A DNA stretch of 39,842 nucleotides, from assembly GCA_005223075.1 (NCBI GenBank), contig NJBO01000017.1:1-39842 (forward strand), in the 5' to 3' direction. The stretch comes from a candidate division TA06 bacterium B3_TA06. GTDB lineage: Bacteria; Hydrothermota; Tepidihabitantia; B3-TA06. The translations under genes were made by a program, and so were the position numbers. Shown here in pieces: positions 1 through 39,842 of this stretch (within the stretch, counting starts at the first letter, position 1; the number at the start of each line of letters is the position of its first letter). The notes under the pieces were generated by a model that worked only from the letters and a program-made list of their open reading frames with translations, was not told where the DNA came from and did not search any database.

Positions 1-375
1 TGATGGATATACCCGGATGGTCTATCTCTATCCTGCCCGATATCTGCTCAGGCGACCAGTCCTGGGTGAGCTTGGACACCACGTAACCCCTGATCACCTT
101 GCTCTTTAATCGCATCCTGCGGCTTGCCTTTGACCTGCGCTTATCCGCTCGTACCTGAGCACGATGGTCTATGTAAAAGTCGTAGGTAGGCGAGGGGTTG
201 CGCCGCAACTCACGCGAGATGGTAGAGGGACTCCTGCCTAAAACACGGCCCATCTCTCGTATAGATCGCCCGTCTCTACGCATCGTATCTATACCCTATG
301 AGCGCATAAAGCGCTCAAGGGGCACGCTGTCACCTCACGCTCCTTCAGTCCAAGATGTTGGTATCTTGAGTGCAT
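1..375 (-). pseudogene. IS30-family transposase N-terminus, frameshifted and cut by contig end
   Basis: Read on the minus strand from the ATG at 373-375, the first 15 codons end in HLGLKEREV. After a 38-bp interruption (293-330) the frame resumes as IDTMRRDGRSIREMGRVLGR and then SPSTISRELRRN. Without the interruption this is the typical IS30 N-terminal helix-turn-helix. The insert adds 38 nt, which shifts the frame and brings a TAG stop just past it, so this copy does not encode a full transposase from the first ATG. The DDE catalytic domain would lie beyond the contig. An internal ATG at about 283 could give a shortened protein lacking part of the DNA-binding domain. Confidence 0.75.
293..330 (+). 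repeat. 38-bp element inserted in IS30 transposase (left)
   Basis: It begins ACCCTATGAGCG and ends GGGGCACGCTGT. It contains the hairpin TGAGCGC-ATAAA-GCGCTCA. Its borders are fixed by the transposase reading frame on either side. A diverged copy with the same two ends is at 21388-21425, and the right IS copy has it at 39513-39550. Confidence 0.8.
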
Positions 376-467
376 ACGTCCTCAGAATAACGAAATCCCT
401 CTCGCTTTCCAAGGTGTTGCACTTCATTATTGAACCCACGTCCTACAAAATCAGAATCAATGATTTT

Positions 468-518
468 GGAGTGCAACAACCATGTTGTTGTACCGCAACG
501 AGACGCTCGTCGCACTCC
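468..518. repeat. Three-way-junction palindrome
   Basis: GGAGTGC at 468-474 pairs with GCACTCC at 512-518. Between them are two further hairpins, AACAAC-cat-GTTGTT and ACGAG-acg-CTCGT. The shape matches a second palindrome at 21587-21633, which also has an AGTGC/GCACT closing stem, an inner hairpin of CGAG/CTCG type and a central GCGG. The rest of 441-583 shows a weak relative of the TGCGATCCTTT...AAGGAG palindrome at about 523-556 and no gene I can support. Confidence 0.6.
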
Positions 519-583
519 ATATATGCTCCCTTTCTCCTTCACAGAAAGGATCGCAGATCGAAATATTCGTCGACAGATTTCAA

Positions 584-611
584 TTGAAAACACCCCGGAT
601 CAAGGTATAAT
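584..611 (+). promoter_or_regulatory. Promoter, leaderless type
   Basis: TTGAAA at 584-589, a 16-bp spacer and a consensus TATAAT at 606-611. The ATG of the next gene is at 617, five bases after the -10 box. Transcription would begin at or within one base of the start codon, and no Shine-Dalgarno sequence is present. Confidence 0.75.
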
Positions 612-616
612 TCGCA

Positions 617-1447
617 ATGGTTGACCTGCATGTTCACACCTCCTTCTCCCCTGATTCCAATATTGCCCCTGAACGCGCCTGCCGTGCGGCTGTGGCAAGG
701 GATCTAAAGATCGCGGGCTTTGCCGACCACGTTGAGTTCCTGCCCGCAGACGAGGCGTACGTGGATCTAATCGACAGCACCAAAATCCTTACCGAGATTG
801 AGCGCCTGCGCGAACGCTACCGCGGAAAGCTTGAGATACTCTACGGCGCTGAGATTGGGTTCATCCCCGGAAAAGAGAGCCAGATTAAGGATTTTCTGGA
901 TTCGCAACCTCTCGACTACGCGATCGGATCGGTGCACTACGTGGATGGGATACTTGTCTCCAGATGGGTGCGCGAGCGTGAGCTGGCAGGAAAATCCTTC
1001 ATGCCCTACTTCGAGGCCGTGCTTGCTGCTGCCGAAAGCGGGCTGTTCGAGATTCTGGGCCACCTGGACTACGTGCGCAAGTATCTTTTCGCCCCGCAAG
1101 CATACAGGGGGGATGATTATGAGGAGATAGTGGAACGGATTCTTGAGGCCGCCGCCCGGTCCGGATTGGTCCTTGAGCTGAACACCGCTGGCTGGCGGCA
1201 CGCAACCGAGGAGCCTTATCCGGGCGAGCGTATACTTAAACGATTTGCAGAGCTGGGTGGGTGTGTTACGGGTACTACGGGTGTTACGGGTGTTGCGGGT
1301 GTTACGGGTGTTACGGTGGGGTCTGACGCACACAAGGACTATGAGGTGGGTTACGGCAACGGGAAGGCGCGAGAACTCCTGCGCGGTGCGGGATTCGGTT
1401 CGGTGGAGGTCTTCAGAGAGCGCCAGCGTTCCTCGATCCCTTTATGA
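617..1447 (+). CDS. PHP-domain histidinol-phosphatase-like phosphoesterase
   Basis: A 276-residue PHP-family metal-dependent phosphoesterase of the HisK (histidinol-phosphate phosphatase) type, a cytoplasmic enzyme class. The family's metal motifs appear in order: HVHTSFSPDS at the N-terminus, FADHVEF near residue 37, GAEIGF near 78, GSVHYVDG near 103, ILGHLDYVRKY near 146 and TVGSDAHKDY near 233. Histidinol-phosphatase is the best guess from this order, but no other his genes are nearby, so the substrate is uncertain. Residues about 216-233, just before the GSDAH metal motif, are a Gly-Val-Thr tract encoded by six 9-bp units, which looks like a minisatellite insertion in a loop. The start follows from the leaderless promoter. 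The 3' end touches a decayed methyltransferase. Confidence 0.85.
   Translation: MVDLHVHTSFSPDSNIAPERACRAAVARDLKIAGFADHVEFLPADEAYVDLIDSTKILTEIERLRERYRGKLEILYGAEIGFIPGKESQIKDFLDSQPLDYAIGSVHYVDGILVSRWVRERELAGKSFMPYFEAVLAAAESGLFEILGHLDYVRKYLFAPQAYRGDDYEEIVERILEAAARSGLVLELNTAGWRHATEEPYPGERILKRFAELGGCVTGTTGVTGVAGVTGVTVGSDAHKDYEVGYGNGKARELLRGAGFGSVEVFRERQRSSIPL
1263..1316 (+). repeat. In-frame minisatellite, 6 x 9 bp (GTGTTACGG)
   Basis: Six tandem copies of GTGTTACGG, two with one substitution (GTACTACGG and GTGTTGCGG), encode a repeating Thr-Gly-Val. The same 9-mer is found in tandem in tilS (29460-29483) and twice near 17332-17353. Confidence 0.85.
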
Positions 1448-1713
1448 CCTGGCCCGCATCTATGATCTGGCAGCCCCTTTCTGGGGTTTCTTCCTGGCGC
1501 TTGCACTGTTTGGTCTGGGAAAGGATCCTTGAGATCGGCTGCGGCACAGTGTATCTGCGTGATCAGATAGCTTTACCTGAAAGGTCAGTGATCGGTCTGG
1601 GCATCTCCAAATGGATGCTGCGCGAAGTTCGTAAAAGACTCGTTCGGAAAAACAAGAGAGCATCTCTTGTTCTCGCAGACTATTATCACCTCACAATTAG
1701 GTTGACTGCCTGA
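1437..1713 (+). pseudogene. Remnant of SAM-dependent methyltransferase (UbiE-like)
   Basis: In one frame the sequence reads LYDLARIYDLAAPFWGFF and ends at a stop near 1532. In the next frame, from about 1522, it continues as RILEIGCGTVYLRDQIALPE and then SKWMLREVRKRL and LVLADYYHL. Joined, these form the N-terminal half of a class I SAM methyltransferase: glycine-rich motif I, acidic motif II region and a motif resembling LADxxxLP. The gene is broken by a frameshift near 1525 and cut off at 1713, where the next gene's promoter begins. I read it as a decaying gene, with an assembly indel as the alternative for the frameshift only. Confidence 0.7.
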
Positions 1714-1729
1714 AAGCTCAGACTATACT
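1702..1729 (+). promoter_or_regulatory. Promoter, leaderless type
   Basis: TTGACT at 1702-1707, a 16-bp spacer and TATACT at 1724-1729. The ATG is at 1736, six bases beyond the -10 box, with no Shine-Dalgarno sequence. Confidence 0.75.
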
Positions 1730-1735
1730 TCCCTA

Positions 1736-2371
1736 ATGCGTTCAGTGATGCTTTTTGTCCCTCTGTTGTTACTTCTGAGTTGCGCGTCGCGTTTGACGAT
1801 AACCGACCAGGACCTTCCCGTTGTGCCCGCCGATAACCTTGTTCTGAATGACAGCGATACCGTCTTGGTTGGGACAATCACCATGCTCTCAGATAAGCTC
1901 GAGGCGTTTGACGTGGTTCGGATCAGGGGCGATACCGCCTTCCGCGTCGGGCGGGTGCTTTTTGATAAAAGCATCCAGCCTTACTATGGAGGCATAATAA
2001 GGGCGCGCCTGAGGCCTGTTGAGAAAGATGTCTACGGCTACATCACAAAGGCCGAACTCCTTGAGTGGTCAGAGGAACCGCTGGCACGTGAGGCAACCCG
2101 CGAAGCTGTCGAAGTTATACTGGATAAACAACGTGAACGGTTGAACCGTATTCTTAGAGAGAAGGGGTTTGAAGCATGGGAATCGGACGGTCTCCTTCAG
2201 CTTGTGGGCTACGACCCGGAGGCAGAGATAGCAATCTACAGTATGGCGGCGAGGGCGGTTGAGGAAGGAAACATTCAAAGACAGCCGATTTTAGTCGTGT
2301 GGGCCAGCCCACAAGGGGCGATCCTAAAGGTCAACCTTACGATCCTGAATCGGATACTTGAAAGGAGATGA
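1736..2371 (+). CDS. Predicted lipoprotein of unknown function
   Basis: A 211-residue protein that I do not recognise. It begins with a short basic segment and a leucine-rich stretch ending in LLLLLSCAS. This is a lipoprotein signal with the lipobox Leu-Ser-Cys, so the mature protein should be acylated on Cys16 and exported to the periplasm or outer membrane. The rest is soluble, mixed alpha/beta in appearance, with a charged helix around residues 115-145. The start is set by the leaderless promoter. The M14 peptidase gene begins immediately after the stop (start 2373), so the two are very likely co-transcribed and may act together on exported peptides. That link is inference. Confidence 0.8.
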   Translation: MRSVMLFVPLLLLLSCASRLTITDQDLPVVPADNLVLNDSDTVLVGTITMLSDKLEAFDVVRIRGDTAFRVGRVLFDKSIQPYYGGIIRARLRPVEKDVYGYITKAELLEWSEEPLAREATREAVEVILDKQRERLNRILREKGFEAWESDGLLQLVGYDPEAEIAIYSMAARAVEEGNIQRQPILVVWASPQGAILKVNLTILNRILERR

Positions 2372-2372
2372 C

Positions 2373-4625
2373 GTGAAGAAGCTATTTTTATTAGTTCTTT
2401 TCGCCACAGCCGCCTTCGGCACGACGTGGTATGAGGTAGGGGTTCCTCTCGAAGGGAAGTCATTACCCGCCGTACTCTCAGGATTTGATATCGTTGGCGG
2501 CAAAGCCGGCTACTGGGCAGAGATCGTGTGCACACAGGAAGGACTCAAGCTCCTGGATCAGGCAGGCGTTGACTACCGGATCATCATAGAGGATCTCGAG
2601 GCCTACTATGCCGCACAGATGATTGGTCCCACAAACTTCGGCGACTACTATACATACGATGAGACCAACGCTATCCTTGATTCACTTCACGAGGAATACC
2701 CTCAGATTATTTCGGAACGGGTGATTATGCCAAACGACAGCCTGGGTGACACGACCTGGGACGGAAACTACGTCTGGGCGGTAAAGATATCGGATAACGT
2801 CGGTACGGAAGAGAACGAACCCGAGGTTTTATATACAGGGATACATCATGCGCGAGAGCCGATCAGTGTCAACATCTGCGTTGAATGGGCAAGATGGCTC
2901 TGTGAGAATTACGGCTCCGATCCCCTTGCCACCTATCTCGTGGACAACCGCCAGATATGGATCATCTCCATAATCAACCCTGACGGCTACCTTTACAATG
3001 AAGAGATACGTCCTGGCGGCGGGGGCATGCACCGCAAGAACCGCCGGCCTACGGGCGCAGAACCGCAAGGGGTAGACATCAACCGCAACTACCCCTACAT
3101 GTGGGGTTACGATAACCAGGGCTCCTCACCCGATCCTGGGGAGGAGACCTATCGGGGTCCTGAGCCGGGCTCCGAGCCCGAGACCCAGTCGGTGATGAAC
3201 CTGTGCAAGGAGCATGAATTTGTAACCGCACTCAACTTCCACAGCCACTTCAACTTCTTCATCTGTCCGTGGGGATATAAAGACGAAAACTGTGAGGACT
3301 CCGCAGCATACTTCGCCTGGGGAGAGATAGCCACCCGTGCCTGTCACTACGCGGTATTCCCGGGCTACCAGTTCTACAACACCAATGGAGGTTCAGATGA
3401 CTGGATGTATGGCGAGACAGAGGAGAAGAATCGAATATTTGCGGCGACCCCCGAGGTAGGAACCGACTTCTGGCAGGACTGGAGGATTCCTGAACAGATT
3501 GAAGATACAAGACCCCTGATGATTGCCACTGCCAAAGCAGCGGCTGTCTACCCTGAACTTGAAGGTATCTGCTGGTCAGATGGCGGTGATGGTGAGATCT
3601 CTCCCGGAGAAACCGTTGATCTTATCGCGCGGGTGCATAACATGAGCGTGAAGGATGAATCCGGTCAGATAGGTCTTGAACTCGGCGGATCCGATCCGAG
3701 GGCCGAGCTCGTTAAACCCACGGCGTCCATCTCATCACTGGCACCCCAGAGCACCGGAACAAACGAAGCCGATCCTTTGAGGGTAAAGGTCTCCGCCTCC
3801 GCACCGCCCGACTCGGCAATCCCGCTTACGCTTACCGTACGAGCGGCAGGCGAGGAGTTTATCCATCAAATCACGCTTCCGGTGGGTGAACGCCAAACCC
3901 TGCTCGCCGAGGACTTTGACGACCAGAACTATGAAGGCTGGTACTCCAACTGGGGATTGACCGACGAGAACTCGCACTCGCCTGATTACTCCATTACCGA
4001 CTCCCCGGATGGCCCATACGACGACGAGAGCTTATACTATCTTCAGAGTCCTGCACTCGATCTCTCAGACAAGGTGATCGCGGAACTCAGCTTCTGGCAT
4101 CTTTTCTCCATCGAGAAGGGCTGGGACTGGGGAGCAGTTGAAGCAAAGAGCAGCCAGACCGGTGGATGGGTAACCCTCAGGCGCTTCTCAGGCTTCCAGG
4201 ATGAGTGGCGCGAGGAACGCTTTGATCTCTCAGGGTTCTGCGGCACCTCCGACTTCCGCATACGATTCACGCTGACCACCGATTGGGCCATGCATCTTGA
4301 CGGGTGGTATATAGACGATATCGAGCTTACCGCGTTCAAAGGTATACCCAGCGGATTGCACGAACTTGCAGACATAAGGCCGATAATCGAGCCGATACAG
4401 ACCATAACCACTGGAAACCTGAGCTTTGCCGGTCCTGCAGGCACTCAGGTGGACGTCGTAGTATTCGACGCGTCCGGACGCCTGCTTGCCAGGACAGAAG
4501 GAACCACCCCATTCAGCTGGCAGATGCAGGATAAAAGTGGCAGTACTCTACCCGCCGGGGTATACTTTGTAAGAACCATCTCGGATACAAGAGAGACTAA
4601 CCGCAAGGTCGTGGTGATCGATTAA
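2373..4625 (+). CDS. Secreted M14-family zinc carboxypeptidase with C-terminal sorting-type domain
   Basis: A 750-residue exported metallopeptidase. The start is the GTG at 2373 preceded by AAAGGAGATGAC, giving a clean signal peptide (MKKLFLLVLFATAAFG). The M14 domain covers about residues 80-385: zinc ligands in GIHHAREP (HxxE near 159-162) and in the FHSH segment, an Arg/Asn substrate-binding segment (VDINRNYPYMW) and a likely catalytic Glu in TPEVGTDFW. Next come a beta-rich domain, and a MAM/jelly-roll-like region (about 510-660) containing WGLTDENSHSPDYS and DGWYIDDIEL. The last 80 residues (VVVFDASGRLLART, LPAGVYFVRT) match the pattern of a type IX secretion sorting domain or FlgD-like Ig domain. 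The cargo route is inferred. It overlaps neither neighbour and follows the lipoprotein gene by one base. Confidence 0.9.
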   Translation: MKKLFLLVLFATAAFGTTWYEVGVPLEGKSLPAVLSGFDIVGGKAGYWAEIVCTQEGLKLLDQAGVDYRIIIEDLEAYYAAQMIGPTNFGDYYTYDETNAILDSLHEEYPQIISERVIMPNDSLGDTTWDGNYVWAVKISDNVGTEENEPEVLYTGIHHAREPISVNICVEWARWLCENYGSDPLATYLVDNRQIWIISIINPDGYLYNEEIRPGGGGMHRKNRRPTGAEPQGVDINRNYPYMWGYDNQGSSPDPGEETYRGPEPGSEPETQSVMNLCKEHEFVTALNFHSHFNFFICPWGYKDENCEDSAAYFAWGEIATRACHYAVFPGYQFYNTNGGSDDWMYGETEEKNRIFAATPEVGTDFWQDWRIPEQIEDTRPLMIATAKAAAVYPELEGICWSDGGDGEISPGETVDLIARVHNMSVKDESGQIGLELGGSDPRAELVKPTASISSLAPQSTGTNEADPLRVKVSASAPPDSAIPLTLTVRAAGEEFIHQITLPVGERQTLLAEDFDDQNYEGWYSNWGLTDENSHSPDYSITDSPDGPYDDESLYYLQSPALDLSDKVIAELSFWHLFSIEKGWDWGAVEAKSSQTGGWVTLRRFSGFQDEWREERFDLSGFCGTSDFRIRFTLTTDWAMHLDGWYIDDIELTAFKGIPSGLHELADIRPIIEPIQTITTGNLSFAGPAGTQVDVVVFDASGRLLARTEGTTPFSWQMQDKSGSTLPAGVYFVRTISDTRETNRKVVVID

Positions 4626-4667
4626 AAAGACTTCTTGTGGAACACAACTGACCCGCCAGGAGGTATT

Positions 4668-5615
4668 GTGAAGAAGGACCTCGTTTCAATCGTTGATCTA
4701 AATGGTGAGGAGATCAGGGAACTATTCAAGATATCTGCCGAGATAAAGGGTTTAGAGCTTGATCTTGCCAAAGGCAAGACCCTGGTGCTCGTGTTCGAGA
4801 AGCCTTCCTTGAGAACACGGGTCACCTTCTCTGTGGCATTCTTCCAGCTGGGCGGGAACGTAATCTACCTTGCACCTGCTGATATAGGCTTAGGCAAACG
4901 CGAGTCTGTCCCTGATGTGGCTCGCAACCTGGCACGCTGGGTTGACGCGATCGCCGCCCGAACCTTTGCGCATAAAACCGTCCAGGATCTGGCGGAGTAT
5001 GCGGATATTCCGGTGATCAATGCGCTCTCAGACGCCGAGCACCCATGCCAGGCGCTTGCAGACTTTCTTACTATCTATGAGCATCTAGGTTCGGGGTCCA
5101 CGCGAGGAAGCGAAGCTTTCTCGTGGGGTGATATCAAACTCGCTTACTTCGGCGACGGCAACAACGTGTGCCACTCGCTGATGCTGACCGTGGCCAGGCT
5201 GGGAGCCCATATGGTGATCGGGGGGCCACAGGGCTATGGTCCAAAGGACGAGTTTATTAAGGCGGCAACCGATGAAGCGGCAAAGACAGGTGCTTCTATA
5301 ACCATAACCAACGACGCGCATGAGGCTGCCGCCGACGCCGACGTTATCTACACCGACGTGTGGGCCTCGATGGGACAGGAGCAAGAAGCCGCCGAGCGCA
5401 GGTCTCTGTTTGCACCATTCCAGGTGAACTCCGAACTCTTAAGCCACGCAAAGCCTGACGTTCTGGTCGAACACTGCCTGCCTGCCCACCGCGGAGAGGA
5501 GATCACAGACGAGGTGCTTGACGGGGAGCACTCGGTGGTCCTTGATGAGGCCGAGAACAGGCTTCACATCCAGAAGGCGATACTTTATAGATTGCTCCTT
5601 TTAACCGGAGATTAA
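4668..5615 (+). CDS. argF: Ornithine carbamoyltransferase
   Basis: Converts ornithine and carbamoyl phosphate to citrulline in arginine synthesis, in the cytoplasm as a trimer. The carbamoyl-phosphate site is KPSLRTRVTF (near residue 45), then the HPCQ motif near 125, a DVWASMGQE segment and the ornithine-binding HCLPAHRGEE near 268. The length, 315 residues, is normal. The start is GTG at 4668 behind AGGAGGT; the longer reading from TTG 4635 has no ribosome site. Residues about 142-155 (SGSTRGSEAFSWGD) replace the short loop that usually precedes the LAYxGDGNN strand. They are encoded by a complete copy of the window's palindromic repeat, so the protein seems to carry a repeat-derived insert. 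A strong terminator follows. Confidence 0.95.
   Translation: MKKDLVSIVDLNGEEIRELFKISAEIKGLELDLAKGKTLVLVFEKPSLRTRVTFSVAFFQLGGNVIYLAPADIGLGKRESVPDVARNLARWVDAIAARTFAHKTVQDLAEYADIPVINALSDAEHPCQALADFLTIYEHLGSGSTRGSEAFSWGDIKLAYFGDGNNVCHSLMLTVARLGAHMVIGGPQGYGPKDEFIKAATDEAAKTGASITITNDAHEAAADADVIYTDVWASMGQEQEAAERRSLFAPFQVNSELLSHAKPDVLVEHCLPAHRGEEITDEVLDGEHSVVLDEAENRLHIQKAILYRLLLLTGD
5093..5131 (+). repeat. Palindromic GGGGTCC repeat inside argF
   Basis: GGGGTCCACGCGAG...CTCGTGGGGTGA with the core GGAAGCGAAGCTTTC. It aligns end to end with the intergenic copies at 7477, 12255, 12300 and 18246, and it is read in frame. Confidence 0.8.
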
Positions 5616-5635
5616 AAGATCGCAGCTCTAGAATA

Positions 5636-5670
5636 GGAAGGCCAGCCGGATGCTGGCCTTTCCATTTTTT
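5636..5670 (+). terminator. Rho-independent terminator after argF
   Basis: GGAAGGCCAGC, a five-base loop, then GCTGGCCTTTCC followed by six T. It lies 20 bp beyond the argF stop. Confidence 0.9.
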
Positions 5671-5673
5671 ATT

Positions 5674-5710
5674 CTGCGACCTTTTTCGCGTAGCGAAAAA
5701 GGAGCATAAT
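5674..5710. repeat. CTGCGACC-TTTTTCGC palindrome
   Basis: CCTTTTTCGC-gta-GCGAAAAAGG followed by AGCATAAT. Related copies are at 18070-18110 and 18202-18245, which also start near CTGC and end in GGAGCAT. Confidence 0.7.
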
Positions 5711-5715
5711 CTCTA

Positions 5716-5743
5716 TTGACAAGGAGAGAAGGCTGGATATAGT
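5716..5743 (+). promoter_or_regulatory. Promoter, leaderless type
   Basis: TTGACA at 5716-5721, a 16-bp spacer and TATAGT at 5738-5743. The GTG start of the antiporter is five bases further on, at 5749. Confidence 0.75.
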
Positions 5744-5748
5744 GCACC

Positions 5749-7476
5749 GTGAGCTTCCTTAGTGAACATAACATCCTCATCTTCCTCTTACAAATAGTCC
5801 TTCTGTTGTTTGCAGCAAGGGCCGCGGGGGAGCTCTTTCGCAAGCTGAAACAGCCTGCTCTGGTGGGTGAGATGCTTGTAGGGATCATCTTCGGCCCGAC
5901 GATTCTTAGCAGGCTTCTGCCCGGGGTCCAAACCTTCTTATTCCCTGCCGATCCTATTCAGCACTCGATGCTTCAGACCGTCTCCTGGCTGGGGGTGCTC
6001 TTTCTTTTGCTCGTAACCGGCTTCGAGGTAGAGATCTCGGCGATCTGGAAACAGCGGCGCTCCTCGTTGACCATAGGATTCGTAGGGGTCTTGCTTCCCA
6101 TGCTTATGGGGATAGGCCTGGCATTCCTGTTGCCGGAACGCTACATGGTAGACCCTGACCGCAAGCTGGTGTTCGTACTGTTTATGGGCACCGCTATGGC
6201 CATCTCCGCCATACCAATCATAGCCAAGGTGCTGCACGATCTGGACATCCTGAAAAGCGACATAGGGCTTACCATAATCTCAGCCTTCACGGTGAACGAC
6301 ATCCTGGGGTGGGTGGCGTTTACCATGGTGCTCGGTCTTGCCACCCAGCAGCGCATCAATTGGTTATCCATGCTGAGGGTCTTCGGGGGCACGGCGGTGT
6401 TTATAGCGTTCAGTCTGACCTGGGGACGTAAGCTGGTGAATCGGGCTGTGAAGTGGATCAACACGAGCTGGCTGCCTAAACCCGGGAGCGTTCTGACCTT
6501 CGTCGTTCTCCTTGGGGGGCTGTGCGGAGCTTTGACCCAGCTTATCGGCATCCATGCCGCCTTCGGGTTCCTGGTTGCCGGGGTGATGGCAGGCGGTGCA
6601 CCTGCCATTTCGGAGCGCAATCGAGAGACGATCTCCCAGATGGTGTATGCGGTGTTCGTCCCGCTTTTCTTCGTAAGCATCGGACTCAGGGTTGACTTTT
6701 TGGCCAACTTTGACTGGCTGCTGGTCAGCACTGTAACCGCGGTAGCCATAGGAGGCAAGCTTGTTGGAGCCTGGCTGGGAGCGAGAATGTCTGGCATCCC
6801 ACAGCGCGACTCGTTCGCCATAGGCATAGCGCACACACCGGGCGGTGCTATGGAGATCCTCATCGGTGTGCTGGCGTTGGAGTTCGGACTCATTAATCTG
6901 GTGGTATTTGAGGCGATTGTGGTCGCGGCAGTAGTCTCATCCATCCTGGTCGGGCCACTGCTTAGTCTCTCCCTTCAGCTGCGCCGCGCCTTCAATGCAC
7001 TTAAGTACCTGCTTTCCGACGCTGTCGTCTTCAACCTTGCCGGCGACACCCCACTCAAGGTTATCGCAGAGCTCTGCAGATCAATCTCTACCCACGATGG
7101 GACGCCCGGTGCGGGCGAAGCATGTGCGGCTGTGAGTGCGCGCGAAGAGATAATGGGAACCGGTATGGAAAAAGGGATCGCCATACCACATGCAAGGATG
7201 CAAGGCCTGTCCCAGCCCATCTTCACCTTAGGACGTTCGACCAAAGGGATAGAGTGGAACACCACGGACGGGTTACCGGTTAAGCTTGTATTCCTCATAC
7301 TCACCCCTGACCCGGATAAGGACGACATGCAGGTGAAGATTTTGGCATCCATTGCCAGGGTGCTGGAGGATGAGAAGGTACGAAGTGGAATGCTGGAGGC
7401 TCGCGACAGGGAGGGAATGCTGGCTATCTTCACCTCCGCGCTCAGGCGCGACCGGATGATGAGAGCGAGAAGATAA
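5749..7476 (+). CDS. Kef-type cation/proton antiporter fused to PTS EIIA-like domain
   Basis: A 575-residue inner-membrane protein. Residues 1 to about 410 form a CPA2 (Kef-type) Na+/H+ or K+/H+ antiporter domain with some twelve hydrophobic segments, including FLLLVTGFEVEI and FGFLVAGVMAGG. Residues about 430-575 are a soluble domain of the PTS EIIA type 2 (fructose/nitrogen, PtsN) fold, with the phospho-acceptor motif GIAIPHARM. This suggests that antiport is tuned by a phosphorylation signal, but no EI or HPr gene is in the window. The GTG start agrees with the leaderless promoter and with the hydrophobic N-terminus (SFLSEHNILIFLLQIVLLLF). The gene stands alone after the argF terminator. 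A double palindromic repeat follows its stop codon. Confidence 0.9.
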   Translation: MSFLSEHNILIFLLQIVLLLFAARAAGELFRKLKQPALVGEMLVGIIFGPTILSRLLPGVQTFLFPADPIQHSMLQTVSWLGVLFLLLVTGFEVEISAIWKQRRSSLTIGFVGVLLPMLMGIGLAFLLPERYMVDPDRKLVFVLFMGTAMAISAIPIIAKVLHDLDILKSDIGLTIISAFTVNDILGWVAFTMVLGLATQQRINWLSMLRVFGGTAVFIAFSLTWGRKLVNRAVKWINTSWLPKPGSVLTFVVLLGGLCGALTQLIGIHAAFGFLVAGVMAGGAPAISERNRETISQMVYAVFVPLFFVSIGLRVDFLANFDWLLVSTVTAVAIGGKLVGAWLGARMSGIPQRDSFAIGIAHTPGGAMEILIGVLALEFGLINLVVFEAIVVAAVVSSILVGPLLSLSLQLRRAFNALKYLLSDAVVFNLAGDTPLKVIAELCRSISTHDGTPGAGEACAAVSAREEIMGTGMEKGIAIPHARMQGLSQPIFTLGRSTKGIEWNTTDGLPVKLVFLILTPDPDKDDMQVKILASIARVLEDEKVRSGMLEARDREGMLAIFTSALRRDRMMRARR

Positions 7477-7549
7477 TTACCCCACCCGAAAGCTTCGCTT
7501 CCGGGCGGGGACCCCATAGAGATGCGAAGTATCTGCGTGGGGTGTAAAA
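7477..7549. repeat. Two palindromic GGGGTCCCC repeats, head to head
   Basis: One unit runs leftwards (7477-7515, core GAAAGCTTCGCTTC) and one rightwards (7507-7549, core GATGCGAAGTATC). They share the central GGGGACCCC at 7507-7515. The array begins directly after the antiporter stop codon and fills most of the gap to the nitroreductase gene. Confidence 0.75.
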
Positions 7550-7559
7550 AGGAGGCCCG

Positions 7560-8072
7560 ATGGACGTTGCCAAAGCGATTCGCGACCGCAGAAGCGTACG
7601 CTCATACGAAAAGAAGGTTATCCCTCAGGACGTACTTTTAAAGGTTCTTGAGGCTGCAAGGCTTGCCCCTTCTGCCAACAATCGCCAGCCCTGGAAGTTC
7701 GTTGTGGTGCGCGAGGCGGCAAAACGCGCCGCACTTGCCAAGGCGGCAAAGGAGCAGCAGTTCGTTGCCGAGGCTCCGGTGGTGATCGCCGCTGTGGCAC
7801 TGGAACCGGAAAGGGTAATGACCTGTGGTGTTCCGACCTATGCCGTTGACCTGGCAATCGCCGTGGATCACATAACCCTGGCCGCGGTCCAGCAGGGACT
7901 TGGCTCATGCTGGATCGGCGCCTTCTACCAGGAGGATGTAAAAAAAATACTAGATATCCCCGACGAGTATAAGGTAGCCGCTCTGTTAACATTGGGCTAC
8001 CCACGCGATCAGGCCCGCTTCAAGAACCGCAAACCGCTTGAAGAGATCGTCTGCTACGATAGCTGGGGCTGA
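7560..8072 (+). CDS. Nitroreductase-family FMN oxidoreductase
   Basis: A 170-residue flavoprotein of the nitroreductase family, using NAD(P)H to reduce nitro, quinone or similar groups. The N-terminal FMN-binding motif RRSVRSYEKK is present, followed by RLAPSANNRQPWKFVVV. The C-terminal half has GLGSCWIGAF and a conserved proline-containing segment (TLGYPRDQ). It is at the short end for the family, so it is probably a minimal dimeric enzyme. The start ATG has the site AAAAAGGAGG eight bases upstream. No promoter is evident between it and the repeats, so it may be transcribed from the antiporter promoter. The physiological substrate cannot be read from the sequence. Confidence 0.9.
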   Translation: MDVAKAIRDRRSVRSYEKKVIPQDVLLKVLEAARLAPSANNRQPWKFVVVREAAKRAALAKAAKEQQFVAEAPVVIAAVALEPERVMTCGVPTYAVDLAIAVDHITLAAVQQGLGSCWIGAFYQEDVKKILDIPDEYKVAALLTLGYPRDQARFKNRKPLEEIVCYDSWG

Positions 8073-8088
8073 AAGGAGAGGTACTAAG

Positions 8089-8136
8089 ATGGCAAAAACC
8101 CTCTGGCGCTCAGCTGAGGGTTTCATTATGCGTTAA
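8089..8136 (+). CDS. Possible 15-codon ORF overlapping a terminator hairpin
   Basis: After the nitroreductase stop, GAAAGGAGAGG is followed by an ATG and a 15-residue frame, MAKTLWRSAEGFIMR. The ribosome site is good, but the frame lies over the hairpin described next. It might be a chance ORF. Confidence 0.3.
   Translation: MAKTLWRSAEGFIMR
8096..8123. terminator. Hairpin between convergent genes
   Basis: AAACCCTC and GAGGGTTT form an 8-bp stem with a twelve-base loop between the convergent nitroreductase and membrane protein genes. The T-run is short, so termination would be modest. Confidence 0.5.
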
Positions 8137-9005
8137 GAGCGCGATTTGGAAACAGAGTAGGCTTTGCGGTCGGCGTAGACAGCACCCCAGGCAGACCATC
8201 TGGCGGCGTTGGCAAAGATCGTCATAAGGTGAGGGATAACGCGAAGGGAGTTGATCCACCAGATCCAATCCTGACCGTGCTCAACGTATAGCCTGGAGAT
8301 CCCAAGCGAGAGAATAGACCAGAAACCCAACACGGGCAGGACAATCGCCACCTCCACCATCAGGATCCTGAAGAAGTTGTAGCGGGTTAGCCCAAAGCTG
8401 TAACGCAGGGCTTCAAACAACCCTTTCTTCTCAACCACTATCGCGAATGGCACAAGTACCAGCCGGATGCCCACAACAAAGGCCACCGCCTGAAATATCC
8501 AATCCAGGGACAGGTACACTACAAGGCTTCCCGTAATCGTGGTCAAAGCAAGCGCTGACCATGCCGCCAACCCGATGATTAATCCGCATAAGGAAAGAAG
8601 CATCAAGGGCTTCCAGCTGGGTTCCAGTACAGTTATCAACCTGTGATCTCTGCCGGTTAGTGATCTATGCACCAAAAGGGTCAATGCCGCTGCAAACCAA
8701 CTGGCAACCACTATCCAGGCACCTGTGAGCGCAAGATCCCTGACCGCAAGTAGAATCCCTTGCTTATCAACGTAGCCGTAAAAAAACAATGACCCCGGAA
8801 ATCGTGCCACATCAAGCAGCTGGCGCAAAGTCCACTTTACGATAACCGGAACGCTTGACAGAACGATCAGCGCCCACCACTCTTCCCTCAGTATCTGCCA
8901 GGCGCGTCGAGTGGTATCCAGAAGATGTATATGCGCCGGGAAAGCAAAGGTGTCTTCCTCCAGCTCCTCTTCGGGTCTGAGATCCGCCGAATTCCCCTCA
9001 GGCAT
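8133..9005 (-). CDS. Integral membrane protein, multi-pass, unknown function
   Basis: A 290-residue protein with a soluble acidic N-terminus (about 35 residues with EEELEEDTF) and about six hydrophobic segments, for example WWALIVLSSVPVIV, ALALTTITGSLVVYL and ILMVEVAIVLPVLGFWSIL. The segment KKGLFEALRYSFGLTR before a membrane helix resembles membrane proteins related to the glycerophosphodiester phosphodiesterase membrane domain, but I cannot assign a family firmly. No clear promoter or ribosome site precedes the ATG. The gene lies 68 bp after the prenyltransferase-fold gene on the same strand, so co-transcription is likely. Confidence 0.7.
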   Translation of the reverse strand: MPEGNSADLRPEEELEEDTFAFPAHIHLLDTTRRAWQILREEWWALIVLSSVPVIVKWTLRQLLDVARFPGSLFFYGYVDKQGILLAVRDLALTGAWIVVASWFAAALTLLVHRSLTGRDHRLITVLEPSWKPLMLLSLCGLIIGLAAWSALALTTITGSLVVYLSLDWIFQAVAFVVGIRLVLVPFAIVVEKKGLFEALRYSFGLTRYNFFRILMVEVAIVLPVLGFWSILSLGISRLYVEHGQDWIWWINSLRVIPHLMTIFANAARWSAWGAVYADRKAYSVSKSRS

Positions 9006-9073
9006 AAACGGAACTTTCTTTTGTGAAGTGGTTCATAGATAGGGTAACGACTTCGCAGATCCCATGCTTGGAA

Positions 9074-9886
9074 TTAGATATCTTCAACTATCCGCCACGC
9101 TCCCAGCGCAAGAAGCAGCTTGAGGATGTCTATGGTGGTGCGTACCCGCAGGCCGGCATATTGCTCGCCCCAGCCGCCGTCAGAGGCCTGAAGACTCACG
9201 AGTCGTCTTTTGGCATCCTTTAGAATCTCATGCTCCGAGGCTACACCGGCATCAAGCAGACAGGAGGCCTGGAGTGCGATAAGCCTGGGCTCACCATAGC
9301 GGGTGAAGTTTTCCATGGCGAATGGAAGTGCTTCCTTCACCAGCCCGCAGCCAGGCCCGTCAAATAGGGCGAAAAAACCAAGCGCAAGGAAATGAATAGC
9401 CGGAGAAGAGGTAAACCGGTTTGCGTGGCTGCGTAAACTCAAAAGATAGTTGCGAACCTTCTTGACCTCAGGACTTTGATGCTGACCTGCCCTGCATAAC
9501 TGGCGTCCCACGTATGCCGAAAGCCACAGCCTTCCCCATTCACCGCCCATTTCATCTTCCAACTCAAGCTGTGAGAAGGCTTCCTGCCAGTAACCGTCCG
9601 GATGTTGGCGAGAGCGAATGAACTCCACTGCCCGGTGGCAAACAGGAGAGGATACAATCCCAAACTCGCTCGCGTAGCCGAGTATCTTGACCGTTTCTGC
9701 AATATTTGACGGTTCCGCATACACCAGATTTATGGGGTAGCCGCCGTCCGGGTTCTGGTAGGCACCCAGAAGCCAGGTGGCCATGGTGTCATCGCGCTCG
9801 GAGTTGAAAAGGAATCTGCTGCGGTACCGATCAAGGTCGGTTCCTTCCAGTTCGATGTACTCCAGGGCTTGTTCAACACGCAGCAT
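9074..9886 (-). CDS. Prenyltransferase/squalene-cyclase-like alpha-toroid protein
   Basis: A 270-residue protein with three repeats typical of the prenyltransferase and squalene oxidase (QW-type) alpha/alpha toroid: YQNPDGGYP, RQHPDGYWQ and LQASDGGWGE. The fold is used by terpene cyclases, protein prenyltransferases and many bacterial proteins of unknown role. The DxDD motif of type II terpene cyclases is not visible, so catalysis of cyclisation is doubtful. It has its own promoter (9901-9928) and a strong ribosome site (GAGGAGGAGG) before the ATG. The downstream partner is the multi-pass membrane protein, which suggests a membrane-linked job. Confidence 0.8.
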   Translation of the reverse strand: MLRVEQALEYIELEGTDLDRYRSRFLFNSERDDTMATWLLGAYQNPDGGYPINLVYAEPSNIAETVKILGYASEFGIVSSPVCHRAVEFIRSRQHPDGYWQEAFSQLELEDEMGGEWGRLWLSAYVGRQLCRAGQHQSPEVKKVRNYLLSLRSHANRFTSSPAIHFLALGFFALFDGPGCGLVKEALPFAMENFTRYGEPRLIALQASCLLDAGVASEHEILKDAKRRLVSLQASDGGWGEQYAGLRVRTTIDILKLLLALGAWRIVEDI

Positions 9887-9900
9887 CTTTCCTCCTCCTC

Positions 9901-9928
9901 AGTTTAAACGAAACACCTGCCAAGTCAA
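9901..9928 (-). promoter_or_regulatory. Promoter with a short leader
   Basis: On the minus strand, TTGACT (9923-9928), a 16-bp spacer and TAAACT (9901-9906), then GAGGAGGAGG and the ATG at 9886. The spacing matches the leaderless promoters, but here a ribosome site is present. Confidence 0.75.
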
Positions 9929-9997
9929 GAGAGAAAAGTAAAGATATTACGAGAATGCCAATTGTGATAATGCTGGAGAAGATGATTCAGGGTGATT

Positions 9998-12157
9998 CTA
10001 GATTCGGAACAGATATACCACCTTGGCGTACACCGTAAACTCGCTCACGTGAACATCGAAGGGATTGGTAGTTTCTGGATCGCCTGAAAGATTGATAGAG
10101 GAAGCGATGTAGATGTAGCTGAGAGGTGCTATCTCCCAGGTAACGAGAAGCTGCTGCGAGTAGCGCTCTGCGTCGGTGTTCTGCTGAGCATTCAACCGGA
10201 AGCTTAAGCGACGGGTGGCGGTGTAGCGTATGCTCTCGCCCGCGGTCCAGCGAAAGGCGTTAGCGGGATCGGGCTCCCAGGATTCCTGGAAGGTAAAAAA
10301 CCCTGTCGCGTAAGCGGAAAGCACCAGGTTGTGCATCGGACGCCAGGAGATGTTGGGACTTGCCGTAGCCACATGCCCGAAGTACTGAGGAACGTAATAC
10401 TCGTAAACGTACTGGTCCCAGAGACTTATCCACAATCCGCCGTAGATGTCTTTTGTGGTGTTGCTGCTAAAGCCTGCATTCACACTTTTGATCCAGCGCA
10501 GGCTCTGATCCTCCTGGTAGAAGTTGCGGGAGGCCGAGCCGCTTAGATTCGCATACCAGCGGTTCGAAAACGACCCGCCCGCAGACCCCCAGACGGTGTA
10601 GGAGGGGATGGTGTCTTCAAGGTATCTGCCAACCGAGGGGCCAAGGTTAACCGAAATCGAGCGCAGCCAGCCGGAACCCCAGGAATCGCTGTAGCCGCCA
10701 TTGATACTGGCCCACATGTGTCCGGGCCGAGAAAGATAGCCCGCCGCCCCCAGATCGGCCAGACTGTCGGTATAGGAGGCGCTGGCATGGAAGTTGAATC
10801 TGCCAGACTTGCCAAACCCCACAGCTCCCATCGGGCCGCCTTGTTTGTCGGCATGAAAGGAGTACAATCCCTCTCCGTTCACATACCAGTCATCTGTAAT
10901 GGAAAGATCAAGATCGCAGCCCAGGACGCGATCACCCTGATGCTTTTCACCCCATCGCTCACACGAGGTAGCTATGATACCTGACTCGGAACGGCTAAAG
11001 AGATCTTGTTTGACGCGGGCAATGCTGTAAAGGGTTGCCGGTTCTCTGGCCTCGCTTCCGTAATAGTCGTAATCGATACTTCCTGTATAGGCCTCGATCA
11101 GCCCCAGCTCCGTCCCGCCTATCTTGCCGGTCAGCTTGGCACCTGTCCAGATTGGCACCTCCGAACCGTCAGGCAGCCTGCGGCCTATGCGTCGGGTGTA
11201 GACAGGTTCGAAGAACGAAAAATCAAAAAGATCGGCACCCTCGGTGAAGAAAGGCCTGCGTTCGGCAAGGTAAGTCTCGTATCTTGTGAGGTTGATCCGT
11301 TCGGGGTCGGCCTCTATCTGACCGTAGTCGGGCAGGGTGGTCACGTCCAGGACAAGGTTGGAGCTAATCCCCCACTTCGCATCCATCCCCGCAACCCCTG
11401 CTGTCATGGGAAGAAACGTAACCACCGAATCCAACACATCCGGTCCCCTCACGCGAGCGGTTTGGGTAAAATGTGGCAAAAACTCCATGTGCAGGCCTGA
11501 GGAGACCCCGCGGATATCGGTAAGCTCGCCGAAGCGATCCACCCTGGTGCCCATACCTTTATCAGCAGGCTGGTAGTCCGCCCAGACGAGTCTCTCGTAT
11601 TTTGCATCCATCCACCGGGACACGCACAGACCCCATACCTGCTCTTCTTCTGGCTTAAACCTGAGGGTTTTAAATGGAATAGCGATCTCGGCAAACCAAC
11701 CATACTCCTCGATACTGGCCTCGGCATACCACACACCGTTCCAGGCCCCATCGTAACCCCAGCCCCCGTCGGTTATATGGACATCCCGCTGGATACCCAG
11801 GGGATTTATAGCGAAGCGGAAGGCATTGCGGTCGTCGTTGTAGGTGTCGATAGAGATGGTTATGTCGTCGCCCTCCCCTCCGTACTCACGAGGCACAAGC
11901 CTTGCCACTACCTGGCCCGGTTCTTTATAGTAACAGGAGCAGCCGAAGTAGATGGCATAATCGTCGTAGCATATCACCACCCGGGTGGACTCCGAGGCAG
12001 GCTCGCACATCTCCGGATAGTTCTCCATGAACTCGGTGATCCCTGGGTTTTGCTGCCAGCACGCCTCGTCCAATATACCGTCAATGATCGGTGGTTCTTC
12101 TACCCGCACCGCCTGGGTGGTTCTGCCTGCAAACAAGGAAAGAAGTAAAACGATCAC
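9998..12157 (-). CDS. Exported CBM9-like domain plus DUF5916-type outer-membrane barrel
   Basis: A 719-residue exported protein. The signal peptide is MIVLLLSLFAGRTTQA. Residues about 20-205 form a carbohydrate-binding family 9-like sandwich: PPIIDGILDEACWQ, FGCSCYYKEP and WYAEASIEEYGWFAEIAIPF are typical. The remainder is a DUF5916 region: DYGQIEADPERINLTRYET and ERRPFFTEGADLF are its hallmark, followed by alternating aromatic strands ending in YLFRI, as expected of an outer-membrane beta-barrel. The function of these proteins is not settled. The start is GTG with AAAGAGG five bases upstream, behind its own promoter. No partner gene lies close on this strand. Confidence 0.85.
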   Translation of the reverse strand: MIVLLLSLFAGRTTQAVRVEEPPIIDGILDEACWQQNPGITEFMENYPEMCEPASESTRVVICYDDYAIYFGCSCYYKEPGQVVARLVPREYGGEGDDITISIDTYNDDRNAFRFAINPLGIQRDVHITDGGWGYDGAWNGVWYAEASIEEYGWFAEIAIPFKTLRFKPEEEQVWGLCVSRWMDAKYERLVWADYQPADKGMGTRVDRFGELTDIRGVSSGLHMEFLPHFTQTARVRGPDVLDSVVTFLPMTAGVAGMDAKWGISSNLVLDVTTLPDYGQIEADPERINLTRYETYLAERRPFFTEGADLFDFSFFEPVYTRRIGRRLPDGSEVPIWTGAKLTGKIGGTELGLIEAYTGSIDYDYYGSEAREPATLYSIARVKQDLFSRSESGIIATSCERWGEKHQGDRVLGCDLDLSITDDWYVNGEGLYSFHADKQGGPMGAVGFGKSGRFNFHASASYTDSLADLGAAGYLSRPGHMWASINGGYSDSWGSGWLRSISVNLGPSVGRYLEDTIPSYTVWGSAGGSFSNRWYANLSGSASRNFYQEDQSLRWIKSVNAGFSSNTTKDIYGGLWISLWDQYVYEYYVPQYFGHVATASPNISWRPMHNLVLSAYATGFFTFQESWEPDPANAFRWTAGESIRYTATRRLSFRLNAQQNTDAERYSQQLLVTWEIAPLSYIYIASSINLSGDPETTNPFDVHVSEFTVYAKVVYLFRI

Positions 12158-12210
12158 CTGTGCCTCTTTATCAAGAATTTAACCGATCGTCATGTGCCTG
12201 TAAGTTCAGA

Positions 12211-12238
12211 AATATACATCACTTGAGACAGATGTCAA
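12211..12238 (-). promoter_or_regulatory. Promoter of DUF5916 gene
   Basis: On the minus strand, TTGACA (12233-12238), a 16-bp spacer and TATATT (12211-12216). The start codon is at 12157, giving a leader of about 45 nt. Confidence 0.7.
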
Positions 12239-12254
12239 GCTTAGCATTCCTTTC

Positions 12255-12293
12255 GGGGTCCCCGGCAAGAAACGAAGTTTCTTGTTGGGGTAA
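12255..12293 (+). repeat. Palindromic GGGGTCCCC repeat (first of a tandem pair)
   Basis: GGGGTCCCC, then GCAAGAAACGAAGTTTCTTG and TTGGGGTAA. A second unit starts seven bases later. Confidence 0.85.
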
Positions 12294-12294
12294 C

Positions 12295-13032
12295 TTATCG
12301 GGGTCCCCGCGGAGGAACGAAGTTACTTCGCGGGGTGAAAAGGTGGAACGGGTTGAAGTTGGTCTTGCGGTCGTAGTGATCGACACCCTCGGCGCGCTTG
12401 AGACCGCCCACTATGAGATAAGTAATGGGGGTAAACAGAACCTCCACCCCCACCTTGAAGATGTAGTTGGAGATGATGAGGGATAGGAGTTCAGAACCGC
12501 GAAACGCACCCAGGAAGGCGACCAGGATGAACACCCCGGTATCCACACCCTGGCCAACCAGGGTTGAGCCGATGGTGCGCGACCACAGGAAGCGGCCTTT
12601 TGTCCAGACCTTCATCTTTGCCAGAACGAATGAGTTGGAGAACTCGCCTGCCCAGTAGGCAACGAGGCTTGCGGCGACAATGCGGGGCGTGAATCCTAAG
12701 ACCTCATAATAGGCTGAGGTGGATGGTCCGAAACCGGCCCAGGGCAGGATGCCTATGAGCATCAAAAGTCCGGACATCAGCGCGTTTGCCGCGAATCCCA
12801 CCCAGATGACCCGGCGGGCGCGTGCATAGCCGTAGACCTCGGTCAGAACGTCGCCGAAGATGTAGGCCAGGGGGAAAAGTAGGGTGCCCGCATCGAAGGT
12901 AAAAAACCAGATCTTCACGATACGGGCGGCTGAGGCGATGTTTGAAACCAGAAGCACGGTCACGAACGCCGCCATCACCAGATCGTAGTAGCGAAAGCGG
13001 GTGGGATGATCGAGGGGTTTGCCTTTAGCCAT
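12295..13032 (-). CDS. yhhQ: VUT-family (YhhQ-like) queuosine precursor transporter
   Basis: A 245-residue inner-membrane protein of the vitamin-uptake-transporter family; the best-known member, YhhQ, imports the queuosine precursors preQ0 and preQ1. Family features seen are FTFDAGTLLFPLAYIFGDVLTE, YGYARARRVIWVGF, the ANALMSGLLM segment, and the C-terminal TIGSTLVGQGVDTGVF and YKVGVEVLFTP-like segments. I place the start at ATG 13032 (MAKGKPLDHP), five bases after a -10 box, rather than the upstream codon 13065, which lies inside the -35. The last 14 residues (FTPRSNFVPPRGPR) are encoded by a palindromic repeat. The promoter and first codons are duplicated at 14496-14549. Confidence 0.9.
   Translation of the reverse strand: MAKGKPLDHPTRFRYYDLVMAAFVTVLLVSNIASAARIVKIWFFTFDAGTLLFPLAYIFGDVLTEVYGYARARRVIWVGFAANALMSGLLMLIGILPWAGFGPSTSAYYEVLGFTPRIVAASLVAYWAGEFSNSFVLAKMKVWTKGRFLWSRTIGSTLVGQGVDTGVFILVAFLGAFRGSELLSLIISNYIFKVGVEVLFTPITYLIVGGLKRAEGVDHYDRKTNFNPFHLFTPRSNFVPPRGPR
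12300..12341 (+). repeat. Palindromic GGGGTCCCC repeat forming the end of the VUT gene
   Basis: GGGGTCCCC, core GGAGGAACGAAGTTACTTC, then GCGGGGTGAAAA. Read on the minus strand it encodes the last residues of the transporter (FTPRSNFVPPRGP), whose stop codon lies just beyond the repeat at 12295-12297. Confidence 0.85.
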
Positions 13033-13049
13033 GGGTAAGGATATGGAGG
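13012..13049. repeat. 38-bp direct repeat, copy 1 (at VUT gene start)
   Basis: From GAGGGGTTTGCC to GGATATGGAGG. It is identical to 14496-14533 except for t13036 against c14520. It covers the -10 box, the start codon and the first six codons of the VUT gene. Confidence 0.9.
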
Positions 13050-13065
13050 GATTAAAGGAAGTCAA
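13038..13065 (-). promoter_or_regulatory. Promoter, leaderless type (VUT gene)
   Basis: On the minus strand, TTGACT (13060-13065), a 16-bp spacer, TATCCT (13038-13043), five bases and ATG at 13032. Confidence 0.8.
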
Positions 13066-13084
13066 CTAGGTAATTGACCAAGGG

Positions 13085-13112
13085 TTGACATGTAGCCTGA
13101 TTGCGTTAGAAT
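13085..13112 (+). promoter_or_regulatory. Promoter of PIN toxin-antitoxin-like operon
   Basis: TTGACA (13085-13090), a 16-bp spacer and TAGAAT (13107-13112). It is divergent from the VUT promoter, the two -35 boxes being about 20 bp apart. Confidence 0.75.
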
Positions 13113-13121
13113 ATCTGTAGA

Positions 13122-13149
13122 AGTAAACTTGTGCGTTCATACGTTTACT
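13122..13149. promoter_or_regulatory. Candidate operator (inverted repeat)
   Basis: AGTAAAC at 13122-13128 and GTTTACT at 13143-13149 form an inverted repeat just downstream of the -10 box and before the ribosome site. This is where an autoregulating antitoxin could bind. Position is the only support. Confidence 0.4.
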
Positions 13150-13167
13150 TTACGACTAGGAGGAGTA

Positions 13168-14112
13168 ATGCTTGGTAGATGGAAAGAAATTGTTGTTCTA
13201 TGGTTTCAGGGCAAGAGGTTCGAAGACCATGCCTTGGAGATCAGTGCACTTGGTGAACTAGAGCAGTTTCAAAAGATAGTAACTGAGACGGCTGAAGAAT
13301 TATGGCGTGCTGTTAACCCTGGGCGTAAGAACTTACCGCGCCACTTTGAAAAACGTACACAGTTATATTTACGTGGCTCAATAAAAGAAGGCGAAAGCAC
13401 AGGTTTGAGCTTGCAAGCACGAGCAGAACCGCGTTCAAAGGATTTAACTAAGGATTTATTTGATAAGGAATTTGAGGAAGTTGAAAATGCAGTGAACGCA
13501 GTCTTGGAAATTTACAAAACTCAAGAAAATGACGAACCCTTACCGTACAATTTGAGTCAAGTAACACTCCAAGATTATCAAAAGTTTGGCCAAACTCTTA
13601 GAAAAGACGAATCAATAAAACTTAGTAAGACGTCGGTTTTGAAACCCCAATACGTTGAAGTTACTCATAGAACCCGTAAAAGGTTAAGTCGTTTTATAGA
13701 GGAAAAACACGAAGATCAAGTAGATGTAAAGGGAGAAGTCCTTGCAGCCAATGTCCGAGAAGGGTATCTTCAGTTTCAGTTATGGTTAGACGAAAAGACC
13801 CCCGTTACTGTAAAGTTCTCTCCTGAGCAAGAAGATCAAGTAACGGAAGCTCTCAAAAATCACCGATCTGTTCGGCTCCGTGTCAAGGGAAGAGGCGAGT
13901 TCTCTCCTCTGGGAAAACTTGAGAATATAGAGGGAGTAACGGAGTTAAATCTCCAGGCGGCAGGAGAAATTCCTTTTGATGAAACAGCTCGCCCTATTGA
14001 AGATATTCTAATGGAGTTGGCTAGTGAGGTTCCTGAAGAAGAGTGGGATAAGCTCCCTAAGGATGGGGCGAAAAATCTCGATCATTATCTTTACGGAACT
14101 CCTAAAGAATGA
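13168..14112 (+). CDS. Large antitoxin-like partner of PIN protein
   Basis: A 314-residue cytoplasmic protein. The last 50 residues (PIEDILMELASEVPEEEWDK and LPKDGAKNLDHYLYGTPKE) match the short tail pattern, W-x-x-LP-x-D-x-x-x-N-x-D-x-YLYG, seen in antitoxins encoded next to PIN-domain toxins. Residues 1-130 have the start GKRFEDHALEISALGELEQF of an uncharacterised family. Residues about 190-270 (VDVKGEVLAANVREGYLQFQ, RLRVKGRGEF) look like a small beta domain. I know no function for the N-terminal parts. The start ATG at 13168 follows AGGAGG; the GTG at 13129 precedes it without a ribosome site. The stop overlaps the next start (ATGA), so translation is coupled. The region is visibly AT-richer than its flanks, which suggests acquisition. 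Confidence 0.75.
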   Translation: MLGRWKEIVVLWFQGKRFEDHALEISALGELEQFQKIVTETAEELWRAVNPGRKNLPRHFEKRTQLYLRGSIKEGESTGLSLQARAEPRSKDLTKDLFDKEFEEVENAVNAVLEIYKTQENDEPLPYNLSQVTLQDYQKFGQTLRKDESIKLSKTSVLKPQYVEVTHRTRKRLSRFIEEKHEDQVDVKGEVLAANVREGYLQFQLWLDEKTPVTVKFSPEQEDQVTEALKNHRSVRLRVKGRGEFSPLGKLENIEGVTELNLQAAGEIPFDETARPIEDILMELASEVPEEEWDKLPKDGAKNLDHYLYGTPKE

Positions 14113-14600
14113 AAATCGTTTTTGTAGATGCATGCTACTGGATAGCTATTGTCAACCCTAAGGATTCGTTAAGAAAAACGGCGCTTAAAGCAAAGGAATC
14201 ACTAGGCGGTAAAGTCAGGAAAATAACTACGGATGAGATATTGGTGGAATTCTTGAACTTCCTTTCTGATCGCGGCTATTATCTTCGGAACGCAGCTGTA
14301 AAAATGGTAAGAGCAATCATAGCAGATCCCAATGTGAAAGTACTCCCTCAATCTCGTAATTCATTTGAGCGAGGGCTCAAGTTATATGAAGAGCGTATGG
14401 ATAAAAGCTACAGCTTGACCGATTGCATTTCCATTAACACTATGAAGGCTGAATCCATGACCGAAGTTCTGAGCCACGATAAGCACTTCGAACAAGAGGG
14501 GTTTGCCTTTAGCCATGGGCAAGGATATGGAGGTACTGGACAAAGTCAATCGGTTCTTTTTCACCCCCTCTTTTATTCTCCCCCGTCAAGGGGGAGATGA
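14109..14600 (+). CDS. PIN-domain (VapC-like) ribonuclease toxin with altered C-terminus
   Basis: A 163-residue PIN-domain protein. The acidic residues expected for the metal site are present: Asp in FVDACYWIAIV near residue 6, Glu in TDEILVEFLNFL near 44, and Asp in YSLTDCISI near 100, followed by VLSHDKHFEQEGF near 120. PIN toxins cleave RNA and are neutralised by a protein encoded just upstream, which fits the 4-bp overlap here. Family members normally end soon after the HF-x-x-x-GF motif. In this gene, codon 130 onward is the duplicated VUT promoter sequence, giving an unrelated tail of about 34 residues (FAFSHGQGYGGTGQSQS...). Whether the toxin is active with this tail is unknown. Confidence 0.8.
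   Translation: MKIVFVDACYWIAIVNPKDSLRKTALKAKESLGGKVRKITTDEILVEFLNFLSDRGYYLRNAAVKMVRAIIADPNVKVLPQSRNSFERGLKLYEERMDKSYSLTDCISINTMKAESMTEVLSHDKHFEQEGFAFSHGQGYGGTGQSQSVLFHPLFYSPPSRGR
14382..14516 (-). CDS. Possible antisense leaderless ORF inside PIN gene
   Basis: A 44-residue frame that starts MAKGKP, the same first six residues as the VUT transporter, then reads through the PIN gene in antisense (LLFEVLIVAQNFG...). It begins five bases after a promoter copy with intact -35 and -10 boxes. The peptide is probably meaningless; the antisense transcript could matter. Confidence 0.3.
   Translation of the reverse strand: MAKGKPLLFEVLIVAQNFGHGFSLHSVNGNAIGQAVAFIHTLFI
14496..14533. repeat. 38-bp direct repeat, copy 2 (3' end of PIN gene)
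   Basis: One mismatch to 13012-13049, in the same orientation. The two copies flank the antitoxin and PIN genes. The copy begins exactly at PIN codon 130. Confidence 0.9.
14522..14549 (-). promoter_or_regulatory. Duplicated leaderless promoter, antisense to PIN gene
   Basis: On the minus strand, TTGACT (14544-14549), a 16-bp spacer, TATCCT (14522-14527), TGCCC and ATG at 14516. Most of the spacer differs from the VUT promoter, yet both boxes and both distances are kept. Confidence 0.6.
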
Positions 14601-14609
14601 TTTGGAGCC

Positions 14610-14637
14610 TTGACATCTCTTCAAACCCGCCCATTAT
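14610..14637 (+). promoter_or_regulatory. Promoter, leaderless type
   Basis: TTGACA (14610-14615), a 16-bp spacer, CATTAT (14632-14637), five bases and ATG at 14643. Confidence 0.65.
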
Positions 14638-14642
14638 TTAGT

Positions 14643-15837
14643 ATGGAGTCCGCAGTTGAGGAAATCATAAGACAATTCAATAGCTCGTACTTTCTGAAGG
14701 AATTCACATTCTTCCCCAGAAAAATTTCTAAGTCTAAAGGCGGTACAAGGGAGATTTCGGACGGACTCATATGGTTAGGTGATAGTGTTATCTTCTTTCA
14801 AACCAAAGAAAGGGGTAAAGTCCAAAAGAAACCTACAGAAGAAAGACAAATAAAGTGGTTCGGTAAAAACGTTCTTGGCTCTGCTGTGTGTCAAATGATG
14901 GGTTCTTTAAGAACCTTTGAGGCAAGAAGAGAAGTAGATTTCTGGAATTTGAGAGGACAGCGCCGGAGAATAAAGTATTCAGCCTTAAAGAAAAAACACT
15001 ATGTTGTTCTACAACCACTCGCACCCGTATCCCTTCCCGCGAGAGTGTCACGCAAGGAAATCAATAACGGTTGATGCATCAGGCAGATTTATTCACGTAA
15101 TGAGTGCCAGAGATTGGATTTATCTCTGCAGATATCTTGTTACAATACCTGAAATTATACTCTACTTAGGTTTTAGGGAAAGATGTTTGAGTTTAATTAT
15201 GAATTCTCGAAAAGAGAAAGAGAAGTGGTTGCTTGGCAGATTCTTACGTTCTCCAAACGTACCTGTTGTAGAATTAGATTCACAGCCTTTTGACTATACG
15301 CAATTTGTTGATAATTTAGAAACCAAGGACGTTATCCATGAGAGATTTAATTCGATTATCAAAAGCCTATATGATAGATTAGATCCTGTTCAACGAAGCA
15401 CTGAGAGTTATTACGAAATGATGCTTGAATTGGCGAGATTGAACAGAGGCCTCCGGGAACAATTTATTAATATGTTTGAACGAGCAGAAAGAGGTGAATT
15501 AAAAGAACCAAAGGGTTTCAAGACCCCAACCGGCTCCGGTTTTGTTTTTATTTCTGGATCAAGTGAACTTAAAGCCAGACCTTATGAAGAAAGGACGCTG
15601 TTCGTTGGAAAAGAAACTCTGCAAACCAAGTATTTAAATCGAATTAACCAATGTCTCGGTTGTTGCTGTTATTCAGATTCTGAGAGCTTTGATTACTTCT
15701 TTTTTTCCAGCGAATGGAAAACCGAAGACCCGGACCAACTAGAAAGACTTGTTAACGAACTTGAAGAAAAAGGGCTCATACCGAAATCACACCAAGTAAT
15801 TGGACCAATGTATACTTTCCGACAAGATAAAAGATAA
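14643..15837 (+). pseudogene. Frameshifted nuclease-like protein of unknown family
   Basis: Two adjoining frames make one protein. The first (14643-15074, 143 residues) has SDGLIWLGDSVIFFQTKERG, which resembles the D...(E/Q)xK core of PD-(D/E)xK nuclease folds; this is a weak resemblance. The second, open from before 15001 to 15837, contains VDASGRFIHVMSARDWIYL, then a helical region and a C-terminal part with the cysteines CLGCCCYS. The switch lies between about 14985 and 15060; a run of six A at 14991-14996 is a likely indel site. Restored, the product would have about 398 residues. It could be a real inactivation, an assembly error or an unusual recoding event. The first start follows a leaderless promoter; the TTG at 14610 belongs to its -35 box. 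The region is AT-rich and ends flush against gltX. Confidence 0.6.
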
Positions 15838-17277
15838 CTACTCCGGCAAGTTCGCCAACCGTTCCAGCACCCTCTCCCGGCCTAAAAGCTCCAGGCAGTT
15901 GAATAAGGGCGGGCCGACGGTGCGGCCGGTGACTGCGATGCGGACAGGATGGATTATCTCACCCGCCTTGATCCCTAACTCCTCAACCAGCTCACGTAAC
16001 ACTTGCTCCGCAGTCTCCTTGTTGAACTCGTGGAGTTTCTCCAAACGCTCGCGGTATAAGAGAAGCCACCGCTTCACCGCCTCCGGGTCCTTGCGGAAGT
16101 GCTTGTTCAGGCCTTCCTCGTCGTAGGTCAAATCGTCGCAGACGTATGGGAGGAGGGCGTCGTAAACCTCGGCTAATGTACGCGAACGCTCGGCGATCAA
16201 TGGCAAAACCTTGGACAAAAAGTCTGGGGAGGAGTATTCACGAGGCAGGGTGATCCCCTGATAATCCAGCCATTCCTGGAATACCTTGAGTAGTTCTTCT
16301 TTACCCATCGCCCGCAGGTACTCGCCGTTCATCCATTCCAGCTTCTTCATATCGAATATGGCGTTGGAGGTGTTGATGCGCTCCAGGCTGAAGAGTGCGA
16401 CCAACTCCTGACGCGAGATGATTTCTCTATCTCCACCCGGTGACCAGCCAAGAAGGGCAAGGAAGTTTACCATGGCGTCGGCAAGGTAGCCCATCCTGCG
16501 GAACTCTTCTAAAGACATGGCGCCGTGGCGCTTGGAGAGTTTCTTTTTATCCTCCCCCAGGATCAAGGGCAGGTGGGCGAAGGCCGGTATCTCCCAGCCG
16601 AACGCCTGATAGAGAAGTATCTGCTTCGTGGTGTTTGAGATGTGCTCCACCGCACGCAGCACGTGGGATATCTCCATGAGGTGATCGTCGGCAACCACCG
16701 CGAAATTGTATGTTGGAATCCCGTTTGAGCGCACGATGACAAAGTCGTCTATGTCCTTGTGTTCGCGGGTGATTGAGCCGTGGATGAGGTCAGTGAATGT
16801 AGTCTTACCCTCCGGAACAAGGAAGCGGATAGCCGGTTTGATTCCTTCCGCTTCGAACTCTTTCTTTTGCTCCTCAGTGAGATTCAGACATCTGCGATCA
16901 TATCTCCAGGCGCGCCGCTGTGCGTCGGCCTTTTTGCGCTCGGCTTCAAGACGTTCAGGGGTGCAGTAGCATTTGTAGGCATGACCTGATGCGATGAGCT
17001 TCTCTGCATACTCCTGATAGATATCCATGCGCTGAGACTGGTAGTAGGGACCCTCGTCAAAGGTGATACCGAGCCAGCCGAGGCCTCTTATGATGGCCTG
17101 GGCCGACTCTTCGGTGGAGCGCTCAACGTCGGTGTCCTCGATTCTGAGAACGAACGTCCCGCCGTACGAGCAGGCAAACAGGTAATTGTAAAGCGCCGAT
17201 CTAGCCAGCCCCACGTGTATCGCCCCGGTGGGCGAGGGGGCGATACGGACGCGAACCTTGGATCTTTCTTCAGACAT
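15838..17277 (-). CDS. gltX: Glutamyl-tRNA synthetase
   Basis: A class I aminoacyl-tRNA synthetase, 479 residues, that charges tRNA-Glu with glutamate. The HIGH-type signature is APSPTGAIHVGLARSALYNY near residue 12, and the KMSKS-type signature is KKLSKRHGAMSL near 245. RIEDTDVERS, also typical of GluRS, follows the Rossmann start, and the C-terminal anticodon-binding domain is complete, ending in ERLANLPE. The start is ATG 17277 with GGAGAG upstream; the TTG one codon earlier is less likely. No good promoter lies in the 80 bp to the tRNA-Ser gene, so gltX may be transcribed with that tRNA. It converges on the frameshifted gene with no gap. Confidence 0.97.
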   Translation of the reverse strand: MSEERSKVRVRIAPSPTGAIHVGLARSALYNYLFACSYGGTFVLRIEDTDVERSTEESAQAIIRGLGWLGITFDEGPYYQSQRMDIYQEYAEKLIASGHAYKCYCTPERLEAERKKADAQRRAWRYDRRCLNLTEEQKKEFEAEGIKPAIRFLVPEGKTTFTDLIHGSITREHKDIDDFVIVRSNGIPTYNFAVVADDHLMEISHVLRAVEHISNTTKQILLYQAFGWEIPAFAHLPLILGEDKKKLSKRHGAMSLEEFRRMGYLADAMVNFLALLGWSPGGDREIISRQELVALFSLERINTSNAIFDMKKLEWMNGEYLRAMGKEELLKVFQEWLDYQGITLPREYSSPDFLSKVLPLIAERSRTLAEVYDALLPYVCDDLTYDEEGLNKHFRKDPEAVKRWLLLYRERLEKLHEFNKETAEQVLRELVEELGIKAGEIIHPVRIAVTGRTVGPPLFNCLELLGRERVLERLANLPE

Positions 17278-17331
17278 CAACTCTCCTGAACACGGGATTT
17301 TCTGACAATTCGAACAACCCGTCCCCCTGAT

Positions 17332-17354
17332 GTGTTACGGGGGTGTGTTACGGG
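17332..17354 (-). repeat. Two copies of the 9-mer GTGTTACGG
   Basis: GTGTTACGG at 17332-17340 and again at 17345-17353, between gltX and tRNA-Ser. It is the same word as the in-gene minisatellites in the PHP phosphatase and tilS. Confidence 0.7.
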
Positions 17355-17357
17355 TAA

Positions 17358-17447
<90 letters not shown>

Positions 17448-17485
17448 GGGATCATCCTGAATCCATATACCTCCTCCAAGATAGA

Positions 17486-17512
17486 ATTATATAAAATAGT
17501 CGGGAATGTCAA
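17486..17512 (-). promoter_or_regulatory. Promoter of tRNA-Ser(GCU), possibly also gltX
   Basis: On the minus strand, TTGACA (17507-17512), a 15-bp spacer and TATAAT (17486-17491), about 40 nt before the tRNA. Confidence 0.7.
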
Positions 17513-17557
17513 ATACGACCTTGTCCTGGATCTACCTTTCTCCCAAACCTAAGCTCT

Positions 17558-17947
17558 TCAGTAGTTCAGCATTGCGAAGCCGCCCGCTATCAGGATTATG
17601 AGGGATACGATTATTCCGATCCCTGCCATGATAATGGCGATGATAGCTACTATGCCAAGTATGGTGAAGACGGTTTTCAGCTTGGAATGATACTCAATCA
17701 GATCGGCTGGAGTAGTCTTTGTCACAAACTCATCCCCTCTGGATGCCGCCTGGGTCAACAGTACTCCGATCCATATTGGAAGCCAGGCAACAACGATTCC
17801 TACAAGGGTCAAAGCCATCAGGGCACCATCAATGATGGAGAGGATTCCCAGAAGCTTCATCCATCCCTTTGTATCCTTTATATTTGCACGGAGCTGCTCG
17901 ATGGTGGCAGCGTCAAGTCCGGACGCCATCGGGGTCGTAGTCTCCAT
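17558..17947 (-). CDS. DUF5362-like small membrane protein
   Basis: A 129-residue protein with a soluble N-terminus (METTTPMASGLDAATIEQLR) and a pattern typical of DUF5362 proteins: a basic amphipathic stretch (DTKGWMKLLG), a helical hairpin (ILSIIDGALMALTLVGIVVA and WLPIWIGVLLTQAA), a polar linker of about 30 residues (SRGDEFVTKT...YHSKLKTVF) and a last pair of hydrophobic helices (ILGIVAIIAIIMAGIGIIV, LIILIAGGFAML). It sits in the inner membrane. No function is known to me. It has a strong ribosome site (AAAGGAGGAG) and its own promoter, and lies between two tRNA-Ser genes. Confidence 0.8.
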   Translation of the reverse strand: METTTPMASGLDAATIEQLRANIKDTKGWMKLLGILSIIDGALMALTLVGIVVAWLPIWIGVLLTQAASRGDEFVTKTTPADLIEYHSKLKTVFTILGIVAIIAIIMAGIGIIVSLIILIAGGFAMLNY

Positions 17948-17983
17948 GAACTCCTCCTTTGACAGACGTTTGACTTACCACCA

Positions 17984-18010
17984 ATTATACATAGAAACGC
18001 AGAATGTCAA
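17984..18010 (-). promoter_or_regulatory. Promoter of DUF5362-like gene
   Basis: On the minus strand, TTGACA (18005-18010), a 15-bp spacer and TATAAT (17984-17989). Confidence 0.75.
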
Positions 18011-18069
18011 TAGAGCTGTCCTTGCGTTAAAGAACAAAGGCGACCGTAAGGGCGCCTACATTGTCTGTT

Positions 18070-18130
18070 CTGCTCCTTTTCTCGCTTGCGAGAAAAGGAG
18101 CATTTATTCTCGGGGTCCCCGCGAAGTTAC
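18070..18130. repeat. Composite: TTTTCTCGC palindrome followed by partial GGGGTCCCC repeat
   Basis: CTGCTCCTTTTCTCGC-tt-GCGAGAAAAGGAGCAT, then TTATTCTC and GGGGTCCCCGCGAAGTTAC. The second part lacks the right arm. A further palindrome, GCCCCC...GGGGGC, runs from about 18141 to 18178. This and the next composite fill the 275-bp gap between the DUF5362-like gene and tRNA-Ser(UGA). Confidence 0.7.
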
Positions 18131-18201
18131 TTTGGGATATGCCCCCACTTCCGGCTGGGGCATAAAGCATAAGGGGGCTCTAGCCTTCTTTTAGATTCTT
18201 C

Positions 18202-18286
18202 CTGCGATCTTTTTTCGCTCTGCGAAAAAAGGAGCATATATTCTCGGGGTCCCCAACCGAAAGCGACGCTTTCGGTTGGGGTAAAA
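18202..18286. repeat. Composite: TTTTTTCGC palindrome followed by full GGGGTCCCC repeat
   Basis: CTGCGATC, CTTTTTTCGC-tct-GCGAAAAAAG, GAGCATATATTCTC, then GGGGTCCCCAACCGAAAGCG and CGCTTTCGGTTGGGGTAAAA (overlapping the preceding segment). The repeat ends at the discriminator base of tRNA-Ser, so as a hairpin it lies directly 3' of the tRNA. Confidence 0.8.
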
Positions 18287-18373
18287 CGGAGGGTGAGGGA
18301 CTCGAACCCCCAAGCCCCACTCAAGGGGCGGCAGATTTCAAGTCTGCTGCGTTACCAGTTACGCTAACCCTCC
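18287..18373 (-). tRNA. tRNA-Ser (anticodon UGA)
   Basis: A class II tRNA of 87 nt. The acceptor stem is GGAGGGT/ACCCTCC, the anticodon stem GCAGA/TCTGC with loop CTTGAAA, the variable arm is CGCCCCTTGAGTGGGGC, and the T-arm GGGGGTTCGAGTCCCTC with one mismatch. The discriminator is G and CCA is not encoded. Confidence 0.97.
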
Positions 18374-18379
18374 AGAACG

Positions 18380-18493
18380 CTACGCGTTCTTACGGGTTAC
18401 CGTCGGCTTGAGGCCGTACGCTAACCTTTCATATTACTACGCGTTCTTACGGGTTACCGTCGGCTTGAGGCCGTATGCTAACCCTTCATATTA
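18380..18493. repeat. 57-bp tandem duplication upstream of tRNA-Ser(UGA)
   Basis: Two nearly identical 57-bp units, beginning at 18380 and 18437, contain TACGGGTTACCGTCGGCTTG and AGGCCGTACGCTAACC. The end of each unit (TACGCTAACCNTT) resembles the 5' end of the tRNA itself (TACGCTAACCCTCC on the same strand), so the array may have arisen from tRNA sequence. It would be part of the 5' leader of the pre-tRNA. Nothing else is seen up to rnhB apart from promoters. Confidence 0.8.
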
Positions 18494-18532
18494 CTACTCA
18501 ATCTGGAGGCCGCATCGGTGCTACGCACCGTC

Positions 18533-18560
18533 TTTATATTATGGCGCTCCAGGTTGTCAA
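18533..18560 (-). promoter_or_regulatory. Promoter of tRNA-Ser(UGA)
   Basis: On the minus strand, TTGACA (18555-18560), a 16-bp spacer and TATAAA (18533-18538). The hairpin CGGTGC-gta-GCACCG follows at the expected transcript start, and the tRNA begins some 150 nt further on. Confidence 0.75.
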
Positions 18561-18566
18561 GATTAA

Positions 18567-18594
18567 AGCCTACTCCAGAAACGACTTATGTCAA
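18567..18594 (-). promoter_or_regulatory. Second upstream promoter of tRNA-Ser(UGA)
   Basis: On the minus strand, TTGACA (18589-18594), a 16-bp spacer and TAGGCT (18567-18572). The -10 is weaker than that of the proximal promoter. Confidence 0.5.
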
Positions 18595-18674
18595 GCCCTT
18601 ACATACCCCACCGTTTCAATACGTCTCGGTTTGGGTCCTCAATGCCCCCTGTCGCCGGAGTGTGCGGTGGTTCA

Positions 18675-19313
18675 CTACGTTATAGGGATGTCATGTACCT
18701 CCAAGTTGCCACATTCCGCGCACGGACGGAAGGTTCTGCGGTGAACCGGAGAGAGTCCCAACCGACGCAGACAGTCTACATGCTCGCGAGTGGGATAACC
18801 TTTGTGTCTTGAAAACTCGTATCCAGGGTAGTTCTCATCGAGCTGGCGCATGTAACGATCACGCAAGACCTTGGCTACGACTGAAGCCGCTGCCACCGAA
18901 AGAGACTGCGCATCGGCCTGGGGAAAGTGTTCCTGGGGCCATGGTAGATCAGGGATCTTCTGATTACCATCCACGAAAACGAGCTCCGGTTCCACCCGTA
19001 GTGCCAAACGCTCGCACGCCCTACGCATCGCCTTGAGTGCGGCGGTCAATATATCGGTTTCGTCTATCTCCTGAGCTGGAATGAACCCTACGCCTACTCC
19101 CAGAGCCTTTGTGAGTATGTGGCTGAAGAGCTCTTGCCGCCGACATGGGGTAAGTTTTTTTGAGTCGCATACCCCGGCTATCTCGACGCCCGGTGGTAAT
19201 ACAACCGCGGCCCCCACCACCGGCCCTGCCAAAGCCCCGCGCCCTGCTTCATCAACCCCGCAGAGTAACCTAACCTTCCTCCACGCCTCGAGATCCAGAT
19301 TTAGTTGCAGCAT
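18675..19313 (-). CDS. rnhB: Ribonuclease HII
   Basis: A 212-residue nuclease that cuts RNA in RNA-DNA hybrids, including single misincorporated ribonucleotides. The active-site carboxylates are in GVDEAGRGALAGPVVGAAVV (DEAGRG near residue 20), an Asp in ELVFVDGNQ near 115 and an Asp/Ser segment ADAQSLSVAAASVVAKVLRD near 135. SRHKGYPTREH near 170 is also typical. The C-terminus (RTFRPCAECGNLEVHDIPIT) carries two Cys and extends a little past the family norm. It overlaps rplS by 44 bp, so it is translated as the last gene of the rpsP operon. Confidence 0.96.
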   Translation of the reverse strand: MLQLNLDLEAWRKVRLLCGVDEAGRGALAGPVVGAAVVLPPGVEIAGVCDSKKLTPCRRQELFSHILTKALGVGVGFIPAQEIDETDILTAALKAMRRACERLALRVEPELVFVDGNQKIPDLPWPQEHFPQADAQSLSVAAASVVAKVLRDRYMRQLDENYPGYEFSRHKGYPTREHVDCLRRLGLSPVHRRTFRPCAECGNLEVHDIPIT

Positions 19314-19797
19314 CCGTTGCCTCCTTGGATGGAGCCTCTGGGGGTTTCTGTTCAGTTACCACATCCGCTGCGGCTTCAGATGCCTCCTCTATAGCCTCCT
19401 GGCCGACCGACTTAGCCGTCACCTTGGGTTTCTTCTTTACATCGCCCTTCTTGCGAACCACCCGCTCCTTGACGTAACGTCCCTTCCCGACCTTCTCACG
19501 CAGGTAGTAAAGCTTGGCGCGACGCACCTTGCCGTATCGCACCACCTCTACCTTCTCTATCACCGGCGAGTGCAACGGGAATATGCGCTCGATACCAATC
19601 CCTTGGGAAATCTTACGCAACGTAAAACTGCGATTCGGTCCACTTCCCCGAATCTGGATGCAGAGACCTTGGAATACCTGAACCTTATCCTTCTTACCTT
19701 CATGGATACGGAAGAAGACCTTAACCGTATCCCCCGGTCCAAACTTCTTAAGATCTGAACGCAGAAGTTCCTTTTCAACCTCTATGAGCCTGTTCAC
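19270..19797 (-). CDS. rplS: 50S ribosomal protein L19 with long acidic/basic tail
   Basis: L19 of the large ribosomal subunit, at the interface with the 30S. Residues 1-118 are canonical: KKFGPGDTVKVFFRIHEGKK, QVFQGLCIQIRGSG, SFTLRKISQGIGIERIFPLH, KVEVVRYGKVRRAKLYYLR. The protein is 175 residues against roughly 115 in E. coli. The extra C-terminus is rich in Lys, Glu and Ala and probably disordered, and its last 14 codons overlap rnhB. rpsP has a similar tail, so tailed ribosomal proteins may be a lineage trait. The gene overlaps trmD by 23 bp. Confidence 0.96.
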   Translation of the reverse strand: MNRLIEVEKELLRSDLKKFGPGDTVKVFFRIHEGKKDKVQVFQGLCIQIRGSGPNRSFTLRKISQGIGIERIFPLHSPVIEKVEVVRYGKVRRAKLYYLREKVGKGRYVKERVVRKKGDVKKKPKVTAKSVGQEAIEEASEAAADVVTEQKPPEAPSKEATDAATKSGSRGVEEG

Positions 19798-20554
19798 CTA
19801 AAACCTCCAAAAGCAACATTGGATCTTCATCATCCAGTGGCAACCTGGCCAGAAGATCCGGTCGACGCGCAAGGGTCTGAGCTAAGGCCTGCTTACGCCT
19901 CCACCGGCGAACCTCTTCGTGGTGCCCCGAAAGCAGCACCGCCGGGACACGCCTGCCCATAAACTCCTCCGGACGGGTATAGGTCGGCGCGGAAAGCAAC
20001 CCGCAGGTAAATGAATCCGTCTCGACCGACTCCATCGCTCCTACCACACCCCCAAGTAGCCTTACTATCCCCTCAATCATCACGAGGGCCGCTGCCTCGC
20101 CTCCACCTATCACATAATCACCGATCGACAGCTCCTCATCCACCCATTCCCTTATTCGTTCATCTATCCCCTTGTATCGACTGCAGAGAAAGACGATATG
20201 CTCCTTTGCGCTCAGGCGAACGAAGTCTCCCTGGATGAGCCTTTTACCCTTAGGGGTCGGCAAAACCACCCAGGGCTTCTCAACGCTTCTCTTCTTCTCT
20301 CCCTCCTCTTCACTCCCCTCACAGACTACGCCTAACGCCTCGAGCGCCCCCCACACCGGCTCAACCTTGAGCACCATACCACCTCCACCTCCGTATGGCT
20401 CATCGTCTATACTGCGATATGAATCCTGTGCAAAATCTCGCAGATGGAGAACGCTTATCTCTACCGCTCCCCGCTCCTGTGCGATTCTCAGATGGCCGCT
20501 CCAAAGAGCACTCTGCAGGTAGCAAGGCAGCCCTGATAGGATCGTAATCCGCAG
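19775..20554 (-). CDS. trmD: tRNA (guanine-37-N1)-methyltransferase, CTG start
   Basis: A SPOUT methyltransferase that puts m1G at position 37 of tRNAs and prevents frameshifting. The first ATG (20377) would remove about 59 residues, but the same frame upstream encodes a normal TrmD N-terminus: RITILSGLPCYLQSALWSG and SIDDEPYGGGGGMVLKVEPV. The frame is closed by a TGA just upstream, and the only plausible start is CTG at 20552-20554, five bases after AGGAGG. The length from there is 259 residues, close to E. coli TrmD (255). Knot motifs: GDYVIGGGEAAALVMIEGIV and PTYTRPEEFMGRRVPAVLLS. Residue H replaces the usual N in the LLSGNH segment. Confidence 0.93.
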   Translation of the reverse strand: MRITILSGLPCYLQSALWSGHLRIAQERGAVEISVLHLRDFAQDSYRSIDDEPYGGGGGMVLKVEPVWGALEALGVVCEGSEEEGEKKRSVEKPWVVLPTPKGKRLIQGDFVRLSAKEHIVFLCSRYKGIDERIREWVDEELSIGDYVIGGGEAAALVMIEGIVRLLGGVVGAMESVETDSFTCGLLSAPTYTRPEEFMGRRVPAVLLSGHHEEVRRWRRKQALAQTLARRPDLLARLPLDDEDPMLLLEVLGEQAHRG

Positions 20555-20559
20555 GATAA

Positions 20560-20565
20560 CCTCCT
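20560..20565 (-). promoter_or_regulatory. Shine-Dalgarno site that sets the CTG start of trmD
   Basis: AGGAGG on the minus strand, five bases before CTG 20554. No ATG, GTG or TTG lies in frame between the upstream TGA and codon 59. Confidence 0.8.
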
Positions 20566-20571
20566 CTCACG

Positions 20572-20621
20572 CCACAGACGCGCTGCTGTGGACATGCAAG
20601 CGACCTTGTGTGAGTCCACAG
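20572..20621 (-). promoter_or_regulatory. Mutually exclusive hairpins before trmD
   Basis: In the transcript, CTGTGGAC (20614-20621) can pair with GTCCACAG (20586-20593). The CCACAG within that second segment can pair instead with CTGTGG (20572-20577), which lies six bases before the Shine-Dalgarno site. The layout resembles a translational attenuator. There is no experimental support. Confidence 0.4.
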
Positions 20622-20645
20622 AAGGTCTCTTGTGAAGCAAACTAT

Positions 20646-20876
20646 CTACTCGATAATCTCTAGCTGGGCTCGTTTGCCCTTCTTCATCGAAGCTGCGGTC
20701 AAGATTGTCCGGATCGCCTTCGCCATCCGGCCTTCCTTGCCAATCACCTTGCCCAGATCACCTTCGCCGACTCTAAGCTCATAAATAATGGTCCTCTCGC
20801 CGGCTATCTCTTGGATCTGAACGTTGTCAGGGTTATCGACCAGGGCTTTTACCACGTACTCAAGCAGTTCCTTCAT
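20646..20876 (-). CDS. khpA: KhpA-type KH-domain RNA-binding protein
   Basis: A 76-residue single-KH-domain protein (KhpA, formerly YlqC) that binds RNA, often with KhpB. The KH signature [20 protein letters not shown] (GKxIGKxGR pattern) is at about residues 39-58. The standard place for this gene is directly after rpsP, as here, with a 17-bp overlap. rimM, which usually follows, is absent; the 91-bp gap to trmD holds alternative hairpins. Confidence 0.93.
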
Positions 20877-21270
20877 CGCTGCCTCCTTCTCTGTCTGCTA
20901 CATCAGGTTTAGTCTGTTCTGTCTCCTCGACTTCGAGGGGTTCTGTCTTCTTTTCAGCTTTCTCTTCTGCTGCAGGTTCGGTTTCGGGCTGCTCGGATGT
21001 TTCTTCCGCCGTGGCACTAACCTCAGGAGCTTGCTGCTCACGACGAAGGCGTCTTAGCAGCGCCTTAACTCGAGGAGTCATCTTGGCTCCATGATCGAGC
21101 CAGTAGTCAAGCCTTGCCTCCTCGATGCTAAACGCCTGGGCACCACGGGGATCGTAGTTTCCGAGCGACTCAATGTAAGCGCCGTCGCGCGCTTTACGAA
21201 CGTCGGTTACAACAACACGGTAATGAGGATCCTTCTTTGCTCCAAATCGCTTCAAACGAATCTTTACCAA
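20860..21270 (-). CDS. rpsP: 30S ribosomal protein S16 with C-terminal extension
   Basis: S16 of the small ribosomal subunit, which supports 30S assembly. I start it at TTG 21270 ([20 protein letters not shown]), behind AAGGAG at a six-base distance, because that matches the universal N-terminus. Earlier ATGs would add an unrelated leader overlapping the promoter. The core ends near residue 85, followed by about 50 residues rich in Glu, Ala, Thr and Lys, which are probably disordered. It is the first gene of the operon rpsP-khpA-trmD-rplS-rnhB. Confidence 0.94.
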
Positions 21271-21313
21271 ACCTATCTCCTTATTCGTATCGGTTCGCGG
21301 TTCTGTAACCTTA

Positions 21314-21341
21314 ATCTTAACAAGAAACAACGCCATGTCAA
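21314..21341 (-). promoter_or_regulatory. Promoter of the rpsP operon
   Basis: On the minus strand, TTGACA (21336-21341), a 16-bp spacer and TAAGAT (21314-21319). The leader to the TTG start is about 37 nt. Confidence 0.75.
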
Positions 21342-21374
21342 GCTCAATAGGAGGTCTGTGCGCCAAGAGATCGC

Positions 21375-21437
21375 AGGGGCACGGCATACCCTATGAGCGT
21401 ATGAACTGCTCAAGGGGCACGCTGTGCCGTGCCCCTA
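21375..21437. repeat. 38-bp element nested in a palindrome
   Basis: AGGGGCACGGCAT on the left and GCCGTGCCCCT on the right form an inverted repeat. Between them, at 21388-21425, lies a copy of the 38-bp element found inside the IS30 transposase (same ends ACCCTATGAGCG and GGGGCACGCTGT). The element therefore sits at the centre of a pre-existing palindrome or is part of a larger one. Confidence 0.75.
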
Positions 21438-21450
21438 CCTAAAGGGATTT

Positions 21451-21484
21451 CAAAATGCAAAAGCAAAGTGCAAAGTGCAAAATG
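21451..21484. repeat. Short TGCAAA(A/G) tandem tract
   Basis: CAAAATGCAAAAGCAAAGTG and CAAAGTGCAAAATGC, an imperfect array with a period of about 8-9 bp. Confidence 0.6.
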
Positions 21485-21523
21485 CTCCGAAGGGTAGAGC
21501 TTGCGGAACCATCTTCCTTTTTT

Positions 21524-21572
21524 GTCGTTGCGAGCATGCCACCCCTGGTGGCTACGAAGCAATCTCATGGCA
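21524..21572. repeat. GTTGCGAGC...GAAGCAATCTC dispersed repeat
   Basis: GTCGTTGCGAGC, an inner hairpin CCACC-cctg-GTGG, then TACGAAGCAATCTCATGG. The outer parts resemble a palindrome family (TTGCGAG...GAAGCAATCTC) that I have seen in many uncultured bacterial genomes. Confidence 0.55.
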
Positions 21573-21586
21573 GGATGTGTTAATAC

Positions 21587-21633
21587 GTAGTGCGAGGCTT
21601 TAGCCTCGCGGCGAACCTGAAGGTTCGCACTAC
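21587..21633. repeat. Three-way-junction palindrome
   Basis: GTAGTGCGA pairs with TCGCACTAC. Inside are GAGGCT-tt-AGCCTC and AACCT-ga-AGGTT. It is structurally parallel to 468-518. The remainder of 21390-21709 contains no gene I can support. Confidence 0.7.
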
Positions 21634-21709
21634 ATGCTACGCCACCCTCCGGACGCGATGACAGGCCTACCTGACACCCGCTGGGGTGCGCTGAAGTCGG
21701 CCCCTACGA

Positions 21710-23110
21710 TCATTCTAATGAGTCAGCATGTTCAAGCAACGAACTCCCTACCGAATGCCAAGTATTATTTTTGCTTAGAAAGATATTGCCGTAATTCCTA
21801 AAATTATCGGCCAGGAATTGCTTTAATTGAGGAAAGCTTTTATTATTACTCAAGGCTGCAACCAAAGGTTCTAATTCTCTGCAAAATTGATTGACATCGG
21901 ATGGTTCACCTTTTTCTTTCCAGTAATCCAGGTAATCAAACAAGTGCTCAGGCAGAATCTTTAAATTCATGATATCTCCCAGAGCGGGAAAACTATAATA
22001 TAATTCAATTGAATCTCGATACTTTAATGCGAGCATACAAGTTCTTCTTAAGTGTAAAACAGAGAATCTAACCCACCCCTTGTTTAAGTGTCTTCGGTGT
22101 ATTTCTACCGCACTTTGAATAGTTTGAAATTCTTGATCGTTGATTTTCTTAGTTTCTTCTTTAGCCATTGCCATTAGATAAAGTATACGAGCGGCGTAAG
22201 AAGACATTGCTTCCTTGTAATAGATTGGCCTTGATGATTTCTCAACTATCATCTTCTCTGCTTTAATTTCAAGATCTCTGATCAGTTTCCATGTAGTTAT
22301 TAAATTGCCGCTTACGGTTACAGGTGCTAATTTGCCTAATTGACTCATAATTATTGTCGGCACGCGAGTATCATTAATACCCTCCTCAAGGGTGTTATTT
22401 AAGCATTCGAAGATTAAATTGTGATAGTAGTATTCTTGAGTTTCTTCATCACCAACGTCTTTTGTATGTTCCTCCATCTCTTTTGCAAAACGAATAAGGG
22501 CTTCAGTGGCCAAATCCAATACATCGTAATTATGATCACCGTAAGCACCCATTGATATGTTATCAAGATCGTTGATTTTTCTTTCTAGCGTTTCGAAGTC
22601 CTTTACTTTCAATGCGCGAATACCCTCATCCTTGATATGTTGTATTATAGTCTCCACCTTCATCCTGTCTTTCAAATAAAGGAAAAACGGCACGAGCGAG
22701 AGGGTAACAAGCACGCCAACTGACAAGGATATTATCGCCCCACCAAATACAGGGTTGAAGAAAAGGAAGAGAAGTGAAATGATAACAGATAAGGCAAAAA
22801 CGGGCATGTACAGGTATGTAATCCAGTTATTAAAGACAATCCCCATTGTCCGATGCGTGTACTTGGTTACGAACTGAACGGCAATCAGGGTTATCGAAAA
22901 GACAAGGGCGAACAAGGCACCAAGCACCTGTGCTGTTGCGCTGAGAAGGTACTTGATGCGGCCATCAGGGTCAGGGGTCGAAAGCTGTAATTGAAACCAG
23001 CCCAGAAGATCAAACAGATAAATCCAAAGGAGTAAAAAACCGACGACTATAGTTCCGATCGCAAAGCCGACCACGACGCCAAGCCAGGGAGACCTCCTGC
23101 CGTTACTCAT
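21710..23110 (-). CDS. DUF2254-like membrane protein
   Basis: A 466-residue protein. Four hydrophobic segments are clear in the first 150 residues: WLGVVVGFAIGTIVVGFLLL, LLSATAQVLGALFALVFSIT, YLYMPVFALSVIISLLFLFF and IISLSVGVLVTLSLVPFFLY. The order, and the segment LFALVFSITLIAVQFVTKYT, resemble DUF2254 proteins. The remaining 300 residues are soluble, mostly helical and charged, facing the cytoplasm if the topology is as expected. Function unknown. The start is set by a leaderless promoter five bases upstream. Base composition is lower in GC than the neighbours, which suggests a separate history. Confidence 0.7.
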   Translation of the reverse strand: MSNGRRSPWLGVVVGFAIGTIVVGFLLLWIYLFDLLGWFQLQLSTPDPDGRIKYLLSATAQVLGALFALVFSITLIAVQFVTKYTHRTMGIVFNNWITYLYMPVFALSVIISLLFLFFNPVFGGAIISLSVGVLVTLSLVPFFLYLKDRMKVETIIQHIKDEGIRALKVKDFETLERKINDLDNISMGAYGDHNYDVLDLATEALIRFAKEMEEHTKDVGDEETQEYYYHNLIFECLNNTLEEGINDTRVPTIIMSQLGKLAPVTVSGNLITTWKLIRDLEIKAEKMIVEKSSRPIYYKEAMSSYAARILYLMAMAKEETKKINDQEFQTIQSAVEIHRRHLNKGWVRFSVLHLRRTCMLALKYRDSIELYYSFPALGDIMNLKILPEHLFDYLDYWKEKGEPSDVNQFCRELEPLVAALSNNKSFPQLKQFLADNFRNYGNIFLSKNNTWHSVGSSLLEHADSLE

Positions 23111-23115
23111 GGGTT

Positions 23116-23143
23116 ATGATAAGCTGGGGTGGGGGCTTGTCAA
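23116..23143 (-). promoter_or_regulatory. Promoter, leaderless type (DUF2254-like gene)
   Basis: On the minus strand, TTGACA (23138-23143), a 16-bp spacer, TATCAT (23116-23121), five bases and ATG 23110. Confidence 0.75.
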
Positions 23144-23363
23144 GACAAAAGCTTAATAGTCACTTTATTTTCACCCCACAAGATCGCGTCGCGAAGTAGC
23201 TCCACAAGTGTCGCCCTTCGGAACTCCGCAAGCGTCGTCCTTTCATGTGCGGGTGACCCCTACCGTCCTTCGGACGCTGACCCACGCCTTCGGCGTGGCT
23301 TTAGAAGTTCGATTAATCGAACTTCATCACCACCGTTAGCCTTTCATCCAATCTTTCAAGTTT

Positions 23364-23515
23364 TCAACCGGTCCATCTTTTGACCAACTCTTTAACCCCC
23401 AGACGTCTGCTTCGCTTCATGTCCGTCCGGGGACCCCGGAAATTGTCCTTGATTTGTCCACCTTTTGTCCATCTTTTGACCAACTTTTGACCAGCTTTTG
23501 GGGAGCTTTTTTGTG
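23364..23515. repeat. 11-bp tandem array interrupted by a GGGGTCCCC repeat
   Basis: From 23452 to 23513 an 11-bp unit recurs (CTTTTGTCCAT, CTTTTGACCAA, CTTTTGACCAG, CTTTTGGGGAG). The same words occur at 23371-23390. Between the two parts, at 23391-23437, lies a palindromic repeat unit (core CTGCTTCGCTTCATG, end GGGGACCCC). The rest of the 490-bp gap from 23111 holds a degraded repeat with TCGCGAAGTAGCTCC (about 23180-23215) and no gene. Confidence 0.7.
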
Positions 23516-23559
23516 ACGAATTGCATTCAAACCTGACGCGAAACACTCACGCTAGCATG

Positions 23560-23587
23560 TTGACAAAAGCCCGTATCTGGCTAGAAT
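23560..23587 (+). promoter_or_regulatory. Promoter of tRNA-Ala
   Basis: TTGACA (23560-23565), a 16-bp spacer and TAGAAT (23582-23587), eleven bases before the tRNA. Confidence 0.8.
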
Positions 23588-23598
23588 AACGCAATCAC

Positions 23599-23671
23599 GG
23601 GGCCGTGGCGCAGTTGGGAGCGCGTTTGACTGGCAGTCAAAAGGTCACGGGTTCAAATCCCGTCGGCTCCA
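23599..23671 (+). tRNA. tRNA-Ala (anticodon GGC)
   Basis: The acceptor stem is GGGGCCG/CGGCTCC with one G-T pair and discriminator A. The anticodon stem is TTTGA/TCAAA with loop CTGGCAG. The T-arm is CACGGGTTCAAATCCCGT with a minor mismatch. CCA is not encoded. Confidence 0.96.
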
Positions 23672-23709
23672 CTAAGTTGCATATCTATGAGACATATGGA
23701 GGTCTGAAA

Positions 23710-24930
23710 ATGAAAAGACTATGCCCCTTGATCGTGGGAGTGATTGTTTTAGTTATACCACTGGTCGTTTGTGCCGCCCCACGAGCTGCCAAGAGGGACA
23801 AGGATAATCAGGAAGAGGATGCGGTTGCCGACAGCCTTGCAAGGATTGAGGCCGAGAAGTATCTGAGCATAGGCGTCGATTTCTACAGAAAGAAACTCTA
23901 TACCGAGGCAATCGAGAACTACAACAGATCGCTTGAGTATGTTCCTGATTACTATGCGGCCATGGTTGCTATGGCAAAGACCTATCAGGACATGAAGGAT
24001 CTGACCCCTGCCGAGGAGTGGTACCGTAAGGTCTACGAGACCCATCCTGACAGCGTGGCAGGTTACCTCGGCCTTGCAGGGATTTTTCTTATCAAGGCTT
24101 CCATGAACGAGATTTATGATGACTCAGCCCAAGCACTTGCCGAGGAGGGCGTAGAGAGATTCCCTGAGGAGTCCGATCTTTACCATATTATCGCCGAGGT
24201 TTTCAAACGCAAGGGCGGGGTTGAGGCCGCAGATTCCATCTACAAGGCCGGGCTTGAGACCAACCCTGAAAACCTGGGGCTTCGGAACTCCTACGTGAAC
24301 TTCCTTACCGATCATGACCGCTACGAGGAGGCTTACGAGAACGAGCTCTACATCGTGAATGCCAAAGCTGAGGATTACATCGCCCGGGAGAAGCTGGGTG
24401 ATATCGCGATGAAGCTCAAGAAGTACGGTGAGGCCGAAGAAGCTTTCAATAAGGTGATCGAGCTGCGGCCTGAAGATGTTGATGCAAGGGTGAAGCTTGC
24501 CAACCTTTATCTTGCCCTAAAGAAATACTCCTCAGCTGAAACCAAACTTAAAGAGGCTATAGGGCTTGATTCGACCAAGCTTGTGCCCCGAATCTATTTG
24601 GGTGTCGTTTACCTCAACTGGGGCAAGGAGGGGCAGGCTGAGAAGACGTTCAATAAGATCCTAGCCATGGACGAGTGCAACGGCGACGCTTTATACTTCA
24701 TGGGAACGATTTACGTCAGGCGCGCCACCCGTGCCGTAAAGCAGACGACGATAGATGCATGGAAGGCCGGTTGTGCCAATGCGCGGAAAGCCGAGAGTTA
24801 TCTGAAGCGCGCCATCTCAGCCGATCCGGGCAGTAACTCATCACGCGCCAATAAACAGCTGCAGCATCTGGAAAAGGTGCGTATAGAACTTAAGAAAAAA
24901 CTCTTCCTTCAGGGAATAAACGAGTGTTAG
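23710..24930 (+). CDS. Exported TPR-repeat protein
   Basis: A 406-residue protein with a signal peptide (MKRLCPLIVGVIVLVIPLVV, then CAAP) and about seven tetratricopeptide repeats from residue 45 on, for example LYTEAIENYNRSLEYVPDYY, KKYGEAEEAFNKVIELRPED and KKYSSAETKLKEAIGLDSTK. It is probably a periplasmic scaffold. The sequence LVVC could be a weak lipobox, but Val at -1 makes an ordinary signal peptidase I site more likely. The start is ATG 23710 with GGAGGTCTG upstream; the longer frame from 23605 would run through the tRNA. It may be transcribed with tRNA-Ala, since no other promoter is seen. Confidence 0.88.
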   Translation: MKRLCPLIVGVIVLVIPLVVCAAPRAAKRDKDNQEEDAVADSLARIEAEKYLSIGVDFYRKKLYTEAIENYNRSLEYVPDYYAAMVAMAKTYQDMKDLTPAEEWYRKVYETHPDSVAGYLGLAGIFLIKASMNEIYDDSAQALAEEGVERFPEESDLYHIIAEVFKRKGGVEAADSIYKAGLETNPENLGLRNSYVNFLTDHDRYEEAYENELYIVNAKAEDYIAREKLGDIAMKLKKYGEAEEAFNKVIELRPEDVDARVKLANLYLALKKYSSAETKLKEAIGLDSTKLVPRIYLGVVYLNWGKEGQAEKTFNKILAMDECNGDALYFMGTIYVRRATRAVKQTTIDAWKAGCANARKAESYLKRAISADPGSNSSRANKQLQHLEKVRIELKKKLFLQGINEC

Positions 24931-24963
24931 GGGGGTAAAGCCGTACTAGATCGCCGCGTACTT

Positions 24964-25449
24964 GTGCTCAATCAAAGCTACGAGCCTTTAGGTATATGCA
25001 GGGCTCGTCGCGCAGTGGTACTTTGTTTCCTGGGTAAGGCAGAGATTGTGGTCTCTGCTGATGGTCTTCGTGTGCATAGTGTGAACCGCTCCTTTCCAGT
25101 CCCTTCCGTTTTGCGTTTGAGCAGACTTGTGAAGATCAAAAGACGCGAAGTCCCTTTGACCAAGCCCAATTTGATGAGACGAGACAACTATACCTGCCAG
25201 TATTGTGGAGCTCGCCACGTCCACATGACCCTGGATCACGTTATTCCGCGCACGCATGGAGGTAAGGACTCCTGGGATAACCTTGTGTGTGCATGCGATA
25301 AGTGTAACTCTCGCAAGGGCGACAGAACTCCAAGGGAGGCAGGGATGAAGCTAAAGCGTAAGCCAAAGGAACCCCACTACTTTTCCTTTGTGCTGGTTTC
25401 TTTAGGAACGCCTCCAGCCGAATGGCGGCCTTACCTCTTTATATCCTGA
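24964..25449 (+). CDS. HNH endonuclease
   Basis: A 161-residue HNH-family nuclease. The HNH core is RRDNYTCQYCGARHVHMTLD with HVIPRTHGGKDSWDNLVCAC and DKCNSRKGDRTP; the two CxxC pairs bind zinc and the His of LDHVIP is catalytic. The N-terminal half (LNQSYEPLGICRARRAVVLC) matches the common bacterial family that opens with a short RVLVLN strand. That strand is encoded upstream of GTG 24964 (LDRRVLVLNQ), in an open frame beginning after a TAG at about 24930, but no standard start codon is available there. The true start may be a non-standard codon near 24946, where AGGGGGG precedes. The gene closely follows the TPR gene. Confidence 0.85.
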   Translation: MLNQSYEPLGICRARRAVVLCFLGKAEIVVSADGLRVHSVNRSFPVPSVLRLSRLVKIKRREVPLTKPNLMRRDNYTCQYCGARHVHMTLDHVIPRTHGGKDSWDNLVCACDKCNSRKGDRTPREAGMKLKRKPKEPHYFSFVLVSLGTPPAEWRPYLFIS

Positions 25450-26789
25450 TTCTCGGGGCACAAGCGTTAGATTTACCCTCTGAGCATACAGGCGATGTGG
25501 CGTGGATTGAGGTGATTTGTGGCGAGGATAGGGTAATCCAATATCGCGATTCATTCGTCTGGGACAGCCTGGCACGATTTATGCTTTTCGATGCAGTGGA
25601 TTCAGGATACGCGTTCGCTTCTTTATCAGTCGCAAGATCCGAACTTAAGGGTGATACACTTACCCTGTATACCAAGATAGATAAGGGTCCTCTTGTCAGG
25701 GTCGCATCTCTCGCGTTTTCAGGCGATCGTAGGACAAACTCTTCTTTGCTTGCCCATCTTTTAAGGTTCCAGCCTTTTGTGTACTCGACCGCAAAGGTGG
25801 CGGAACTCGCGGATGTCCTTGAGGGTCTTGACTGCACCGTTCTCGACTGGGAGATTCTAATTGCCCCACTCGAAAACAGGGTTTTCGAGCGGGGACCCCC
25901 AAAGGATGATACAATCGGATCAGGGGCCAGGCTTCACTTCCTGATAGACGAGGCCCGGTCGCCGAACCGTATCACAGCCCTCCTTGGTTACGGAGATGAG
26001 GAAGGGTTCGTGGGAATGGCTGATTTTTTGCTTTCGAATCTCTTCGGCGGCAGGCGGGAGTTTTTCTTCTCATGGCAAAGGCTTGCCCCGAACAACGTAA
26101 ACTTCGCCGCCTCCGCACGAGACCCTTACCCATTTAGATTGCCCTTCGGTATCGAGGTAGCCGGAGCGTTTCGCAGCTTTGATGAGAGCACCTATCATCT
26201 TGAGGCCTCAGGAGGGATCTTCATCACCCCTGCTTCCTTTCGGGTAGGCCTTGGTTACGTCTACGAGCAGGATCGCTCAGGTTTGACGCGTGTGAGCAAG
26301 AACCTTGCCTCGACCCGTATGAGCGTGGGGCCTTTGCTGGTAGGCGTTCGAGCAGGCGAACGCAGGGCCGAGGAGCGTTCGGCCTATCTTAAGGCATCTC
26401 TTAAGGCTGGGCTCCCTATTCCCCTTTTATGGGGATTTTCTTTCTGGCTTGAACCAAACGCCGCGTTTGTTACCTCCGCAGACCCTCTCCTTGAAACCGA
26501 GCTTATTCCCGTTGGCGGTGCGCGAACGCTTCGTGGTTACACAGAGGAGGAGTTCCGAAGTAAGCTTGCGTTCTGGTTACGGCAGGAGCTGCGCTGGGGC
26601 AGCGAGAGTCTCTCCTTATATCCTCTGTTCGATGTGGCCTTGATCGAGGTCACAGGATTTGCGGCAGGCTATGGCGCAGGGATAACGGTCGCCACCCCCA
26701 TAGGTCGGCTTGAGCTGGATGCCGCCCTGCCCTGGGAAGGTGCGTGGTATGATGCCAAGCTTCATCTTTCAGTGGGGGCGGAATTCTAA
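25422..26789 (+). CDS. BamA/Omp85-family outer-membrane protein
   Basis: A 455-residue outer-membrane protein. After a signal sequence (MAALPLYILILGAQALDLPS) one or two POTRA-like segments are suggested: YAFASLSVARSELKGDTLTL and GPLVRVASLAFSGDRRTNSS. The C-terminal part is a beta-barrel, including the Omp85 motif PVGGARTLRGYTEEEFRS near residue 365 and a final aromatic residue (SVGAEF). It is smaller than BamA and probably a specialised surface antigen or translocator. Residues about 147-160 (APLENRVFERGPP) are encoded by a palindromic repeat between the POTRA part and the barrel. The start overlaps the HNH gene by 28 bp. Confidence 0.82.
   Translation: MAALPLYILILGAQALDLPSEHTGDVAWIEVICGEDRVIQYRDSFVWDSLARFMLFDAVDSGYAFASLSVARSELKGDTLTLYTKIDKGPLVRVASLAFSGDRRTNSSLLAHLLRFQPFVYSTAKVAELADVLEGLDCTVLDWEILIAPLENRVFERGPPKDDTIGSGARLHFLIDEARSPNRITALLGYGDEEGFVGMADFLLSNLFGGRREFFFSWQRLAPNNVNFAASARDPYPFRLPFGIEVAGAFRSFDESTYHLEASGGIFITPASFRVGLGYVYEQDRSGLTRVSKNLASTRMSVGPLLVGVRAGERRAEERSAYLKASLKAGLPIPLLWGFSFWLEPNAAFVTSADPLLETELIPVGGARTLRGYTEEEFRSKLAFWLRQELRWGSESLSLYPLFDVALIEVTGFAAGYGAGITVATPIGRLELDAALPWEGAWYDAKLHLSVGAEF
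25862..25899 (-). repeat. Palindromic GGGGTCCCC repeat inside BamA-like gene
   Basis: Read on the minus strand: GGGGTCCCC, GCTCGAAAACCCTGTTTTCG, AGTGGGGCAA. The core differs from the CGAAG type, but both ends match. It is translated in frame. Confidence 0.75.
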
Positions 26790-26793
26790 GGTG

Positions 26794-26821
26794 TTGACTT
26801 TTCTCCCTTAAACAATAGAGT
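26794..26821 (+). promoter_or_regulatory. Promoter of Wzi-like/uppP operon
   Basis: TTGACT (26794-26799), a 16-bp spacer and TAGAGT (26816-26821). The expected transcript starts near 26828, just ahead of GGAGGT. Confidence 0.75.
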
Positions 26822-26839
26822 TACGCTTGGAGGTCGAGT

Positions 26840-28258
26840 CTGATTGCTGTAATTTTATTATTTGCCCAGATCATCCCTCTGGATGATCCGATCTACGATG
26901 CGATTGACCGTTTAGAGGTCAAGGGTGTATTCGTAAGTTTGCCTGATACCCGTCCGTACACGCGCCAGGAGATTGTTGATGGGTTTAACCCGCAGGCTGA
27001 GGTTTCAAGGGCGGATAGCTTTGATCTGCAAAGATTCGGGTTCCTTCACGGGGTCTCTGCTGCTCGCTGGGCACCGGCTCTTGCTCTATCTGCCGACGAT
27101 GCCTCCTTTGAGCTGGGCGGTGCGCTTCGCGCATCCTACCGGATTCCCGATACTTTTCGGACAGGACCTGATATCCGATTTGAGGGCTCTATAGGTCCTG
27201 CAAGTTTTTTTGCAACCCACAGGCTTACTTACGCTTACAACTGGCCTGATACGGTTTTCGACGCCAAGTCCTGGCGAGGGGAGGAGAGGCCGATCTACCC
27301 CGAGATTCCCGACGCCCGGCTGGATCTGGATTTTGACTGGCTGCACATCCAGGCCGGACGCTCCGAGATCCACCTCGGGCCTGTGTCCCATGGTGGACTA
27401 TTTCTCTCCACCGAGCCGTGGGGGCTGGATCACGCGGCCTACAGCCTGAAGTGGAAAGGTGTTCGTTTCACCTCCCTTTTCGCCTGGCTCCAATCTGATA
27501 AACGTATGGTTGTCCATCGTTTCGAGTACGTAGCTCCTCGCTGGAAGCTTGGGTTTTCCGAGGCGGTTGTCTCCAGCGATACCAACGATATTCTTCCTTA
27601 CCTCTTTGCACCGGCTGCGTTCTACTACTTCATGCAGTGGAACAAGCGCCAGGACGAGAACATACTGTGGGGGGTAGATGCATCGGTCCTCTTCCCGCCG
27701 GTCAGGTTCTACACCGAGCTACTTGTTGACGACTTTGCCTACGAGCCTGCCACCGGCCCAAACAAGATAGGCGGCACCATCGGGGGTGAATGGGTTTCTA
27801 TCCTTTCGTCCGAAGTGGACCTCCGTGCCGACTACACCGCCATCAGTAAGTGGACCTATGCCCAGCGGGACAGTGCGCAGAACTACACCTTCCGCGGTTG
27901 CATCCTTGGTGACGACCTTGGGCCAGACGCCGACCGTAGCCGTTTAACCGTTTCCTGGCGCATCATCCCCCGAATAAGCATTGAGGGACTCTTCTTCTAC
28001 GAGCGCCACGGCGAGGGCGATGTCTGGCACGACTTTGCAGACGACGGCGCCCATGACCGCGAAACTTTCCATCCACCATTCCCTTCAGGTATAGTGGAGC
28101 ATCACCTGGGGATTGAAGGAGAAGTTAAGCTGAGACTGGTGGGTCGAAGTTTCCTCTCGTTTATTGCAAGGGCAGAACAGATCTCCAACCTGGATCACCA
28201 GGAAGGTTCTGAAGAGTTCAGACCAACCCTCCAGACCGATCTCTACTGGGAGTTCTGA
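26840..28258 (+). CDS. Wzi-like capsule-assembly outer-membrane barrel, CTG start
   Basis: A 472-residue outer-membrane protein resembling the capsule assembly Wzi family. The opening IYDAIDRLEVKGVFVSLPDT-RPYTRQEI is typical (a helix, then the PxTRPYSR motif), followed by many amphipathic strands, including AGRSEIHLGPVSHGGLFLST and LDHAAYSLKWKGVRF, and a final aromatic residue (LYWEF). The first standard start (TTG 26939) lies inside this motif. The frame is open back to a TAG near 26818, and CTG 26840 is five bases after GGAGGT and gives a signal peptide (MIAVILLFAQIIPLDD). I therefore start it at CTG. It overlaps uppP by one base (TGATG). Confidence 0.8.
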   Translation: MIAVILLFAQIIPLDDPIYDAIDRLEVKGVFVSLPDTRPYTRQEIVDGFNPQAEVSRADSFDLQRFGFLHGVSAARWAPALALSADDASFELGGALRASYRIPDTFRTGPDIRFEGSIGPASFFATHRLTYAYNWPDTVFDAKSWRGEERPIYPEIPDARLDLDFDWLHIQAGRSEIHLGPVSHGGLFLSTEPWGLDHAAYSLKWKGVRFTSLFAWLQSDKRMVVHRFEYVAPRWKLGFSEAVVSSDTNDILPYLFAPAAFYYFMQWNKRQDENILWGVDASVLFPPVRFYTELLVDDFAYEPATGPNKIGGTIGGEWVSILSSEVDLRADYTAISKWTYAQRDSAQNYTFRGCILGDDLGPDADRSRLTVSWRIIPRISIEGLFFYERHGEGDVWHDFADDGAHDRETFHPPFPSGIVEHHLGIEGEVKLRLVGRSFLSFIARAEQISNLDHQEGSEEFRPTLQTDLYWEF

Positions 28259-29070
28259 TGGCCTGGAGTATGGTCTGGAAGATGCTGGTTTTAGGGGTGG
28301 TTCAGGGAGCAAGCGAGTTTCTTCCCATCTCCTCGTCCGGACACCTCTTGCTTGGGCAGGTGCTGCTCAGGGTGGAAGGCGGGCTTACCGTACCCATATT
28401 CCTTCATGTAGGTACACTGATAGCAGTGGTTGTGTTTATGTCCCGCCGCATCGGCAGGCTTTTTGCCGATATGTTCAACCGGGAAAAGGAACGCAGGATT
28501 GCAGGCTGGGCACTGATCCTATATCTTTTTGTTGCGAGCATCCCGGCTGCACTGGTTGGGATTCTTGCCAAGGACACCATAGATCGCGTGATGTACGGGC
28601 AGCCCTTGTATGTGGCTTTCTTCTTTATTGGAACCGGGGCGCTGCTTCTGGTTACTCGCTGGGGCAGAAAGCGTAATCGGACATTCGGGATTTCGGACGC
28701 TCTTCTTATCGGCATTGCCCAGGCGGTTGCCATCCTGCCCGGTTTCTCCCGCTCCGGGTTAACTATCGCCACCGCATTGCTTTTGGGGATCGCCTCGGTG
28801 GAGGCGTTCGAGTTCAGCTTCATTTTGTCCATCCCTGCCATTGCCGGTGCCGCGGTGATCGACTTCCTCGAACTGTATGGGACCGGGAGGATATCCCAGC
28901 TCGCTCCTCCTGAAGCGTGGGTTGTGGGCATAATCTCCAGTGCTGGCGTGGGATTTCTAGCCCTGTGGCTGCTCAAGAAGGCGGTGGTATCAAAGAAATT
29001 CTGGTTGTTCAGCTTTTACTGCTTCGCAGTCGGGGCAGCCAGCCTGGTTCTGCTCCTGGTGTTTCGATAG
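28258..29070 (+). CDS. uppP: Undecaprenyl-diphosphatase
   Basis: A 270-residue inner-membrane enzyme (BacA type) that dephosphorylates undecaprenyl pyrophosphate to recycle the lipid carrier of peptidoglycan, O-antigen and capsule. The two signature segments are present: GVVQGASEFLPISSSGHLLL near residue 13 and ILPGFSRSGLTIATALLLGI near 158. About eight hydrophobic helices fill the protein. Its translation is coupled to the Wzi-like gene (TGATG), a link that fits a shared role in cell-surface polysaccharide. tilS begins three bases after its stop. Confidence 0.96.
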   Translation: MAWSMVWKMLVLGVVQGASEFLPISSSGHLLLGQVLLRVEGGLTVPIFLHVGTLIAVVVFMSRRIGRLFADMFNREKERRIAGWALILYLFVASIPAALVGILAKDTIDRVMYGQPLYVAFFFIGTGALLLVTRWGRKRNRTFGISDALLIGIAQAVAILPGFSRSGLTIATALLLGIASVEAFEFSFILSIPAIAGAAVIDFLELYGTGRISQLAPPEAWVVGIISSAGVGFLALWLLKKAVVSKKFWLFSFYCFAVGAASLVLLLVFR

Positions 29071-29073
29071 ATC

Positions 29074-30480
29074 ATGTCACTTATTCGCAAGGCAGAGGAT
29101 AGCTTAAAGCGTGAGTGCGGGTTCAAGAGGGGAGCAAGCGTGCTTGTCGCGTGTTCTGGCGGGGCGGATTCCACCGCACTCCTGCACTTCCTTCACTCAC
29201 GTCGAAGAAGGCTCGGGATTGCTGATCTAGGCGTGTATCATCTCAATCACGGGCTTCGGGGAGCGGAGGCGGATGCGGACGAGGAATTCGTGGCGAATCT
29301 TGCCAAATCCCTCGATATCCCCTTCCATCCCGATCGTGCCGACGTTGCGGCGTACGCGGCAGAGCACGGGATATCCCATGAGATGGCGGGACGCAAGCTG
29401 CGCTATGCAGGATTGAACAGGCTGTTGGAATCGGAAGGTTGTGTTCCAAAGAAGGGTGGGTGTTACGGGTGTTACGGGTACGGGGCTTTGGGACATACAG
29501 CCAGTGACAATGCGGAGTGGATCCTTATCTCCCTCGTTCGTGGCAGGGCAGAGCCCTTTTTATGGGGCATCCCTGCAAAGCGTGGTCCGTTCATCCGTCC
29601 ACTTATCCGGTGTGCGCGTGCAGAAATTCTTGACTATTTGAAAACCCATCACCTATCCTTCCGCGAGGATTCGAGCAATGCCTCACTTTCATTTGACCGC
29701 AACCGTATCCGACACCGGATCATGCCCTTACTTAAGGAACTCAACCCCTCCCTTGAGGAGACCCTTTCCCGCACCCTCGAGGTCGGTGACCTCCTAAACT
29801 CCTCGCTTGATTCACAGGCAGCCGAGCTCCTAGAGCGTCTCGTTACGAGTAATGGTAGGACCAGCGAGCTTGACACTTCCGAGCTTTCAGGCTATAATCT
29901 TGTTACGCAACTTCGTGTTCTGAGGTTATTTGTGCCTTGGCTTGGGGCAAATGATCTGTTGGGCCTACTGCCCCTTGAGGTTGCCAAAGGGACGCGTGAG
30001 ATGGCGCGCGGCAAAGGCAAGAAGCTTTGCGCGTCCTATGATCGGTTGGTGCTTGAGGATTGCAAGGATCAACCCTTATGGGAGCCGTGCGTGTTGAGTG
30101 AGGCTAAGGATGTGTTAGTGCCGGGGCTTGGATGGCGACTGCGGGTCTATGAAGGTAAACGTGATGAATTCGCACCGCGCGATGATGTGGTATTCTTTGA
30201 CGCGAGTTTTATCAAGCCTCCATTCGTTGTTCGACCCTGGCGTGAAGGAGACAGGATAGTTCCGTTTGGCAGACGCGGTGAAGTCAAGCTCAAGCGGGTG
30301 TTTAGTGATAGGAAGGTACCACGCCGGATGCGTCGGTACTGGCCTTTGGTATGCAAGGATGATGAAGTGGTGTGGGCCGCCGGGCTTATTCGCTCTGCCG
30401 GGGCCCCTGTAACCAGTTCAACACGTAAGTTGACGATTTTGACTCTTTTGAGAGGTGAAGATGGCAAACAAACCGCCTAA
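29074..30480 (+). CDS. tilS: tRNA(Ile) lysidine synthetase
   Basis: A 468-residue ATP-pyrophosphatase that converts cytidine-34 of the CAU-anticodon tRNA-Ile to lysidine, so it reads AUA. The PP-loop SGGADSTALLHFL is near residue 28, with GVYHLNHGLRGAEADADEEF near 56 and ALGHTASDNAEWILISLVRG near 143. The C-terminal lysidine domain is complete (RPWREGDRIVPFGRRG, FSDRKVPRRMRRYWPLV). Between the tRNA-binding helix and the ALGHT motif lies GCVPKKGGCYGCYGYG, encoded partly by the GTGTTACGG minisatellite, an insert absent from typical TilS. The start ATG follows uppP directly; the end overlaps ftsH by 20 bp. Confidence 0.95.
   Translation: MSLIRKAEDSLKRECGFKRGASVLVACSGGADSTALLHFLHSRRRRLGIADLGVYHLNHGLRGAEADADEEFVANLAKSLDIPFHPDRADVAAYAAEHGISHEMAGRKLRYAGLNRLLESEGCVPKKGGCYGCYGYGALGHTASDNAEWILISLVRGRAEPFLWGIPAKRGPFIRPLIRCARAEILDYLKTHHLSFREDSSNASLSFDRNRIRHRIMPLLKELNPSLEETLSRTLEVGDLLNSSLDSQAAELLERLVTSNGRTSELDTSELSGYNLVTQLRVLRLFVPWLGANDLLGLLPLEVAKGTREMARGKGKKLCASYDRLVLEDCKDQPLWEPCVLSEAKDVLVPGLGWRLRVYEGKRDEFAPRDDVVFFDASFIKPPFVVRPWREGDRIVPFGRRGEVKLKRVFSDRKVPRRMRRYWPLVCKDDEVVWAAGLIRSAGAPVTSSTRKLTILTLLRGEDGKQTA
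29456..29483 (+). repeat. In-frame minisatellite in tilS
   Basis: GTGTTACGG at 29460-29468 and 29469-29477, then a partial GTACGG. It encodes Gly-Cys-Tyr repeats, a different frame of the same 9-mer as in the PHP phosphatase. Confidence 0.8.
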
Positions 30481-32422
30481 GGCGGGTTCAAGCAGACTGC
30501 GTACTATTATTATCTGGGGTGCGCTGGGGTCGTTATTTATACTAGGTTACTATCTGTTTGTTTTTCGCCCCCGGCGGACCCCTGAGATCCCCTACAGTGA
30601 GTTCCGCCAGCGGCTTGACAAGCTTTCCTCGGCGACGATCTCAGAACGCCAGATAACCGGCGAGTTCCTCGCCGAGGAGACAGTTCCGACTGTCCGGCAA
30701 GAGCAGGTCACAACAAAGCGCTTCAAGGTGAGGATTCCCTTTGATGATCAGAAACTTGTAGAGGAGCTCCTAGTCTTGGGCGTCAATGTCAGTTCTCAGA
30801 ACCGTGTCCAGTGGGTGAGCATCCTTTTATCCATCGCTCCCTGGGTGCTGATTATCGGGTTCTGGTTTATGATAATGAGGCAGTCACAGGCCGGGGCCTC
30901 CAAGGCGTTTCAGTTCGGGAAGAGCAAGGTGAGGATCTCTACCGAGACCCGCCCCGACGTTACCTTTGATGATGTAGCCGGGATAGAGGAGGCCAAGGAG
31001 GAGCTGGAAGAGATAATCGAGTTCCTGCGCTCGCCGCGCAAGTTCAGCCGCCTTGGCGGCCGCATCCCAAAGGGGGTGCTGCTTGTCGGGGCGCCAGGTA
31101 CAGGCAAGACCCTTCTTGCACGTGCGGTAGCCGGTGAGGCGAGCGTTCCGTTCCTGTCTATCTCCGGGTCGGACTTCGTAGAGCTTTTTGTCGGCGTTGG
31201 CGCCTCGCGCGTGCGAGACCTGTTCGAGCAGGGCAAGCGTCATGCCCCCTGCATCATATTCATAGACGAGATAGACGCTGTTGGGCGTCAGCGCGGAGCA
31301 GGGCTGGGCGGTGGCCACGACGAGCGGGAGCAGACCCTTAATCAGCTTCTTGTGGAGATGGACGGCTTTGAGACCTCTGCAGGCATTATCTTCATGGCAG
31401 CCACCAACCGTCCTGACATCCTCGATCCGGCACTTCTGCGCCCGGGTCGCTTTGACCGAAAGGTGATCTTGCCTCAGCCGGACGTCCGTGGCCGGGAGGG
31501 AATCCTCAAAATAAAGGTTCAACGTATACCGCTTTCTGGGGACGTTGACCTTTCCGTTCTGGCACGCGGTACGCCCGGATTCACCGGTGCAGACCTTGAA
31601 AACATGGTTAACGAGGCCGCCCTTCTCGCTGCGCGTCGCAACCGCAGTGAGGTTACAGCTCAGGATTTCGAAGACGCAAAGGACAAGGTCCTTATGGGTG
31701 CCGAGCGCCGAAGCCTGCTACTCTCTGCGGAGGAGAAGCGCCGCACCGCATATCACGAGGCGGGTCATGCCCTTGTCTCCCGCATGATCCCCGGTATGGA
31801 CCCCATACATAAAGTCACCATAATCCCACGCGGCATGGCCCTCGGGGTTACCCAGCCTCTGCCCATCGATGAACGCAAGATATACCCCAAGGAGTTCTGT
31901 GAGGCACAGATTGCGTTCATGTTGGGAGGCCGCGCGGCGGAGGAGAATGTCTTCGGTGACCTCTCCACCGGGGCCGCAAATGACCTGGAGAAGACAACCA
32001 TCCTTGCTCGCAAGATGGTCTGCGAGTGGGGGATGAGCACCAAGCTTGGCCCACTGACGTTCGGCAAGGTGGAGGCGGAGATCTTCTTAGGCCGAGAGAT
32101 GGGAATGCATCGCAACTACAGCGAGAAGACAGCACAGCTCATTGATTCCGAGATTCGAGCGATAATCGAAGGTCAGCATAAACGTGCTCAGAGGATCATC
32201 GAAAAGAATGTCAAGAAGCTGCGGGCGCTTGCCGATGCACTTATCAAGCAAGAGACCCTTAACTCAATGCAGGTTGATAAGATACTGGGACTTACCAAGG
32301 GTGCCAAGCGTAAAACTGGCTCAGCTAAGGTGAAGAAAACCCCTAAGGCCACTCAAACGTCTAATAAAAAGGTGCCGAGTTCGAGGTCTGCAAAGGCGGG
32401 AAGTGGACCCAGAAAGAGTTAA
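30461..32422 (+). CDS. ftsH: ATP-dependent zinc metalloprotease FtsH
   Basis: A 653-residue membrane-anchored AAA+ protease that degrades unstable membrane and soluble proteins as a hexamer. Two membrane helices ([19 protein letters not shown] and [20 protein letters not shown]) flank a periplasmic domain. The AAA domain has Walker A GAPGTGKT near residue 210, Walker [12 protein letters not shown], the second region of homology with [20 protein letters not shown], and the pore motif [17 protein letters not shown]. The zinc site HEAGH is near 432. The C-terminal tail is Lys-rich and low-complexity. The start is ATG 30461, behind AGAGGTGAAG. Confidence 0.97.
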
Positions 32423-32966
32423 GGCAGCCGTCCGGGAGCTCCTTGAGGCGGCAGGGGAGGATCCCTCCAGGGCAGGGTTGAAGTATACCCCGCAGGCGGT
32501 GGCGAGGATGCTGCCGGAGATCCTTGCCGGGTTGGGACGCGATCCACGCCAGGTACTTAAAACCTATACCGCACCCAACCAGGATGAGATGATACTCGTA
32601 AAGGATATACCCTTCTACTCCATCTGCGAGCACCATCTCCTGCCTTTCTTCGGCAAGGCACATCTGGCCTATATACCTCGCGAAAACCGCATCACCGGTT
32701 TCGGGGATATCGTTCGTTTCATTGACATCCTTACCAAGCGGCCTCAGATCCAGGAGCGGTTGACCACCGAGGTGGCCGATATCTTCAACGAGGTGCTTCA
32801 TCCTTTGGGGGTGATGGTGGTTATAGAAGCCGAGCACCTATGCGTTACTATGCGCGGGGTAAAGAAACCCGGAACCCTTACCCTTACCTCGGCGATGCGC
32901 GGGGCGTTCCGACAGGCAAAAACGCGCGCTGAGGCGCTCTCATTGATGAAGGGGCTGAGGTTGTGA
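32403..32966 (+). CDS. folE: GTP cyclohydrolase I
   Basis: A 187-residue enzyme that opens the GTP ring to make dihydroneopterin triphosphate, the first step of folate synthesis. The zinc ligands are in the motif [20 protein letters not shown] (Cys near residue 75, His near 78) and in [15 protein letters not shown] (Cys near 146). The start is GTG 32403, overlapping the ftsH end by 20 bp. folP follows with a one-base overlap, so the folate genes are in one operon. Confidence 0.97.
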
Positions 32967-34165
32967 TGCTTTTGCGGCCTCTTGTGGTAATCTCACGCGA
33001 AGAGTGCGAGGAGGAGCTGCGAAGAGTAGAGGTCGACCACTCCTGTATAGATGTATTTATAGAAAAAAGAGATTCGTTTCTTTTAAAGATTACAGGGCTT
33101 TCAACCCCTGCGGCAAATATCCTCAAGCAGATCGCTATATCGTTTGGGGCAGACGTGGCGGTTCATCGCGAGGTTATCACCGGGAAAGTGGATTGCTCCG
33201 ACGCCATCTTCATGGGTACGAAGCGCCAACTGCGACGGACGGTCTTAGCACTCTCCAGCCAACCCTTCGGTCTTGCCGGGTTGGAGCGGCAGGTAGTCGA
33301 GCTCCTTAGCCGTCTGGATAAGCTGCCCGCAGCGATCGATCTGCCCCTAGGCAGGTTGACCTTTGATCGCCCGCTTATCATGGGTGTTCTTAACGTGACC
33401 CCGGACTCGTTCTCAGACGGCGGCCTCTTCCTTGAACCGGACGCCGCTCGTAGACGTATAGATGAGATGATCGAGCAAGGGGCTGATATAGTAGACGTGG
33501 GTGCAGAGTCAACCCGTCCGGGCTCCGATCCGGTTCCCGTATCCGAGCAGTTGAGGCGGCTTTCTTCGATCTTTGATCATCTCCAGACTCGACACGTTCT
33601 GTGGTCTATAGATACCACCAATCCAGATGTTGCTCGTGCCGCTCTCGATAAGGGGGCCTCGATTGTAAACAACGTGTCGGGCGGGACAAATCCAGCCCTC
33701 TGGCAGCTGGCTGGAGAGTACTGTGCCGCATTTGTGCTCATGCACATCCAGGGAACGCCGAAGATCATGCAACAGGACCCACACTACGACGACTTCAACG
33801 CCGAACTCTTCCGGTTCTTTTCCACCAAGCTTGAAGAGATCCAGGCCTCGGATTTCCCGCGTGATCGCGTGATTATTGATCCGGGCATCGGTTTCGGCAA
33901 GCGCGTTCACGATAACACAGCGGCCATCCGCAGATTGGGTGAGCTGCGTGCCTTTGGATTGCCGATACTCCTGGGAGCATCCCGTAAGTCCTTCCTGGGC
34001 AAGCTCCTTGGGCTTGAGGTTAATGACAGGCTGGAAGCCTCCCTGGCTTCAGCGGTTCTGGCGTTCGCGGGCGGCGCTAATATCCTCAGGGTGCACGACG
34101 TCAGCCAAACGAGAAAAGCCATGGATGCAGCCGCCGCGATCCGGTCCGCCAACGGGGAAGAGTGA
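32966..34165 (+). CDS. folP: Dihydropteroate synthase with N-terminal extension
   Basis: A 399-residue protein that joins p-aminobenzoate to the pterin to make dihydropteroate. The catalytic TIM barrel occupies residues about 125-390: LIMGVLNVTPDSFSDGGLF, DIVDVGAESTRPGSDPV, SIDTTNPDVARAAL, NNVSGG, LMHIQGTPKIMQ, DPGIGFGK, GASRKSFLGKL, RVHDV. About 120 extra residues at the N-terminus (RPLVVISREECEEELRRVEV...) are not part of the usual enzyme. They resemble a separate small domain seen in some archaeal-like or Gram-positive FolP proteins, but I cannot name it. The start is ATG 32966 (TGATG overlap with folE). Confidence 0.94.
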   Translation: MLLRPLVVISREECEEELRRVEVDHSCIDVFIEKRDSFLLKITGLSTPAANILKQIAISFGADVAVHREVITGKVDCSDAIFMGTKRQLRRTVLALSSQPFGLAGLERQVVELLSRLDKLPAAIDLPLGRLTFDRPLIMGVLNVTPDSFSDGGLFLEPDAARRRIDEMIEQGADIVDVGAESTRPGSDPVPVSEQLRRLSSIFDHLQTRHVLWSIDTTNPDVARAALDKGASIVNNVSGGTNPALWQLAGEYCAAFVLMHIQGTPKIMQQDPHYDDFNAELFRFFSTKLEEIQASDFPRDRVIIDPGIGFGKRVHDNTAAIRRLGELRAFGLPILLGASRKSFLGKLLGLEVNDRLEASLASAVLAFAGGANILRVHDVSQTRKAMDAAAAIRSANGEE

Positions 34166-34923
34166 TGGTAGATATCCTTCGCCCTAACCTTATAGACTTC
34201 ATAGACGTTGGGGTGGTGGCGGTGATCGTCTATCTTTTCCTCGCGTTCATCAAGGGAACGCGGGCGTTTCAGATACTTATCGGGCTGCTCTTAATCTTCG
34301 TTGTCTCAATCCTGGCCCGAACCTTTAACCTGAGTGCTCTCTCTCTGATTCTCGATTCGCTAATGGCTATCTGGATCATCGCGTTCGTTATCCTTTTTCA
34401 GCCTGAGATCCGCAACGCGTTGGCGCGAATGGGACGCTATAGGTTGCTTCGCTTCCTTGTGCGCTCGGTCGAGCAGCTGGCTGTTTCAGAGATAGTAAAG
34501 GCGGTGCAGGAGATGTGCAAACGCAAGATCGGTGCGTTGATTGTCTTTGAACGGGATATAGACCTGGGGGAGTATGTTCAGACCGGCACTCGCCTGGATG
34601 CCAAGGTCTCCGCAGCCCTCATAACCTCCCTTTTTACCCCGCCCTCACCTCTGCATGACGGCGCTTGCATCATCAGGAGCGACAAGATCGTGGCCGCGGC
34701 ATGTATACTGCCTGTTAGCAAGGAGCCCTGGGTTGAGGATTACTACGGTATGCGTCACCGAGCCGCACTGGGGATATGTTCGGTTTCGGACGCGATCTCG
34801 GTAGCCGTTAGTGAAGAGACCGGAGGTGTGAGTGTCGGGATGGAGGGAAAGCTTTACGCGAACCTTGAGGTGAAGGAGTTGACCACCTACCTTGAGAAGG
34901 TTTACGCCAAGGAGGAGAGATGA
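34165..34923 (+). CDS. cdaA: Diadenylate cyclase, CdaA type
   Basis: A 252-residue membrane enzyme that makes cyclic di-AMP from two ATP. Three N-terminal helices (VGVVAVIVYLFLAFIKG, FQILIGLLLIFVVSILAR, LILDSLMAIWIIAFVILFQP) precede the DAC domain, with the DGA motif in SPLHDGACII near residue 170 and the RHR motif in YYGMRHRAALGI near 195. It overlaps folP by one base and the DUF2723 gene by four. No cdaR partner is present, which differs from the usual Firmicutes arrangement. c-di-AMP normally controls potassium and osmolyte transport; the Kef-type antiporter in this window is a conceivable target, but that is inference. Confidence 0.96.
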   Translation: MVDILRPNLIDFIDVGVVAVIVYLFLAFIKGTRAFQILIGLLLIFVVSILARTFNLSALSLILDSLMAIWIIAFVILFQPEIRNALARMGRYRLLRFLVRSVEQLAVSEIVKAVQEMCKRKIGALIVFERDIDLGEYVQTGTRLDAKVSAALITSLFTPPSPLHDGACIIRSDKIVAAACILPVSKEPWVEDYYGMRHRAALGICSVSDAISVAVSEETGGVSVGMEGKLYANLEVKELTTYLEKVYAKEER

Positions 34924-37900
34924 ATCAACGCCGGATAGACTGGCTTGCAGCCGGTATTATTTTTATCGTGGCCCTGGTTATATATCTTTTGACCGTCTCA
35001 CCCACGGTGGCGTTCTGGGATGTGGGCGAGTTCATCGCCTGTTCGGCAAACCTGGGTGTGCCGCATCCGCCCGGGACACCGCTTTACGTGCTTATCGGAC
35101 GTATCTTTTCCTTGATCCCGATATCTGCAGAGATCGCGTTCCGTATCAACTTCATAAGCGTCCTTACCGCGGCGCTGTCCGCGGCATTGGTTGTGCTCAT
35201 AACGAGCCGTGTTACCCGTTCCTTCAAGAAGGGAAATCCTACAGAGAAGATTAGGTGGGTACCGACCGTCGTGGGTGTGGTTGGCGCCTTATTCACCATC
35301 TTTGCCTTCTCAATGTGGGAGAATGCACTTGAGGCTGAGGTCTACGCGCCTTCGGCGTTTATAGGGTTGCTTATCGTCTACCTTGCGATCGTATGGCGTG
35401 AACGGACTGAACATGCAAAGGAGAAAAGGCCGGGGCTCCCCCTACCCAAAGCCGACAACCGCCTGATGCTTTTGGCGTTCTATATTGTCATGCTCGCCGC
35501 AGGTATTCACCTTACCCCTGTGATGATCCTGTTCGCACTCATCCCCTTCATAATCCTGGTCAATCACCGCTTGCTGCCGACCTTCTTTTTGGGTGTGCTG
35601 GCTCTTGCCTTTATGCTTTTTGAACCCGGCTGGCCTCAGCTTGCGGTTGTTGCCCTGTTTGCCGTCTATTTCTTTGTTCAGGCGGTTGGTTCAAAGAAAG
35701 GCTCTGGGCCGGCGTTTGTTTTCGGGGGGGCTTACGCGCTGCTTATCCTGCTCGCGGCGCTTAAGGTGGGACCGGTGATCTTGATAGCAGGGGTTGTTTT
35801 ACTTACAGTTGCATTCTTCTATGCTGGCAAGAAGTATGATGTGGATCTGAAGTTCTTCCTTTTGGGTGCTCTGGTGATTGTGATGGCCGCTTCGGTGCAG
35901 TTCTACCTTATGGTGCGCGCTCAGCAACATCCCTCGATCAACATGGTTAACCCCTCCACATGGGATCGCTTCATTTCGGTTCTGCGCCGTGAGCAATACG
36001 GGCGTCCAACGGTCCAGAATCAGATATGGCCTCGCAAGACGGTTGTTCATCCAGATACGGGTCAGCCGACAGGTGTGGGAGTAATAGCGGGTCTCTTCTG
36101 GCAGATAGTGTTTTACTTCAAGTACTTCTTCTGGCAGTGGGGATTGCAGAATCTTGCCGGGAAGTCGGCGCTTACGGTCATCGCACGCGCCCTTCTTGCT
36201 GCAGTCCCAGTAATCCTCGGCGTCTTTGGACTCTACTCGCTGGCCAAACGGGACCGCAAGCTGTTCTGGCTGCTTCTTACTACCTTCCTGGTCGCTTCCT
36301 TCGGCCTTGTTATCTATCTGAATATGCGTTTCGGACACACAGGTCCCCTGCCCAAGGGTATGGCAGGCCTGCCTCAGGAGGTGCGCGAACGTGACTACTT
36401 CTTTACGTTCAGCTACGTCTTCTGGGGACTCTTCACAGGCTTCGGTGTCTTTGAGATAGTGACTTCGATTAAGGAGTCTTTGCGCAAAAAGATAGCGTCT
36501 CGTGTTGCTGCAATAACTGTAAGCTCAGCGGGAGCTGTATTCGCCCTCCTCATCGGCTTTGTAAACCTTCCGATGCTCACAAGGCACGGTGACTGGATAC
36601 CGCTTGAATACGGTTACAACCTGCTTGCATCCTGCGAGGAGCCATCAGTGATCCTCACCAACGGCGACAACGACACCTTCCCATTGTGGTTCGTGCAGGA
36701 GGTCCCATCTACCCGTTATGAGAACAACTCCAAGCCATACAAACACGGTGTTGTCAACGCTAATCTCTCGCTACTCAACACCCCGTGGTATATAGAGAAG
36801 CTCAAGCGCAAGGGTGCACCTGTATCCTTTGTTTACGAATCCAGGAACGAGAAGGTTGCGCTTACTCGCAATATGCAGGCTTCGGCAGGGATCGGAGGGG
36901 CTGTTGTATGGGAGGGGTATGTGGCCCATCCGCCCATCAAGAAGCGCACCTTTGAGCTCTCCCGCAACACTCAGACAATCAAGGCGGATAGAAAGGGCAG
37001 GCTGCGTGATCCCAACCGCAGGGTTGTAGGAAGGGTTGAGCACAAGACTGGTCGAGTGACGTTGAATCTCACGCCGTCGGATATTCAGGGTGACAGGGCC
37101 TACATCACGGCAAGCTATGGCTCAGGGGAGATAGAGAACCTGCCTTCTCACGTCTTTGTGAGCCGCACGAAGGTTGTGATGCTTGCAGACATCATGATCA
37201 GGGATATGATCGCGACCAACTCGGGCAAGGTTTATGCTGATTCCGAAAAGGTCGCTGTCTCCGGATTCTCTACCAAGATTCCGCTTGACTACTTGTTGCC
37301 CCAAGAGGTTTTCGCCGAGCATGTTCTCAGCAACTATAACGAAGGGATGATGCCTATATACTTTTCCACAACCGTCTCTCCGGGTCGAGTCAAGAAATAC
37401 GCCCCTTATCTTATTCAGGAGGCCTTAGTCTATCGTGTTCGCAGGGCACCTGAGGAGGAGTTGACCCGTGTCCGGCCTGCGATTGACGTGGATCGTTCCT
37501 ATGAGATCTTTACCGAGGAGTTTATGATGAAGTCAATACTCGATCCCCGGGTGCGCCGGAGCGGTCAGACGCGCGGACTCTTCATCAACTACGGGATAGC
37601 GATGCAGGAGATAGCCGAGAAGTTGGTTTTTATGGGACAAGCCAGAAAGGCTTACGAGTTCGCCAAGATTATAGACTCCTTTAAGGTAGAAGAGGCTGTG
37701 CGCCGCGTCTTTCTCATGAACCTTTACGTGTTCGCGCGCCAGGCCGGTGCGGATGAAGATGCCGAGCGCTACTACCAGGAGATGGAGTCCAAGGGATGGC
37801 TTGACTCACAGTTCCATATACGTCAGGGGATAACCTATGCGCGTGCGGGGGATACCGTCCTTGCCGAGCAGGAGCTCAAGCGGGCATACGCCAAGGCCAC

Positions 37901-38159
37901 AAGAGAGAATCCACAGGGTTTCGTGAGTCTTGTAATGTTCTATCTTGAAACTGTGAAGGATTCCGCCAAGGCACGTGAGCTTGTGGATGCTTGGGACGGG
38001 CGCTTCTCTGGCCACGAGTTGAGCTTCCGACTATACCTGGATTACCTGGGTGAACCCGGAGAGGCGTTGCGTGTCCTTGAGTATATCATCCGGGCTCATC
38101 CCGGCGAGATGCAGCTTATAAAGCTGCGCGACAGCCTGAAGGCTCAATACAACCTTTAA
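34920..38159 (+). CDS. DUF2723 family membrane protein (predicted glycosyltransferase)
   Basis: A 1079-residue protein. The N-terminal signature WDVGEFIACSANLGVPHPPG, with its Asp-Gly-Glu group, is characteristic of DUF2723, a GT-C-fold family related to protein O-mannosyltransferases. About 14 hydrophobic helices run to residue 560 or so. A large extracytoplasmic region follows (LTNGDNDTFPLWFVQEV), and residues about 880-1070 form helical TPR-like repeats (MGQARKAYEFAKIIDSF, GDTVLAEQELKRAYAKA). It would transfer sugar from a lipid donor at the outer face of the inner membrane. The acceptor is unknown. The 4-bp overlap with cdaA suggests translational coupling. Confidence 0.88.
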   Translation: MNQRRIDWLAAGIIFIVALVIYLLTVSPTVAFWDVGEFIACSANLGVPHPPGTPLYVLIGRIFSLIPISAEIAFRINFISVLTAALSAALVVLITSRVTRSFKKGNPTEKIRWVPTVVGVVGALFTIFAFSMWENALEAEVYAPSAFIGLLIVYLAIVWRERTEHAKEKRPGLPLPKADNRLMLLAFYIVMLAAGIHLTPVMILFALIPFIILVNHRLLPTFFLGVLALAFMLFEPGWPQLAVVALFAVYFFVQAVGSKKGSGPAFVFGGAYALLILLAALKVGPVILIAGVVLLTVAFFYAGKKYDVDLKFFLLGALVIVMAASVQFYLMVRAQQHPSINMVNPSTWDRFISVLRREQYGRPTVQNQIWPRKTVVHPDTGQPTGVGVIAGLFWQIVFYFKYFFWQWGLQNLAGKSALTVIARALLAAVPVILGVFGLYSLAKRDRKLFWLLLTTFLVASFGLVIYLNMRFGHTGPLPKGMAGLPQEVRERDYFFTFSYVFWGLFTGFGVFEIVTSIKESLRKKIASRVAAITVSSAGAVFALLIGFVNLPMLTRHGDWIPLEYGYNLLASCEEPSVILTNGDNDTFPLWFVQEVPSTRYENNSKPYKHGVVNANLSLLNTPWYIEKLKRKGAPVSFVYESRNEKVALTRNMQASAGIGGAVVWEGYVAHPPIKKRTFELSRNTQTIKADRKGRLRDPNRRVVGRVEHKTGRVTLNLTPSDIQGDRAYITASYGSGEIENLPSHVFVSRTKVVMLADIMIRDMIATNSGKVYADSEKVAVSGFSTKIPLDYLLPQEVFAEHVLSNYNEGMMPIYFSTTVSPGRVKKYAPYLIQEALVYRVRRAPEEELTRVRPAIDVDRSYEIFTEEFMMKSILDPRVRRSGQTRGLFINYGIAMQEIAEKLVFMGQARKAYEFAKIIDSFKVEEAVRRVFLMNLYVFARQAGADEDAERYYQEMESKGWLDSQFHIRQGITYARAGDTVLAEQELKRAYAKATRENPQGFVSLVMFYLETVKDSAKARELVDAWDGRFSGHELSFRLYLDYLGEPGEALRVLEYIIRAHPGEMQLIKLRDSLKAQYNL

Positions 38160-38169
38160 GGAGGCGACG

Positions 38170-39066
38170 ATGATCCGATCTCTTGCCGAGCTTAAGGCTC
38201 AGGCCAAGAAATTAGGTCCAAGACGATGTGTTGTTGCCGCGGCTGCAGATCCGGTAACGCTCCAGGCGCTTTCGGCAGCCCAGAAAGAAGGCATAGCCAA
38301 AGGTGTGTTGTGCGGACCAGCAGATAAGATAAGCCAGGCCGTGAAGAAGGCCGGGGTCTCGCTTGATGGATTCGAGATCAAGGATTGCTCCAACGAGGAA
38401 GCGGCGATCGTTGCAGTCGAAGAGGTTCGTAGCGCCGGCGATTTCCTCTTAAAGGGGCATCTACCCACCTCAAGCTTCCTGGGCGCGGTACTCGATAAAG
38501 AAAAGGGGCTTCGAACCGGCAGGGTGCTTTCACACATAGCCATACTTGAACCCGCCTCTTTAGGTCGTCTCCTCCTCGTCTCCGACGGCGGCATGAACAT
38601 CACACCAGACCTTGTAACCAAGCTGGATATCATCAACAACGCGATCGAGATGGCGCATTCCTTAGGCATCTCAGAACCCAAGGTTGCACTTTTGGCAGCT
38701 GTGGAGTCTGTCAACCCGAAGATGGTCGAGACACTGGCGTGGGCCCAGATAACCCAGATGGCCGCACGCAAGCAGATAGCCGGTGCTTTGGTTGACGGCC
38801 CTCTGGCCCTTGACCTTGCGGTATCCGAGGAGGCTGTAAAGATTAAGGGAGTTGCGAGTGATGTGGCCGGTAAGGCGGATGTGCTGATCGTGCACGACAT
38901 CGCCGTGGGGAACATCTTTGCAAAGGGGCTTATCTACCTGGGTGGGGCTAAGGCATGCGGGATCGTGGCAGGTGCTGCCAGGCCGGTGGTGATGCTTTCC
39001 CGGGCAGACGACGCGGAGACCAAGCTCAACTCGATCGCCCTGGGGGCGGTAGCCAGCGTGGTGTAA
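38170..39066 (+). CDS. ptb: Phosphate butyryltransferase/acetyltransferase family
   Basis: A 298-residue enzyme that interconverts acyl-CoA and acyl phosphate. Family features are FLLKGHLPTSSFLGAVLDKE, a LSHIAILEPASLGRLLLVSD segment, DGGMNITPDL, VALLAAVESVNPKMVETL and DGPLALDLAVSEEAVKIKGV. This set, and the size, fit phosphate butyryltransferase (Ptb) rather than the larger phosphotransacetylase. It is usually paired with butyrate kinase (buk), which may lie beyond the IS. A strong ribosome site (TAAGGAGGCG) precedes ATG 38170; the gene is ten bases from the DUF2723 gene. Confidence 0.93.
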   Translation: MIRSLAELKAQAKKLGPRRCVVAAAADPVTLQALSAAQKEGIAKGVLCGPADKISQAVKKAGVSLDGFEIKDCSNEEAAIVAVEEVRSAGDFLLKGHLPTSSFLGAVLDKEKGLRTGRVLSHIAILEPASLGRLLLVSDGGMNITPDLVTKLDIINNAIEMAHSLGISEPKVALLAAVESVNPKMVETLAWAQITQMAARKQIAGALVDGPLALDLAVSEEAVKIKGVASDVAGKADVLIVHDIAVGNIFAKGLIYLGGAKACGIVAGAARPVVMLSRADDAETKLNSIALGAVASVV

Positions 39067-39124
39067 ATCGGGTTCAGGGAAGGTGGAGTAACTCTCGGAC
39101 GTCCTGCGATTTGGCTATAACCGA

Positions 39125-39152
39125 TTGACGTTTCCTGCGCTTCCCTTAAAAA
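39125..39152 (+). promoter_or_regulatory. Candidate promoter after ptb
   Basis: TTGACG (39125-39130), a 16-bp spacer and TAAAAA (39147-39152). It fits the window's geometry, and no ORF starts nearby. Confidence 0.5.
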
Positions 39153-39158
39153 AGGATA

Positions 39159-39266
39159 ATTGACTGATACATATAGTCAACGGTATCGAGTTCTTGTGAA
39201 CATCCGTGATTCTCATCCCCTCAAAGCGTTGTAATTCCTGGCCTCAAGAGGCAGCTTATTTTTTAG
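39159..39266 (+). ncRNA. Candidate small RNA (promoter and terminator, no ORF)
   Basis: It would start near 39159, seven bases past the -10 box, with the inverted repeat TTGACT...AGTCAA (39160-39180), and end in the hairpin GCCTC-aa-GAGGC (39241-39252) followed by a T-rich tail (TTATTTTTTA). About 105 nt. The inverted repeat could instead be an operator, and the hairpin may be the terminator of ptb. No sequence relationship to a known RNA is recognised. Confidence 0.3.
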
Positions 39267-39268
39267 GA

Positions 39269-39284
39269 TGGCACGGTTTTTGCT
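39269..39284 (+). promoter_or_regulatory. Sigma-54 promoter (-24/-12)
   Basis: TGGCACG, four bases, TTGCT: all core positions of the sigma-54 consensus TGGCACR-N4-TTGCW are met. Transcription would begin near 39296, upstream of AGGAGG and a GTG start. An activator of the NtrC class would be needed. Confidence 0.7.
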
Positions 39285-39323
39285 TTAGCAATAAAATAGA
39301 GGGAGGGGGAAGGAGGTTTTAAG

Positions 39324-39416
39324 GTGAGGAAGGGTATTTGGAGGGAAGGGGAGTCACCATGGGGCGCTTGGGCCACCGAGCGCTCCATAAATTTTTCCAC
39401 CCCGTGGGTTCAATAA
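39324..39416 (+). pseudogene. Start of a gene cut by the IS30 copy
   Basis: GTG 39324 follows AGGAGG (39311-39316) at seven bases. About 26 codons (MRKGIWREGESPWGAWATER...) run to the IS end at about 39402, and a stop comes from the IS sequence itself. The product is not recognised. The sigma-54 promoter suggests a regulated gene whose remainder lies on the other side of the element. Confidence 0.5.
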
Positions 39417-39467
39417 TGAAGTGCAACACCTTGGAAAGCGAGAGGGATTTCGTTATTCTGAGGACGT

Positions 39468-39842
39468 ATGCACTCAAGATACCAACATCTTGGACTGAAG
39501 GAGCGTGAGGTGACAGCGTGCCCCTTGAGCGCTTTATGCGCTCATAGGGTATAGATACGATGCGTAGAGACGGGCGATCTATACGAGAGATGGGCCGTGT
39601 TTTAGGCAGGAGTCCCTCTACCATCTCGCGTGAGTTGCGGCGCAACCCCTCGCCTACCTACGACTTTTACATAGACCATCGTGCTCAGGTACGAGCGGAT
39701 AAGCGCAGGTCAAAGGCAAGCCGCAGGATGCGATTAAAGAGCAAGGTGATCAGGGGTTACGTGGTGTCCAAGCTCACCCAGGACTGGTCGCCTGAGCAGA
39801 TATCGGGCAGGATAGAGATAGACCATCCGGGTATATCCATCA
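39468..39842 (+). pseudogene. IS30-family transposase N-terminus, frameshifted and cut by contig end
   Basis: ATG 39468 starts the frame MHSRYQHLGLKEREV, interrupted at 39513-39550 by the 38-bp element and resuming at 39551 as IDTMRRDGRSIREMGRVLGR, SPSTISRELRRN and then a basic region with KASRRMRLKSK and LTQDWSPEQISGRI. It is the same as the left copy. Confidence 0.78.
39513..39550 (-). repeat. 38-bp element inserted in IS30 transposase (right)
   Basis: Identical to 293-330 in inverted orientation. It follows the 15th codon of the transposase exactly and contains the stem GCGCTC-ATAAA type hairpin in reverse. Confidence 0.8.

Follow-up and report, generated by a model that had tools for sequence, protein, structure and literature searches.

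The window analyzed here is a contig of 39,842 nt from the candidate division TA06 bacterium B3_TA06, part of a genome (G000) of 2.41 Mb in 42 contigs. It includes the gene argF, whose product carries both carbamoyltransferase domains and retains intact catalytic motifs (HPCQ, DVWASMGQE, and HCLPAHRGEE). At the junction of the two domains, where Pfam places the end of the carbamoyl-phosphate domain at residue 149 and the start of the ornithine domain at residue 166 of a 326-residue open frame, the protein has the insert GSGSTRGSEAFSWGD in place of a KTEG-type loop, a net gain of about ten residues. The DNA at this site is a 37-nt palindromic repeat, GGGGTCCACGCGAGGAAGCGAAGCTTTCTCGTGGGGT, that can fold into a hairpin with 14 stem positions, a GAA loop, and a single A/G mismatch. 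The features of the window that bear on this repeat are collected in Table 1.

Table 1 Copies of the palindromic repeat in the window and the genes that host them.
Feature	Position	Strand	Evidence
argF, ornithine carbamoyltransferase, GTG start, 315 aa	4668..5615	+	Pfam OTCace_N 149 bits, OTCace 197 bits
Palindromic repeat, 37 nt, in frame in argF	5093..5129	+	Covariance model 51.7 bits, E 4e-11 per genome; copy in training set
Hairpin 5' arm, CCACGCGAGGAAGC	5098..5111	+	13 of 14 positions pair with the 3' arm
Hairpin loop, GAA	5112..5114	+	Commonest loop
Hairpin 3' arm, GCTTTCTCGTGGGG	5115..5128	+	Pairs with the 5' arm
Intergenic copy just past the stop of ORF 5749-7476	7479..7515	-	56.9 bits
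Degraded copy, overlapping the 7479..7515 copy in the opposite direction	7507..7543	+	31.6 bits
Intergenic copy, first of a tandem pair, 45-nt spacing	12255..12291	+	54.5 bits
Intergenic copy, second of the tandem pair	12300..12336	+	51.9 bits
Intergenic copy beside tRNA gene 18287-18373 (Rfam tRNA)	18246..18282	+	51.7 bits
Possible decayed copy	23395..23437	-	20.1 bits, E 0.017
Omp85-like protein gene with an in-frame, reverse-orientation copy	25422..26789	+	Pfam Omp85, ShlB
Palindromic repeat inside the Omp85-like gene, reverse orientation	25863..25899	-	34.6 bits

An earlier note on this DNA had described an in-frame palindrome at 5093-5131 that supplies residues of about 142-155 of ArgF. 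The reading frame and the presence of extra residues relative to homologues are borne out, but the element ends at 5129, the additional GA being flanking bases that are common beside copies, and the net gain is about 10 residues rather than 14. The same note took the segment to be a copy of a palindrome that is intergenic elsewhere in the window. This is true of its ends and core, which are common to the copies; the stem is specific to the argF copy, so the ends and core are the only consensus that the copies have in common.

The repeat is abundant in the genome. Copies begin with GGGGTCCCC, continue through a variable stem that usually surrounds a CGAAG core, and end with GGGGT. A covariance model, with the best 150 candidates scored, detects at least 153 copies in G000; the model was built from 40 training sequences, all of them copies from this genome and the argF copy among them, and its E-values are rough. 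An independent pattern, GGGGTCCNC..NGGGGT, has 138 matches in the genome compared with 4 for a reversed-pattern control. With so many copies, the doubt raised in the earlier note, that the repeat might have no other match in the genome, falls away.

The stems vary widely in sequence: 108 distinct 5' arms are found among 120 full-length copies. Standard pairs fill 93.8% of the paired cells, and both sides have changed in 133 cells compared with 41 in shuffles. The covariation score is 0.608, compared with 0.198 when shuffled, and it falls to 0.08-0.14 when the partner column is shifted by one to three positions. The most frequent loop is GAA, found in 58 of 120 copies. Most copies are flanked by TC before and by GA or AA after the element (profile TTTC ... 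GAAA), and neighboring copies often lie 45 nt apart in the same direction, which defines a repeating unit of about 45 nt; in G005, four copies stand in a row at this period. All six reading frames are open in 52% of the copies, compared with 4% of intergenic 37-mers. We take the segment in argF to be a single copy of a short palindromic repeat that is itself non-coding and is found in one bacterial family of the WOR-3 group.

As had been proposed in the earlier note, we aligned ArgF with its homologues and mapped the insert onto a structure. Among 44 aligned ArgF proteins, the insert residues are present only in the window's protein and in none of the 43 others; they are also missing from other class members and from the five best-matching solved OTC sequences. 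The other refuting case named in the note, unrelated bacteria with these residues from unrelated codons, is not seen among these proteins. The insert is likewise missing from outgroup species within the genus and the family, and the ArgF proteins of G002, G005, and G006 have HLGKTEG-type loops. Compared with these insert-free loops, G000 and G001, which read HLGSGS(T/P)RGSEAFSWGD, gain ten residues, and G003 and G004, which read HLGS(S/P)SEREAFDWGK, gain eight. The simplest reading of these loop sequences would be a single insertion in the common ancestor of the four genus species, after the split from G002.

Outside the insert, dN/dS of argF relative to genus members is 0.07-0.22, indicating that the gene is under constraint by purifying selection. 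The predicted ArgF structure has a mean pLDDT of 93.8, and its best match in the PDB is the OTC of P. furiosus (TM 0.93). In this model, the insert forms a low-confidence loop at the domain junction, with pLDDT below 50 at residues 145-147. The ten extra residues are predicted to leave the ArgF fold and its catalytic motifs intact, and the insert is presumably translated as part of an active enzyme.

Other proteins also carry copies of the repeat in frame. We classified 141 copies in about half of G000, read as stretches with genes called by a simple codon-usage script; six of these (about 4%) are intragenic, all in frame, against a coding density of 83.6% in that half of the genome. The hosts are argF, hypF, a ThiI-like gene, the Omp85-like gene, an ABC ATPase gene, and a gene for a protein without a Pfam match. 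The hypF copy falls at an interdomain linker, which separates the Sua5/YrdC domain (to residue 389) from HypF_C (from residue 427), and the copy in the ABC ATPase lies near the C-terminus of the protein. A seventh candidate, at C1:175685, went uncounted, its frame being weak (72 codons), and several long open frames that overlap copies were discarded after scoring as non-coding.

These intragenic sites differ among relatives. The HypF site holds the repeat in sense orientation in G000 and G003 and in reverse orientation in G004; G005 carries a copy with a different stem, G001 a rearranged remnant, and G002 a nine-base array. In class members from outside the family, the HypF loop is short. The ThiI-like site has a palindrome in G000 and G001, no insert in G003 and G004, and in G002 an in-frame array of the nine-base repeat GTGTTACGG. 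Tandem copies of this nine-base repeat also occur in the window at 1263-1325 and 29451-29486, and the G002 HypF array is related to it. At the Omp85-like site, the loop is inverted in G003 (CCCTG/CAGGG) and shorter in G002. The G001 ortholog of this gene (G001:C7:122399-123764; L305/L313) is read as two pieces in different frames that meet at a length-altered palindrome.

Comparison of orthologous flanks in G000, G001, and G003 reveals copies that are identical, altered in their stems, tandem in one species and single in another, or missing. The locus C2:140665 is filled in G000; in G003 one GGGGT stands where the element would be, and in G001 a larger stretch is lacking; this fits either a deletion across GGGGT repeats or an insertion that duplicated GGGGT. 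A five-base GGGGT repeat on either side fits this one locus and not the others, and no insertion event with a clear target duplication was caught among the orthologous loci. At C1:165066, G003 and G000 both carry the element, so G001 most likely lost it; the polarity here is loss, not gain. Some copies outlast their flanks: at C4:25405, the same 43 nt are found in three species, with flank identity to G003 of about 80%, and the copy at C14:12992 is more conserved than its flanks, a sign that selection or conversion may be at work and not neutrality alone.

The changes in stems and loops have a characteristic form. Loops are inverted between species at two loci, C2:103940 and the Omp85-like site at 25863 in the window. 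Between the argF copies of G001 and G003, 9 of 37 bases differ; in three pairs both partners have changed and one pair no longer forms, and the probability of three compensated pairs under random substitution, with the same number of substitutions per arm, is 0.008. Other differing stems give P values from below 0.001 to 0.03 under random substitution, which should be taken as suggestive because the pairs were chosen for being different. Two-sided stem changes alone do not separate template switching from copy replacement or from selection on structure.

We think it probable that the repeat is a neutral or selfish REP-like hairpin that is tolerated in frame within protein loops and whose stem is kept by hairpin-driven replication errors. 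The element would be neutral or mildly harmful selfish DNA, surviving inside genes only where the reading frame is restored and the loop can tolerate an insert, and the argF copy would have no function in ArgF. During replication, a single-stranded hairpin could allow one arm to template the other, which would homogenize the arms and invert the loop; by an alternative route, an arm pair may be replaced by that of another copy. The earlier proposal that an essential-type enzyme tolerates a mobile repeat survives as regards tolerance, given the intact frame and the low dN/dS; mobility here means differences in presence and absence between species, not active transposition. A more far-reaching version holds that the replication hairpin keeps rewriting codons in a working enzyme, the argF insert having exchanged several of its paired bases within one genus and still being able to fold and in frame, and that repeats of several unrelated families land time and again in the loops of ArgF, HypF, and the ThiI-like protein; we put this forward tentatively, as it may well go too far.

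If these three loops were instead hit repeatedly by independent insertions, then the argF copies of G000/G001 and of G003/G004 would represent two events. This is what the HypF site would suggest, with its sense, reverse, rearranged, and different-stem copies across five species, as would the ThiI-like loop, with a palindrome in two species and a nine-base array in a third. At argF, however, the 3' junction is identical in four species, a 6-nt indel sets the 5' junctions apart, and the copies share 28 of 37 bases including the loop, so that one event is simpler. Separate insertions strike us as doubtful.

The strong covariation of the stems and the conservation of some copies beyond that of their flanks could also be expected if the repeat were a functional RNA or DNA element, such as a terminator, an mRNA stabilizer, or a protein binding site, with its structure under selection and the intragenic copies as by-products. 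There is a slight excess of copies between convergent genes (31 of 134 copies compared with 97 of 612 gaps of at least 60 nt). Yet the orientation of copies relative to co-directional genes is unbiased (42 versus 35), and presence or absence often differs between close species. An Rfam scan yielded no match to the repeat, and we rejected a known RNA family on this basis; a terminator role was likewise rejected, as just one of the copies in the part of the window that was scanned was flagged as terminator-like. Taken together, a functional element is rather improbable.

We give similarly little weight to the idea that the repeat is a REP proper, moved by the genome's own RAYT (REP-associated tyrosine transposase) enzymes. 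A search with PF01797 found four Y1_Tnp genes in G000; the three tested all pass the NCBIfam REP_Tyr_transpos cut-off, and the gene at C2:240523 lies between copies of the repeat, at distances of about 0.3 and 0.2 kb. But the foot of the repeat carries neither a GTAG nor a CGTC tag, and it is CGTC-type-like sequences that flank the C2:240523 gene on both sides. Only one Y1_Tnp match occurs in G003 and none in G004, which has at least 108 copies of the repeat; the G004 bin is 93% complete, making this absence weak evidence. Finally, co-option of the insert in ArgF for assembly or regulation is very unlikely: the insert is kept in four species, with zero synonymous changes and one non-synonymous change between G000 and G001, but its dN of 0.46 compared with 0.085 outside the insert (G000/G003) reflects strong divergence between species pairs, and the structure model assigns it low confidence.

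The selfish hairpin that we favor has parallels in known repeat systems. Rickettsia palindromic elements (RPEs) are in-frame palindromes in unrelated genes that are left unbroken (PMC10969869, PMC3733652); they are about 150 bp long, and nearly half of them lie within ORFs in R. conorii (review figure). The likeness to RPEs pointed out earlier holds, in that the six host genes named above encode unrelated proteins with in-frame copies. Set against RPEs by their descriptions, this likeness is one of behavior and not of size, as the repeat described here is 37 nt long (45-nt unit), has about 4% of its copies in ORFs and hypervariable stems, and belongs to a different phylum. GTAG and CGTC REPs also have in-frame intragenic copies, and in two Xanthomonas species recB carries different REPs at roughly one and the same position (PMC3733652). 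Our repeat resembles these REPs in being a hairpin in the 20-40 nt range with a high copy number, short loops, and complementary stem variants, and in being mostly extragenic with a minority of copies inside genes. It differs in lacking their tag at either foot and ending in GGGGT, and in that its tandem pairs run head to tail with a 45-nt spacing, where REPs form head-to-head dimers. Its link to RAYTs also seems inconsistent, with copies near both sides of one of the four Y1_Tnp genes in G000 and no such gene found in G004.

Intragenic RU/ERIC elements of enterobacteria and other MITEs (PMC2759123, PMC10969869) are small mobile repeats that supply codons; the RU-1 to RU-3 elements measure 103-168 nt compared with 37 nt here. 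Template-switch mutation at inverted repeats (PMC8794818, PMC8604942) homogenizes arms, changes bases in pairs, and inverts spacers, and does so in coding DNA too; all of these effects have likenesses in our copies, but what is described there is a mutational mechanism in RNA genes and yeast genes and not a repeat family. A literature search with GGGGTCCCC returned only unrelated papers among the matches listed, in agreement with the earlier remark that no report of this repeat was known, and the family is apparently undescribed so far. The most fitting description is a new REP-like family, some copies of which lie in frame within genes; the phenomenon itself is already known. With these copies, protein insertion driven by repeats, familiar above all from Rickettsia and from bacteria rich in REPs, is extended to an uncultured phylum. 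The loci also form a natural series (no insert, stem A, stem B, and in HypF reversed or rearranged copies) along which one can trace what becomes of selfish DNA within important enzymes. Where a stem changes inside a coding copy, template switching at the hairpin can be put to a direct test on the protein sequence.

Among relatives, whose genomes are bins, the repeat is largely confined to one family. Six genomes are rich in copies (G000, G001, G003, G004, G005, and G006, with 66 to at least 111 copies each under strict filters), and two other family members have fewer (55 in G007 and 15 in G002). All 53 other relatives tested, which lie outside the family, have zero copies. The class is WOR-3: G012 corresponds to CP070705.1, a candidate division WOR-3 bacterium, as their match coordinates are identical. 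In a phylum-wide sample of 120 genomes, two further genomes match, G093 and, more weakly, G130. G093 belongs to another family of the same phylum and has five strong matches, of which the three listed are all on G093:C19; these reflect either contamination or transfer. A virus origin was rejected, as the ten scattered single pattern matches in 2.9 million viral contigs were taken as chance.

The window holds several other repeats. A second hairpin family (GCGATC-TTTT ... AAAAGGAGCA) occurs at 5676-5706 and 18071-18102; half the genome yields 192 matches to a loose pattern allowing two mismatches, a number that clearly includes chance hits, and a match lies within 60 nt of 43 of 146 GGGGTCC palindromes. 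At 18360-18473, two direct repeats of 57 nt, 89% alike, lie beside a tRNA gene. The contig ends, 1-440 and 39403-39842, are perfect 440-nt inverted repeats, probably because the assembly ended in a repeated element. Part of this end repeat, CAAGGGGCACGCTGT, has a further occurrence at 21386-21425, and similar sequence is found near RAYT genes. On both sides of the RAYT gene at C2:240523, ATTGCTTCGCTCC..GTCGCTCGCAATGACG (L182, about 1105-1140 and 1965-2003) resembles a CGTC-type REP and is followed by a GGGGTCC palindrome.
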